Positions 1 to 38,253 of a DNA stretch of 38,253 bases are shown here, in pieces. The notes beneath the pieces were generated by a model. It ran no database searches. It was given only the letters and a program-made list of their open reading frames with translations, and was not told where the DNA came from. The stretch's first letter is position 1, and each line of letters opens with the position of its first letter. Origin of the DNA: Ruminococcus sp. (GTDB lineage Bacteria > Bacillota > Clostridia > Oscillospirales > Ruminococcaceae); contig JAFRXL010000035.1 of NCBI GenBank assembly GCA_017441505.1, positions 1 through 38,253 of the forward strand, in the 5' to 3' direction. A program made the position numbers and the translations under genes.

Positions 1-506
1 GCCATAGGAGCGAGGCAGTTTGTTGTGCATGAAGCAGCAGAGATGATCTTGTCATCCTTTGTAAGAGTCTTCTCGTTAACGCTGAATACGATTGTAGGAA
101 GATCGTTGCCTGCAGGAGCAGAAATAACAACCTTCTTAGCACCAGCATCGATGTGAGCCTGTGACTTGTCCTTTGAGCAGTAGAAACCTGTGCACTCGAG
201 AACTACGTCAACGCCGATCTCACCCCAAGGAAGCTCTGCAGCGTTAGCCTTAGCGTAGATTGTGAGTGTCTTACCATCAACTGTGATAGTACCTGCTTCA
301 TCATCAGCAGAAACTGTGTGAAGGTTCTCACCGATCTTTCCGCAGTAACCACCCTGAGCTGTATCATACTTGAGAAGCTGAGCGAGCATTGAAGGCTTTG
401 TAAGATCGTTGATAGCAACTACCTCATAACCCTCAGCATCAAACATCTGTCTGAATGCAAGACGGCCAATACGGCCGAAACCATTAATAGCAACTTTAAC
501 TGACAT
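1..506 (-). CDS. gap: Glyceraldehyde-3-phosphate dehydrogenase, N-terminal part
   Basis: This glycolytic enzyme oxidises glyceraldehyde-3-phosphate to 1,3-bisphosphoglycerate with NAD in the cytosol. The first 168 codons are present; the C-terminal half lies outside the window. The protein starts [20 protein letters not shown], the NAD-binding Rossmann motif, and reaches the catalytic loop [10 protein letters not shown], with the nucleophilic Cys at about residue 160. The ATG at 504-506 is preceded by AGGAGG. A sigma-A promoter lies just upstream on the same strand. Identification is secure; the pathway role follows from the family. Confidence 0.97.
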
Positions 507-537
507 TGGATATACCTCCTAAAATTTTTATATTTCT

Positions 538-566
538 ATTATACTCCAATCCGGAAATTTTTTCAA
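538..566 (-). promoter_or_regulatory. Sigma-A promoter of gap
   Basis: On the minus strand, TTGAAA (561-566) and a perfect TATAAT (538-543) are separated by 17 bases, about 30 bases upstream of the gap start codon. This predicts strong constitutive expression. Confidence 0.75.
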
Positions 567-706
567 GTGCTTAGATAAAAAAATAACAGATTTTTTTCTA
601 ATTGTGCACATTACACACTGTTCGAAGAACTGACAAGTAAAATTTTGTTAATTATTTCGCCTGATATTTTCTTGTCTATCCTATTCCATTTTAATAAAAA
701 ATGTAG

Positions 707-712
707 TATAAT
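707..712 (+). promoter_or_regulatory. Possible -10 box for the 756 gene
   Basis: A perfect TATAAT lies 43 bases before the start codon, but the expected -35 position (684-689, TTCCAT) is a poor match. The rest of the 507-755 gap is AT-rich and holds the gap promoter; I saw no RNA gene in it. Confidence 0.4.
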
Positions 713-755
713 AAATAGTGTAGAAATATTTTAGACAGATGAAAGAAGGTCGATG

Positions 756-1511
756 ATGAAGAACATTGAAAAAATGATCGAGCTTTTTGATAATCCGTAT
801 GCAATGGAGTTCCTTGAAAAGAATGATAATAATATCAGATACGCTGTTACACGAATTGCGGCTTCATGCGAGCTTCTGAAAGATATGGTCAAAAACACAA
901 GCAAAGAAGACGGCGACGAAATAATTGAAAATATCCGCATAATGTGCAGGACTATCATACGTGAATCTGCTCTCAATAATGTGTTCGGATTTATGAACAA
1001 GGATAAAAGACTTATCGATACCGACCAGTTCCTTGAGGACTTCGCAGCCGGCTGTCTCAGCATACTTGGCGACAAATGTTTTATAAGGATCAACAGAGAG
1101 ACTAAAGGTTTTATATATATGCATGAGGAGCTTCTGCGTTACTATCTGCTGTGTTTCCTCAGAAAAAAGATGCTTTCTGCACCCGATAAGACCTTGGAGG
1201 CTGATGTAGGTACGGAAATAAATGGGAATATTGTCACTATCTATCTGAAAACTGGATCTGTTGATGCGAAAGAAAATTCAGATGATACCGAGATGCTCGA
1301 CAGCTTTTTCGCTGAAAATTATGATGTGATCTGCCGTGCGGTCGAGGAGAAGCTCAACGTTAAGATTCGGGTTGAGAATGATGCGGTCTATATAGATGTG
1401 CCGGAGGCTGAAACCGGTAACGAGCTTTCCTTCAGGTCGCATCAGATATATTTCGATGACGGCTCTTTTTCTATATTTAATGTTATGCTCAGAGATATTT
1501 ACGAAAACTGA
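756..1511 (+). CDS. Unassigned cytosolic protein, possibly degenerate histidine-kinase-like
   Basis: I do not recognise this 251-residue protein. It has no signal peptide or membrane segment. The N-terminal third is helical (AVTRIAASCELLKDMV, then a second helix ending IIRESALNNVFGF), and the C-terminal part (FFAENYDVICRAVEEKLNVKIRVENDA) reads like the end of a GHKL ATPase fold. That resembles a DHp plus ATPase arrangement, but I see no phospho-acceptor His in a kinase motif and no clear N or G box, so the kinase idea is weak. Two in-frame ATGs exist, at 753 and 756. The second has better spacing (6 bases) from GAAAGAAGG at 741-749. It is monocistronic, and a strong promoter for the next operon follows. 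Confidence 0.75.
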   Translation: MKNIEKMIELFDNPYAMEFLEKNDNNIRYAVTRIAASCELLKDMVKNTSKEDGDEIIENIRIMCRTIIRESALNNVFGFMNKDKRLIDTDQFLEDFAAGCLSILGDKCFIRINRETKGFIYMHEELLRYYLLCFLRKKMLSAPDKTLEADVGTEINGNIVTIYLKTGSVDAKENSDDTEMLDSFFAENYDVICRAVEEKLNVKIRVENDAVYIDVPEAETGNELSFRSHQIYFDDGSFSIFNVMLRDIYEN

Positions 1512-1585
1512 ACACGAGTTTTTCACAATTTCAACACCTATATATTTTTTTAAGCAACTTATACAGAAAAAATATGAGCTTTTTG

Positions 1586-1614
1586 TTGACGATAATCAAA
1601 AAATGTTATATAAT
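1586..1614 (+). promoter_or_regulatory. Sigma-A promoter of the CYTH-phoH-ybeY-era operon
   Basis: TTGACG (1586-1591) and TATAAT (1609-1614) are separated by 17 bases. The predicted transcript start near 1621 leaves a leader of about 45 bases before the CYTH start codon. I saw no terminator between the preceding gene and this promoter. Confidence 0.78.
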
Positions 1615-1664
1615 ATATTTGGGGTACTATGTACCTTGGTAATTTTTTATTTCGGAGATGTTTT

Positions 1665-2189
1665 ATGGCAAAAGGAATCGAGATCGAAAGAAAGTTCCTT
1701 GTGGAACTTCCGGATGTCAAAAGGCTGAATGTAAAAAGAAAAATTGGCATCACTCAAACCTACCTGAACAGAGGTAAAAATGACTCTCAGCGTAGAGTCC
1801 GCAGGATCGCTGAGGACGGCAGGGTTAAGTATGTCTACACTGAAAAAGTCTTTCTCTCTCCTTTGACAAGAGAGGAAAATGAATATGAGATAAGCCGTGA
1901 AGAGTATGACAGGCTCCTCACTCAGAGAGACCTTGCTCTGACTCCCGTTCAGAAGGTGCGTTATTGTTTCGATTACCATGACCAGCTCTTTGAACTGGAT
2001 ACCTATCCTTTCTCGGACAAGCTGGCTATTATGGAACTGGAACTCAGGTCAACTTCTCAGCATATTGATCTGCCAGACAGCGTTAAGGTCTTGGGAGATG
2101 TTTCTGCTGATAAGAAGTACTCAAATGCAGCTCTGGCTAATGCAGGAGCTTTTCCCGGTGAGTATCATAAAAGATCGGAGAACTGCTGA
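1665..2189 (+). CDS. CYTH domain protein (triphosphate tunnel metalloenzyme family)
   Basis: This 174-residue protein opens MAKGIEIERKFLV, the ExExK signature of CYTH enzymes, which bind triphosphate and divalent metal inside a beta tunnel. Further family features are the basic strand SQRRVRRI, acidic strands ENEYEISREEYDRLL and AIMELELRS, and a C-terminal KYSNAALA segment. No CHAD domain is attached. Members hydrolyse inorganic triphosphate, thiamine triphosphate or make cAMP; the substrate here cannot be chosen from sequence. The start at 1665 follows CGGAGATG; an upstream in-frame ATG at 1629 lacks a ribosome site and lies at the predicted leader. The stop overlaps the phoH start by one base (TGATG), suggesting coupling. 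Confidence 0.88.
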   Translation: MAKGIEIERKFLVELPDVKRLNVKRKIGITQTYLNRGKNDSQRRVRRIAEDGRVKYVYTEKVFLSPLTREENEYEISREEYDRLLTQRDLALTPVQKVRYCFDYHDQLFELDTYPFSDKLAIMELELRSTSQHIDLPDSVKVLGDVSADKKYSNAALANAGAFPGEYHKRSENC

Positions 2190-3160
2190 TGGCGGAGAAA
2201 TTTGTAGAAGTAAACGATCCGGATCAGCTCGCTGAACTTTTTGGTCAGCTCGACGGCAATGCTGAGCGTATCCAGAAACAGTACAACGTTTCTGTCGTAA
2301 GCCGTGACGGACGTATAAAAGTTATCGGCGATGAGGCAAATGTTCAGGCAGCTGCAAAGGCTCTTGAATCACTTGTCAATATCAATAATATGGGACATTC
2401 TTTGAACAGTCAGACCATAAGATATGTAACATCAATGGTCGAAGAAGGTATCGAAGGCGAGCTTGCCGAGCTTGGCGGTGACGGCATATGCGTTACTGCT
2501 TCCGGAAAGATACTCCGTGCCCGTACCGTCGGACAGAAAAGATATGTCGATGCCATAAAAAACAATACCATAGTGCTCGGGATCGGACCAGCCGGTACAG
2601 GCAAGACTTATCTTGCTGTCGCAATGGCTGTCAAGGCTTTCCGTGAGCATAAGATAAAGAAGATCATCCTAACTCGTCCTGCGGTCGAAGCAGGCGAAAA
2701 ACTGGGATTTTTACCCGGTGATCTTCAGGATAAGGTCGACCCTTATCTTCGTCCTCTTTACGATGCTCTCTTTGATATGTTCGGTGCAGAGAGTTTCGCA
2801 AGATATATGGAAAAAGGCATTATAGAGGTCGCACCTCTTGCCTACATGAGAGGACGTACTCTTGACGAGGCATTTATTATCCTCGATGAAGCTCAGAATA
2901 CTACTTCTGAGCAGATAAAGATGTTCCTGACACGTCTTGGAAATGAAAGCAGAATGGTCATAACAGGAGATATTACTCAGATCGATCTGCCGGAAGCTAA
3001 AAAGTCAGGCTTGGTTGAGGCTATAAAAGTCCTCAAGGGGATCGATGATATTGAGATCCACAGATTTACCGAAAAAGATGTAGTACGCCACCGACTCGTT
3101 CAGGACATAATCAAGGCGTACGAAAAGTATAATGAAGGGAGAATGAGAAATCATGGCTAA
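2189..3160 (+). CDS. phoH: PhoH family ATPase (YbeZ type)
   Basis: This 323-residue P-loop ATPase is typical in length. An N-terminal KH-like region (about 1-75) precedes the ATPase core with Walker A GPAGTGKT at 133-140, the conserved TRPAVEAGEKLGFLPGD stretch from about 162, and Walker B AFIILDEAQN at 228-237. PhoH-like proteins are linked to RNA metabolism and ribosome maturation together with YbeY, which is encoded immediately downstream with an 8-base overlap. The direct biochemical role of the family is not settled. The start ATG overlaps the CYTH stop codon. Confidence 0.95.
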   Translation: MAEKFVEVNDPDQLAELFGQLDGNAERIQKQYNVSVVSRDGRIKVIGDEANVQAAAKALESLVNINNMGHSLNSQTIRYVTSMVEEGIEGELAELGGDGICVTASGKILRARTVGQKRYVDAIKNNTIVLGIGPAGTGKTYLAVAMAVKAFREHKIKKIILTRPAVEAGEKLGFLPGDLQDKVDPYLRPLYDALFDMFGAESFARYMEKGIIEVAPLAYMRGRTLDEAFIILDEAQNTTSEQIKMFLTRLGNESRMVITGDITQIDLPEAKKSGLVEAIKVLKGIDDIEIHRFTEKDVVRHRLVQDIIKAYEKYNEGRMRNHG

Positions 3161-3665
3161 ATTAAAAGTATACGTTAAGAATAATCAGACAGAGGTCAAG
3201 GTACCGGTAGGTATCAGACTGCTCATAAGAAGATGCTGTCAGGCTGTTCTTGCAACAGAAAAATTCGGAAGAGATGCTGAAGTAAGCGTTTCATTCGTAA
3301 GCAATAATGAGATAAGAAATCTCAATAAGATATACAGAGATAAGGACAGCGTTACTGATGTACTCTCTTTCCCGCTTACAAGTGAGGACGGTACAGAAGA
3401 ACTCAATCCTGAGACAGGTGCTGTTCAGCTCGGAGATGTCGTTATATCGCTCGAAACTGCTGTTAAGCAGGCTCAGAATTACGGTCATTCTCTTGAACGT
3501 GAGGTAGGCTTCCTCACTGTACACTCAATGCTCCATCTCCTTGGATATGACCACGAGACAAGTCAGCTCGATCAGCGTATAATGCGTGAAAAGGAAGAGT
3601 CTGTTCTTGAAAAGCTCGGTATATCAAGAGATGCTACTTTCATCGTCAACGGAGATAACAACTGA
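3153..3665 (+). CDS. ybeY: Endoribonuclease YbeY, 16S rRNA 3'-end maturation
   Basis: This 170-residue zinc metalloprotein carries the family signature HSMLHLLGYDH, with metal ligands H124, H128 and H134, after the conserved DVLSFPL strand. YbeY takes part in 16S rRNA 3' processing and 70S ribosome quality control in the cytosol. It overlaps phoH by 8 bases and its stop codon overlaps the era start (TGATG), so phoH, ybeY and era are probably translated in a coupled way. This order is common in bacteria and matches the shared role in small-subunit maturation. Confidence 0.96.
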   Translation: MAKLKVYVKNNQTEVKVPVGIRLLIRRCCQAVLATEKFGRDAEVSVSFVSNNEIRNLNKIYRDKDSVTDVLSFPLTSEDGTEELNPETGAVQLGDVVISLETAVKQAQNYGHSLEREVGFLTVHSMLHLLGYDHETSQLDQRIMREKEESVLEKLGISRDATFIVNGDNN

Positions 3666-4558
3666 TGCCGAGAACTGCTTTTGTAACTATTGCCGGACGT
3701 ACTAATGCCGGAAAATCTTCTCTGCTCAACGCTATAATCGGCGAGAAGATAGCTTCTGTGAGCAATAAGCCTCAGACTACTCGTACACGTATAACAGGTA
3801 TCCGCAATATCGACGATGTTCAGCTCGTTTTCTTTGATACTCCCGGACTACATAAGCCTGTGAATAAACTGAGCGAACATATGCTGAATACGGTCAGGGA
3901 GTCGGTCAGCGATATTGATGCGGTCGTATTCATGATGGACTGCACCAAGAAGATAAATGAGCAGGAGCTTGAACTTCTCCGCTCTATGAATAAGTCCAAA
4001 ATGCCGGTCATTCTTGTGCTTAACAAGATAGACTTGCTCAAAAACAAGGATGATATTGCTCCAGTCATAGCCGAGCTTACTTCAAAGATAGAGTTCGAGG
4101 CTGTTATACCGGTAAGTGTTACTGAAAATAATGGTATCGACATAGTTATTGACGAGATAATAAAGCTCTCAGAAGAGTCTGTACACTTCTTTCCGGACGA
4201 TATGATAACTGACCAGCCGGAAAAAGTGCTTGCTGCTGAGATGATACGTGAGAAATTACTCATGCTCCTGAACGATGAAGTGCCGCATGGAATCGCTGTC
4301 GGAGTTGAAGAGATGAGCGAGCGTGATGATAAGGATATTCTCGATATATCCGCAGTTATCTACTGCGAGAAGGAGTCCCATAAAGGTATAGTTATCGGCA
4401 AGGGCGGTGCTATGCTCAAAAAGGCTTCTACTGCCGCACGTATCGAACTGGAGGATTTCTTCCAGATAAAAGTTAATCTTAAATGTTGGGTGAAGGTCAA
4501 GGAGGACTGGCGTAACCGTGAGGGTCTCATCAGGAACTTCGGACTTTCAGAGAAATAA
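3665..4558 (+). CDS. era: GTPase Era
   Basis: Era is a GTPase that binds the 3' end of 16S rRNA during 30S assembly. The 297-residue length is standard. The GTPase domain shows G1 GRTNAGKS (11-18), G3 DTPG (58-61) and G4 NKID (120-123). The C-terminal KH domain contains GIVIGKGGAM, with the GKGG loop at 245-248. G1 has Thr-Asn-Ala where most Era proteins have Pro-Asn-Val, and keeps the essential GKS. It is translationally coupled to ybeY. The 86-base gap after the stop contains TATAAT at 4620-4625 without a good -35, so a weak internal promoter is possible. Confidence 0.97.
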   Translation: MPRTAFVTIAGRTNAGKSSLLNAIIGEKIASVSNKPQTTRTRITGIRNIDDVQLVFFDTPGLHKPVNKLSEHMLNTVRESVSDIDAVVFMMDCTKKINEQELELLRSMNKSKMPVILVLNKIDLLKNKDDIAPVIAELTSKIEFEAVIPVSVTENNGIDIVIDEIIKLSEESVHFFPDDMITDQPEKVLAAEMIREKLLMLLNDEVPHGIAVGVEEMSERDDKDILDISAVIYCEKESHKGIVIGKGGAMLKKASTAARIELEDFFQIKVNLKCWVKVKEDWRNREGLIRNFGLSEK

Positions 4559-4644
4559 TTACCAGACATGATCACGGAGCTTCCGCTGATAATAAATACA
4601 GATCGTATCGATCAGCTATTATAATTATCTTGCGGAGGCTCAAT

Positions 4645-4761
4645 ATGTCTGAACAGATCTTATGGAATATTTTCGCCGAGACCGGCAGGATAGAGGACTA
4701 TCTCAGGTATTCGGCTTACAGGGATAATGAACATGATAACGGAAGAGGGAATCGTCCTTAA
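4645..4761 (+). CDS. yqzL: YqzL-like small protein
   Basis: This 38-residue open frame starts MSEQILWNIFAETGRIEDYL and resembles the N-terminal half of the small Firmicute protein YqzL (pattern xxWxxFxxTGxIexYL), which is found between era and recO in Bacillus and many clostridia. Position, orientation and motif all agree. The ribosome site CGGAGG (4633-4638) sits 6 bases before the ATG. The C-terminal part runs into recO in another frame, so the last residues (NEHDNGRGNRP) are constrained by the overlap. Function is unknown for the family. It is easily missed because of its size. Confidence 0.75.
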   Translation: MSEQILWNIFAETGRIEDYLRYSAYRDNEHDNGRGNRP

Positions 4762-5476
4762 AGAACGCTCAGTGGGCGAACAGGATAAATTTATCGATAT
4801 TCTTACAAAAACAAGGGGAGTTATCGAGGTCTGCGTAAAAGGTGCAAAGAAGATCACAGGCAGATCAGGCAGCTCCACTCAGCTTTTTGCGTATTCACGG
4901 TTCTGCATTGACCAGAGAGGTGAGCGTATGTACCTCAACAGTGCGGAGCCGATACATATTTTTTACGGTCTGAGAGATTCGCTTACTAAAATCTCTCTTG
5001 CTTCGTATTTTGCCGATGTACTGCGGTACTGCATCAATCCGGAAAGGCAGAATGAGGACATCATGCGGCTGTTTCTGAATACCATGTACTTCCTTGAAAA
5101 CGGCAGGCGTGATGAAAAGATGCTCAAAGCGATATTTGAACTCCGGCTTATGTCGGATACAGGCTATATGCCGGATATTGTTGCCTGCCGGAACTGCGGA
5201 GAATTTGAGCCGCAGGAGCTTTTCTTCTGCCTGAAAAGCGGAGGTTTCTACTGCTCGGACTGCTTTGTCGGCAATGGAAATGATGACTACATTAAGATAA
5301 AACTCCCTGTGCTCAGTGCTGTACGGCATATCGTGCTAACTGATTTCGACAGGCTGTTCAATTTCAGAGTTTCAGAGAGTACCCTTAGCAGGCTCTCTTA
5401 CGTTTCAGAGCAGTATATGCTCACTCATATTGAAAGAAATTTCCAGACACTGGATTTCTATAAATCGATAACATGA
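4733..5476 (+). CDS. recO: DNA repair protein RecO
   Basis: RecO loads RecA onto SSB-coated single-stranded DNA with RecR in recombinational gap repair. The 247-residue protein begins MITEEGIVLKERSVGEQDK, the family OB-fold start, and has a helical C-terminal domain with a four-Cys zinc site (CRNC, then C and CSDC in ACRNCGEF...FFCLKSGGFYCSDCF). The ATG at 4733 has AGGGA 8 bases upstream; an ATG two codons earlier at 4727 is too close to it. The 5' end overlaps yqzL by 29 bases. The stop lies just inside the 5' end of an upstream in-frame extension of mutS2. Confidence 0.95.
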   Translation: MITEEGIVLKERSVGEQDKFIDILTKTRGVIEVCVKGAKKITGRSGSSTQLFAYSRFCIDQRGERMYLNSAEPIHIFYGLRDSLTKISLASYFADVLRYCINPERQNEDIMRLFLNTMYFLENGRRDEKMLKAIFELRLMSDTGYMPDIVACRNCGEFEPQELFFCLKSGGFYCSDCFVGNGNDDYIKIKLPVLSAVRHIVLTDFDRLFNFRVSESTLSRLSYVSEQYMLTHIERNFQTLDFYKSIT

Positions 5477-5505
5477 TGCGGGAAGATGCCCGTAAGGTAT
5501 TAACT

Positions 5506-7896
5506 ATGGATAAATATTTAAAGACACTTGAACTTGATAAAATACTCGATATGCTCGCAGAGCTTACCTCTAATGAGGAGACAAGAAAAATGGCTCTGTC
5601 ACTTGAACCGGATAACGACCTCGAAAGAGTAAGGTATGAATGTCTGAAAACTTCTCAGGCTCTCGACCTCTCTGTACAGTTCGGAACTCCGCCGTTCAGC
5701 AATTTTAAAGATGTTACCGCAACGGCTGCAAGAGCTAAGTCCGGAGCAATAATCTCGCTGCGTGACCTCATGGACATCGCTGCGATGCTCAGACAGATAA
5801 AGGGACTTGCTGACTGGTACAGTCACTGCGAAAATATCGAAACTGAACTCAGTTACCTCTTCTCACGCTTACAGCCTAATGACTGGCTGCTCGAAAAGCT
5901 TGAACGCTCCATAATCTCAGAGAATGAGATAGCTGATGCCGCAAGTCCGGAGCTTGCTGCTATAAGAAGAAAGATAAACCGTGCTGGTATGCAGCTCAGG
6001 GAAACGCTGGATAAAATGGTAAAAAACAAGACCACTCAGCAGTATCTTCAGGAGAGCAATGTTACTATCAGGGACGGCAGATTCGTACTTCCTGTCAAAT
6101 CTGAGTACAGAGGACAGGTGAGCGGTCTTATCCATGATACTTCTGCGACCGGTCAGACTATATTCATCGAGCCTATGGCTATCGTCGAGGCTAATAATGA
6201 CATCCGTATCCTCGAAGGTAAGGAGCAGGAGGAGATCGAAAGAATTATCCGTGAGCTTTGCCGTGACTGCGGTGACTATGCGGATATTCTCAGTGAGAAT
6301 TACAAGGTCTGCACGGAGCTTAATCTGTATTTTGCAAAGTCAAATCTTGCAGCTAAGCTGAAATGCTCACTTCCGGAAATTACCGATGACGGCAGGATGT
6401 TCCTTAAAAAGGCACGTCATCCGCTTATAAGCATGAAAAAGGCTGTCCCGATAGACCTCTCTCTCGGTGAGGACTATCAGACACTCATCATAACAGGTCC
6501 GAATACAGGCGGTAAGACCGTAGCTATGAAAACCGCAGGTCTTCTGAGTGCGATGACTATGTGCGGACTGCTCATACCTGCTGCGGACGGCAGCCGTATA
6601 TCAGTGTACGACCATATCCTCGCTGATATTGGCGACAGCCAGAGCATCGAGCAGAATCTCTCCACATTCTCATCTCATACTAATAAGGTCATAGAGATTC
6701 TTGAAACCGCTGATGAAAGGTCACTCGTTCTGCTTGACGAGCTTGGTTCCGGTACTGACCCTGTTGAAGGTGCGGCTCTTGCAATATCCATTATCCGCCG
6801 ACTTATGGAAAACGGAGCAAAGCTCATGGTGACTACTCACTATCAGGAGCTTAAAGTTTTTGCGATAGACAGCGAAAATGTTGAGAACGCTTCCTGTGAG
6901 TTCGATATTGAAACTCTCAGACCTACATACAGACTTATAGTAGGTTCACCGGGAAAATCGAACGCTTTTGCTATATCTGAGAGCCTCGGTATGCCTGCTG
7001 ATATAATCAAGGACGCTAAGTCAAGAGTGAGTGAGTCCAATACAAGGCTTGAAGAGGTCATAGGCAAGCTTGAAGCTTCAAGAATAGAGCTTGAAAAGCT
7101 CAAGGAAGAGGCAGCTCATCTGAAAGCTGAGGCTGCTGAGCATGAAGAAAAGCTCCGCAAAGAACGTGAGGAGCTCGAAGCGAAGAAGGCTGATGAGCTC
7201 GAAAAAGCAAGACTGCGTGCTATGACCATAATCGAACAGACCAAGGCTGAGTCAAATGAACTCATTGACGAGCTTGAAAAGCTCCGCAAGGAAAAGGACA
7301 AGAAGGATTTCAGTGCTAATGTATCCGGTATGAAGTCCAGATCAAAGCAGAGCTTCAACAAAATGTACGACACTGCCAATCCTGTTGATAAGCATGACCC
7401 GAATGCGGACTATGTTCTGCCGAGAAAGCTCAAAAGAGGGGACACCGTATATGTTGTGGACCTCCAGCGTAAGGGCATAATTTCAGGTGATCCGGACGGA
7501 AGTGACTTCGTATTTGTACAAATGGGAGTCATGAAGACTAAGATGAATATTTCAAGGCTCAGACTTGAAGAAACGCCAAAAGTAACTGTAGGCGGCAAGT
7601 CTGCAAAGCCTAACAGAAGAATGAACAAGGTAGGTGTAAAAGCTGAACGCCGTGGAAAAATGGAGCTCGATATAAGAGGCTGTGCCTGCGATGACGGCAT
7701 ATATCAGCTTGATGCATTTATAGATCAGGCAGTGATGTCCAATATCTCGACTATCACTATAATCCACGGAAAGGGTACGGGACTTCTCAGACAGGCAGTC
7801 CATAAGAGACTTAAATCGCATCCTTCCGTAAAGACGTTCCGTCTCGGACTTTTCGGTGAGGGTGAGGACGGTGTTACTATAGCTGAACTGAAGTGA
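5506..7896 (+). CDS. mutS2: Endonuclease MutS2
   Basis: MutS2 is a MutS-family ATPase with a C-terminal Smr nuclease domain; known roles are limiting homologous recombination and, in Bacillus, rescuing collided ribosomes. From this start it has 796 residues. The ATPase shows Walker A GPNTGGKT (331-338) and Walker B LVLLDELGSGTDP with D411 and E412. A long Glu/Lys-rich coiled coil covers roughly 510-610. The Smr domain (about 722-796) has LDIRG, HGKGTG (H754 onward) and GEGEDGVT. The start at 5506 has TAAGG 8 bases upstream and yields the usual MDKYLKTLELDKIL. An ATG at 5473 would give the common ATGA overlap with recO but has no ribosome site. Confidence 0.95.
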   Translation: MDKYLKTLELDKILDMLAELTSNEETRKMALSLEPDNDLERVRYECLKTSQALDLSVQFGTPPFSNFKDVTATAARAKSGAIISLRDLMDIAAMLRQIKGLADWYSHCENIETELSYLFSRLQPNDWLLEKLERSIISENEIADAASPELAAIRRKINRAGMQLRETLDKMVKNKTTQQYLQESNVTIRDGRFVLPVKSEYRGQVSGLIHDTSATGQTIFIEPMAIVEANNDIRILEGKEQEEIERIIRELCRDCGDYADILSENYKVCTELNLYFAKSNLAAKLKCSLPEITDDGRMFLKKARHPLISMKKAVPIDLSLGEDYQTLIITGPNTGGKTVAMKTAGLLSAMTMCGLLIPAADGSRISVYDHILADIGDSQSIEQNLSTFSSHTNKVIEILETADERSLVLLDELGSGTDPVEGAALAISIIRRLMENGAKLMVTTHYQELKVFAIDSENVENASCEFDIETLRPTYRLIVGSPGKSNAFAISESLGMPADIIKDAKSRVSESNTRLEEVIGKLEASRIELEKLKEEAAHLKAEAAEHEEKLRKEREELEAKKADELEKARLRAMTIIEQTKAESNELIDELEKLRKEKDKKDFSANVSGMKSRSKQSFNKMYDTANPVDKHDPNADYVLPRKLKRGDTVYVVDLQRKGIISGDPDGSDFVFVQMGVMKTKMNISRLRLEETPKVTVGGKSAKPNRRMNKVGVKAERRGKMELDIRGCACDDGIYQLDAFIDQAVMSNISTITIIHGKGTGLLRQAVHKRLKSHPSVKTFRLGLFGEGEDGVTIAELK

Positions 7897-7928
7897 TATG
7901 ACGTAAAATAATTTATGGAGATGATCCG

Positions 7929-8837
7929 ATGGAAACTAAAATTACAGAGGTCATAACTACTGAAGCAGCTGCAGGCTCAACTTCTGTAACAGAGACTACT
8001 CAGGGGACTATACAAGAGAAAGTCAGCGAGACAGCCGACTTTTTCAGTGCAATTATAAATCATATACAGGAAGCTCTGCCGTCGCTGATACTGGCACTTG
8101 TCATAATAATCATCGGCGGACTTATAGTAAAGCTTATCTGCCGCATGGTGAACAAGACCATGACCAAATCAAATGTGGACGGTGCAGCTAAGAGTTTCCT
8201 TGTGTCATTCATAAGGATAATACTGTACATGGTCGTGCTGATAACAGTACTTTCAGTACTGAATGTGCCGATGTCATCCATAATAACGATACTTGGTGCG
8301 GCAGGACTTGCGGTCAGCCTTGCGTTGCAGAATTGCCTTTCAAATCTCTGCGGAGGTTTTATTATACTTTTTTCAAAACCATTTGCTGCCGGAGATACCA
8401 TAGAGATCGATAATACTGTAGGCAAGGTAATGTCAATAAATATCCTGTACACAAAGATAGAGACTTTTGACAAGAAATCAGTATTTATCCCTAACGGCAA
8501 AGTCTCTGATGCAAAGATAATAAATTATACTGAGACTCCGGAAAGAAGACTTGACCTTAAATTCAATATAAGCTATAATGCTGATTTCAGAAAAGCAAGA
8601 GAACTTGTACTCGGCATAATCAAGGAACATCCGCTGATATTGAAGACTCCTGAACCTGTAGTCAGGATGTCCTCGCACAACGACAGCTCAGTTTCGATCG
8701 ATGTGCTGATATATGTGAAGAACGATGATTATTTTGCTGAAAGATATAATATGATCGAAGCAGTTAAGGAATGCTTTGATGAGAACGGTATCGAGATCCC
8801 GTATGAACAGCTTGATCTCCACATCAAGGAAAGGTAG
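7929..8837 (+). CDS. Small-conductance mechanosensitive channel, MscS family
   Basis: This 302-residue channel relieves turgor when membrane tension rises. A Thr/Glu-rich N-terminus (1-45) precedes three membrane segments at about 51-71, 92-111 and 116-147. The third is the pore helix (ILGAAGLAVSLALQNCLSNL), rich in Gly and Ala as expected, and it leads into the conserved beta domain GGFIILFSKPFAAGDTIEI. The cytoplasmic vestibule domain follows, with IPNGKVSDAKIINY. Size and topology match the short three-helix MscS type (YkuT/YnaI-like core). It lies 32 bases after mutS2 and two bases before the phosphoesterase, so it is probably in the same transcript. Confidence 0.93.
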   Translation: METKITEVITTEAAAGSTSVTETTQGTIQEKVSETADFFSAIINHIQEALPSLILALVIIIIGGLIVKLICRMVNKTMTKSNVDGAAKSFLVSFIRIILYMVVLITVLSVLNVPMSSIITILGAAGLAVSLALQNCLSNLCGGFIILFSKPFAAGDTIEIDNTVGKVMSINILYTKIETFDKKSVFIPNGKVSDAKIINYTETPERRLDLKFNISYNADFRKARELVLGIIKEHPLILKTPEPVVRMSSHNDSSVSIDVLIYVKNDDYFAERYNMIEAVKECFDENGIEIPYEQLDLHIKER

Positions 8838-8839
8838 CA

Positions 8840-9724
8840 ATGAAAGAGACAACAAAAAGAGTAAACGAGAGCAGTCCGGAAAAAAAGAAAAAGAGCTCCG
8901 GAAAATCAAAATATGCTCTGAGACGATTGAGTCTGATCGTTATTGTGCTTATAGCAGTATGGTGGTTCAATAACTATACGCTGAGGACTACAGAGGTGAC
9001 TATCCGCTCGGATAAGATACATAAAAGCGTGAGGATAGCTGTTATAAGCGACCTTCATGCAACGTCCCACAGCATAAGCAATAAACGTATAGTCAAAAAG
9101 ATAAAAAAAGCTGACCCAGATATAGTTATTATGCTTGGAGATATGTATACAAGAGGCAGTACGTGGGATGATATTCAGATACCTGTCGACCTTACTGCCG
9201 ATTTAGTCGGCGAGGAGCTTCCGGTATATTTCGTTACCGGAGAGCATGATACCGAACCTGATTATATCAAAGCAATAAAAAATACCGGTGCTCACGTTAT
9301 GAATTACGAGAGCGAAATAACTTATATAAATGGGAATAAGTTCCAGATAATGGGTATCGACAATGTTTACTACAGCGAGACATTTGACCTCAGAAACGAG
9401 TTCACTATACAAAAGGACTGCTTCAATATCCTGCTTGCTCATATCCCTAATTATGAGAAGTTTGCGGATTTTGGTGCGGAGCTTACATTGTGTGCCGATA
9501 CTCACGGCGGAATGATGCAGCTCCCGTTTGATAAGGGACCCGTTTATTCCTCCGATTACGGCTGGTTCCCACAGTTCAGTCTTGACGAAACTGTTTACGA
9601 CAAGGGACTTTTCGACTATGAAGGCGGAGTTATGTTCATAACCTCGGGTATCGGAGATTCTCCGGCACCTGTAAGATTCAATAATCGTCCGGAGGTAGCG
9701 GTGATAGATTTAGTTCCAGATTAA
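8840..9724 (+). CDS. Membrane-anchored metallophosphoesterase, YkuE-like
   Basis: This 294-residue protein has a very basic cytoplasmic start (1-29), one membrane segment (about 30-46) and an external calcineurin-like domain. Metal motifs are ISDLH (D71, H73), LGDMY, then GEHD (135-137 EHD) where the family usually has GNHD/E, LLAHIP, and ADTHGG (219-224) where GHTHGG is usual. So an Asn and a His that normally bind the two metals are replaced by Glu135 and Asp220. Both replacements could still coordinate metal. YkuE-type relatives act on lipid or cell-wall linked phosphoesters; the substrate is unknown here. It follows the channel gene by 2 bases. Confidence 0.85.
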   Translation: MKETTKRVNESSPEKKKKSSGKSKYALRRLSLIVIVLIAVWWFNNYTLRTTEVTIRSDKIHKSVRIAVISDLHATSHSISNKRIVKKIKKADPDIVIMLGDMYTRGSTWDDIQIPVDLTADLVGEELPVYFVTGEHDTEPDYIKAIKNTGAHVMNYESEITYINGNKFQIMGIDNVYYSETFDLRNEFTIQKDCFNILLAHIPNYEKFADFGAELTLCADTHGGMMQLPFDKGPVYSSDYGWFPQFSLDETVYDKGLFDYEGGVMFITSGIGDSPAPVRFNNRPEVAVIDLVPD

Positions 9725-9737
9725 GGAGGCTTTACGT

Positions 9738-10976
9738 ATGTTTGCAGATATTGTAATAGTTGGCGGCGGAGCTTCCGGTATTGCGGCGGCGATAAGTGCT
9801 AAAGAAGAACTTCCGTCCGCAAAAGTTGTAATAGCTGAAAAAAATGACCGCATTGGTAAAAAGATACTTGCTACCGGAAACGGAAGATGCAATCTCGGCA
9901 ACCGAAAAATAGCCGCTGAACGTTATCACGGTTCGGTCAAAGACATAGTTGGGACAATAAAAAAAGCTCCCTCACCGGATGAGTTTTTCTCTTCGTTGGG
10001 TATCCTCTGCGTGTCAGATGAACAGGGGAGAATGTACCCGAGGAGCGAAAGTGCGGCTACTGTGCTGAGTGCCATGAGAATCAAGCTTGCTTCATTGGAT
10101 GTACAGGAAATGTGCGGATTTGAGGTAAGTTCATACGTCAAAAAAGGCAAAGACTGGGAGCTTGTTTCTGCTGACGGTCAGAAGCTGTCGTGCCGGAGGA
10201 TAATATTTGCTTCCGGAGGATATGCCGCTCCTCAGTATGGTACGGACGGTTCAGTTTTAAGAATGCTCAGAGACAGCGGCTATAAGACCGAAAAAATATG
10301 TCCGGCTGTAGCTCCGCTCAGGACTTCTCCCGATGCTGTGAAGGGACTTAAAGGAGTCCGTGTAAAGGGAAAAGTTACGGCTGCTGCTGAGGGGAAAAAG
10401 GTAATAGCTTCTGAATATGGAGAGATACAGTTCACAGAAAATTCAGTCTCAGGTATCTGCGTGTTCAACATGGCAAGGTATATGCAGCAATATGAGGGGA
10501 AGCTTACACTTTGTCTTGATATTGCTCCGGATATGACTGAAAGTGAATTTGAAGACTATATAAAAAATATCAGAAAACAACGCAGCGGACTTGAACTCAA
10601 CGAGCTGCTGACCGGAGCTTTCTGCAAGAATTTAGCTGTGTATCTTGTGAAAAATACACTACAGCGTCCGATGAATGAGAGTATAGCTTCTGTTACGGAT
10701 AGTGAGATAGCTAAACTCGCCGGAGCTGTCAAGTGCTTGAAATTCCACATAACCGGCTGTTCGCCGTGGAAAAATGTTCAGGTAACTGCCGGAGGTATTC
10801 ACGGAAGCTGTGTTGATGACAGAATGGAGTCCACGAAAGAAAAGGGGATCTATTTCTGCGGAGAGCTGCTCGATGCGGACGGTGACTGCGGCGGATTCAA
10901 TCTTGAATGGGCATGGGCTTCCGGATATACAGCAGGTCGCAATTGTGCAATATCGCTGAAAGGAGAGCTTAGATGA
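9738..10976 (+). CDS. HI0933/BaiN-family FAD flavoprotein
   Basis: This 412-residue flavoprotein begins with a Rossmann FAD motif (IVIVGGGASGIAAAISA) and the family signature EKNDRIGKKILATGNGRCNLGN. The C-terminus has GIYFCGELLDADGDCGGFN followed by a second FAD-contact segment LEWAWASGYTAG. Members (HI0933, YhiN, BaiN) are soluble; BaiN was assigned to bile-acid dehydroxylation in one gut Clostridium, but the family is widespread and the general substrate is unknown. The ATG follows AAGGAGG with 8 bases between. Its stop overlaps the next FAD gene by 4 bases (ATGA), so the two are coupled. Confidence 0.9.
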   Translation: MFADIVIVGGGASGIAAAISAKEELPSAKVVIAEKNDRIGKKILATGNGRCNLGNRKIAAERYHGSVKDIVGTIKKAPSPDEFFSSLGILCVSDEQGRMYPRSESAATVLSAMRIKLASLDVQEMCGFEVSSYVKKGKDWELVSADGQKLSCRRIIFASGGYAAPQYGTDGSVLRMLRDSGYKTEKICPAVAPLRTSPDAVKGLKGVRVKGKVTAAAEGKKVIASEYGEIQFTENSVSGICVFNMARYMQQYEGKLTLCLDIAPDMTESEFEDYIKNIRKQRSGLELNELLTGAFCKNLAVYLVKNTLQRPMNESIASVTDSEIAKLAGAVKCLKFHITGCSPWKNVQVTAGGIHGSCVDDRMESTKEKGIYFCGELLDADGDCGGFNLEWAWASGYTAGRNCAISLKGELR

Positions 10977-12562
10977 TAAGGGTCGCAAATATAAGTGTAC
11001 CGCTTGATTTTGATATGTCGGGACTGAAAGAGCTGTGTATCAGAAAATTGCGTATATCGCCGAAGCTCATAAAAAGTGTAAAGCTTTCAAAAAAGTCGGT
11101 AGACGCACGAAAGAAAAAAGATGTTCATTTTATAATATCGGTCGACATTGAAGCTAAAAATGAGGACAGACTTTTGAAAAGTCTGAAGAATGCTTCAAAG
11201 ATAGAGAAATACAAGTATGTGACAGATAAAGTACCGTCACCGGAAAGACGTCCGGTAATAGTTGGATTCGGACCTGCCGGAATGTTTGCGGCATTAGTGC
11301 TTGCAATGGCTGGAGCAAGACCTATAGTCCTTGAAAGAGGCGGAGATGTTGATTCACGGGTTAAAGCGGTCGACGAATTCCGCACTTCCGGTAAGCTTGA
11401 TACCGAGTGCAATATACAGTTCGGCGAGGGCGGAGCAGGTACTTTCTCTGACGGCAAGCTGACTACTGGCATCAAAGATAAGCGGATAGGCTGGGTGCTT
11501 GAAAAGCTTGTGGAGTTCGGAGCTCCGGACGAGATAAAAATACTCGCTAAGCCGCATATCGGTACCGACAAGCTCAGAGAAGTTGTTAAAAAGCTAAGGG
11601 AGCGTGTCATAAGTCTTGGCGGAGAAGTGCGTTTCAGGTCAAGATTTTGCGGCTATAGCTCGGAGAATGGAACGATAAGGTCTGTTCAATATGAGCACGG
11701 CGGTGAAATCCACACCATTGAAACGGACAATGTGATACTTGCCACAGGTCACAGTGCAAGGGATGTTTTCGAGCTGCTTTATGAGAATAAGATAAGTCTT
11801 TCACAGAAAAATTTTGCTGTGGGAGTACGTATCGAGCATAAGCGTAACGATATAGATAAGGCTATGTACGGCGATTTTGCCGGACATCCGGCACTTAAAG
11901 CTGCGGACTATAAGCTCGTTGCACATCTTCCTAACGGACGCACTTTGTATACTTTCTGTATGTGTCCGGGCGGAGAGGTCGTAGCAGCGTCCTCGGAAGA
12001 GGGGAGACTTGCCGTAAACGGGATGAGCTGTTTTGCACGAGATGCAGAAAATTCAAACAGTGCACTTCTGGTGAATATAAATACTTCTGATTATGGCAGC
12101 GAGCATCCGCTTGCAGGTATGTGGTTTCAGAGAGAGCTTGAGGAAAAAGCGTTCATCGCAGGCGGTTCGGACTATAGTGCTCCGGTTATCACAGTAGGTG
12201 AATTTCTCAGCGGAGAAACTACAGAACACACAGGAAGTGTAAGACCGTCTTACACGCCTTCCGTAAAGCACGCATCTCCGGAGGAGTATCTGCCGGATTT
12301 TGTGGTAGAGTCGTTGAAACTCGGCATACCGGAAATGGGCAGGATGATAAAAGGCTTTGATGCTCCGGATGCTCTGCTGACAGGTATAGAGAGCAGAAGC
12401 AGCTCGCCTGTAAGGATAGACCGTGGAGAGGGAGCACAGTCTGTATCTCTTAGCGGACTTTTCCCATGCGGAGAGGGAGCAGGTTATGCCGGAGGAATAG
12501 TATCAGCAGCAGTTGACGGCATGAAATGTGCGGAAGCTGTTATCGAAAGACTGAAAAAATAA
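10973..12562 (+). CDS. FAD-dependent dehydrogenase-like protein (COG2509 type)
   Basis: This 529-residue protein has an N-terminal domain of about 90 residues with a basic stretch (VKLSKKSVDARKKKDV), then the FAD-binding motif VIVGFGPAGMFAALVLA and the family stretch ECNIQFGEGGAGTFSDGKL. Near the C-terminus, GLFPCGEGAGYAGGIVSAA is the FAD-closing motif typical of this group of uncharacterised dehydrogenases. It is coupled to the preceding flavoprotein by a 4-base overlap. The pair is familiar from many Firmicutes, so the two may act together; the reaction is not known. Confidence 0.88.
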   Translation: MIRVANISVPLDFDMSGLKELCIRKLRISPKLIKSVKLSKKSVDARKKKDVHFIISVDIEAKNEDRLLKSLKNASKIEKYKYVTDKVPSPERRPVIVGFGPAGMFAALVLAMAGARPIVLERGGDVDSRVKAVDEFRTSGKLDTECNIQFGEGGAGTFSDGKLTTGIKDKRIGWVLEKLVEFGAPDEIKILAKPHIGTDKLREVVKKLRERVISLGGEVRFRSRFCGYSSENGTIRSVQYEHGGEIHTIETDNVILATGHSARDVFELLYENKISLSQKNFAVGVRIEHKRNDIDKAMYGDFAGHPALKAADYKLVAHLPNGRTLYTFCMCPGGEVVAASSEEGRLAVNGMSCFARDAENSNSALLVNINTSDYGSEHPLAGMWFQRELEEKAFIAGGSDYSAPVITVGEFLSGETTEHTGSVRPSYTPSVKHASPEEYLPDFVVESLKLGIPEMGRMIKGFDAPDALLTGIESRSSSPVRIDRGEGAQSVSLSGLFPCGEGAGYAGGIVSAAVDGMKCAEAVIERLKK

Positions 12563-12591
12563 AACATTCGTTTATGATAAGGAGGAGAACT

Positions 12592-12861
12592 ATGAAGATC
12601 AATGTTATTGGCGGAGAACTTGAAAGAAAAGAATTAGACGCTTATATTAAATATGCCGGAGAAAAACATCCCGGCCGACAGATAAGACAATTGGACATTA
12701 TAATTGACGGAGATTTTGTTGACCTTAAATTCTATTTCAGTGACACTGATTTTCAGAGAGCCTTCAGGTCTGCGGATTATCTTGTGAATGATATGAATAA
12801 ACTAAATGACGCAAAACAGAGCGAATTTGCTCAGAAGCAGCGTCACAAAGCGGAGGATTGA
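12592..12861 (+). CDS. Small conserved-looking protein of unknown function
   Basis: I do not recognise this 89-residue soluble protein. It has an alternating strand and helix pattern (MKINVIGGELERKELDAYI; RQLDIIIDGDFVDLKFYF) and a charged helical tail ending in NKLNDAKQSEFAQKQRHK. The ATG is 5 bases after a strong AAGGAGGAG site; an upstream in-frame ATG at 12526 lies inside the previous gene and is ignored. The stop codon is 4 bases before the rsmA start, whose ribosome site lies inside this gene, so the two are probably co-expressed. Confidence 0.8.
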   Translation: MKINVIGGELERKELDAYIKYAGEKHPGRQIRQLDIIIDGDFVDLKFYFSDTDFQRAFRSADYLVNDMNKLNDAKQSEFAQKQRHKAED

Positions 12862-12865
12862 CCGG

Positions 12866-13735
12866 ATGATACTTACAAACATCGGAACTGTTAAAGAGAT
12901 ACTCTCTAAACACGGGTTCAGCTTCTCAAAGGGACTTGGTCAGAATTTTATAATAAATCCTGATATATGTCCTAAAATAGCTGAAAACGGCAACGCTCAG
13001 CCGGGGTATGGCATAATCGAGATAGGTACAGGAATAGGTGTTCTGACTGCCGAGCTTGCTAAACGTGCCGACAAGGTGTGTGCAGTTGAGATAGACAGCA
13101 GACTTCTGCCTATCCTTGATGAAACTCTTGCAGAGTACGACAATATAAAGATTTTTAACGAAGATATTATGAAATGCGATCTTCATAAGATTATAAGGGA
13201 GGAGTTTGCCGGACTTAAAGCAGCAGTATGTGCAAATCTGCCTTATTATATCACTTCACCTGTACTGATGCTTCTGCTTGAAAGCAGACTTCCGGTCGAC
13301 TCGATAACGGTCATGGTGCAGAAGGAAGCTGCTCAGAGACTTTGTGCCAAGGTCGGTTCAAGAGAGTCCGGAGCTATTACGGTTGCGGTAAATTACTATG
13401 GTACAGTAAGGACGGTCTTCAACGTATCAAGAGGAAGCTTCATGCCTGCACCTAATGTGGATTCCGCTGTAATAAGGATCGACCCTCATCCTGAGCCGAA
13501 ACTTGATGAAGAGAATGAGAAGTTCTTTTTCAGGATAGTCAGAAGCGGATTTTCTCAGAGAAGAAAGACCGCAGCAAATGCCCTTTCCTCAATGGCTGGG
13601 ATACCGAAAGATAAGATATATGCTACGCTTGAAGAAATGGGACTCAGCCGGAGTGCCAGACTTGAAGAGCTTGATATGGATGAGCTTGTCCGTTTTGCAG
13701 TTGAACTTAAAAAGAAAAACGATGCAGTAGAGTGA
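12866..13735 (+). CDS. rsmA: 16S rRNA dimethyladenosine transferase RsmA/KsgA
   Basis: RsmA dimethylates two adjacent adenosines in the 3' terminal hairpin of 16S rRNA using S-adenosylmethionine. The 289-residue length is standard. Motifs are LGQNFIINPDI at the N-terminus, the SAM site IEIGTGIGVL (GTGIG 54-58), VCAVEID, and the catalytic NLPY at 124-127. The C-terminal domain has FSQRRKTAANAL. The start at 12866 has CGGAGG 9 bases upstream. It shares the theme of small-subunit maturation with phoH, ybeY and era, although it lies about 9 kb away. A clear terminator follows. Confidence 0.96.
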   Translation: MILTNIGTVKEILSKHGFSFSKGLGQNFIINPDICPKIAENGNAQPGYGIIEIGTGIGVLTAELAKRADKVCAVEIDSRLLPILDETLAEYDNIKIFNEDIMKCDLHKIIREEFAGLKAAVCANLPYYITSPVLMLLLESRLPVDSITVMVQKEAAQRLCAKVGSRESGAITVAVNYYGTVRTVFNVSRGSFMPAPNVDSAVIRIDPHPEPKLDEENEKFFFRIVRSGFSQRRKTAANALSSMAGIPKDKIYATLEEMGLSRSARLEELDMDELVRFAVELKKKNDAVE

Positions 13736-13753
13736 TCGTGTCGTTATACGTGA

Positions 13754-13794
13754 AAAAATCCTGAGAGCAGTTTGCAGCTGATCTCAGGATTTTT
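13754..13794. terminator. Bidirectional intrinsic terminator between rsmA and the convergent gene
   Basis: A 14-base-pair stem (AAAAATCCTGAGA... with ...TCTCAGGATTTTT), loop about 67-81 of the 13700s, has A-runs on the left and T-runs on the right, so it can end transcription from both directions. Confidence 0.85.
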
Positions 13795-13815
13795 AATTAT
13801 ATTGCTGTGCCGGAT

Positions 13816-14454
13816 TTATACGGAAAGGATGACGCATATATAAAAGAATGTGGATATTATCATGTGGAGCTTGCATCTTGAAGCAGCTTCTTTTAAGGTG
13901 CACTGGTATTTATAGAGCCTGTACCCGATTCCCAGCAGTACGGGCAGAAATATTGCGACCGGAGAGAATACCCAAAGTGTGTCGGAGCTTCTTGCAGCAG
14001 CAAAAAGAAGGATCGAGATAAGTTCGAGTATTATTATCTCTAAGCTTGTGTCAGATAAGTTAGCCCCCTTTGACTTGGAATGCGGATTTTGTGTGCTTGC
14101 AACTGCAAACAGCTCAGCCACCTTTTTTTCAGCCTCATCAGGTTTCAGCTCACTTTCGGTCAATTTGGTGAGTGACATGACCTTTTCGTTAACAATGTCC
14201 TCTTTTTTACTTTTAGGTTCTTTTTTTGAAGTGTCGTAATTATCTGTTTTGGAGAAACTTGCTTGTGTTTCAGGCGGACTATAGGGCGTAAATGTTTCGA
14301 TAGAAGATGCTTTTTCCTTTTTCTTCTTTTTATCATTTTTATTGGAAGAACTTGCAAGTGCGAACATTTCAGCGACTCTTTTTTCAGCTTCTTCCGGAGT
14401 TAGTTTCCGTTCCGGAGTATTTGACAAATTTGTATTTTTATCATTATCTTGCAT
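13816..14454 (-). CDS. Unassigned membrane protein with a duplicated helical motif
   Basis: I do not recognise this 212-residue protein. The hydrophilic, Lys/Ser-rich N-terminal 135 residues contain two copies of a 20-residue motif, RKLTPEEAEKRVAEMFALAS at 16-35 and SELKPDEAEKKVAELFAVAS at 101-120, identical at 13 positions. The copies are separated by a low-complexity basic linker. The C-terminal third has about three membrane segments (from 139 to the end) separated by short loops with RLYKYQCTLKEAASRCK. The predicted picture is a cytoplasmic N-terminal arm with two short helices on a membrane anchor. The start has GGAGGG upstream and a consensus promoter. It faces rsmA across a shared terminator. 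Confidence 0.8.
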   Translation of the reverse strand: MQDNDKNTNLSNTPERKLTPEEAEKRVAEMFALASSSNKNDKKKKKEKASSIETFTPYSPPETQASFSKTDNYDTSKKEPKSKKEDIVNEKVMSLTKLTESELKPDEAEKKVAELFAVASTQNPHSKSKGANLSDTSLEIIILELISILLFAAARSSDTLWVFSPVAIFLPVLLGIGYRLYKYQCTLKEAASRCKLHMIISTFFYICVILSV

Positions 14455-14487
14455 TTTATCATCCCTCCATATGAATTATTAAGGTAA

Positions 14488-14516
14488 ATTATAGCACAGC
14501 GGACTTTTAGTGTCAA
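14488..14516 (-). promoter_or_regulatory. Consensus sigma-A promoter of the 13816-14454 gene
   Basis: On the minus strand a perfect TTGACA (14511-14516) and a perfect TATAAT (14488-14493) are separated by 17 bases. The region is divergent from spoIIE. Confidence 0.8.
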
Positions 14517-14543
14517 TATAAAAAATTGAATTGTGTCCTGAAA

Positions 14544-14576
14544 ATGACAATTATCGCCTTTTAAAAATGATATAAT
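14544..14576 (+). promoter_or_regulatory. Possible Spo0A-type promoter of spoIIE
   Basis: A perfect TATAAT (14571-14576) has no -35 at 17 bases, but ATGACA (14544-14549) lies 21 bases upstream. Spo0A-dependent sigma-A promoters such as spoIIG and spoIIE of Bacillus have such wide spacing. A partial 0A-box-like TTGTCATT is read on the minus strand over 14544-14551. This is suggestive only. Confidence 0.4.
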
Positions 14577-14608
14577 TAAATGTAATTTATTTTGGAAAGG
14601 TGATACAA

Positions 14609-16858
14609 ATGGAAAGGATAAGGAAATACATAGACGACTCAACTTTCAGATTTTTAGCAGGATTTTTATTCTCAGCAGCGGCAGGCTTCTGGCTTTCCGG
14701 AACAGATATGGCAGGGGTAGCCTCATTTGCCGACATATCTCTTGCAGGAGGTCTGGGACTTCCGAATGCTGCGGCTGTTCTTACAGGAAGTCTTGTCCAT
14801 TGCATACTCAAACGCAGTATAGGACGGAATATAGTCAAAATAGCGGCTATGCTGTTTATAGTGATAGCGAAGATGTTTTCAGAGCCGAAACGTGACCCGA
14901 AATTCTCAGGTATCATCACCGGACTTGCTGTTTTTACATCTGGAGCAGCAGTATCAGCACTGATAGGCGAAATGTTGTATAAACTGATATTTTATGTTTT
15001 CTACGGCATACTCTCCGGAGCCTCAGCTGCTTCTCTTGCGATGATTTTTTCAGGCGTAAGGCGTAGAAGATCGATCGACTTGACCGGACTTTCAGGCTGT
15101 GCATATGCAGTGTCATATACTTTGATAACAGCCGCACTCTGCACCATAAAAATGCCCGTGCTGAATCTTGGTATAGCCTTCGGAGCAGCAGTTACACTTG
15201 CAGCTGCATATTTTTACCGTCACACAGGCGGAGTACTGTGCGGTGCACTGACAACTTGCAGTGCTTTTCTCGCAGATACAGAAGCAGGCATGACCATTGT
15301 CCTGCTTCCGGCTGCCGGACTTATCACAGGGTACTTTTATCAGCGGAAGATCAATGCTGCTGCCGGCATTTTTGTGGGTCTTAATTTCATGCTCATGGTG
15401 CTCACGGGAGTCACAGTAAACAGCGTTGAAAATATGATGAATATACTGTGCGGAACCGGTCTGTTTCTTGTGCTTGCACCGTATTATTCGGATAAGTGGG
15501 TGATAGTATCGGAGGAAAACACTGCTGCACTTCCGGATATAATTAATTCAAGAATGAGCTTTTTGTCGGATTCTATAGGAGCTGTCAGGAGAGAATCGGA
15601 GAAAATTGCGGAGCTCCTAACAGCCAAAAAAAGTGACCACGACATGGTCGGAAGATGCAGTGAAGAGGTGTGTAAAAAATGCTATAAAAGACTGACCTGC
15701 TGGAAGACCGGACGTGATGATACTGAGACTGGTTTCAGAAAAATGGCTGAACTAAGCGAGTTTTCAAAGGAGAACTTCCCGTATGAGCTGAATGACTGTC
15801 TTAAAAAGGAAGAGCTGTGCAGAAGCTTTGAGCAATGCGTCAAGGAGAGAACTGCCGTGAAGCTCCTTGAAATGAGATATTCTGAAAGTCGGAAACTTCT
15901 TGCGGAGCATATGAAAATGACTGAGGAGATAGTTGATTCTGCCGGAGAGCGTCTTGATGTACGTTATTCTGCACCGGTCAGCAAGGTCATAAGAGAGAAG
16001 CTTGTGAAGTTCGGGTATTCACCTGTGAACGTCATTGCGTACTATAATTCCAAGAACAGATTTTTGGCAGAAATATACTTCAAGGCATCAGCTTTGCCCG
16101 ATAAATGCGGAAGGATATGCGACCTTATTTCTGACGAGCTTCGTCTGCCGCTTGATATATCCGGACCGGTCTATTCGGGACGAGAAATGAGGATACGTGT
16201 ATTTGAAAAGCCGGAGTACTCGCTTCAGGTCTACGGAGCTGCGGTATGTGCCGGAGGTTCAAAAGAAAACGGCGATACATCGCTTGTTTTTAATGACGGA
16301 ATGGGTTCGGCATACGTGGTGCTCTCTGACGGAATGGGCAGCGGACATGATGCGGCTGTTGAGTCAAGACTTGTAGTCAGAATGTTCAAAAGACTGGTAA
16401 GCAGCGGAGTAGAGCATAATTCCGCAATAAAGCTCATAAATTCTATAATGTTCACTAAGTCCGGAGAGGAAACTTTTGCGACCCTCGATGCGGTCAGCGT
16501 TGACCTTGATACCTGTGAACTTACACTGATAAAATCAGGTGCCGCAGCAACTATAATCCGCCACAGGGGCAGCGTTATGAAGATAGCTCAGCCGACTTTC
16601 CCGATAGGCATATATGAGGAATCCGAAGCTTATTCACGCAGATGCGATTTTGAGGAGGGGGACATAATAATAATGTTTTCAGACGGCATTTGTGAACATG
16701 AATACCGATTCATAAAAGAATTGCTGCTGAGCGACAGCGACCTCAAAAAAATTGTCGATGAAATTTGCAGAAAGGCGGAGGTCTTTAATCCGAATGTGAG
16801 AAGCGACGATGTTACTGTGATAGGAATAAAAGCAGTAAAAACACATTCGACACGATAA
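14609..16858 (+). CDS. spoIIE: Stage II sporulation protein E (SpoIIE-like PP2C phosphatase)
   Basis: SpoIIE is a membrane phosphatase that dephosphorylates SpoIIAA to activate sigma-F in the forespore and also acts at the polar septum. This 749-residue protein has about ten hydrophobic segments in residues 1-300, a central helical region (about 310-530) with a Cys cluster (CSEEVCKKCYKRLTC), and a C-terminal PP2C domain. Metal-binding motifs are VVLSDGMGSGHDA (D574) and MFSDGICEHE (D692), with a terminal SDDVTVIGI strand. Bacillus SpoIIE is somewhat longer (about 827). The start at 14609 has GGAAAGG 8 bases upstream; a GTG three codons earlier overlaps that site. Its presence suggests a sporulating or formerly sporulating lineage. 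Confidence 0.92.
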   Translation: MERIRKYIDDSTFRFLAGFLFSAAAGFWLSGTDMAGVASFADISLAGGLGLPNAAAVLTGSLVHCILKRSIGRNIVKIAAMLFIVIAKMFSEPKRDPKFSGIITGLAVFTSGAAVSALIGEMLYKLIFYVFYGILSGASAASLAMIFSGVRRRRSIDLTGLSGCAYAVSYTLITAALCTIKMPVLNLGIAFGAAVTLAAAYFYRHTGGVLCGALTTCSAFLADTEAGMTIVLLPAAGLITGYFYQRKINAAAGIFVGLNFMLMVLTGVTVNSVENMMNILCGTGLFLVLAPYYSDKWVIVSEENTAALPDIINSRMSFLSDSIGAVRRESEKIAELLTAKKSDHDMVGRCSEEVCKKCYKRLTCWKTGRDDTETGFRKMAELSEFSKENFPYELNDCLKKEELCRSFEQCVKERTAVKLLEMRYSESRKLLAEHMKMTEEIVDSAGERLDVRYSAPVSKVIREKLVKFGYSPVNVIAYYNSKNRFLAEIYFKASALPDKCGRICDLISDELRLPLDISGPVYSGREMRIRVFEKPEYSLQVYGAAVCAGGSKENGDTSLVFNDGMGSAYVVLSDGMGSGHDAAVESRLVVRMFKRLVSSGVEHNSAIKLINSIMFTKSGEETFATLDAVSVDLDTCELTLIKSGAAATIIRHRGSVMKIAQPTFPIGIYEESEAYSRRCDFEEGDIIIMFSDGICEHEYRFIKELLLSDSDLKKIVDEICRKAEVFNPNVRSDDVTVIGIKAVKTHSTR

Positions 16859-16976
16859 TGTGTACATTTTAACAATGAATGTAAAGATTTAACCATATCT
16901 GGTCGGCAATGTGCACTAAATACGCCTCCGATAATTAGTATAACGTATGAAAATTTATCGTATTTAGCAAAAACGC

Positions 16977-17005
16977 TTGAATAAATCGGCAATTTCTGAT
17001 AAAAT
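16977..17005 (+). promoter_or_regulatory. Sigma-A promoter of the glycogen operon
   Basis: TTGAAT (16977-16982) and TAAAAT (17000-17005) are separated by 17 bases, 24 bases before the glgB start. I saw no convincing terminator in the rest of the spoIIE-glgB gap, only a short TACATT/AATGTA stem near 16862. Confidence 0.65.
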
Positions 17006-17029
17006 GTAAATAGCAAAGGAGGCTAAATT

Positions 17030-19012
17030 ATGTCAGTTACTACAAATTCAAATCAAAATGATTTTCCGCTGTATCTGTTCTACCAGGGAAAAAACTACGA
17101 GTCATACAAATTCTTCGGAGTTCACTCCAAGAAAAAGGGCAGAGGCCGCAGCTACATTTTCCGAGTTTGGGCCCCTAATGCTGTAAGCATATCTGTTGTC
17201 GGTGATTTTAACGAGTGGGATAGAACCAAAAATCCTATGACTCTCATCGCAGACGGTGTATGGGAGACTGAGATCTCCAAGCTTAAACAGTTCGACGCTT
17301 ACAAGTACAGCATCGAAACAAAGGATGGAAGAACGCTTCTCAAAGCCGATCCTTACGGTTCACATTTCGAGACCCGTCCCGGAACTGCTTCTAAAATTTT
17401 TGAAAGCAGCTATGAGTGGAACGATAAGGAATGGTATGCGGAGAAGCATGACAAAAGTATTTACAAGAGTCCGGTGAATGTTTACGAAGTTCACCTCAGC
17501 TCATGGAAGAATTACGGCAATGATGTTTACATGGACTATGTGACCTTTGCCAAAGAGATCATACCATATCTTAAAAAAATGTCATATACCCACGTTGAGT
17601 TCATGCCCCTTACAGAGTATCCGTTCGACGGATCATGGGGCTATCAGGTCACAGGCTATTTTGCCCCGACTTCACGCTACGGAACTCCTGACGATCTCAG
17701 AAAGATGATCGATATGTTCCACGAAGCCGGCATCGGTGTGATCCTCGACTGGGTACCTGCTCATTTCCCTAAGGATGAGGCGGGACTCTATGAATTCGAC
17801 GGCACCTGCTGCTATGAATACACTGACGACCGCAAAAAAGAGCATAAAGCATGGGGAACCAGAGTCTTTGATTACGGAAAAGCAGAGGTGTGCTCGTTCC
17901 TTATATCAAGTGCAAATTACTGGTTCGATGAATTCCATGTGGACGGTCTGAGAGTTGATGCAGTCGCTTCGATGCTCTATCTGGACTATGACAGACGTGA
18001 CGGCGAGTGGGCTGCTAATATCTATGGCGGAAATGAGAACCTTGAGGCTGTTGAGTTCCTCAAGCATCTCAATGAAGCGGTTTTCCTCAAGCATCCGGAC
18101 GCTCTTATGATCGCTGAAGAATCTACGGCGTGGCCTCTTGTTACCAAGCCGACTGATATTGGCGGTCTCGGCTTCAACTTCAAGTGGAATATGGGCTGGA
18201 TGAATGATATGCTCAGTTATATGTCTCTTGATCCTATCTATCGTGCATTCAACCACGATAAACTTACGTTTTCATTCTTCTATGCCTTTTCCGAGAACTA
18301 TATACTCCCTATATCACATGACGAGGTAGTTCACGGAAAGTGCTCGATGATAAACAAGATGCCGGGCGAGTATGACCAGAAATTCGCTTCATATCGTGCA
18401 TTTCTTGCATATATGATGGCTCATCCGGGTAAGAAGCTCTTGTTTATGGGTCAGGAATTCGGACAAATGAAAGAATGGGACTATAAGTCACAGCTCGACT
18501 GGGGACTTATGGATTTTGAATCCCATAGAAATCTTCTTAAATTTTCAGAAAAGCTGAATAAATTCTATACCGAGAATTCTCCGCTATGGCAGAATGACGA
18601 TTCATGGAGCGGATTCAGCTGGATATCAAATGACGATTACAAGCAAAGTGTTATTGCCTTCAGGCGTATAGATGACAATGGGGATGAAATAATAACGGTG
18701 TGTAATTTTGTTCCTGTTGAACGCAGAGATTATCGTATAGGTGTGCCATTTAAGGGAAGATATAAGCTTGTATTCAATACCGATGCCGTGGAGTACGGCG
18801 GATCGGGCATAACAGAAAAGTCCTTCAAATCAGACAGTGTAGGTATGCACGGATTCGACGACAGCATATCTATGACCCTCGCTCCTCTCTCAGTAATATA
18901 CCTGAAATTCTCTCCTGTAAAGAAGAGAGCTCCTAAAGCTGAGACAGCTGCTGCTGAAAAGAAGGCTAAAGCTCCGGCAAAGACGAGGCAGTCTGCCAAA
19001 GCTGAAAAGTAA
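17030..19012 (+). CDS. glgB: 1,4-alpha-glucan (glycogen) branching enzyme
   Basis: GlgB moves oligoglucan segments from alpha-1,4 chains to alpha-1,6 branch points. The 660 residues contain an N-terminal CBM48 module (about 25-125; [20 protein letters not shown]), then the GH13 barrel with [17 protein letters not shown] (nucleophile D310), the acid/base region IAEEST (E363) and [12 protein letters not shown]-terminal beta domain ends near VIYLKFS. After this comes an unusual basic, alanine-rich tail of about 30 residues ([20 protein letters not shown]...), not part of the catalytic fold. AAAGGAGG precedes the ATG. It is the first gene of glgBCDA, followed 29 bases later by glgC. Confidence 0.96.
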
Positions 19013-19041
19013 TAATTATATCATTTATTAGGAGGAATAAT

Positions 19042-20268
19042 ATGTACACAAAGAAAAGAGTCGTTGCTATGCTTCTTGCGGGTGGACAAGGAAGCAGATT
19101 ATATGCATTGACTAAGAATGTGGCAAAACCAGCAGTTCCATATGGCGGTAAATATCGCCTTATTGATTTCCCTCTGTCAAACTGCACAAACTCCGGTATA
19201 GATACAGTCGGCGTACTTACACAGTATCAGCCGCTTGTTCTTAATGAGTATATAGGCAACGGACAGCCATGGGACCTTGACAAAATGAATGGCGGTGTCC
19301 ATGTTCTGCCGCCTTACGAGACTCAGGCAGGTGCTTCATGGTATGAAGGTACTGCTAATGCTATTTATCAGAATATGAGGTTCATTGAGCGTTATGACCC
19401 TGAATATGTAGTAGTTCTCGGCGGTGACCATATATATAAAATGGATTATTCCAAAATGGTGGACTTCCATATAGCTAATAACGCAGATTGTACAATATCT
19501 GTTATTGATGTTCCTAAGTCTGAGGCTTCACGTTTCGGCATCATGATATGCGACGATCAGAATCAGGTCATTGACTTCGTTGAAAAGCCAAAGGAGCCTA
19601 AGTCTACTCTTGCTTCAATGGGTATCTATGTTTTCAGCTGGGATAAGCTTAAAAAATATCTCATTGAAAATGAAGAGGATGCTAATGCAAAGCGTGACCG
19701 TGGTGAAACATGGTCAAAGGACTTCGGTAAGGATATTATCACTTCTATGCTGCGTGATAAGCAGAGACTTTTTGCATACGAGTTCGAGGGCTACTGGAAG
19801 GACGTTGGAACTCTCGATTCTCTCTGGGAGGCTAATATGGATCTTCTCAGTCCAAGCGTACCTCTTGATCTCTACGATCCAAGCTGGAAGATATATTCAA
19901 GAAATAACAATATGCCGCCGCAGTATGTTGGCGATAATGCAAATATAGAGAATTCAATGATCTCAGAAGGAAGCGAGATCGATGGAACAGTAGATTTCTC
20001 GATACTCTTCTCCGGAGTTACTATCGAAGAAGGTGCTACAGTAAACTATAGTATAATCATGCCGGGTACTGTTATAAAGTCCGGTGCTGTAGTTGAGTAC
20101 GCAATAGTAGGAAGCGACAGCGTTATAGAAAGCGGTGCGAAGATAGGCACAAGTCCTGAAAATGTTGAAAACAGGGACGATTGGGGCATCGCTGTTGTCG
20201 GACACAATGTTACAATATCTGAAAATAAGGTCGTAGAGCCTAAGCAGATAATTGGCGAAAGTATCTGA
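19042..20268 (+). CDS. glgC: Glucose-1-phosphate adenylyltransferase, catalytic subunit
   Basis: GlgC makes ADP-glucose from ATP and glucose-1-phosphate, the committed step of glycogen synthesis. The 408-residue protein has the nucleotide-binding signature [13 protein letters not shown] (12-24), the [20 protein letters not shown] stretch, the glucose-phosphate region [14 protein letters not shown], and a C-terminal left-handed beta-helix of hexapeptide repeats. The active-site Arg and Lys are kept here but not in the adjacent GlgD, so this is the catalytic partner. Strong AGGAGG precedes the start; glgD begins 17 bases after the stop. Confidence 0.96.
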
Positions 20269-20285
20269 CAGGAGGAGTTATTAGT

Positions 20286-21407
20286 ATGAGTGTAAATTAT
20301 AATGTTTTAGGTCTTATTTTCGCAAGTATGCATGATTCTTATGTCAGCGAGCTTACAAAACAGCGTACAATGGGGTCGATACCTTTTGGCGGACGTTATC
20401 GCCTTATAGATTTTCCGCTTTCAAATATGGTCAATTCAAGTGTTTCAGAGGTAGGAGTAATTACAAAGTCGAACTACGGCTCACTGCTCGACCACCTCGG
20501 TTCAGGCCGTGACTGGGATCTTTCCCGTAAAAAAGGCGGACTTCATCTGCTCCCGCCATACAGTCAGACAGGAGGTATATACAAGGGCAGACTTGATGCT
20601 CTTAATAACGTTTGGAGCTTCGTTGAGCATTCAAACGCAAAGTACGTTATAATGGCAAACTGCGATGTTATAACTACTATCGATTTTAATCCTGTACTTA
20701 AACAGCATATGAGCTCTGAAGCTGACATCACATTGATATACAGCAAGGGTATCCATGACAGTGAAAAGAACAGGTGCTCGACTATACTTGAATTTGATGC
20801 TGATAACCGTCTGAAGGACGTTCTTGTCGATCCGCAGATAACAGGCGAGTGCAATATCTGGCTCGAAATGTTCATAATCAGCAAGGACTTCCTCAAAAAG
20901 ATAGTTTTTGATGCAGCAAGCAGAAATCAGTCCAGCTTTACAAGGACTATCCTTCAGGGCAAAAAAGATGAGTACAATATCATGGGATATGAGCACAAGG
21001 AGTTCTTCACAAGAATAGACAGTGTTCAGAATTACTATCTTGCAAATCAGCTCTTACTTGATACAGAAAAGAGAAATGCTCTCTTCAAGAAGAATATGCC
21101 TGTATACACTAAGATAGGCGATAACGGTCCTGTTAAATACGGACTTGAATCAAATGTAAAGAATTCTCTTATCGCTGACGGCTGTATAGTTGAGGGAACA
21201 GTTGAGAATTCAATTCTGTTCAGAGGCGTAAGAGTTGGAAAAGGCACAGTGATCAAAAATGCTGTATTGCTGCAAGGAACAAAGATAGGTAAGAATTGCA
21301 GTATCTCATCAGTAATAACAGATAAAAATGTTCAGATAAGTGATGAAAAAGTCCTGACAGGTTCAGAGACATATCCACTATATATAGGAAAAGACGGTAG
21401 AATTTGA
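20286..21407 (+). CDS. glgD: GlgD, non-catalytic ADP-glucose pyrophosphorylase subunit
   Basis: GlgD pairs with GlgC in Firmicutes and raises the activity or alters the regulation of the heteromer. This 373-residue protein keeps the pyrophosphorylase scaffold ([19 protein letters not shown]) but the N-terminal nucleotide-binding loop is degenerate: where GlgC has GGQGSRL, GlgD has ASMHDSYVSELT. It retains the C-terminal beta-helix (VKNSLIADGCIVEGTVENSI). These losses and its place directly after glgC fit the GlgD family rather than a second GlgC. It is 16 bases upstream of glgA. Confidence 0.94.
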   Translation: MSVNYNVLGLIFASMHDSYVSELTKQRTMGSIPFGGRYRLIDFPLSNMVNSSVSEVGVITKSNYGSLLDHLGSGRDWDLSRKKGGLHLLPPYSQTGGIYKGRLDALNNVWSFVEHSNAKYVIMANCDVITTIDFNPVLKQHMSSEADITLIYSKGIHDSEKNRCSTILEFDADNRLKDVLVDPQITGECNIWLEMFIISKDFLKKIVFDAASRNQSSFTRTILQGKKDEYNIMGYEHKEFFTRIDSVQNYYLANQLLLDTEKRNALFKKNMPVYTKIGDNGPVKYGLESNVKNSLIADGCIVEGTVENSILFRGVRVGKGTVIKNAVLLQGTKIGKNCSISSVITDKNVQISDEKVLTGSETYPLYIGKDGRI

Positions 21408-21423
21408 CGGTAGGTGATCCTGT

Positions 21424-22848
21424 ATGAAAATTTTGTTTGCTTCCAGTGAAGCTGTACCCTTTGCAGCTTCAGGCGGACTTGCAGACGTAGTTGGATCGCT
21501 CCCTAAAGCCATAAAGGCTAAAGGACATGAATGCTGCGTTGTTATTCCGCTTTATAAGGCAATAAAGCCGGAGCTTAGCTCTGAGTTGGAGTTCGTGAAG
21601 AATATCACAGTAGACGTTTCATGGCGTAAACAGTACTGTGGTATCTTCAAAACTGAATATGACGGCATTACATACTATTTTATAGACAATGAGTACTACT
21701 TTTCAAGAGACGGTCTGTACGGATTTTACGATGACTGCGAAAGATTCGTATTCTTCGACAGAGCTGTTCTTGAAATGCTGAAGTACATCGATTTTACTCC
21801 CGATATTATCAACTGCAATGACTGGCAGACTGCTCTTATACCTGTTTATTACAGCGTTTACTATAAGTACCAGCAGGGATATGACGGGATAAAAACTGTG
21901 TTTACTATCCATAATATAGAGTATCAGGGCAAATACGGAAAGGAAGTTCTCAATGAACTTATGGGAATTCCGGCGTATAATGCAAGTCTGCTCGATTATG
22001 ACGGATACGTAAATATGCTTAAAGGTGCAATAGAGACTGCCGACAGGATAACGACAGTAAGTCCGAGCTACGCATGGGAGATACTCGATCCGTGGTATGC
22101 ACATGGGCTCGACCGCATCCTTGTTACAAAGCAGTATAAATTGAAAGGCATACTGAACGGTATCGATACTCAGCGTTATGACCCTGAGCACGATCCGGAG
22201 ATAGATGCTCATTTCAGTGCAAAGAATATTTCCGGAAAGGCTAAGTGCAAAAAAGCTATGCTTGAAGAGCTTGGACTTGCTCCGGGAGATGAACCGGTAA
22301 TAGGTATCGTTACAAGATTTGTAAAGCATAAGGGTATCGATCTGATACGCTGTGTGTTTGAAGAAATGGTCAATATGGGAATAAAGTTTGCTGTTCTTGG
22401 AAGCGGTGAGAAGATATATGAGGACTTCTTCCGTGAAATGGCGGCAAGATACCCTGACAGAGTATCCGTAACACTTGGCTTTATTCCGGAATTATCACAC
22501 CGTATCTATGCCGGCGTTGATATGTTCCTGATGCCGTCTATGAGCGAGCCTTGCGGTCTGGCTCAGATGATAGCTATGAGATACGGAACTGCTCCGATAG
22601 TAAGAGAGACCGGAGGTCTCCGTGATTCTGTACGTGATAACGGCGGTATCGACGGAAACGGCTTCACTTTCAAAACTATCAATGCTAATGATATGCTTGA
22701 TGCAGTCAAGCGTGCGGTAAGTGATTATAACGATAAGAAAAAATGGAACGCTCTTGTAAAGAGAGCGATGTCCTGCGACTTCAGCTGGGAAGCTTCTGCT
22801 GACCTGTATATTGAAGTATATGAAGAATTATTAAATGATAAAATTTAG
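21424..22848 (+). CDS. glgA: Glycogen synthase (ADP-glucose), GT5 family
   Basis: GlgA extends alpha-1,4-glucan from ADP-glucose. The 474-residue protein has the GT5 start MKILFASSEAVPFAASGGLADVVGSLPKA in two overlapping parts: the sugar-nucleotide loop SGGLADV and the helix that follows. The GT-B C-terminal half has GLAQMIAMRYGTAPIVRETGGL with the conserved MSEPCGL acidic site. Position 15, a Lys in the KTGGL motif of the E. coli enzyme, is Ala here (AASGGL). It is the last glg gene in the operon; the next gene follows after 123 bases containing a hairpin. Confidence 0.95.
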   Translation: MKILFASSEAVPFAASGGLADVVGSLPKAIKAKGHECCVVIPLYKAIKPELSSELEFVKNITVDVSWRKQYCGIFKTEYDGITYYFIDNEYYFSRDGLYGFYDDCERFVFFDRAVLEMLKYIDFTPDIINCNDWQTALIPVYYSVYYKYQQGYDGIKTVFTIHNIEYQGKYGKEVLNELMGIPAYNASLLDYDGYVNMLKGAIETADRITTVSPSYAWEILDPWYAHGLDRILVTKQYKLKGILNGIDTQRYDPEHDPEIDAHFSAKNISGKAKCKKAMLEELGLAPGDEPVIGIVTRFVKHKGIDLIRCVFEEMVNMGIKFAVLGSGEKIYEDFFREMAARYPDRVSVTLGFIPELSHRIYAGVDMFLMPSMSEPCGLAQMIAMRYGTAPIVRETGGLRDSVRDNGGIDGNGFTFKTINANDMLDAVKRAVSDYNDKKKWNALVKRAMSCDFSWEASADLYIEVYEELLNDKI

Positions 22849-22896
22849 GAGAGTGCTGTTTGAATAATTACGGTAAACTGGAGATTGTAGGCTGAC

Positions 22897-22928
22897 CGGG
22901 AGGTTTGCTGCGATCTGTAAACCTCCCG
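22897..22928 (+). other. Hairpin between glgA and the acetyltransferase gene
   Basis: Perfect 10-base arms, CGGGAGGTTT (22897-22906) and AAACCTCCCG (22919-22928), enclose a 12-base loop. There is no T-run after it, so it is not a standard terminator. The right arm is also complementary to the ribosome site GGAGGTT at 22960-22966 of the next gene. Confidence 0.6.
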
Positions 22929-22971
22929 CTTGAAAAGCAATTGAAATCAACAATTTTCAGGAGGTTAAACA

Positions 22972-23601
22972 ATGAATAAAAATGATTACATAATTCGTTT
23001 GGAAAAAAAGGAAGACTATAGAGAAGTTGAAGATCTCGTAAGAGAAGCATTCTGGAATGTATATCGTCCGGGGTGCAGTGAGCATTATGTGCTGCATATG
23101 CTGCGTGACGATCCGGCTTTTGTCAGAGAACTTGATCTTGTAATGGAAATGGACGGTCGGATCATCGGTCAGAATATGTTCATGAAAACCATTATCAAAG
23201 CTGATGACGGTCGGGAAGTACCGGTCCTCACAATGGGACCGATAGGCATTTTGCCTGAGCTGCAGCGAATGGGACTCGGCAAGATATTGCTGGACTACTC
23301 TATAGAAGAAGCTGCAAAGCTTGGCTTCGGAGCTGTTCTTTTCGAGGGTAATATAGATTTCTACGGTAAAAGCGGATTTGACTATGCCCGAAAGTTTGGC
23401 ATAATGTATCATGATATGCCTGAGGATGCAGATCAGTCGTTCTTTCTTTGCAAGGAGTTGATACCGGACTATCTCAGCGATGTTACGGGTGTGTATCTTA
23501 CTCCGGACGGTTACTATGTCGACGATGCTGATGTTGAGGAGTTTGATAAAAATTTTCCGCATAAGGAGAAACTTAAATTACCTGGACAAATATTTGAATA
23601 A
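22972..23601 (+). CDS. GNAT family N-acetyltransferase
   Basis: This 209-residue cytosolic protein has the GNAT acetyl-CoA site GILPELQRMGLGKILL (Q/RxxGxG at about 98-103), preceded by the beta-4 strand VLTMGPIGI and followed by the LGFGAVLFEGN strand and YGKSGF. It belongs to the COG3153-like group of putative acetyltransferases. The substrate cannot be read from the sequence. The C-terminal 60 residues (from about 150) form an extra acidic extension. The start has CAGGAGG 5 bases upstream. It may be transcribed from the glg promoter by read-through, or alone; I saw no clear promoter in the gap. A strong terminator follows. Confidence 0.88.
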   Translation: MNKNDYIIRLEKKEDYREVEDLVREAFWNVYRPGCSEHYVLHMLRDDPAFVRELDLVMEMDGRIIGQNMFMKTIIKADDGREVPVLTMGPIGILPELQRMGLGKILLDYSIEEAAKLGFGAVLFEGNIDFYGKSGFDYARKFGIMYHDMPEDADQSFFLCKELIPDYLSDVTGVYLTPDGYYVDDADVEEFDKNFPHKEKLKLPGQIFE

Positions 23602-23635
23602 TAAGCAGGGGAGCTAATATTATGCTCTCTTAAAG

Positions 23636-23673
23636 AAATGCGATACCGTATAATGATGCGGTGTCGCATTTTT
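23636..23673 (+). terminator. Intrinsic terminator after the acetyltransferase gene
   Basis: A 13-base-pair stem (AAATGCGATACCG with CGGTGTCGCATTT, one G-T pair) with a 10-base loop is followed by a T-run. It closes the glg region before the iron island. Confidence 0.85.
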
Positions 23674-23748
23674 GTATTGGCATTTTTTACATTAAACTGT
23701 TAGACTGACCTAATATTTTTTATCATATACAAACTTCGCTTTATTTGA

Positions 23749-23780
23749 TTGACAAAGAATATCAGGAGTGATATTATAAT
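23749..23780 (+). promoter_or_regulatory. Promoter of the first feo operon
   Basis: A perfect TTGACA (23749-23754) lies 17 bases before TATTAT (23772-23777), which overlaps a TATAAT at 23775-23780. It is flanked by TTAG/CTAA sequences (23700-23713 upstream and 23787-23798 at the expected transcript start) that could bind an iron repressor. Confidence 0.65.
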
Positions 23781-23786
23781 AATGTT

Positions 23787-23798
23787 TTAGAGTACTAA
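23787..23798 (+). promoter_or_regulatory. Possible iron-repressor operator at the first feo promoter
   Basis: TTAGAGTACTAA is an imperfect TTAG-4-CTAA inverted repeat just downstream of the -10 box. Binding there would block transcription. Assignment to a DtxR-family regulator is inference. Confidence 0.35.
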
Positions 23799-23844
23799 CG
23801 CTTTAGTTTGTACGGTCAATTATAATTGGTGAAAGGGTGAGAAA

Positions 23845-24057
23845 ATGATGCCGCTCAGTATGGCTGAACAGGAAAAGGAACTTGTTATTCGTAAGATAGG
23901 CGGAAATCCGGAGGTTAAAAAGCATCTGGAGGATCTTGGATTTCACGTTGGCGGCTGTATAAGTCTGGTTTCACGGCTTGGCGACAATGTCATCGTAAAG
24001 GTCAAAGAGTCGAGAGTAGCAATCAGCGAAGAACTTGCAAGAAAAATTATGATCTGA
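23845..24057 (+). CDS. feoA: FeoA family protein (divergent copy)
   Basis: FeoA is a small SH3-like cytosolic partner of the Fe(II) transporter FeoB. This 70-residue copy (LVIRKIGGNPEVKKHLEDLG, then GGCISLVSRLGDNVIVKVKES and a C-terminal VAISEELARKIMI) matches the FeoA fold and is clearly different from the other two FeoA proteins in the window. AAAGGG lies 7 bases before the ATG at 23845; an ATG follows directly at 23848. It is the first gene of an operon with a second feoA 11 bases downstream. Confidence 0.88.
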   Translation: MMPLSMAEQEKELVIRKIGGNPEVKKHLEDLGFHVGGCISLVSRLGDNVIVKVKESRVAISEELARKIMI

Positions 24058-24068
24058 GGTGGAAAAAA

Positions 24069-24293
24069 ATGAAAACTTTGAGAGAAACAGCTATCGGCAA
24101 AACAGTAAAGATAGTCAAGGTACATGGTGAGGGAGCAGTCAGACGCAGAATAATGGATATGGGCATTACAAAGGGAACTGACGTGACCGTTCGCAAGGTC
24201 GCACCGCTTGGGGACCCGATAGAAGTAACTGTTCGAGGATATGAGTTATCTATCCGCAAGGCTGATGCAGAAATGCTTGAAGTCAGTGAATAA
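24069..24293 (+). CDS. feoA: FeoA family protein (second copy of the first feo operon)
   Basis: This 74-residue FeoA carries MKTLRETAIGKTVKIVKVHG and VTVRKVAPLGDPIEVTVRGY, the usual core of the family. It is nearly the same protein as the FeoA at 33635-33853 (shared IMDMGxTKGTxVTVRKVAPLG and KADAEM) and much less like its operon neighbour. FeoA proteins are thought to bind FeoB and tune transport. GAGGTGG precedes the ATG. An intrinsic terminator overlaps its stop codon, so expression may exceed that of the downstream feoB. Confidence 0.95.
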   Translation: MKTLRETAIGKTVKIVKVHGEGAVRRRIMDMGITKGTDVTVRKVAPLGDPIEVTVRGYELSIRKADAEMLEVSE

Positions 24294-24313
24294 GAGGAGA
24301 ATTCCTCTTTTTT
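24292..24313 (+). terminator. Terminator or attenuator between feoA and feoB
   Basis: AAGAGGA (24292-24298) and TCCTCTT (24303-24309) form a 7-base-pair stem with a four-base loop, followed by a run of Ts to 24313. It overlaps the feoA stop codon. It should reduce, not necessarily stop, transcription into feoB. Confidence 0.65.
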
Positions 24314-24314
24314 A

Positions 24315-24342
24315 TTGATTTTATGTTAGTCTAAACTATCAA
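24315..24342 (+). promoter_or_regulatory. Weak promoter with TTAGTCTAA operator before feoB
   Basis: TTGATT (24315-24320) and TATCAA (24337-24342) with a 16-base spacer form a poor promoter. TTAGTCTAA (24326-24334), a perfect TTAG/CTAA inverted repeat around one base, lies in the spacer, where a repressor would act. Confidence 0.35.
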
Positions 24343-24367
24343 ATATATCAGGAAGGAAGAATATATA

Positions 24368-26845
24368 ATGGATATACGTATTGCCCTTGCGGGAAACCCG
24401 AACTGCGGCAAAACTACTCTTTTTAACGCTCTGACAGGTTCTAATCAGTTTGTCGGAAACTGGCCGGGTGTTACAGTTGAAAAAAAGGAAGGTAAGCTGA
24501 AAAAGCACAGTGATGTCACTATCACTGACCTGCCGGGAATATATTCACTTTCTCCATATACTCTGGAGGAAGTTGTTGCGAGAAATTATCTTATAGGCGA
24601 GCGTCCGGACGCTATCCTCAACATCATTGACGGTACGAATCTTGAACGTAACCTCTACCTTACAACACAGCTGACCGAGCTTGGTATTCCGGTCGTAATA
24701 GCTGTAAATATGATGGACGTTGTTAAAAAGAACGGCGACAAGATCAACATAGATGTTCTTTCAAAACAGCTTGGATGTAAAGTTGTTGAGATCTCCGCTC
24801 TTAAAGGTACCGGAGTTCAGGAAGCTGCTGAAGCTGCGATCAATGCTGCTAAGAGCGAAAAGACAGTTCCGATGCATACTTTCTCAGGACCTGTTGAACA
24901 CGCACTTGCTCACATTGAAGAAGCAATAGTTCACGATATGCCGGAGGAGCAGCAGCGTTGGTACGCATTGAAGGTTTTTGAGCGTGACGATAAGGTCATG
25001 GAGAAACTTAATATCTCTGATAATGTCAAAAAGCATATCGAGGAAGATATAGCTGCTGCCGAAAAAGAGCTTGATGATGATGCCGAGAGTATCATAACTA
25101 ACGAGCGTTATATCTACATAGCTGACGTTATCAAGTCCTGTTATAAAAAGAAGAGTGCAGGTAAACTGAACACATCAGATAAGATAGACAGGATCGTAAC
25201 GAACCGTTTCCTCGGACTTCCTATTTTCGCACTCATAATGATAATCGTTTACTATGTGTCTATATCCACTCTCGGAGGAACTCTCACAGACTGGACAAAT
25301 GATAATCTTTTTGGTGACGGTTTCATAGTTTCATCCTCAGGAAAAAAAGACTATGAGGACGATACAAAAGAATGGGCAGATAAATATATCTTTACTGATG
25401 AAGTGGGAGAAGTTATCGATGCAGCTTGTGAAGATGAAGACATTCACGGTGCAGAAGATATAAAAGATGCTTTCGAGTCCGGCGAATTTGCGGACTTTGA
25501 AGAGCAGTACGGGTTCTACAGAGATGAATTCTACAAAAAAGCTGAGTATGCTGAAGACGATGAGGAAACTCCTCTTAATCCTGAAGCTGTATACGATATA
25601 GATGCTGCTATCGGTGAAGGTCTCGATGAAGAGGGCGAATTCACAGCACCGGATATGGCTGATTACAAGGGATTCGTAAACAGTATCCCGGGTTATGCTG
25701 AGGAAGGTCTTGACAAGATAGGCTGTGCTGAGTGGCTCAAGAGCCTCATAGTTGACGGTGTTATCGGCGGTGTGGGAGCTGTTCTTGGATTTGTTCCACA
25801 GATGCTCGTACTCTTTATCTTCCTTGCATTCCTTGAAGCTTGCGGTTATATGGCAAGAGTTGCATTCATCATGGACCGTATCTTCCGCAGATTTGGTCTT
25901 TCAGGTAAGTCCTTCATTCCGATTCTTATCGGTACAGGTTGTGGTGTTCCTGGTATCATGGCTTCACGTACTATTGAAAACGAGCGTGACAGACGTATGA
26001 CTATCATGACTACTACTTTCATTCCATGCGGAGCTAAACTCCCTATCATTTCTATGATCGCAGTTGCACTTTTCGGAGGTGCATGGTGGGTAGGTCCAAG
26101 TGCTTACTTCCTCGGAATGGCAGCAATAGTGATCTCTGGTATCATGCTTAAAAAGACAAAAATGTTCGCAGGCGATCCTGCACCATTCGTAATGGAGCTT
26201 CCGGCATATCATATGCCAACAGTCAGCAACGTACTTCGTTCAATGTGGGAGCGTGGCTGGTCATTCATCAAGAAAGCCGGTACTATAATCCTTCTTTCAT
26301 CCATTGTTATCTGGGTGACTTCAACACTTGGCTGGTCAGACGGTTCATTTGGCTGGTATGCTGACCTTGAACTTGAAGATTCAATTCTCGGACATTTTGG
26401 TGATGCTATCAAGTGGCTGTTTACTCCTCTTGGATTTGACGATGCCGCAGCAGCAGTTGCAACAGTTATGGGTCTTGTTGCTAAGGAAGAGGTTGTCGGA
26501 GTATTCGGAGTTCTCGACTTTGAAGGCTTGACAAAGCTTGCAGGTTACTCATTCCTTGCATTCAATCTGCTCTGTGCACCTTGCTTTGCTGCTATCGGTG
26601 CAATCAGACGTGAGATGAACAATCCTAAGTGGACATTATTCGCTATCGCATATCAGTGCGGATTTGCATATGCTGTATCACTTGTGATCTATCAGCTCGG
26701 TTGTATGTTCACAGGAAATGTACACATCGTTGGTCTTATCTTTGCATTTGCTGTAATTGCACTTCTCATTTATCTCCTTGCAAGACCATACAAGGAAGCT
26801 ACAAAGCTTGATAAAAATGTTAAAGTAAGCAAATCTCGTTCCTAA
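24368..26845 (+). CDS. feoB: Ferrous iron transporter FeoB (first copy)
   Basis: FeoB is the inner-membrane GTP-dependent Fe(II) importer. The 825-residue protein has a cytosolic G domain with G1 GNPNCGKT (9-16), G2 NWPGVT (31-36), G3 DLPG (54-57) and the FeoB-type G4 NMMD (114-117), then a helical GDI region (to about 270). The membrane part follows, with the FeoB gate motifs GTGCGVPGIMASRTIENERDRR (in two parts) and LLCAPCFAAIGAIRRE. Between the first membrane segment (about 282-304) and the next (from about 464) lies a very acidic segment of about 160 residues, much longer than the usual loop. The terminator and operator upstream set it apart from the feoA genes. Confidence 0.97.
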   Translation: MDIRIALAGNPNCGKTTLFNALTGSNQFVGNWPGVTVEKKEGKLKKHSDVTITDLPGIYSLSPYTLEEVVARNYLIGERPDAILNIIDGTNLERNLYLTTQLTELGIPVVIAVNMMDVVKKNGDKINIDVLSKQLGCKVVEISALKGTGVQEAAEAAINAAKSEKTVPMHTFSGPVEHALAHIEEAIVHDMPEEQQRWYALKVFERDDKVMEKLNISDNVKKHIEEDIAAAEKELDDDAESIITNERYIYIADVIKSCYKKKSAGKLNTSDKIDRIVTNRFLGLPIFALIMIIVYYVSISTLGGTLTDWTNDNLFGDGFIVSSSGKKDYEDDTKEWADKYIFTDEVGEVIDAACEDEDIHGAEDIKDAFESGEFADFEEQYGFYRDEFYKKAEYAEDDEETPLNPEAVYDIDAAIGEGLDEEGEFTAPDMADYKGFVNSIPGYAEEGLDKIGCAEWLKSLIVDGVIGGVGAVLGFVPQMLVLFIFLAFLEACGYMARVAFIMDRIFRRFGLSGKSFIPILIGTGCGVPGIMASRTIENERDRRMTIMTTTFIPCGAKLPIISMIAVALFGGAWWVGPSAYFLGMAAIVISGIMLKKTKMFAGDPAPFVMELPAYHMPTVSNVLRSMWERGWSFIKKAGTIILLSSIVIWVTSTLGWSDGSFGWYADLELEDSILGHFGDAIKWLFTPLGFDDAAAAVATVMGLVAKEEVVGVFGVLDFEGLTKLAGYSFLAFNLLCAPCFAAIGAIRREMNNPKWTLFAIAYQCGFAYAVSLVIYQLGCMFTGNVHIVGLIFAFAVIALLIYLLARPYKEATKLDKNVKVSKSRS

Positions 26846-26860
26846 ACAGGAGGAATTATT

Positions 26861-27004
26861 ATGGGCACTTTCTTGGTACTTTTGGTCTTACTGCTTACAG
26901 TGGGACTTGTAATTCATACTATGATAAAAGACAAACGCTCCGGAAAGGGCGGGTGCTCGCACGGTTGTCAGAACTGTGCTATGCATGGTCAATGCCATAA
27001 ATAA
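26861..27004 (+). CDS. FeoB-associated Cys-rich membrane protein (first copy)
   Basis: This 47-residue protein has one N-terminal membrane segment (about 3-22), a short basic stretch (KDKRSGK) and a Cys-rich tail CSHGCQNCAMHGQC with cysteines at 32, 36, 39 and 45 (CX3CX2CX5C). It matches the FeoB_associated family, small proteins encoded after feoB that probably take over or gate Fe(II) at the membrane. It starts 15 bases after feoB with a strong AGGAGG, so it is in the same transcript. A nearly identical Cys pattern occurs in the second copy at 36463-36633. Confidence 0.93.
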   Translation: MGTFLVLLVLLLTVGLVIHTMIKDKRSGKGGCSHGCQNCAMHGQCHK

Positions 27005-27049
27005 TACAGAAAGCAGACTTTACAGCGTAATTTTAAGGAGACAGATCAT

Positions 27050-27081
27050 AAGTAAGAGCCTTTACCATGAGGCTCTTACTT
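27050..27081 (+). terminator. Terminator-like hairpin after the first feo operon
   Basis: AAGTAAGAGCC (27050-27060) and GGCTCTTACTT (27071-27081) form a perfect 11-base-pair stem with a 10-base loop. The right flank is AT-rich but lacks a true T-run, so termination may be partial. Confidence 0.5.
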
Positions 27082-27086
27082 AGATT

Positions 27087-27112
27087 ATATAGTTAGCTAT
27101 ATCTAACTATAT
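27087..27112 (+). promoter_or_regulatory. Inverted repeat, possible iron-repressor operator of the flavodoxin operon
   Basis: Ten-base arms ATATAGTTAG (27087-27096) and CTAACTATAT (27103-27112) flank a 6-base centre. It contains TTAG-6-CTAA, like the sequences at the feo promoters. It lies 131 bases before the flavodoxin start, in a 239-base gap that holds no gene I can support and no clear sigma-A promoter; the promoter probably overlaps this repeat. Confidence 0.5.
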
Positions 27113-27243
27113 GGATTCTATATAACAGTCGTCGAAAAAAATCTACCGTTCGACATTAAAACATGATCGCTGCAGGAATATCCTGTTCGATAGATCAAAT
27201 AATAGTCTTATTTCATGCGAGACTAAAAATAGGAGGAATACTC

Positions 27244-27648
27244 ATGAAAACAGCAGTAATTTTTTGGAGCGGCACAGGCAATACTGAGGCTATGGCAAAG
27301 GCAGCAGCTGAGGGTGCAAATGCAGAGCTTTTTGAGGTATCAGACTTCAGCGGCAATGCTGCCGACTACGACGCATTCGCTTTTGGCTGCCCTGCAATGG
27401 GTGCAGAGGTGCTTGAAGAAGATACATTCGAGCCATTTTTCACAGGTATCGAAGGTTCACTCAGCGGAAAGAAAGTTCTTCTTTTCGGTTCATATGGCTG
27501 GGGAGACGGCGAGTGGATGAGAAACTGGTATGACCGCACAAAGGCAGCCGGTGCAGACCTTATCGGTGACGAAGGATTTATCGTTAACGAAGCTCCTTCA
27601 GACGATGACCTTGCAAAACTCAAAGAGCTTGCTGCTCAGCTTGCATAA
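27244..27648 (+). CDS. Short-chain flavodoxin
   Basis: Flavodoxin carries electrons by FMN and commonly replaces ferredoxin in iron shortage. The 134-residue protein starts MKTAVIFWSGTGNTEAMAKA with the FMN phosphate loop SGTGNTE (9-15), and has the isoalloxazine loops FGCPAMGAEVLEE and FGSYGWGDGEWM. The length fits short-chain flavodoxins. The ATG at 27244 follows TAGGAGGAAT; an in-frame ATG at 27163 has no ribosome site. It is 10 bases upstream of the Tp47-like gene and probably supplies electrons to the redox proteins encoded after it, though the direct partner is unknown. Confidence 0.95.
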   Translation: MKTAVIFWSGTGNTEAMAKAAAEGANAELFEVSDFSGNAADYDAFAFGCPAMGAEVLEEDTFEPFFTGIEGSLSGKKVLLFGSYGWGDGEWMRNWYDRTKAAGADLIGDEGFIVNEAPSDDDLAKLKELAAQLA

Positions 27649-27658
27649 GGAGGCTTAC

Positions 27659-29161
27659 ATGAAGAAAATCACATCAATTATCAGTGCCGCAGCTTGCCTG
27701 ACCGCACTTACAGCTGCTGCTTTACCGGCAAATGCTGCAAGCAGCGAAAAGGTTTACGGCACTATGAATATCCCTTATGCAGACTTTTATTCAGCTGAAA
27801 TAGGCAATGCTTATGAAGTTGATGCAGTATCATCCGCTACTAAAAGCAAATGGGCAATGAATGAGCCTGGCAAGCTTGTTGCAGGAACATATAACGACGG
27901 AAACGGTACTATTCTCGGCGTTACATTCCCTGTTGAAGTAAACGCAGGCGATGTTGATAAGCTTTCAAAATATGACTTCAAGGCACTCGATGAAAAGCCT
28001 GCTGCGTATAAGAGAGTTTCGCTTTCCGGTGATGCACTTAGTGTATCAAAGCTTGTTGATACCAACGGCGAACAGAATGTTGACGGCTCTGCAACTGTTT
28101 CAACATCAACAAGATATGGCGATTATCAGCTCAATGTCAAGGGGTATCCTGAGGGAGCTGACCTCTATGGTGTTATAGTCAATACCAAGGAGGGCGATAA
28201 ATATGCACTCCGTCACCTTGAAAATATCTGGAGAAGCGGTCAGATTTCATGGTCAACCGGTATAACCACAAAAGAGGGTCACGGAAACGAACTGAGATTT
28301 GAGGATTATGCAAGCTCAATGGGCAAAACAGCTGCATCAGTTACTTTCATAACTCTTGACGGATATACAAATGTAAATATCGGCGATCAGTATCTCCCGA
28401 TAAAGTTCGGGGGAGAGGTAAAAGCTGAGGACGCTGCTGCCGGTACAGGAAAAACTTCACTTACATTTACTGGCTTCCCTGATGATTACAGAAAAGTCAT
28501 CACAATTGGCGAAGAATTTAAAGCAAATGAGAATGAAATAAGCTACACAAATGCTAAGCCTGGTAAATATACTGTTACAGTGACTGACGTTTCAGGCAAG
28601 TATGCTTCGTTTTCAGCTGCATTTACACTTTCATCAGAAGATATTCCTGTAAAATATGAGGACGGTAAGCTCGTAAAGGCTGACGGCTTCTCAGATGAAG
28701 ATGCAGCTAACTTCATCAAAAACATTGCATCCCTTACAGTTAATGAATCGACCTATAGTGCTTCCGGAAGAGGCTCTGTTAAGATAGTCGGTGAGGACGG
28801 TACTATAAACTTCGATGCTGAAACACAAAATGGTAAGGTATTTGACGGCAGCGGAAATTACACGATCTCAGTAACAGCTACAGGTTATACATCTCCTTAT
28901 AATTTCGAGATAAAGCCTGAGGAAACTATTGTAACAACTATTGCCACAACTTCAGCAGAAGTTACTTCAACAACTACTACAGTAACAACAGATTCAAAAT
29001 CTACATCAGCAGCAAGTAAGACAAACAAAACTAATGGCAATAAGGCTGGATCAAATAAGGTTGACAGCCCTAAGACCGGAGTAACTGGTGCAGCAGTTCC
29101 GGCAGCAATTTTAGCTCTTGCAGGTGCAGCAGCATTTGTAATGAGAAGAAAGAACGATTAA
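27659..29161 (+). CDS. Secreted Tp47-like surface protein with sortase-type tail
   Basis: This 500-residue protein has a Sec signal (1-26, cleavage after PANA) and an N-terminal region like the Treponema Tp47 (Pbp-Tp47) domain: VYGTMNIPYADFYSAEIGN and DAVSSATKSKW. DAVSSAT (55-61) also resembles the flavinylation motif of FMN-binding domains. Later segments (about 270-430) look like Ig-type beta repeats (LTFTGFPDDYRKVITIG; GKYTVTVTDVSG). A Thr/Ser-rich spacer (about 430-465) leads to SPKTG (470-474), a hydrophobic helix and RRKND, a cell-wall sorting signal of the [SP]PxTG class known for Clostridioides sortase B. The role here is unknown; operon context suggests surface redox or iron work. 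Confidence 0.85.
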   Translation: MKKITSIISAAACLTALTAAALPANAASSEKVYGTMNIPYADFYSAEIGNAYEVDAVSSATKSKWAMNEPGKLVAGTYNDGNGTILGVTFPVEVNAGDVDKLSKYDFKALDEKPAAYKRVSLSGDALSVSKLVDTNGEQNVDGSATVSTSTRYGDYQLNVKGYPEGADLYGVIVNTKEGDKYALRHLENIWRSGQISWSTGITTKEGHGNELRFEDYASSMGKTAASVTFITLDGYTNVNIGDQYLPIKFGGEVKAEDAAAGTGKTSLTFTGFPDDYRKVITIGEEFKANENEISYTNAKPGKYTVTVTDVSGKYASFSAAFTLSSEDIPVKYEDGKLVKADGFSDEDAANFIKNIASLTVNESTYSASGRGSVKIVGEDGTINFDAETQNGKVFDGSGNYTISVTATGYTSPYNFEIKPEETIVTTIATTSAEVTSTTTTVTTDSKSTSAASKTNKTNGNKAGSNKVDSPKTGVTGAAVPAAILALAGAAAFVMRRKND

Positions 29162-29183
29162 ATTTTCCTTTCATAATATAAAC

Positions 29184-29212
29184 GACCTCTGCGGCATAGT
29201 GCTGCGGAGGTC
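29184..29212 (+). other. Long hairpin in front of the FMN-binding protein gene
   Basis: GACCTCTGCGGC (29184-29195) and GCTGCGGAGGTC (29201-29212) form a 12-base-pair stem with two G-T pairs and a 5-base loop. It lacks a T-run, so it is more likely an mRNA processing or stability element, or a weak attenuator. Confidence 0.55.
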
Positions 29213-29237
29213 AAATACTGCGAAGAGGTATATTTTT

Positions 29238-30668
29238 ATGTTATTTTTAATTTCACTTGTAATAGCGGTACTCGTTGCTTTTTGCCTTGATAAGCCGCTG
29301 AAAAAACACCCTGTGTTATTCTATGCAGCCGCCGCTGTACTGACAGTCATAACTATCATAACAGAACAGTCAAATGTAACTATATCAAACAGCTTTGTCA
29401 GAGACTATGTCCTCGGAGTATTCACAAGAGGTGCTTTGGGAGCTGCTTTCTGGGCAGTCGTTATGTGGGCAGGAGCTCTGCCTAACGGCACTTTCGCTAT
29501 TAAAAAGATAATGCCGATACGTGGAGAGCTTTCCATAACTGCTGCAATACTCACGCTCTCCCACGTAATTACATATGGTATACAGCATATCTCCGACATT
29601 ATACGTGACAGAACAGGCTCCGGCGACGCATTCCGCAGTTTTGTTATAACAAGTATAGTATGTCTTGTAATGGTACTTATAATGATACCGCTGACTATTA
29701 TGTCATTCAAGACGATACGTAAAAAGATGGATCCTAAAACGTGGAAGAAGATACAGCGTGCAGCTTATATCTTTTACGCATTTATTTTTGTTCATGTAAT
29801 GGTTCTTTTCATTCCGAAGGCTCAGAAGGGAAAGGACGGATATTTCCTTAGTGTTATAGTTTACAGTGTGATATTTATTGGATACGCAGTTATGCGTATC
29901 CGCAAGGCGTATATTTCAAAAAAGAAGCCGGAAGCCAAAGCAGTTACTAATGTTGTATGTGCCTGTGCGATGATAGTGCCTTTGTGTATAATTGGATTTG
30001 TTTCCCGCAATACCGGAAATAAAGAGACTATTCAGGCTACAAAGGAGAATCCGGCAACATTTATATTTGAAGCTCCTACAGATAATGTTGATTCTTCCGA
30101 TGCAAAGACTGTTTCTGTTACAACTACTACTCTGAATACTGCTCTGACAACATCATCAGTAACCTCGACCTCGGGTACTGCGACCGGTTCAACTGAAACA
30201 TCTGTTACAACTTCCACCCAGACCACAGACATAAATAATACAACTGAGACAGAAGAAGCTGTGAATGAAGAACCTCAGGAAGAAAATGCTCCTGATGAAA
30301 ATGAAGACCCTGCTGAAACTCCGCAGGAACATACTCCTGAACCACCTAAGGAGAATGTACAGGAAACTCCTCCTGCCGAAGAACAGCCTTCATACCGCTT
30401 TAAAAACGGAACTTTTGAAGGTACAGGCGAGGGCTATGCAGGCTCGGTACACGTTTCTATTACTATTGAAAATGACTTCATAACAGGCTTCTCTGCATAT
30501 GCTGATGACGACGACCCTGACTATTTCAGCGATGCTATGCAGCACGTTATACCGCAGATACAAAGAAGCATAAGTGCTGACGGTATCGATGCTTGCTCCG
30601 GAGCAACTTACAGCTCAAATGGTATCATTGAAGCTGCAAGGGATGCTTTGGAGAAAGCTAAAAACTAA
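29238..30668 (+). CDS. Ferric-reductase-like membrane protein fused to an FMN-binding domain
   Basis: The 476-residue protein has about seven membrane segments in residues 1-260 with a ferric-reductase-like core: RGELSITAAILTLSHV (H109) and YAFIFVHVMVLF (H176) are likely heme ligands. A Thr/Ser-rich then Pro/Glu-rich external linker (about 285-390) leads to an FMN_bind domain (about 392-476). Its motif DACSGATYSS (451-460) fits the flavinylation consensus, so T457 should carry FMN added by ApbE; no apbE is in the window. Expected role: passing electrons across the membrane to extracytoplasmic acceptors such as Fe(III). The ATG at 29238 has AAGAGG 9 bases upstream; a GTG at 29199 would lie in the hairpin. 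Confidence 0.9.
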   Translation: MLFLISLVIAVLVAFCLDKPLKKHPVLFYAAAAVLTVITIITEQSNVTISNSFVRDYVLGVFTRGALGAAFWAVVMWAGALPNGTFAIKKIMPIRGELSITAAILTLSHVITYGIQHISDIIRDRTGSGDAFRSFVITSIVCLVMVLIMIPLTIMSFKTIRKKMDPKTWKKIQRAAYIFYAFIFVHVMVLFIPKAQKGKDGYFLSVIVYSVIFIGYAVMRIRKAYISKKKPEAKAVTNVVCACAMIVPLCIIGFVSRNTGNKETIQATKENPATFIFEAPTDNVDSSDAKTVSVTTTTLNTALTTSSVTSTSGTATGSTETSVTTSTQTTDINNTTETEEAVNEEPQEENAPDENEDPAETPQEHTPEPPKENVQETPPAEEQPSYRFKNGTFEGTGEGYAGSVHVSITIENDFITGFSAYADDDDPDYFSDAMQHVIPQIQRSISADGIDACSGATYSSNGIIEAARDALEKAKN

Positions 30669-30722
30669 TTTAGTTCAGTATTTCATCTTCTCAGCTTTGC
30701 CGCTGAATACTCTGTTTGCATA

Positions 30723-30759
30723 AAAATCTCCGAGGGAAAGTCCCTCGGAGATTTTGTTT
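30723..30759. terminator. Strong bidirectional intrinsic terminator
   Basis: A 15-base-pair stem (AAAATCTCCGAGGGA with TCCCTCGGAGATTTT) and 3-base loop, with T-run on each strand, ends the plus-strand flavodoxin operon and the convergent membrane protein gene. Confidence 0.9.
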
Positions 30760-30782
30760 ATATTTTTTAGTGAGCATATCTT

Positions 30783-33344
30783 TTATTGCCAGAAAATAAT
30801 GAGGTCTTCTGCGTAGTGAATGAGGTTCGGGCAATGCTTTAAGAGAAGACCGTCCTTGACGCTCAGCATGATAAACCAGCTCATAACAAATGCACCTGCG
30901 AATGAAGCTATTGCAAGGATATAACGCTGAGGATGTTTTTTGGCATTACCTGTTCCACGGAAGATACAGATAAATGCTCCCAGAAGAATGAGAGGGGTAA
31001 TATCAACGACATAACGCTGATTAACTCCGCCCATGCAGAAGTCCATCCAGCCGATTATCAAAGCCAGAGCAAAGCACATTATAATAAATGCGTTACGCTG
31101 GAGCTTTGTGGTTGAGCAAGTGAAATGCTTTCCGTGACGCTGAATTGCTGACGGGGCGAGTAAAGTACCGAAAAGAAGTGCAGGAATAGTCATAAGTCCG
31201 ACCGTATCAGCAACATAGGTATATTTGGAGTAGTTGTAAATTCCGGAATAGTTTGGCTCAATGAATGGGAAGGCTCCCTTCGGACGTGGTACAAGGAAGA
31301 AATAGTGGTAAAGCATTGGAGGAAATCCGCCGAGATAGAGCACATTGGCATTAACGTTGCTTACTGTGAGCTGATATGTTGCTCCGAAGTCGAATGGTGA
31401 GCCGAAACGAGCGTTGTTGTACCACATTATTGCGATACCGCCGGCGATAAGCGGAGCAAAGAATACAGCTGCCTGAGATATACGGTATGAAAGCTTGACC
31501 TTTTTATCCATGAGTATTCCGAGGAAGAACGGGATGAGTACAGCAGATGAAAGTGCGACGCTTGGTCTTGCACCTACAGCAGCGGCAAGTGACGCACCGC
31601 AGATGAACAGCATAACGAAGCGGACTGCTTTATTTTTCTGTGAGCAAGCTCCAAGACCCATCCATAGTCCAAGGAACAGGTAAGCCAGACCGCAGGCTAA
31701 CTGTAATGTATAGGTATCAGAGAAGTTCATACAGAAGTAGAATCCGGCACAGCTTGCAGCGGTAGGGAGCGAAATAAGCAAAAGCAGCAGATTAGTTCTC
31801 GGAGCAAGCAGCTTTACAGCAGCAAGGAGTGTCTGACACATGAAGAATATGCCCATGATACCGAAGAATCCTGTTACCATAGGGCGGTCAGGAAGCTTGC
31901 CGGTAAGTGCGTAGTAAGGTACGTGGAAAGTGATGACCGGAGTAACTCCGAAATAGCTGTAGTAGTGACCGTCCTTATAAGCGAGATCCCAGAAATATGA
32001 GACATTTTGGTTGTCACGTTCTGTACGGCTGTAAGGATCATCCATATTCAAAAGGCTTTGATCGGGCTCTATTTCAAGGTAGGTCTGATCTCTTTGGAAA
32101 GCATCGAAAGTAGCAGCGTAAGGGTCGCCTATAGGAGGATTTTCCTTGCTGTACTCAAAACCTCTGCTCTGCGGACAGAATGTAAGAGCGAGGAAGAAAG
32201 TGCAGGCGAGGGTGAATATCTTGATTATAGTCTGATTTGTATTATTTTTAGCGAGTGATTTGCTTCTGGAAATAGCTGTAATAATTATAATTGCAGATAT
32301 AAAGAGCACAAGGAATGTAATTGCCCTTGAGCTGAATGAATTGCTGAAGAACGAATGCTGGAACTTATTGAATACCCCCTTAATATCCTTGTCGCCGTCT
32401 GTGAGGTAAGGAGCTGTGAACATTGCAGCGGAGAATGTACAAATAAGTGCCATAGCTTCAACTAAGACTATGTGGAGCGGCTTTGAAGTCTGGTATGTGA
32501 CCTTGTAGAGTCTGAAAGAGAGTACAGCCTGTATCAGTATAACTATAGAGAGTACTATCATAAATCTCAGAAGAGAGAAACTGAAAGGTATCGCACTAAA
32601 AGCTTTTACAGAGAATACAGTAACAGGATTATTTACGTCAGAAAAGCCGATTTTAAGTGATCTTATCTCTCCATACGGGATAAATGAAAGGCTTACCGGC
32701 TTGCCTGTTGCAAAGTCATAAACCTGCATAGCGGTATCGTATTCAGTAGTTACATTATCGTCCATGACACCAAGTGAAACGCAAACAGGTGACGAATTTT
32801 CCTTTCGTTCCTGTTCGATGTCGATGACTAAGGCTCTGCAATAGTCCGGGACGTTATCGATGAATATTTCTGAATTTGACGATATACCGATAGAATCATC
32901 ATAGTAAACGGCACTGCCGCTTGTTGGCAAGATGCTGAGATCAAGAGTTTCGCTTTTTCTTTTGGTATCGAAGCTCTTAAAATTGAAAATCAGTATTTCT
33001 GCACTCATGACGGCAAATGCTGCAACAGCAGCTCTTTTCAGAAAAGATGCGAGCTGTTTTTTTGAAGAAAATTCTTTAGTCAGGAATGCGGCAAACGGAA
33101 GGATGCTCGTAATAATTATTGCCACAGGCGAGATCATATTGCCATTGTTTGACATAAAGAACTGTGAAATCGCATTCAGGAAAAGGAGTACACACCATTC
33201 CAGAATGAATAATTTAAAAAGTTTCTGAAGTTTCTGCTTCTTGATTTTTTCATCCGTTTTCTTTTTAGTCATTATGGTATTTGCTGAAAGAAAACTGAGA
33301 ATGAATAGCAATAAGGGGATTATTGCTGTAACTGCAATGCTCAT
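30783..33344 (-). CDS. Polytopic membrane protein, glycosyltransferase GT-C-like
   Basis: This 853-residue protein has an N-terminal part of about four membrane segments, an external domain (about 135-260, with VCVSLGVMDDNVTTEYDTA), and a C-terminal part of ten or more segments. In the second part YKDGHYYSYFGVTPVITFHV and NARFGSPFDFGATYQLT are stretches I associate with GT-C type membrane glycosyltransferase-like proteins of unknown substrate. Lipid-linked sugar transfer to a surface polymer is a guess. GGAGG lies 10 bases before the ATG at 33344. It has its own consensus promoter and sits between the two feo loci on the opposite strand, so it need not be part of the iron system. Confidence 0.75.
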   Translation of the reverse strand: MSIAVTAIIPLLLFILSFLSANTIMTKKKTDEKIKKQKLQKLFKLFILEWCVLLFLNAISQFFMSNNGNMISPVAIIITSILPFAAFLTKEFSSKKQLASFLKRAAVAAFAVMSAEILIFNFKSFDTKRKSETLDLSILPTSGSAVYYDDSIGISSNSEIFIDNVPDYCRALVIDIEQERKENSSPVCVSLGVMDDNVTTEYDTAMQVYDFATGKPVSLSFIPYGEIRSLKIGFSDVNNPVTVFSVKAFSAIPFSFSLLRFMIVLSIVILIQAVLSFRLYKVTYQTSKPLHIVLVEAMALICTFSAAMFTAPYLTDGDKDIKGVFNKFQHSFFSNSFSSRAITFLVLFISAIIIITAISRSKSLAKNNTNQTIIKIFTLACTFFLALTFCPQSRGFEYSKENPPIGDPYAATFDAFQRDQTYLEIEPDQSLLNMDDPYSRTERDNQNVSYFWDLAYKDGHYYSYFGVTPVITFHVPYYALTGKLPDRPMVTGFFGIMGIFFMCQTLLAAVKLLAPRTNLLLLLISLPTAASCAGFYFCMNFSDTYTLQLACGLAYLFLGLWMGLGACSQKNKAVRFVMLFICGASLAAAVGARPSVALSSAVLIPFFLGILMDKKVKLSYRISQAAVFFAPLIAGGIAIMWYNNARFGSPFDFGATYQLTVSNVNANVLYLGGFPPMLYHYFFLVPRPKGAFPFIEPNYSGIYNYSKYTYVADTVGLMTIPALLFGTLLAPSAIQRHGKHFTCSTTKLQRNAFIIMCFALALIIGWMDFCMGGVNQRYVVDITPLILLGAFICIFRGTGNAKKHPQRYILAIASFAGAFVMSWFIMLSVKDGLLLKHCPNLIHYAEDLIIFWQ

Positions 33345-33376
33345 ACATTATAGACCTCCATTTTTATTACTTTATA

Positions 33377-33405
33377 ATAGTATACCATTTTACTTGTAAT
33401 GTCAA
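33377..33405 (-). promoter_or_regulatory. Sigma-A promoter of the polytopic membrane protein gene
   Basis: On the minus strand a perfect TTGACA (33400-33405) and TACTAT (33377-33382) are separated by 17 bases, about 33 bases before the start codon. Confidence 0.7.
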
Positions 33406-33567
33406 GAAGATTTGTAAAAATTAAGAGCAAACCTGTGTATAGTTAAGAACTTTGTAAAAACATGAGCAGTTTGAAGCGGGATTATCGGCAAAATTTACAT
33501 AAATATAATGGAATAATCTAACTAAGGGGTTCTTTTGACAAAGTTGAGTGAAAAAAACTGCGATTGG

Positions 33568-33596
33568 TTGACTTGATGATGTTAGTAGTGTATAAT
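33568..33596 (+). promoter_or_regulatory. Sigma-A promoter of the second feo operon
   Basis: TTGACT (33568-33573) and a perfect TATAAT (33591-33596) are separated by 17 bases. GTTAGTAG (33581-33588) lies in the spacer and CTAACTAAGG (33518-33527) upstream, related to the half-sites at the other iron genes. The remaining 33345-33634 gap holds the divergent promoter and no gene I can support. Confidence 0.7.
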
Positions 33597-33634
33597 AAAA
33601 TTGAATATAAGTAATTATTTCTGGAGGAATAAGG

Positions 33635-33853
33635 ATGAATCTTAAAGAAGTTAAGATAGGCAGTACAGTAAAAATAAAGAAGATCCTGGGAGAAGGTGCA
33701 TTAAGGCGGCGTATCATGGATATGGGACTGACAAAAGGCACTGAGGTAACTGTAAGAAAAGTTGCACCGCTTGGCGATCCTATAGAGATAACTGTAAGAG
33801 GCTATGAACTTTCCATGCGTAAGGCAGATGCTGAAATGGTAGAAGTTGAGTGA
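33635..33853 (+). CDS. feoA: FeoA family protein (second feo operon)
   Basis: This 72-residue FeoA (MNLKEVKIGSTVKIKKILGE, then LTKGTEVTVRKVAPLGDPIE) is close to the FeoA at 24069-24293 over its whole length, which points to duplication of a feoA-feoB unit. TGGAGGAAT lies 6-10 bases before the ATG. It is the first gene of the operon and is followed 59 bases later by feoB with no terminator between, unlike the first locus. It should act as the partner of the adjacent FeoB. Confidence 0.95.
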   Translation: MNLKEVKIGSTVKIKKILGEGALRRRIMDMGLTKGTEVTVRKVAPLGDPIEITVRGYELSMRKADAEMVEVE

Positions 33854-33912
33854 ATTCCTGAACTTTGATTTCATGTGTGATGATAATGAGTATTGAAAGT
33901 GAGGAAAAATAA

Positions 33913-36402
33913 ATGAGTATCAAAATTGCATTGGCAGGCAACCCTAACTGCGGTAAGACTACCCTGTTTAATGCACTTACAGGTTCAAATCAGTATGTCG
34001 GAAACTGGCCAGGTGTTACGGTTGAGAAAAAAGAGGGTAATCTTAAAAAGCATGAAGGAGTTATAATCACTGACCTTCCTGGAATATATTCTCTTTCACC
34101 TTATACTCTTGAAGAGGTAGTTGCAAGAAATTACCTCATCGGTGAGCACCCTGATGCTATCCTGAATATCATTGATGGTACTAATCTTGAAAGAAATCTG
34201 TATCTTACAACACAGCTCACAGAGATAGGTATACCGGTCGTTCTTGCGGTAAATATGATGGATGTAGTCAGGAAAAACGGCGATAAGATAAATATGGATG
34301 CCCTTGCAAAAGCTATGGGCTGTAAGGCTGTTGAGATCTCGGCTTTAAAAGGTGACGGTATCATTGAAGCTGCCGAAGCTGCTATAGCTGCTGCAAAGGA
34401 GTCGACAACTGTCCCTCAGCATTCTTTTTCCGGTCCGGTCGAGCACGCACTTGCTCATATTGAAGAAGCCGCACTCCACGAGCTGCCGGAGCAGACTCAG
34501 CGGTGGTATTCTATAAAGATATTTGAGCGTGATTCAAAAGCTCTTGAACAGCTTGGTCTTGATAAGAAAGTTCTGGAGCATATTGAAAAGGACATAAAGT
34601 CTGTTGAGATAGAAATGGATGATGACTCGGAAGCTATCATCATAAACGAGAGATATAACTATGTTTCAAAGATAATCGGAAGATGTCTTCAAAAGAAAAA
34701 CAAGAGCGGCTTTACAACATCAGATAAGATCGACAGGATCGTTACGAGCAGAGTACTCGGACTTCCTATTTTCGCAGTTATAATGTTCCTGATATATTAT
34801 CTGTCAATGGTCGCAGTGGGAGCTAATGCTTCACAGTGGGCTAATGACGGACTTTTCGGAGAAGGCTGGCATCTTCTCGGAAACGGAACGTCACAGTACG
34901 AGGAAGCTGAGGAAAAGTACGGCGATACAGATGCTATAATTGACGGATTCCTTGAACAGGCTGATTCCGACGGATATGACATCACTGCGGCAGAAGATGC
35001 TATCGACATTGAATCAGACGGCTTTGATGCAGAAGCTGCTGAGAGAGAATTGAATACCCTTCTTGCAAATTATACCGACAAGAACTTTGAGTTCGGGTAT
35101 GAAGTCGAGAATGAAGATACACTTGAAGTAAGTGATAAGAATGCGACTATTGCTGATGCAGAAGAAGCTGTCGCACTCTTTAAGGAATACGACGGTAAGG
35201 TCGACCCTGCAAACTTTGGAACATGGGTACCGGGAGTTCCTGTACTTATTGAAAAAGCTCTTGGAGATGATTGTCCGGAGTGGCTTCATGGACTTCTTAT
35301 CGACGGTATCGTTGCCGGAGTCGGAGCAGTTCTTGGATTTGTTCCGCAGATATTCGTACTCTTCCTGCTTCTTGCAATAGTTGAGTCATGCGGATATATG
35401 TCCCGTGTAGCTTTCGTCCTTGACCGTCTTTTCCGCAAATTTGGTCTTTCAGGAAAGTCATTCATACCTATACTTGTTGGTACAGGATGCGGAGTTCCGG
35501 GAATAATGGCTTCACGTACTATCGAAAACGTCCGTGACCGCCGTATGACGATCATAACTACGACCTTTATTCCGTGCGGAGCGAAAACACCGGTCATTGC
35601 CATGATAGCCGGAGCAATATTCGGCGGTTCGGCATGGGTGGCTGTTTCAGCATATTTCCTCGGAATGGCAGCTATAATCATATCAGGTATAATCCTTAAA
35701 AAGACAAAAATGTTCGCAGGTGAGGACTCTCCTTTTGTAATGGAGCTTCCTGCGTATCATATGCCGATACCGAGCAATGTACTCCGTTCAATGTGGGACC
35801 GTGGCTGGGCGTTTGTGAAAAAAGCAGGTACAGTTATACTGCTTTCAACAATAGTAGTATGGTTCCTCAGCCGTTTCGGTTCTGTCAACGGCAGCTTCGG
35901 ACTGCTTGGAGAAGATGAGCTTGATCACTCGATACTTGCTTTTGTTGGCAAGGGCATCGCATGGATGTTCGCACCTCTTGGCTGGGGAGAATGGCAGGCA
36001 GCTGTTTCCTCCGTTATCGGACTTACCGCAAAGGAAAATATCGTTGCGACAATGGGAACGCTTTACGGCGGCGGAGAATCATCTGTATACGCAGCAATTG
36101 CAGATAACTTCACAAAAATCTCAGGATATTCTTTCCTCGCATTCAATCTTCTTTGTGCTCCGTGCTTTGCAGCTATCGGAGCTATCAAGCGTGAGATGAA
36201 CAATGGTAAGTGGACATGGTTTGCTATTCTGTACCAGTGTGGTTTTGCGTATCTTACAGCTTTTGTTATCAATCAGCTCGGCAGATTCTTTACGGGCGGA
36301 GCAAGCGGGATCGGTTATATTGGCACAGTTCTTTCGTTTGCAATACTTGCCGCTGCCGTTTACCTCCTTGTAAGACCATACAGGGAAACAATAAAGAAAT
36401 AG
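33913..36402 (+). CDS. feoB: Ferrous iron transporter FeoB (second copy)
   Basis: This 829-residue GTP-dependent Fe(II) importer matches the first FeoB closely in the G domain (GNPNCGKT 9-16, NWPGVT 31-36, DLPG 54-57, NMMD 114-117) and in the membrane gates (GTGCGVPGIMASRTIENVRD; LLCAPCFAAIGAIKRE). It too has a long acidic loop between the first membrane segment (about 282-304) and the next (from about 465), but that loop has a different sequence (ANDGLFGEGWHLLG, then many Asp, Glu and Ala). Near residue 715 it has a short GTLYGGGESSVY segment absent from copy one. A ribosome site GTGAGGAAA precedes the ATG. Confidence 0.97.
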   Translation: MSIKIALAGNPNCGKTTLFNALTGSNQYVGNWPGVTVEKKEGNLKKHEGVIITDLPGIYSLSPYTLEEVVARNYLIGEHPDAILNIIDGTNLERNLYLTTQLTEIGIPVVLAVNMMDVVRKNGDKINMDALAKAMGCKAVEISALKGDGIIEAAEAAIAAAKESTTVPQHSFSGPVEHALAHIEEAALHELPEQTQRWYSIKIFERDSKALEQLGLDKKVLEHIEKDIKSVEIEMDDDSEAIIINERYNYVSKIIGRCLQKKNKSGFTTSDKIDRIVTSRVLGLPIFAVIMFLIYYLSMVAVGANASQWANDGLFGEGWHLLGNGTSQYEEAEEKYGDTDAIIDGFLEQADSDGYDITAAEDAIDIESDGFDAEAAERELNTLLANYTDKNFEFGYEVENEDTLEVSDKNATIADAEEAVALFKEYDGKVDPANFGTWVPGVPVLIEKALGDDCPEWLHGLLIDGIVAGVGAVLGFVPQIFVLFLLLAIVESCGYMSRVAFVLDRLFRKFGLSGKSFIPILVGTGCGVPGIMASRTIENVRDRRMTIITTTFIPCGAKTPVIAMIAGAIFGGSAWVAVSAYFLGMAAIIISGIILKKTKMFAGEDSPFVMELPAYHMPIPSNVLRSMWDRGWAFVKKAGTVILLSTIVVWFLSRFGSVNGSFGLLGEDELDHSILAFVGKGIAWMFAPLGWGEWQAAVSSVIGLTAKENIVATMGTLYGGGESSVYAAIADNFTKISGYSFLAFNLLCAPCFAAIGAIKREMNNGKWTWFAILYQCGFAYLTAFVINQLGRFFTGGASGIGYIGTVLSFAILAAAVYLLVRPYRETIKK

Positions 36403-36416
36403 TGAGTTATTAATGC

Positions 36417-36437
36417 AGCTCCCTTTTTCGGGGAGCT
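36417..36437 (+). other. Small hairpin between feoB and the Cys-rich protein gene
   Basis: AGCTCCC (36417-36423) and GGGAGCT (36431-36437) pair around a 7-base loop. No T-run follows; it may lower expression of the distal gene or protect the upstream message end. Confidence 0.4.
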
Positions 36438-36462
36438 CGTATTATATAAAGGAGCGGATAAT

Positions 36463-36633
36463 ATGAGGTGGGTGATCGTACTTCTGGTACTTATAGCAAT
36501 AGTTGCACTCATCATTTACACTCTGATAAGAGACAAAAAAGCCGGAAAGACTTCATGTGGTCACGGATGTCAGAACTGTGCGATGCAGGGACATTGTCAT
36601 GACTACGGAGCTTCTCCGCAGGATAAAAAATAG
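36463..36633 (+). CDS. FeoB-associated Cys-rich membrane protein (second copy)
   Basis: This 56-residue protein has a membrane segment (about 3-20: WVIVLLVLIAIVALIIYTL), the basic stretch IRDKKAGK and the Cys cluster CGHGCQNCAMQGHC (C32, C36, C39, C45), the same CX3CX2CX5C spacing as the copy at 26861-27004. It is longer by a tail, HDYGASPQDKK. Family knowledge places it with FeoB in Fe(II) uptake; a metal-relay role fits the cysteines but is inference. AAAGGAG precedes the ATG, and a good terminator follows. Confidence 0.93.
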   Translation: MRWVIVLLVLIAIVALIIYTLIRDKKAGKTSCGHGCQNCAMQGHCHDYGASPQDKK

Positions 36634-36636
36634 TAA

Positions 36637-36671
36637 ATGCCTGCTGTATTAAGCGTACAGCAGGTATTTTT
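36637..36671 (+). terminator. Intrinsic terminator of the second feo operon
   Basis: ATGCCTGCTGTA (36637-36648) pairs with TACAGCAGGTAT (36656-36667, one G-T pair) around a 7-base loop, followed by TTTTT. Confidence 0.88.
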
Positions 36672-36679
36672 GCATCAGA

Positions 36680-36714
36680 TAACAGAAAAGGACGCTCCAC
36701 TGTGAAGCGTCCTT
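36680..36714 (-). terminator. Intrinsic terminator of pta
   Basis: On the minus strand AAGGACGCT and AGCGTCCTT (36706-36714 and 36688-36696) form a 9-base-pair stem, followed by a T-rich run, 22 bases after the pta stop codon. Confidence 0.82.
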
Positions 36715-36735
36715 GAATTATTTATATTCAGAGGA

Positions 36736-37752
36736 TCAAGCCATACCGGCTGTGATGATAGCCATTTTGTAAACTTCATCAGCAGTGCATCCTCTTGAAA
36801 GATCGTTGATAGGAGCATTAAGTCCCTGAAGGATAGGACCGTAAGCCTCGAAACCGCCAAGTCTCTGAGCGATCTTGTAACCGATGTTACCAGCTTCGAT
36901 AAGTGGGAAGATGAATGTGTTAGCCTGACCAGCAACCTTTGAATCAGGGCACTTTGTCTTAGCAACTTCTGCGGAAACAGCAGCGTCGAACTGGAATTCA
37001 CCGTCGATAACGAGGTTTGGATCGAGCTGACGAGCTTCGATAACAGCATCATGGCTGAGCTGAACTGTGCCGCCCTTACCTGAGCCGTATGTAGAGAAGC
37101 TGAGAACAGCTACCTTTGGATCGATACCGAAGTAGTCAGCAGTTTTTGCAGTCTCAACAGCGACCTCAGCGAGCTGTCTTGCAGCACTGAGAACAACGTT
37201 TCCGTCCTTGTCAAGTCTGTCTGTGTAGCCGAGATTGATAGCACAGTCACCCATAGCTATCTTTTCTTCCTGACCGTCCTTCTCACGGAAAAGGATGAAT
37301 GAAGAGCTTACGAGGTTTGAACCCTTCTTAGTCTTGATGATCTGAAGAGCAGGTCTTACAGTATCAGCAGTTGAATATGTAGCACCGCCGAGTAGAGCGT
37401 CAGCCTTGCCAGCCTTTACGAGCATTGTTCCGAAATAGTTTGACTTCTTGAGAGCAGCCTTGCACTCATCTTCAGTCATCTTGCCCTTTCTGAGCTCGAA
37501 CATCTGAGCAACGAGAGCGTCCATTTCAGGATATGTTTCAGGGTCGATTATCTCAGCACCGTCGATATTGAAGTTGCCGGCAGCAGCGGCAGCCTTTACA
37601 TCGTCAACGTTACCGCAAAGAACAACTCCCATGAGTCCCTCTTTGAGAAGTCTGTCAGCAGCAGAAAGGATACGGTTGTCGCTTCCTTCTGTGAAAACGA
37701 TAGTTTTCTTGCTGGATTTTAAATTAGCAATGAGTTTGTCGAACATTCCCAT
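36736..37752 (-). CDS. pta: Phosphate acetyltransferase
   Basis: Pta interconverts acetyl-CoA and acetyl phosphate, the step before acetate kinase in acetate fermentation. The 338-residue protein is of the short single-domain type: MGMFDKLIANLKSSKKTIVF at the start, YSTADTVRPALQIIKTK in the middle, and the conserved STYGSGKGGTVQLSHDAV and ANTFIFPLIEAGNIGYKIAQ near the C-terminus. The ATG at 37752 has GGAGGT 8 bases upstream; a second ATG lies two codons in. No acetate kinase gene is visible on the side inside the window. It has its own promoter and terminator. Confidence 0.96.
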   Translation of the reverse strand: MGMFDKLIANLKSSKKTIVFTEGSDNRILSAADRLLKEGLMGVVLCGNVDDVKAAAAAGNFNIDGAEIIDPETYPEMDALVAQMFELRKGKMTEDECKAALKKSNYFGTMLVKAGKADALLGGATYSTADTVRPALQIIKTKKGSNLVSSSFILFREKDGQEEKIAMGDCAINLGYTDRLDKDGNVVLSAARQLAEVAVETAKTADYFGIDPKVAVLSFSTYGSGKGGTVQLSHDAVIEARQLDPNLVIDGEFQFDAAVSAEVAKTKCPDSKVAGQANTFIFPLIEAGNIGYKIAQRLGGFEAYGPILQGLNAPINDLSRGCTADEVYKMAIITAGMA

Positions 37753-37792
37753 GTTACTATACCTCCAAATATTACATTAGTATTATGGTATA

Positions 37793-37821
37793 ATTATATC
37801 ACATCCGTAAAGATATTTCAA
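37793..37821 (-). promoter_or_regulatory. Sigma-A promoter of pta
   Basis: On the minus strand TTGAAA (37816-37821) and a perfect TATAAT (37793-37798) are separated by 17 bases. The design is the same as the gap promoter at the other end of the window. Confidence 0.78.
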
Positions 37822-37858
37822 TACCTGAAAGGATAATTTTTTAACTCCTGGAAAAGTA

Positions 37859-37887
37859 TTGACACAGCTGTTCTATTATGCTAATCT
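37859..37887 (+). promoter_or_regulatory. Promoter of the lipoprotein gene
   Basis: A perfect TTGACA (37859-37864) and TAATCT (37882-37887), preceded by an extended -10 TG, are separated by 17 bases. It is divergent from pta. Confidence 0.6.
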
Positions 37888-37928
37888 GTAAATAAAGAAT
37901 TTTTATGCAGCATATGGAGGAACTAACA

Positions 37929-38253
37929 ATGAAAAAACAAATCGCACTACTAACCTCAGCAGTTCTTGCAGTATCAATGGTAACGTCGTGCGGAAAAAGC
38001 ACTAACAGCAGCAGTCAGACCGGACACAAATGGGAAAACTCAGAAACGCTGAACGAATGGCAGATTGACTTACTTGAATCTCAGGGACTTCCTACTGACA
38101 TCGAGCAGCTTTCACCAACGCAGAAACGTTCTATCCAGCATATTTACGAGATGATAACGTACCTCAACGAAAAGTATGATGAGGAATTCGTTTACGCCGG
38201 ATATGTTGAACCGGGGCTTATGGACGAGGAAACGCTATATGCCTATCCGAAGC
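37929..38253 (+). CDS. Lipoprotein of unknown function, 5' part
   Basis: The first 108 codons are present and the gene continues past the window. It starts MKKQIALLTSAVLAVSMVTS followed by Cys21, a lipoprotein signal with lipobox VTSC, then a Ser/Asn-rich tether. The mature part (about 34 onward: WENSETLNEWQIDLLESQGL, and QKRSIQHIYEMITYLNEKYD) is helical and acidic. I do not recognise it. It is expected on the outer face of the membrane. TGGAGG lies 8 bases before the ATG. Confidence 0.85.
   Translation, partial: MKKQIALLTSAVLAVSMVTSCGKSTNSSSQTGHKWENSETLNEWQIDLLESQGLPTDIEQLSPTQKRSIQHIYEMITYLNEKYDEEFVYAGYVEPGLMDEETLYAYPK

Follow-up and report, generated by a model that had tools for sequence, protein, structure and literature searches.

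In rumen relatives of Ruminococcus flavefaciens, the gene for a flavin-heme-type membrane protein with an FMN_bind domain, henceforth referred to as FUS, and the gene for a Tp47-related wall protein, henceforth referred to as HID, stay together as a tightly linked pair, and this pair shares a predicted operator with the feo genes. Sharing of a control site with ferrous iron uptake suggests that FUS and HID together reduce ferric iron at the cell surface. HID-FUS is probably a two-gene, iron-regulated extracytoplasmic electron-transfer module in which electrons would pass from heme to covalently bound FMN and on to a surface acceptor, feeding FeoB. New features are the partner from the Tp47 family and the operator common to both gene sets. 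To our knowledge, the conversion of ferric to ferrous iron for FeoB in strictly anaerobic gut and rumen Firmicutes is poorly known. Here gene pairing and a common operator that can be searched for tie a predicted flavinylated transmembrane cytochrome to Feo, and the iron regulon of these bacteria is therefore testable.

Gene content of the locus

The analysed stretch of DNA, henceforth referred to as the window, is 38,253 nucleotides long. The grouping of feoAAB, a flavodoxin, a secreted wall-anchored Tp47-type protein and a Ferric_reduct-FMN_bind fusion claimed in the original prediction was borne out by Pfam and wider profile scans. The run lies on the plus strand and begins with two feoA genes (23845..24057, PF04023, E=1.2e-15; 24069..24293, PF04023, E=1.2e-21) and the ferrous iron transporter gene feoB (24368..26845; FeoB_N, Gate and FeoB_C). 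It continues with a FeoB-associated Cys-rich membrane protein (26861..27004, PF12669, E=3e-14), a short-chain flavodoxin (27244..27648; PF00258, E=4e-15; TIGR01753, 131 bits, cut-off 123), HID (27659..29161, by profile matches) and FUS (29238..30668, by Pfam and alignments). The FeoB-associated Cys-rich gene is an addition to the originally predicted gene list. Synteny and the operator indicate that this neighbourhood is more than chance.

A strong, terminator-like hairpin lacking a T tract follows the feo operon on the plus strand (27049..27082; fold of 27006-27082, z=-3.8) and is absent from the terminator list. A second, GC-rich hairpin, also without a T tract, lies between HID and FUS on the same strand (29184..29212; fold of 29162-29237, z=-4.6) and might conceivably act as a readthrough or processing element. 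Scans for consensus promoters (8 found, 8.7 expected) and terminators (2 found, 3.6 expected) were uninformative. Downstream of FUS, a convergent gene on the minus strand (30783-33344) encodes an 853-aa membrane protein without a Pfam match over cut-off; it stands between HID-FUS and a second feoA/feoB pair identified by Pfam (33635-33853 and 33913-36402).

Domain features of FUS

FUS consists of a membrane domain joined to an FMN_bind domain by a linker of ~130 residues rich in Thr, Ser, Glu and Pro. When scanned from the GTG at 29199, the protein matched Ferric_reduct marginally (PF01794, 29.0 bits, cut-off 28) and FMN_bind with the motif DACSGATYSS (PF04205, E=5e-12). Because this GTG falls within the hairpin at 29184-29212, the ATG at 29238 is most likely the true start, and the earlier numbering of the FMN site as T457 agrees with it. 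H109 and H186 of the membrane domain are the only two invariant histidines in the FUS alignment, and Gln173 stands at what we take to be the position of the third histidine of MsrQ. The best NCBIfam match was MamZ at 38 bits, far under its cut-off of 650. The FUS scan returned no PF00175, the C-terminal NAD-binding domain that is frequent, though not obligatory, in MsrQ-like systems.

Within the DACSGAT motif, D451, G455, T457 and S459 are invariant in 62 aligned sequences, and T457 is the predicted flavinylation site; across 140 FUS-labelled ORFs, a DxxSGAT regular expression was absent from 27. The FMN_bind domain also has a counterpart of known structure, CbFMN4-D1 (8p2b, E=9e-17), which carries FMN covalently on Thr67 (PMC10339131).

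A predicted operator shared with feo

A palindrome, GTTAG-N6-CTAAC, was learned upstream of HID in relatives, and the PWM was trained on those sites only (29 training sites). In the window, operator-like palindromes are located upstream of the first feoA (23694..23719, PWM score 10.6) and between feoA and feoB (24320..24345, score 12.2); the feoA-feoB palindrome is also present in a relative (L115, at 5668, score 15.5). The best site, ATATAGTTAG-CTATAT-CTAACTATAT, has perfect 10-bp arms, lies before the flavodoxin (27087..27112) and gives the window's highest score (23.3). It is one of four exact GTTAG-N6-CTAAC copies in the whole assembly, against none for the reversed-pattern control.

Scores of at least 8 were obtained for 44 of 64 HID-first regions, a count that is not independent of the PWM, since the 29 HID sites used for training are among these regions. 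Counts for feoA-first regions (23/25) and DUF2325 (21/26) are independent of the training, except for divergent gaps shared with HID. The same threshold was reached for ApbE in 3/34, FUS in 0/95, HID after flavodoxin in 0/34, flavodoxin in 0/36 and other ORFs in 21/400 cases. At a score of at least 17, 110 sites were found in the forward and none in the reversed sequence. Among FUS loci with at least 4.5 kb upstream, 7 of 45 had no operator. A stringent 14-base palindrome was not enriched, either in the own genome at two mismatches (3 against 5 in the control, per strand) or in the window at three mismatches (1 match, 1.8 expected); the evidence for the operator is the comparative PWM together with the exact core (4 against 0).

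By its sequence, the GTTAG-N6-CTAAC geometry, an inverted repeat with a 6-nt spacer upstream of metal genes, fits a DtxR-family operator. PsaR and SloR, with their relatives ScaR and FimR, are metal-activated DtxR-family repressors of metal uptake, and PsaR/SloR operators contain an 8-nt inverted repeat with a 6-nt spacer (PMC3688865). Compared by sequence alone, the arms differ (GTTAG..CTAAC here, ATTAA..TTAAT for PsaR/SloR). A candidate regulator is encoded between operator and HID in one relative (L096; PF01325 Fe_dep_repress, E=1e-11), and the window's own genome has two PF02742 matches.

Linkage to feoB, apbE and eet genes

A neighbourhood survey of relatives supported the predicted co-occurrence with feoB, which lies within 7 kb of FUS in 20 of the 32 loci flanked by 7 kb on both sides and is not found there in the other 12; these linkage counts, like the pairing counts below, ignore phylogeny. 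Over the whole genus sample of 60 FUS loci the figure was 24, with feoB upstream on the same strand (19), downstream on the opposite strand (4) or upstream on the opposite strand (1). ApbE was encoded within 3 kb of FUS in 15/60 loci (5 of the 32 fully flanked), and EetB and EetA within 5 kb in 15/60 and 11/60, respectively. One relative (L099) has a single run of feoB...DUF2325-DUF3793-flavodoxin-HID-FUS-apbE-eetA-eetB. In L224, which belongs to another family, feoB is divergently oriented and genes resembling FezA/FezB follow downstream.

The original prediction counted on an ApbE in the genome. None was found in the window's own assembly (79.6% complete), which counts against that reading as stated, whereas ApbE is present in most FUS genomes of the genus sample, and also in the genome of the named relative that matches best (90% identity in HID). 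The assembly does encode another FMN_bind protein, RnfG-like, with DAISGAT. Within the genus sample, ApbE was present in 55 of 59 FUS genomes and 22 of 41 others (p=5e-6, confounded by completeness and ignoring phylogeny); no ApbE was found in one 97% complete FUS genome (G221). The genus search returned 65 genomes, of which 6 with partial or low-complexity matches only were dropped and 59 were listed by hand as FUS genomes. One stretch was taken per FUS genome (57), leaving aside any further copy on another contig; G150, with a partial match, is counted among the 59 and not among the 57.

The linkage to apbE and eet genes bears on an alternative in which HID-FUS is not an assimilatory iron reductase. 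It would instead be a general outlet for extracellular electron transfer, serving redox balance or the respiration of minerals, humics or flavins, and metal limitation would merely be the condition of its expression. Of the 15 apbE-linked genus loci, 14 show the apbE-eetA-eetB linkage with no feoB in the vicinity, and the Listeria EET locus employs apbE/eetB parts (PMC9973259). For Clostridium, a flavinylated NosR with ApbE has also been put forward as a route of Fe(III) respiration (PMC13134045). In other families, multi-FMN_bind proteins adjoin the membrane domain: 13 distant FUS-type membrane-domain loci (12 genomes), hand-chosen among the best matches, lacked HID altogether (0/13), and 8 had a same-strand gene 1-4 genes away encoding 2-5 FMN_bind domains, two of these proteins also with SLH; the other 5 had no such array. 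Against a general outlet, feoB is linked to FUS in three arrangements, and the palindrome of feoA/feoB recurs at apbE-linked loci without feo nearby, in 8/8 with at least 4.5 kb upstream and 4/6 with less. On balance we regard this alternative as unlikely. In the 13 distant loci, operator-like sites scoring at least 8 were barely above the reversed control (11 against 7), and 8 against 0 scored at least 17.

Domain features of HID and kinship to Tp47

HID was scanned from the in-frame position 27656 to 29161, its own ATG being at 27659. It contains a Shr-like_HID domain (PF07550, 29.4 bits against a cut-off of 22.3), and NF033846, a Ruminococcus NPXTG anchor signal, is matched at 33.2 bits against a cut-off of 23.5; the start of the protein, judged by eye, resembles a signal peptide. 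The earlier description as Tp47-like was correct in that a wider HID profile (A3) finds the Tp47 structure 1o75 (E=7e-4), as does the distant member L228 (E=1.6e-12). The kinship is remote, however: a narrower profile (A1) missed 1o75, and no PBP-Tp47_a or _c match exceeded cut-off, the best being 19.2 bits against 25 in L228. The window protein gave no Tp47 Pfam match at E<=1; Pfam membership was rejected, and HID is retained as a remote homologue through the wider profile.

Tp47, the 47 kDa membrane antigen of Treponema pallidum, is a lipoprotein and a reported penicillin-binding protein. HID shares with it a homologous N-terminal region, YG...YAD...DAVSxAT, and differs in being sortase-anchored and in its added HID domain. 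In HID this region carries an invariant DAVSSAT at residues 55-61 that resembles a flavinylation motif, with Ser in place of the motif's Gly in all 60 aligned members holding the region; Tp47 has Arg at this Ser position. The DxxSSAT type was found in 142 of 148 HID-labelled ORFs, and the G-type in the three with an extra FMN_bind domain. HID does not match the ApbE-substrate motif D-x-x-[ST]-G-A-[ST], and flavinylation of HID is speculative because of the Ser substitution. A diverged FMN_bind domain was also considered for HID and rejected as a demonstrated homology, as hhalign aligned the motif only (15 columns, probability 13%).

A tentative and doubtful reading is that the Tp47-family domain is a redox module, with the DAVSSAT threonine carrying or docking flavin and HID acting as the terminal surface ferric reductase; HID would then do the job of the multi-FMN_bind proteins found beside like membrane domains in other families. 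If true, the Tp47 family, which is poor in known functions and to which the syphilis antigen belongs, would gain a redox or metal role instead of the contested penicillin-binding one. The family gains a functional lead in that its HID members are, within the genus, constant partners of a flavin-linked membrane protein.

The Shr-like domain raises the alternative of heme-iron acquisition, in which HID would serve as a receptor for heme or hemoproteins and the captured ferric heme would be the substrate that FUS reduces. PF07550 exceeds cut-off in the window protein and is matched by 28 of 29 HID members at E<=1, and IsdC was hit weakly in NCBIfam (18.6 bits against a cut-off of 156), over the anchor region only (residues 409-498). 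We consider this highly unlikely: no NEAT domain was found in the window HID scan or among 25 of the 50 families listed for the HID alignment, and two distant loci (L229 and L230) keep the FUS/ApbE link without a PF07550 match at E<=10.

Pairing of HID and FUS

HID lies directly upstream of FUS, on the same strand and within 700 bp, in all 56 genus loci with at least 1.7 kb upstream, four of the 60 loci having been dropped for too little upstream sequence. Conversely, FUS lies within 900 bp downstream in 56/56 genus HID loci. A named set, which was drawn by HID and overlaps the genus sample, gave a HID partner in 73/73 FUS loci with enough sequence and a following FUS in 79 of 82 HID loci. Two of the other three are at contig ends; the named locus L162 has 9 kb of room after HID, yet lacks FUS. 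Farther afield, 6 of 10 distant HID loci had no FUS within 900 bp (L114, L225, two in L226, L227 and L228), and in L226 and L227 an FMN_bind domain is fused to the HID protein itself. The class-level HID search dropped 24 of 31 genomes that matched HID only from profile position 345 on. A literature search returned nothing useful on the HID-FUS pair.

The constancy of the pair tells against the view that no joint reaction takes place and that one repressor controls an iron-sparing gene set (flavodoxin for ferredoxin, flavin for cytochromes). Flavodoxin, DUF2325 and DUF3793 do sit behind the operator, and in the window's own genome DUF2325-DUF3793 follows an exact operator copy on another contig. 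HID and FUS are never found apart in the genus sample (56/56 in either direction), even without feo and flavodoxin, and we judge such a set very improbable. That HID is a wall enzyme (penicillin-binding or carboxypeptidase, as claimed for Tp47) and FUS an accidental neighbour is barely credible given the genus-wide pairing, the FMN_bind fusions to HID and the metal-type operator, despite the homology, the Pfam models named for penicillin-binding protein Tp47 and the distant genomes with HID and no FUS.

Proposed mechanism

In the preferred reading, surface reduction of ferric iron by HID-FUS, the small MsrQ/ferric-reductase-type cytochrome domain of FUS would take electrons from an inner donor, either quinol or a flavodoxin/NAD(P)H-linked one. 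Electrons would pass through heme bound by H109/H186 to FMN attached by ApbE to T457, at the end of the long flexible linker. The outer partner would be HID, a sortase-anchored wall protein that receives electrons or presents an Fe(III) ligand, and the resulting Fe(II) would enter through the neighbouring FeoB. A DtxR-family metal repressor at GTTAG-N6-CTAAC may switch feo and HID-FUS together. The gene content and feoB linkage of the reductive iron uptake chain in the original prediction are retained. Its flavodoxin donor was not supported as stated, as the flavodoxin may simply replace ferredoxin under low iron; nor was a role for the second feo pair, which is separated by the 853-aa gene and has only a weak operator version (score 4.5 at 33576).

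Comparison with known systems

HID-FUS resembles the MsrQ-like flavinylation systems of Meheust et al. 2021 (PMC8238504), in which a PF01794 membrane protein and FMN_bind, both present here, are combined with ApbE; these systems include 153 clusters with the ferrous transporter VIT1 that were proposed as assimilatory iron reductases. Another published model shows MsrQ and FMN-Bind domains in one protein (PMC11334425, Fig. 5 legend). As described in PMC8238504, these systems differ in their iron transporter (VIT1, rather than FeoB) and taxa (broadly Actinobacteria and infrequent elsewhere, rather than Ruminococcus and relatives), and the main text mentions neither FeoB nor Ruminococcus. Unlike them, FUS lacks an attached NAD-binding domain and has a Tp47-family wall protein as constant genus partner.

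Listeria flavin-based EET comprises PplA, FmnB/ApbE, EetA and EetB (PMC9973259), and in some relatives genes for ApbE, NusG_II (EetA-like) and Hpre_diP_synt_I (EetB-like) follow HID-FUS. The EetB-like protein is an ECF-S FAD exporter. In contrast to the Listeria parts described there, the transmembrane step of HID-FUS is assigned to a Ferric_reduct-type domain, the wall protein is not an FMN_bind protein and the operator is of metal type. The NosR-ApbE module of iron-reducing Clostridium likewise joins an FMN_bind membrane protein to ApbE and has a proposed role in extracellular Fe(III) reduction, here too in a Gram-positive anaerobe (PMC13134045). It differs in its NosR-type membrane protein and proposed respiratory role; no Tp47-type partner was seen in the available text of that report, and FeoB is absent from its main text. 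In Bifidobacterium breve, also a Gram-positive gut anaerobe, the iron uptake genes are those of the Sif ABC transporter and BfeUO, and no Tp47-like partner was seen in the available text (PMC5449479). An FMN-binding possible ferric reductase adjoins the iron uptake genes there (SifE, bfeUO), and an apbE mutant is impaired with ferrous chelators (PMC5449479).

Conserved pairing of HID and FUS

Within the genus sample, the pairing of HID (a secreted, wall-anchored Tp47-family protein; window 27659-29161, plus strand) with FUS (a Ferric_reduct membrane domain fused to an FMN_bind domain; 29238-30668, plus strand) is real. A search for FUS over 100 genus genomes gave a match in 65, of which 59 were accepted as real by hand; one stretch was fetched from each of 57 FUS genomes and its neighbours were mapped by tblastn. 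HID was located within 700 bp of FUS on the same strand in 56/56 genus FUS loci with enough upstream sequence (60 FUS loci including the window), and FUS was located no more than 900 bp downstream of HID in 56/56 genus HID loci. A second set, which overlaps the first, was assembled through HID and comprises 80 named loci. It contained 76 FUS genes, and all 73 with enough upstream sequence were paired with HID. FUS followed HID in 79 of its 82 HID loci, the other three being two at contig ends and L162, which lacks FUS behind HID though it is not at a contig end. The pair is kept in four loci of distant families (L224, L229, L230 and L231), and 6/10 distant HID loci were counted without FUS behind them. 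All counts given here are unadjusted for shared ancestry.

The window, contig C11 of a 2.24 Mb assembly that is 79.6% complete, encodes in order feoA, feoA, feoB, a FeoB-associated Cys-rich protein, a strong hairpin, a 26-bp palindrome at 27087, a flavodoxin, HID and FUS. Among named relatives in the genome collection, the best match is L115, a Ruminococcus MAG from sheep rumen (HID identity 90%), and many of the others are Ruminococcus flavefaciens. The HID-FUS pair is present in R. flavefaciens FD-1 (L123). By eye, the start of HID resembles a signal peptide; the protein further has DAVSSAT in its N-terminal region, contains a Shr-like HID domain and bears an NPXTG anchor. FUS most likely starts at ATG 29238. 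Its hydrophobic segments extend to around residue 260, and a linker of some 130 residues, rich in Thr, Ser, Glu and Pro, separates them from the FMN_bind domain at the C terminus. A strong GC-rich hairpin without a T tract lies between the two genes at 29184-29212 (region fold z=-4.6) and may set the HID:FUS ratio through processing or partial termination. Between the module and the second feoA-feoB pair, the minus strand encodes an 853-aa hydrophobic protein (30783-33344) for which a Pfam scan gave no match over cut-off.

Putative heme and FMN sites, and ApbE

H109, H186 and Q173 of FUS are all invariant, with Q173 at what we take to be the position of the third histidine of MsrQ. D451, G455, T457 and S459 are likewise invariant in 62 aligned sequences. 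The FMN_bind domain matches CbFMN4-D1 (8p2b; E=9e-17), in which FMN is reported to be covalently bound to Thr67 (PMC10339131).

ApbE was found in 77/100 genus genomes, comprising 55/59 genomes with FUS vs 22/41 without it, and is encoded in the genome of L115. It was not found in the window's own assembly (79.6% complete). Because an RnfG-like protein of that genome also bears the flavinylation motif, a lost contig is the likeliest explanation for this absence, although G221, a genome that is 97% complete, is an exception without ApbE.

Systems combining MsrQ-like and FMN_bind proteins have been published, with a role in iron assimilation proposed via VIT1 (PMC8238504), and a protein with MsrQ and FMN-Bind has already been modelled (PMC11334425). 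In Clostridium, a flavinylated NosR has been proposed to reduce Fe(III) (PMC13134045). Among the matches listed from a search of titles and abstracts, with most subscription journals outside its range, there was no description of the partnership with a Tp47-family protein, of linkage to FeoB or of the operator described below. Judged from sequence alone, HID-FUS would constitute a reductase module with a putative acceptor, donor and role for HID.

Relationship of HID to Tp47 and its putative redox role

A profile including distant HID members finds Tp47 (1o75) at E=7e-4, with DAVSSAT aligned to DAVSRAT of Tp47, and L228 finds the same structure at E=1.6e-12; a narrower HID profile did not find it. 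The ApbE motif is given as D-x-x-[ST]-G-A-[ST], and replacement of Gly by Ala is reported to lower flavinylation to ~50% (PMC12052999). HID has Ser at the Gly position in 60/60 aligned members holding the region, and Tp47 has Arg. Because of this Ser, and because no homology between HID and FMN_bind was found outside the motif, flavinylation of HID itself is rated only as possible.

In another family, HID/Tp47-family proteins (L226:8166-14726 and L227:8409-10664) carry an N-terminal FMN_bind-type domain with LDAKTGATYTT or LDARTGATYTT, which is over cut-off in L226 and below it in L227; no FUS adjoins them. None of the 13 distant loci encoding the FUS membrane domain has HID; in 8 of them a same-strand gene 1-4 genes away encodes 2-5 FMN_bind domains, accompanied in two cases by SLH surface domains. 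The fusions and these multi-FMN_bind neighbours count in favour of a possible redox role for HID. In L277 and L278, two of these distant loci, two strong operators precede FUS and ApbE. A 1578-aa SLH protein encoded at L228:8868-13604 contains Tp47-like units and has the DAVSSAT motif twice; it adjoins ApbE, EetA and a protein with two FMN_bind domains.

Genomic contexts

Two contexts recur. The first is feoA-feoA-feoB-FeoB_associated-DUF2325-DUF3793-flavodoxin-HID-FUS, with convergent and divergent variants, and the second is HID-FUS-ApbE-EetA-EetB. DUF2325, DUF3793, NusG_II (which we take to be Listeria EetA) and Hpre_diP_synt_I (presumably Listeria EetB) were identified as Pfam matches. Both contexts are joined in L099 as a single co-directional run from feoB (1524) to EetB (11280), in which two regulator-like genes separate feoB from DUF2325. 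Listeria EetB is described as an FAD-exporting ECF-S subunit (PMC9973259).

In 9/60 loci, FUS has a FezA-like DUF6110 gene (DUF6110 being, we assume, FezA) no more than 5 kb away. Ferrosome-like genes of the DUF6110 and P-type ATPase types are found directly 3' of FUS in L224:11465-13824 and in L068:5564-8884, where an AraC-type regulator gene completes a set resembling fezXAB. Ferrosomes are reported to need FezA and FezB, both repressed by Fur (PMC12574912).

A putative shared operator

A palindrome scan upstream of 62 HID genes ranked GTTAG-N6-CTAAC first (21/62; shuffles 0). This geometry matches that of DtxR-family sites, e.g. those of PsaR and SloR (PMC3688865), and in L096 a gene with a Fe_dep_repress domain is placed between the operator and HID. 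Two PF02742 proteins encoded in the window's genome are further candidates for the regulator. A scoring matrix was built from 29 HID sites only and then applied to other regions, counting best scores of at least 8. Such scores were obtained in 44/64 HID-first upstream regions (training sites included), 23/25 feoA-first regions, 21/26 DUF2325 and 3/34 ApbE upstream regions, compared with 21/400 for the remaining ORFs in these loci, a control set from which divergent neighbours had not been removed. None was obtained for FUS (0/95), HID behind flavodoxin (0/34) or flavodoxin (0/36), which are mostly operon-internal genes.

Over 2.19 Mb, 456 sites scored at least 8 vs 66 in reversed sequence, and 110 vs 0 scored at least 17; 301 of 359 distinct sites lie near starts of tblastn-labelled feo, HID, DUF2325, DUF3793, fez-like, apbE, eetA or flavodoxin genes. 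A site is present in 38/45 FUS loci with at least 4.5 kb upstream. Feo proximity alone does not explain the sites, since apbE-linked FUS loci without feo nearby carry them too (8/8 with at least 4.5 kb upstream, 4/6 with less).

In the window, operator-like sites precede feoA (10.6) and the flavodoxin gene (23.3) and occupy the feoA/feoB gap (12.2); the next best (5.2) is within a coding region. The second feoA-feoB pair (region 33576-36402, site included) has only a weak version (4.5); regulation may differ between the two Feo systems.

Besides the site before flavodoxin-HID-FUS, the window's own genome has three exact copies: before DUF2325-DUF3793, which here lie outside the operon on another contig (L240; C20:1503); in the gap that separates a C_GCAxxG_C_C gene from a NifU_N-like/GGGtGRT pair (L237; C5:102089); and before an ABC transporter (L238; C10:190959). 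The genes at these three sites are candidate members of one metal regulon. In relatives, enolase-like and ZIP-type-transporter-like genes, named by eye, also lie behind the palindrome (L057:11604, L079:1817, L115:15354, L230:430 and L114:6859).
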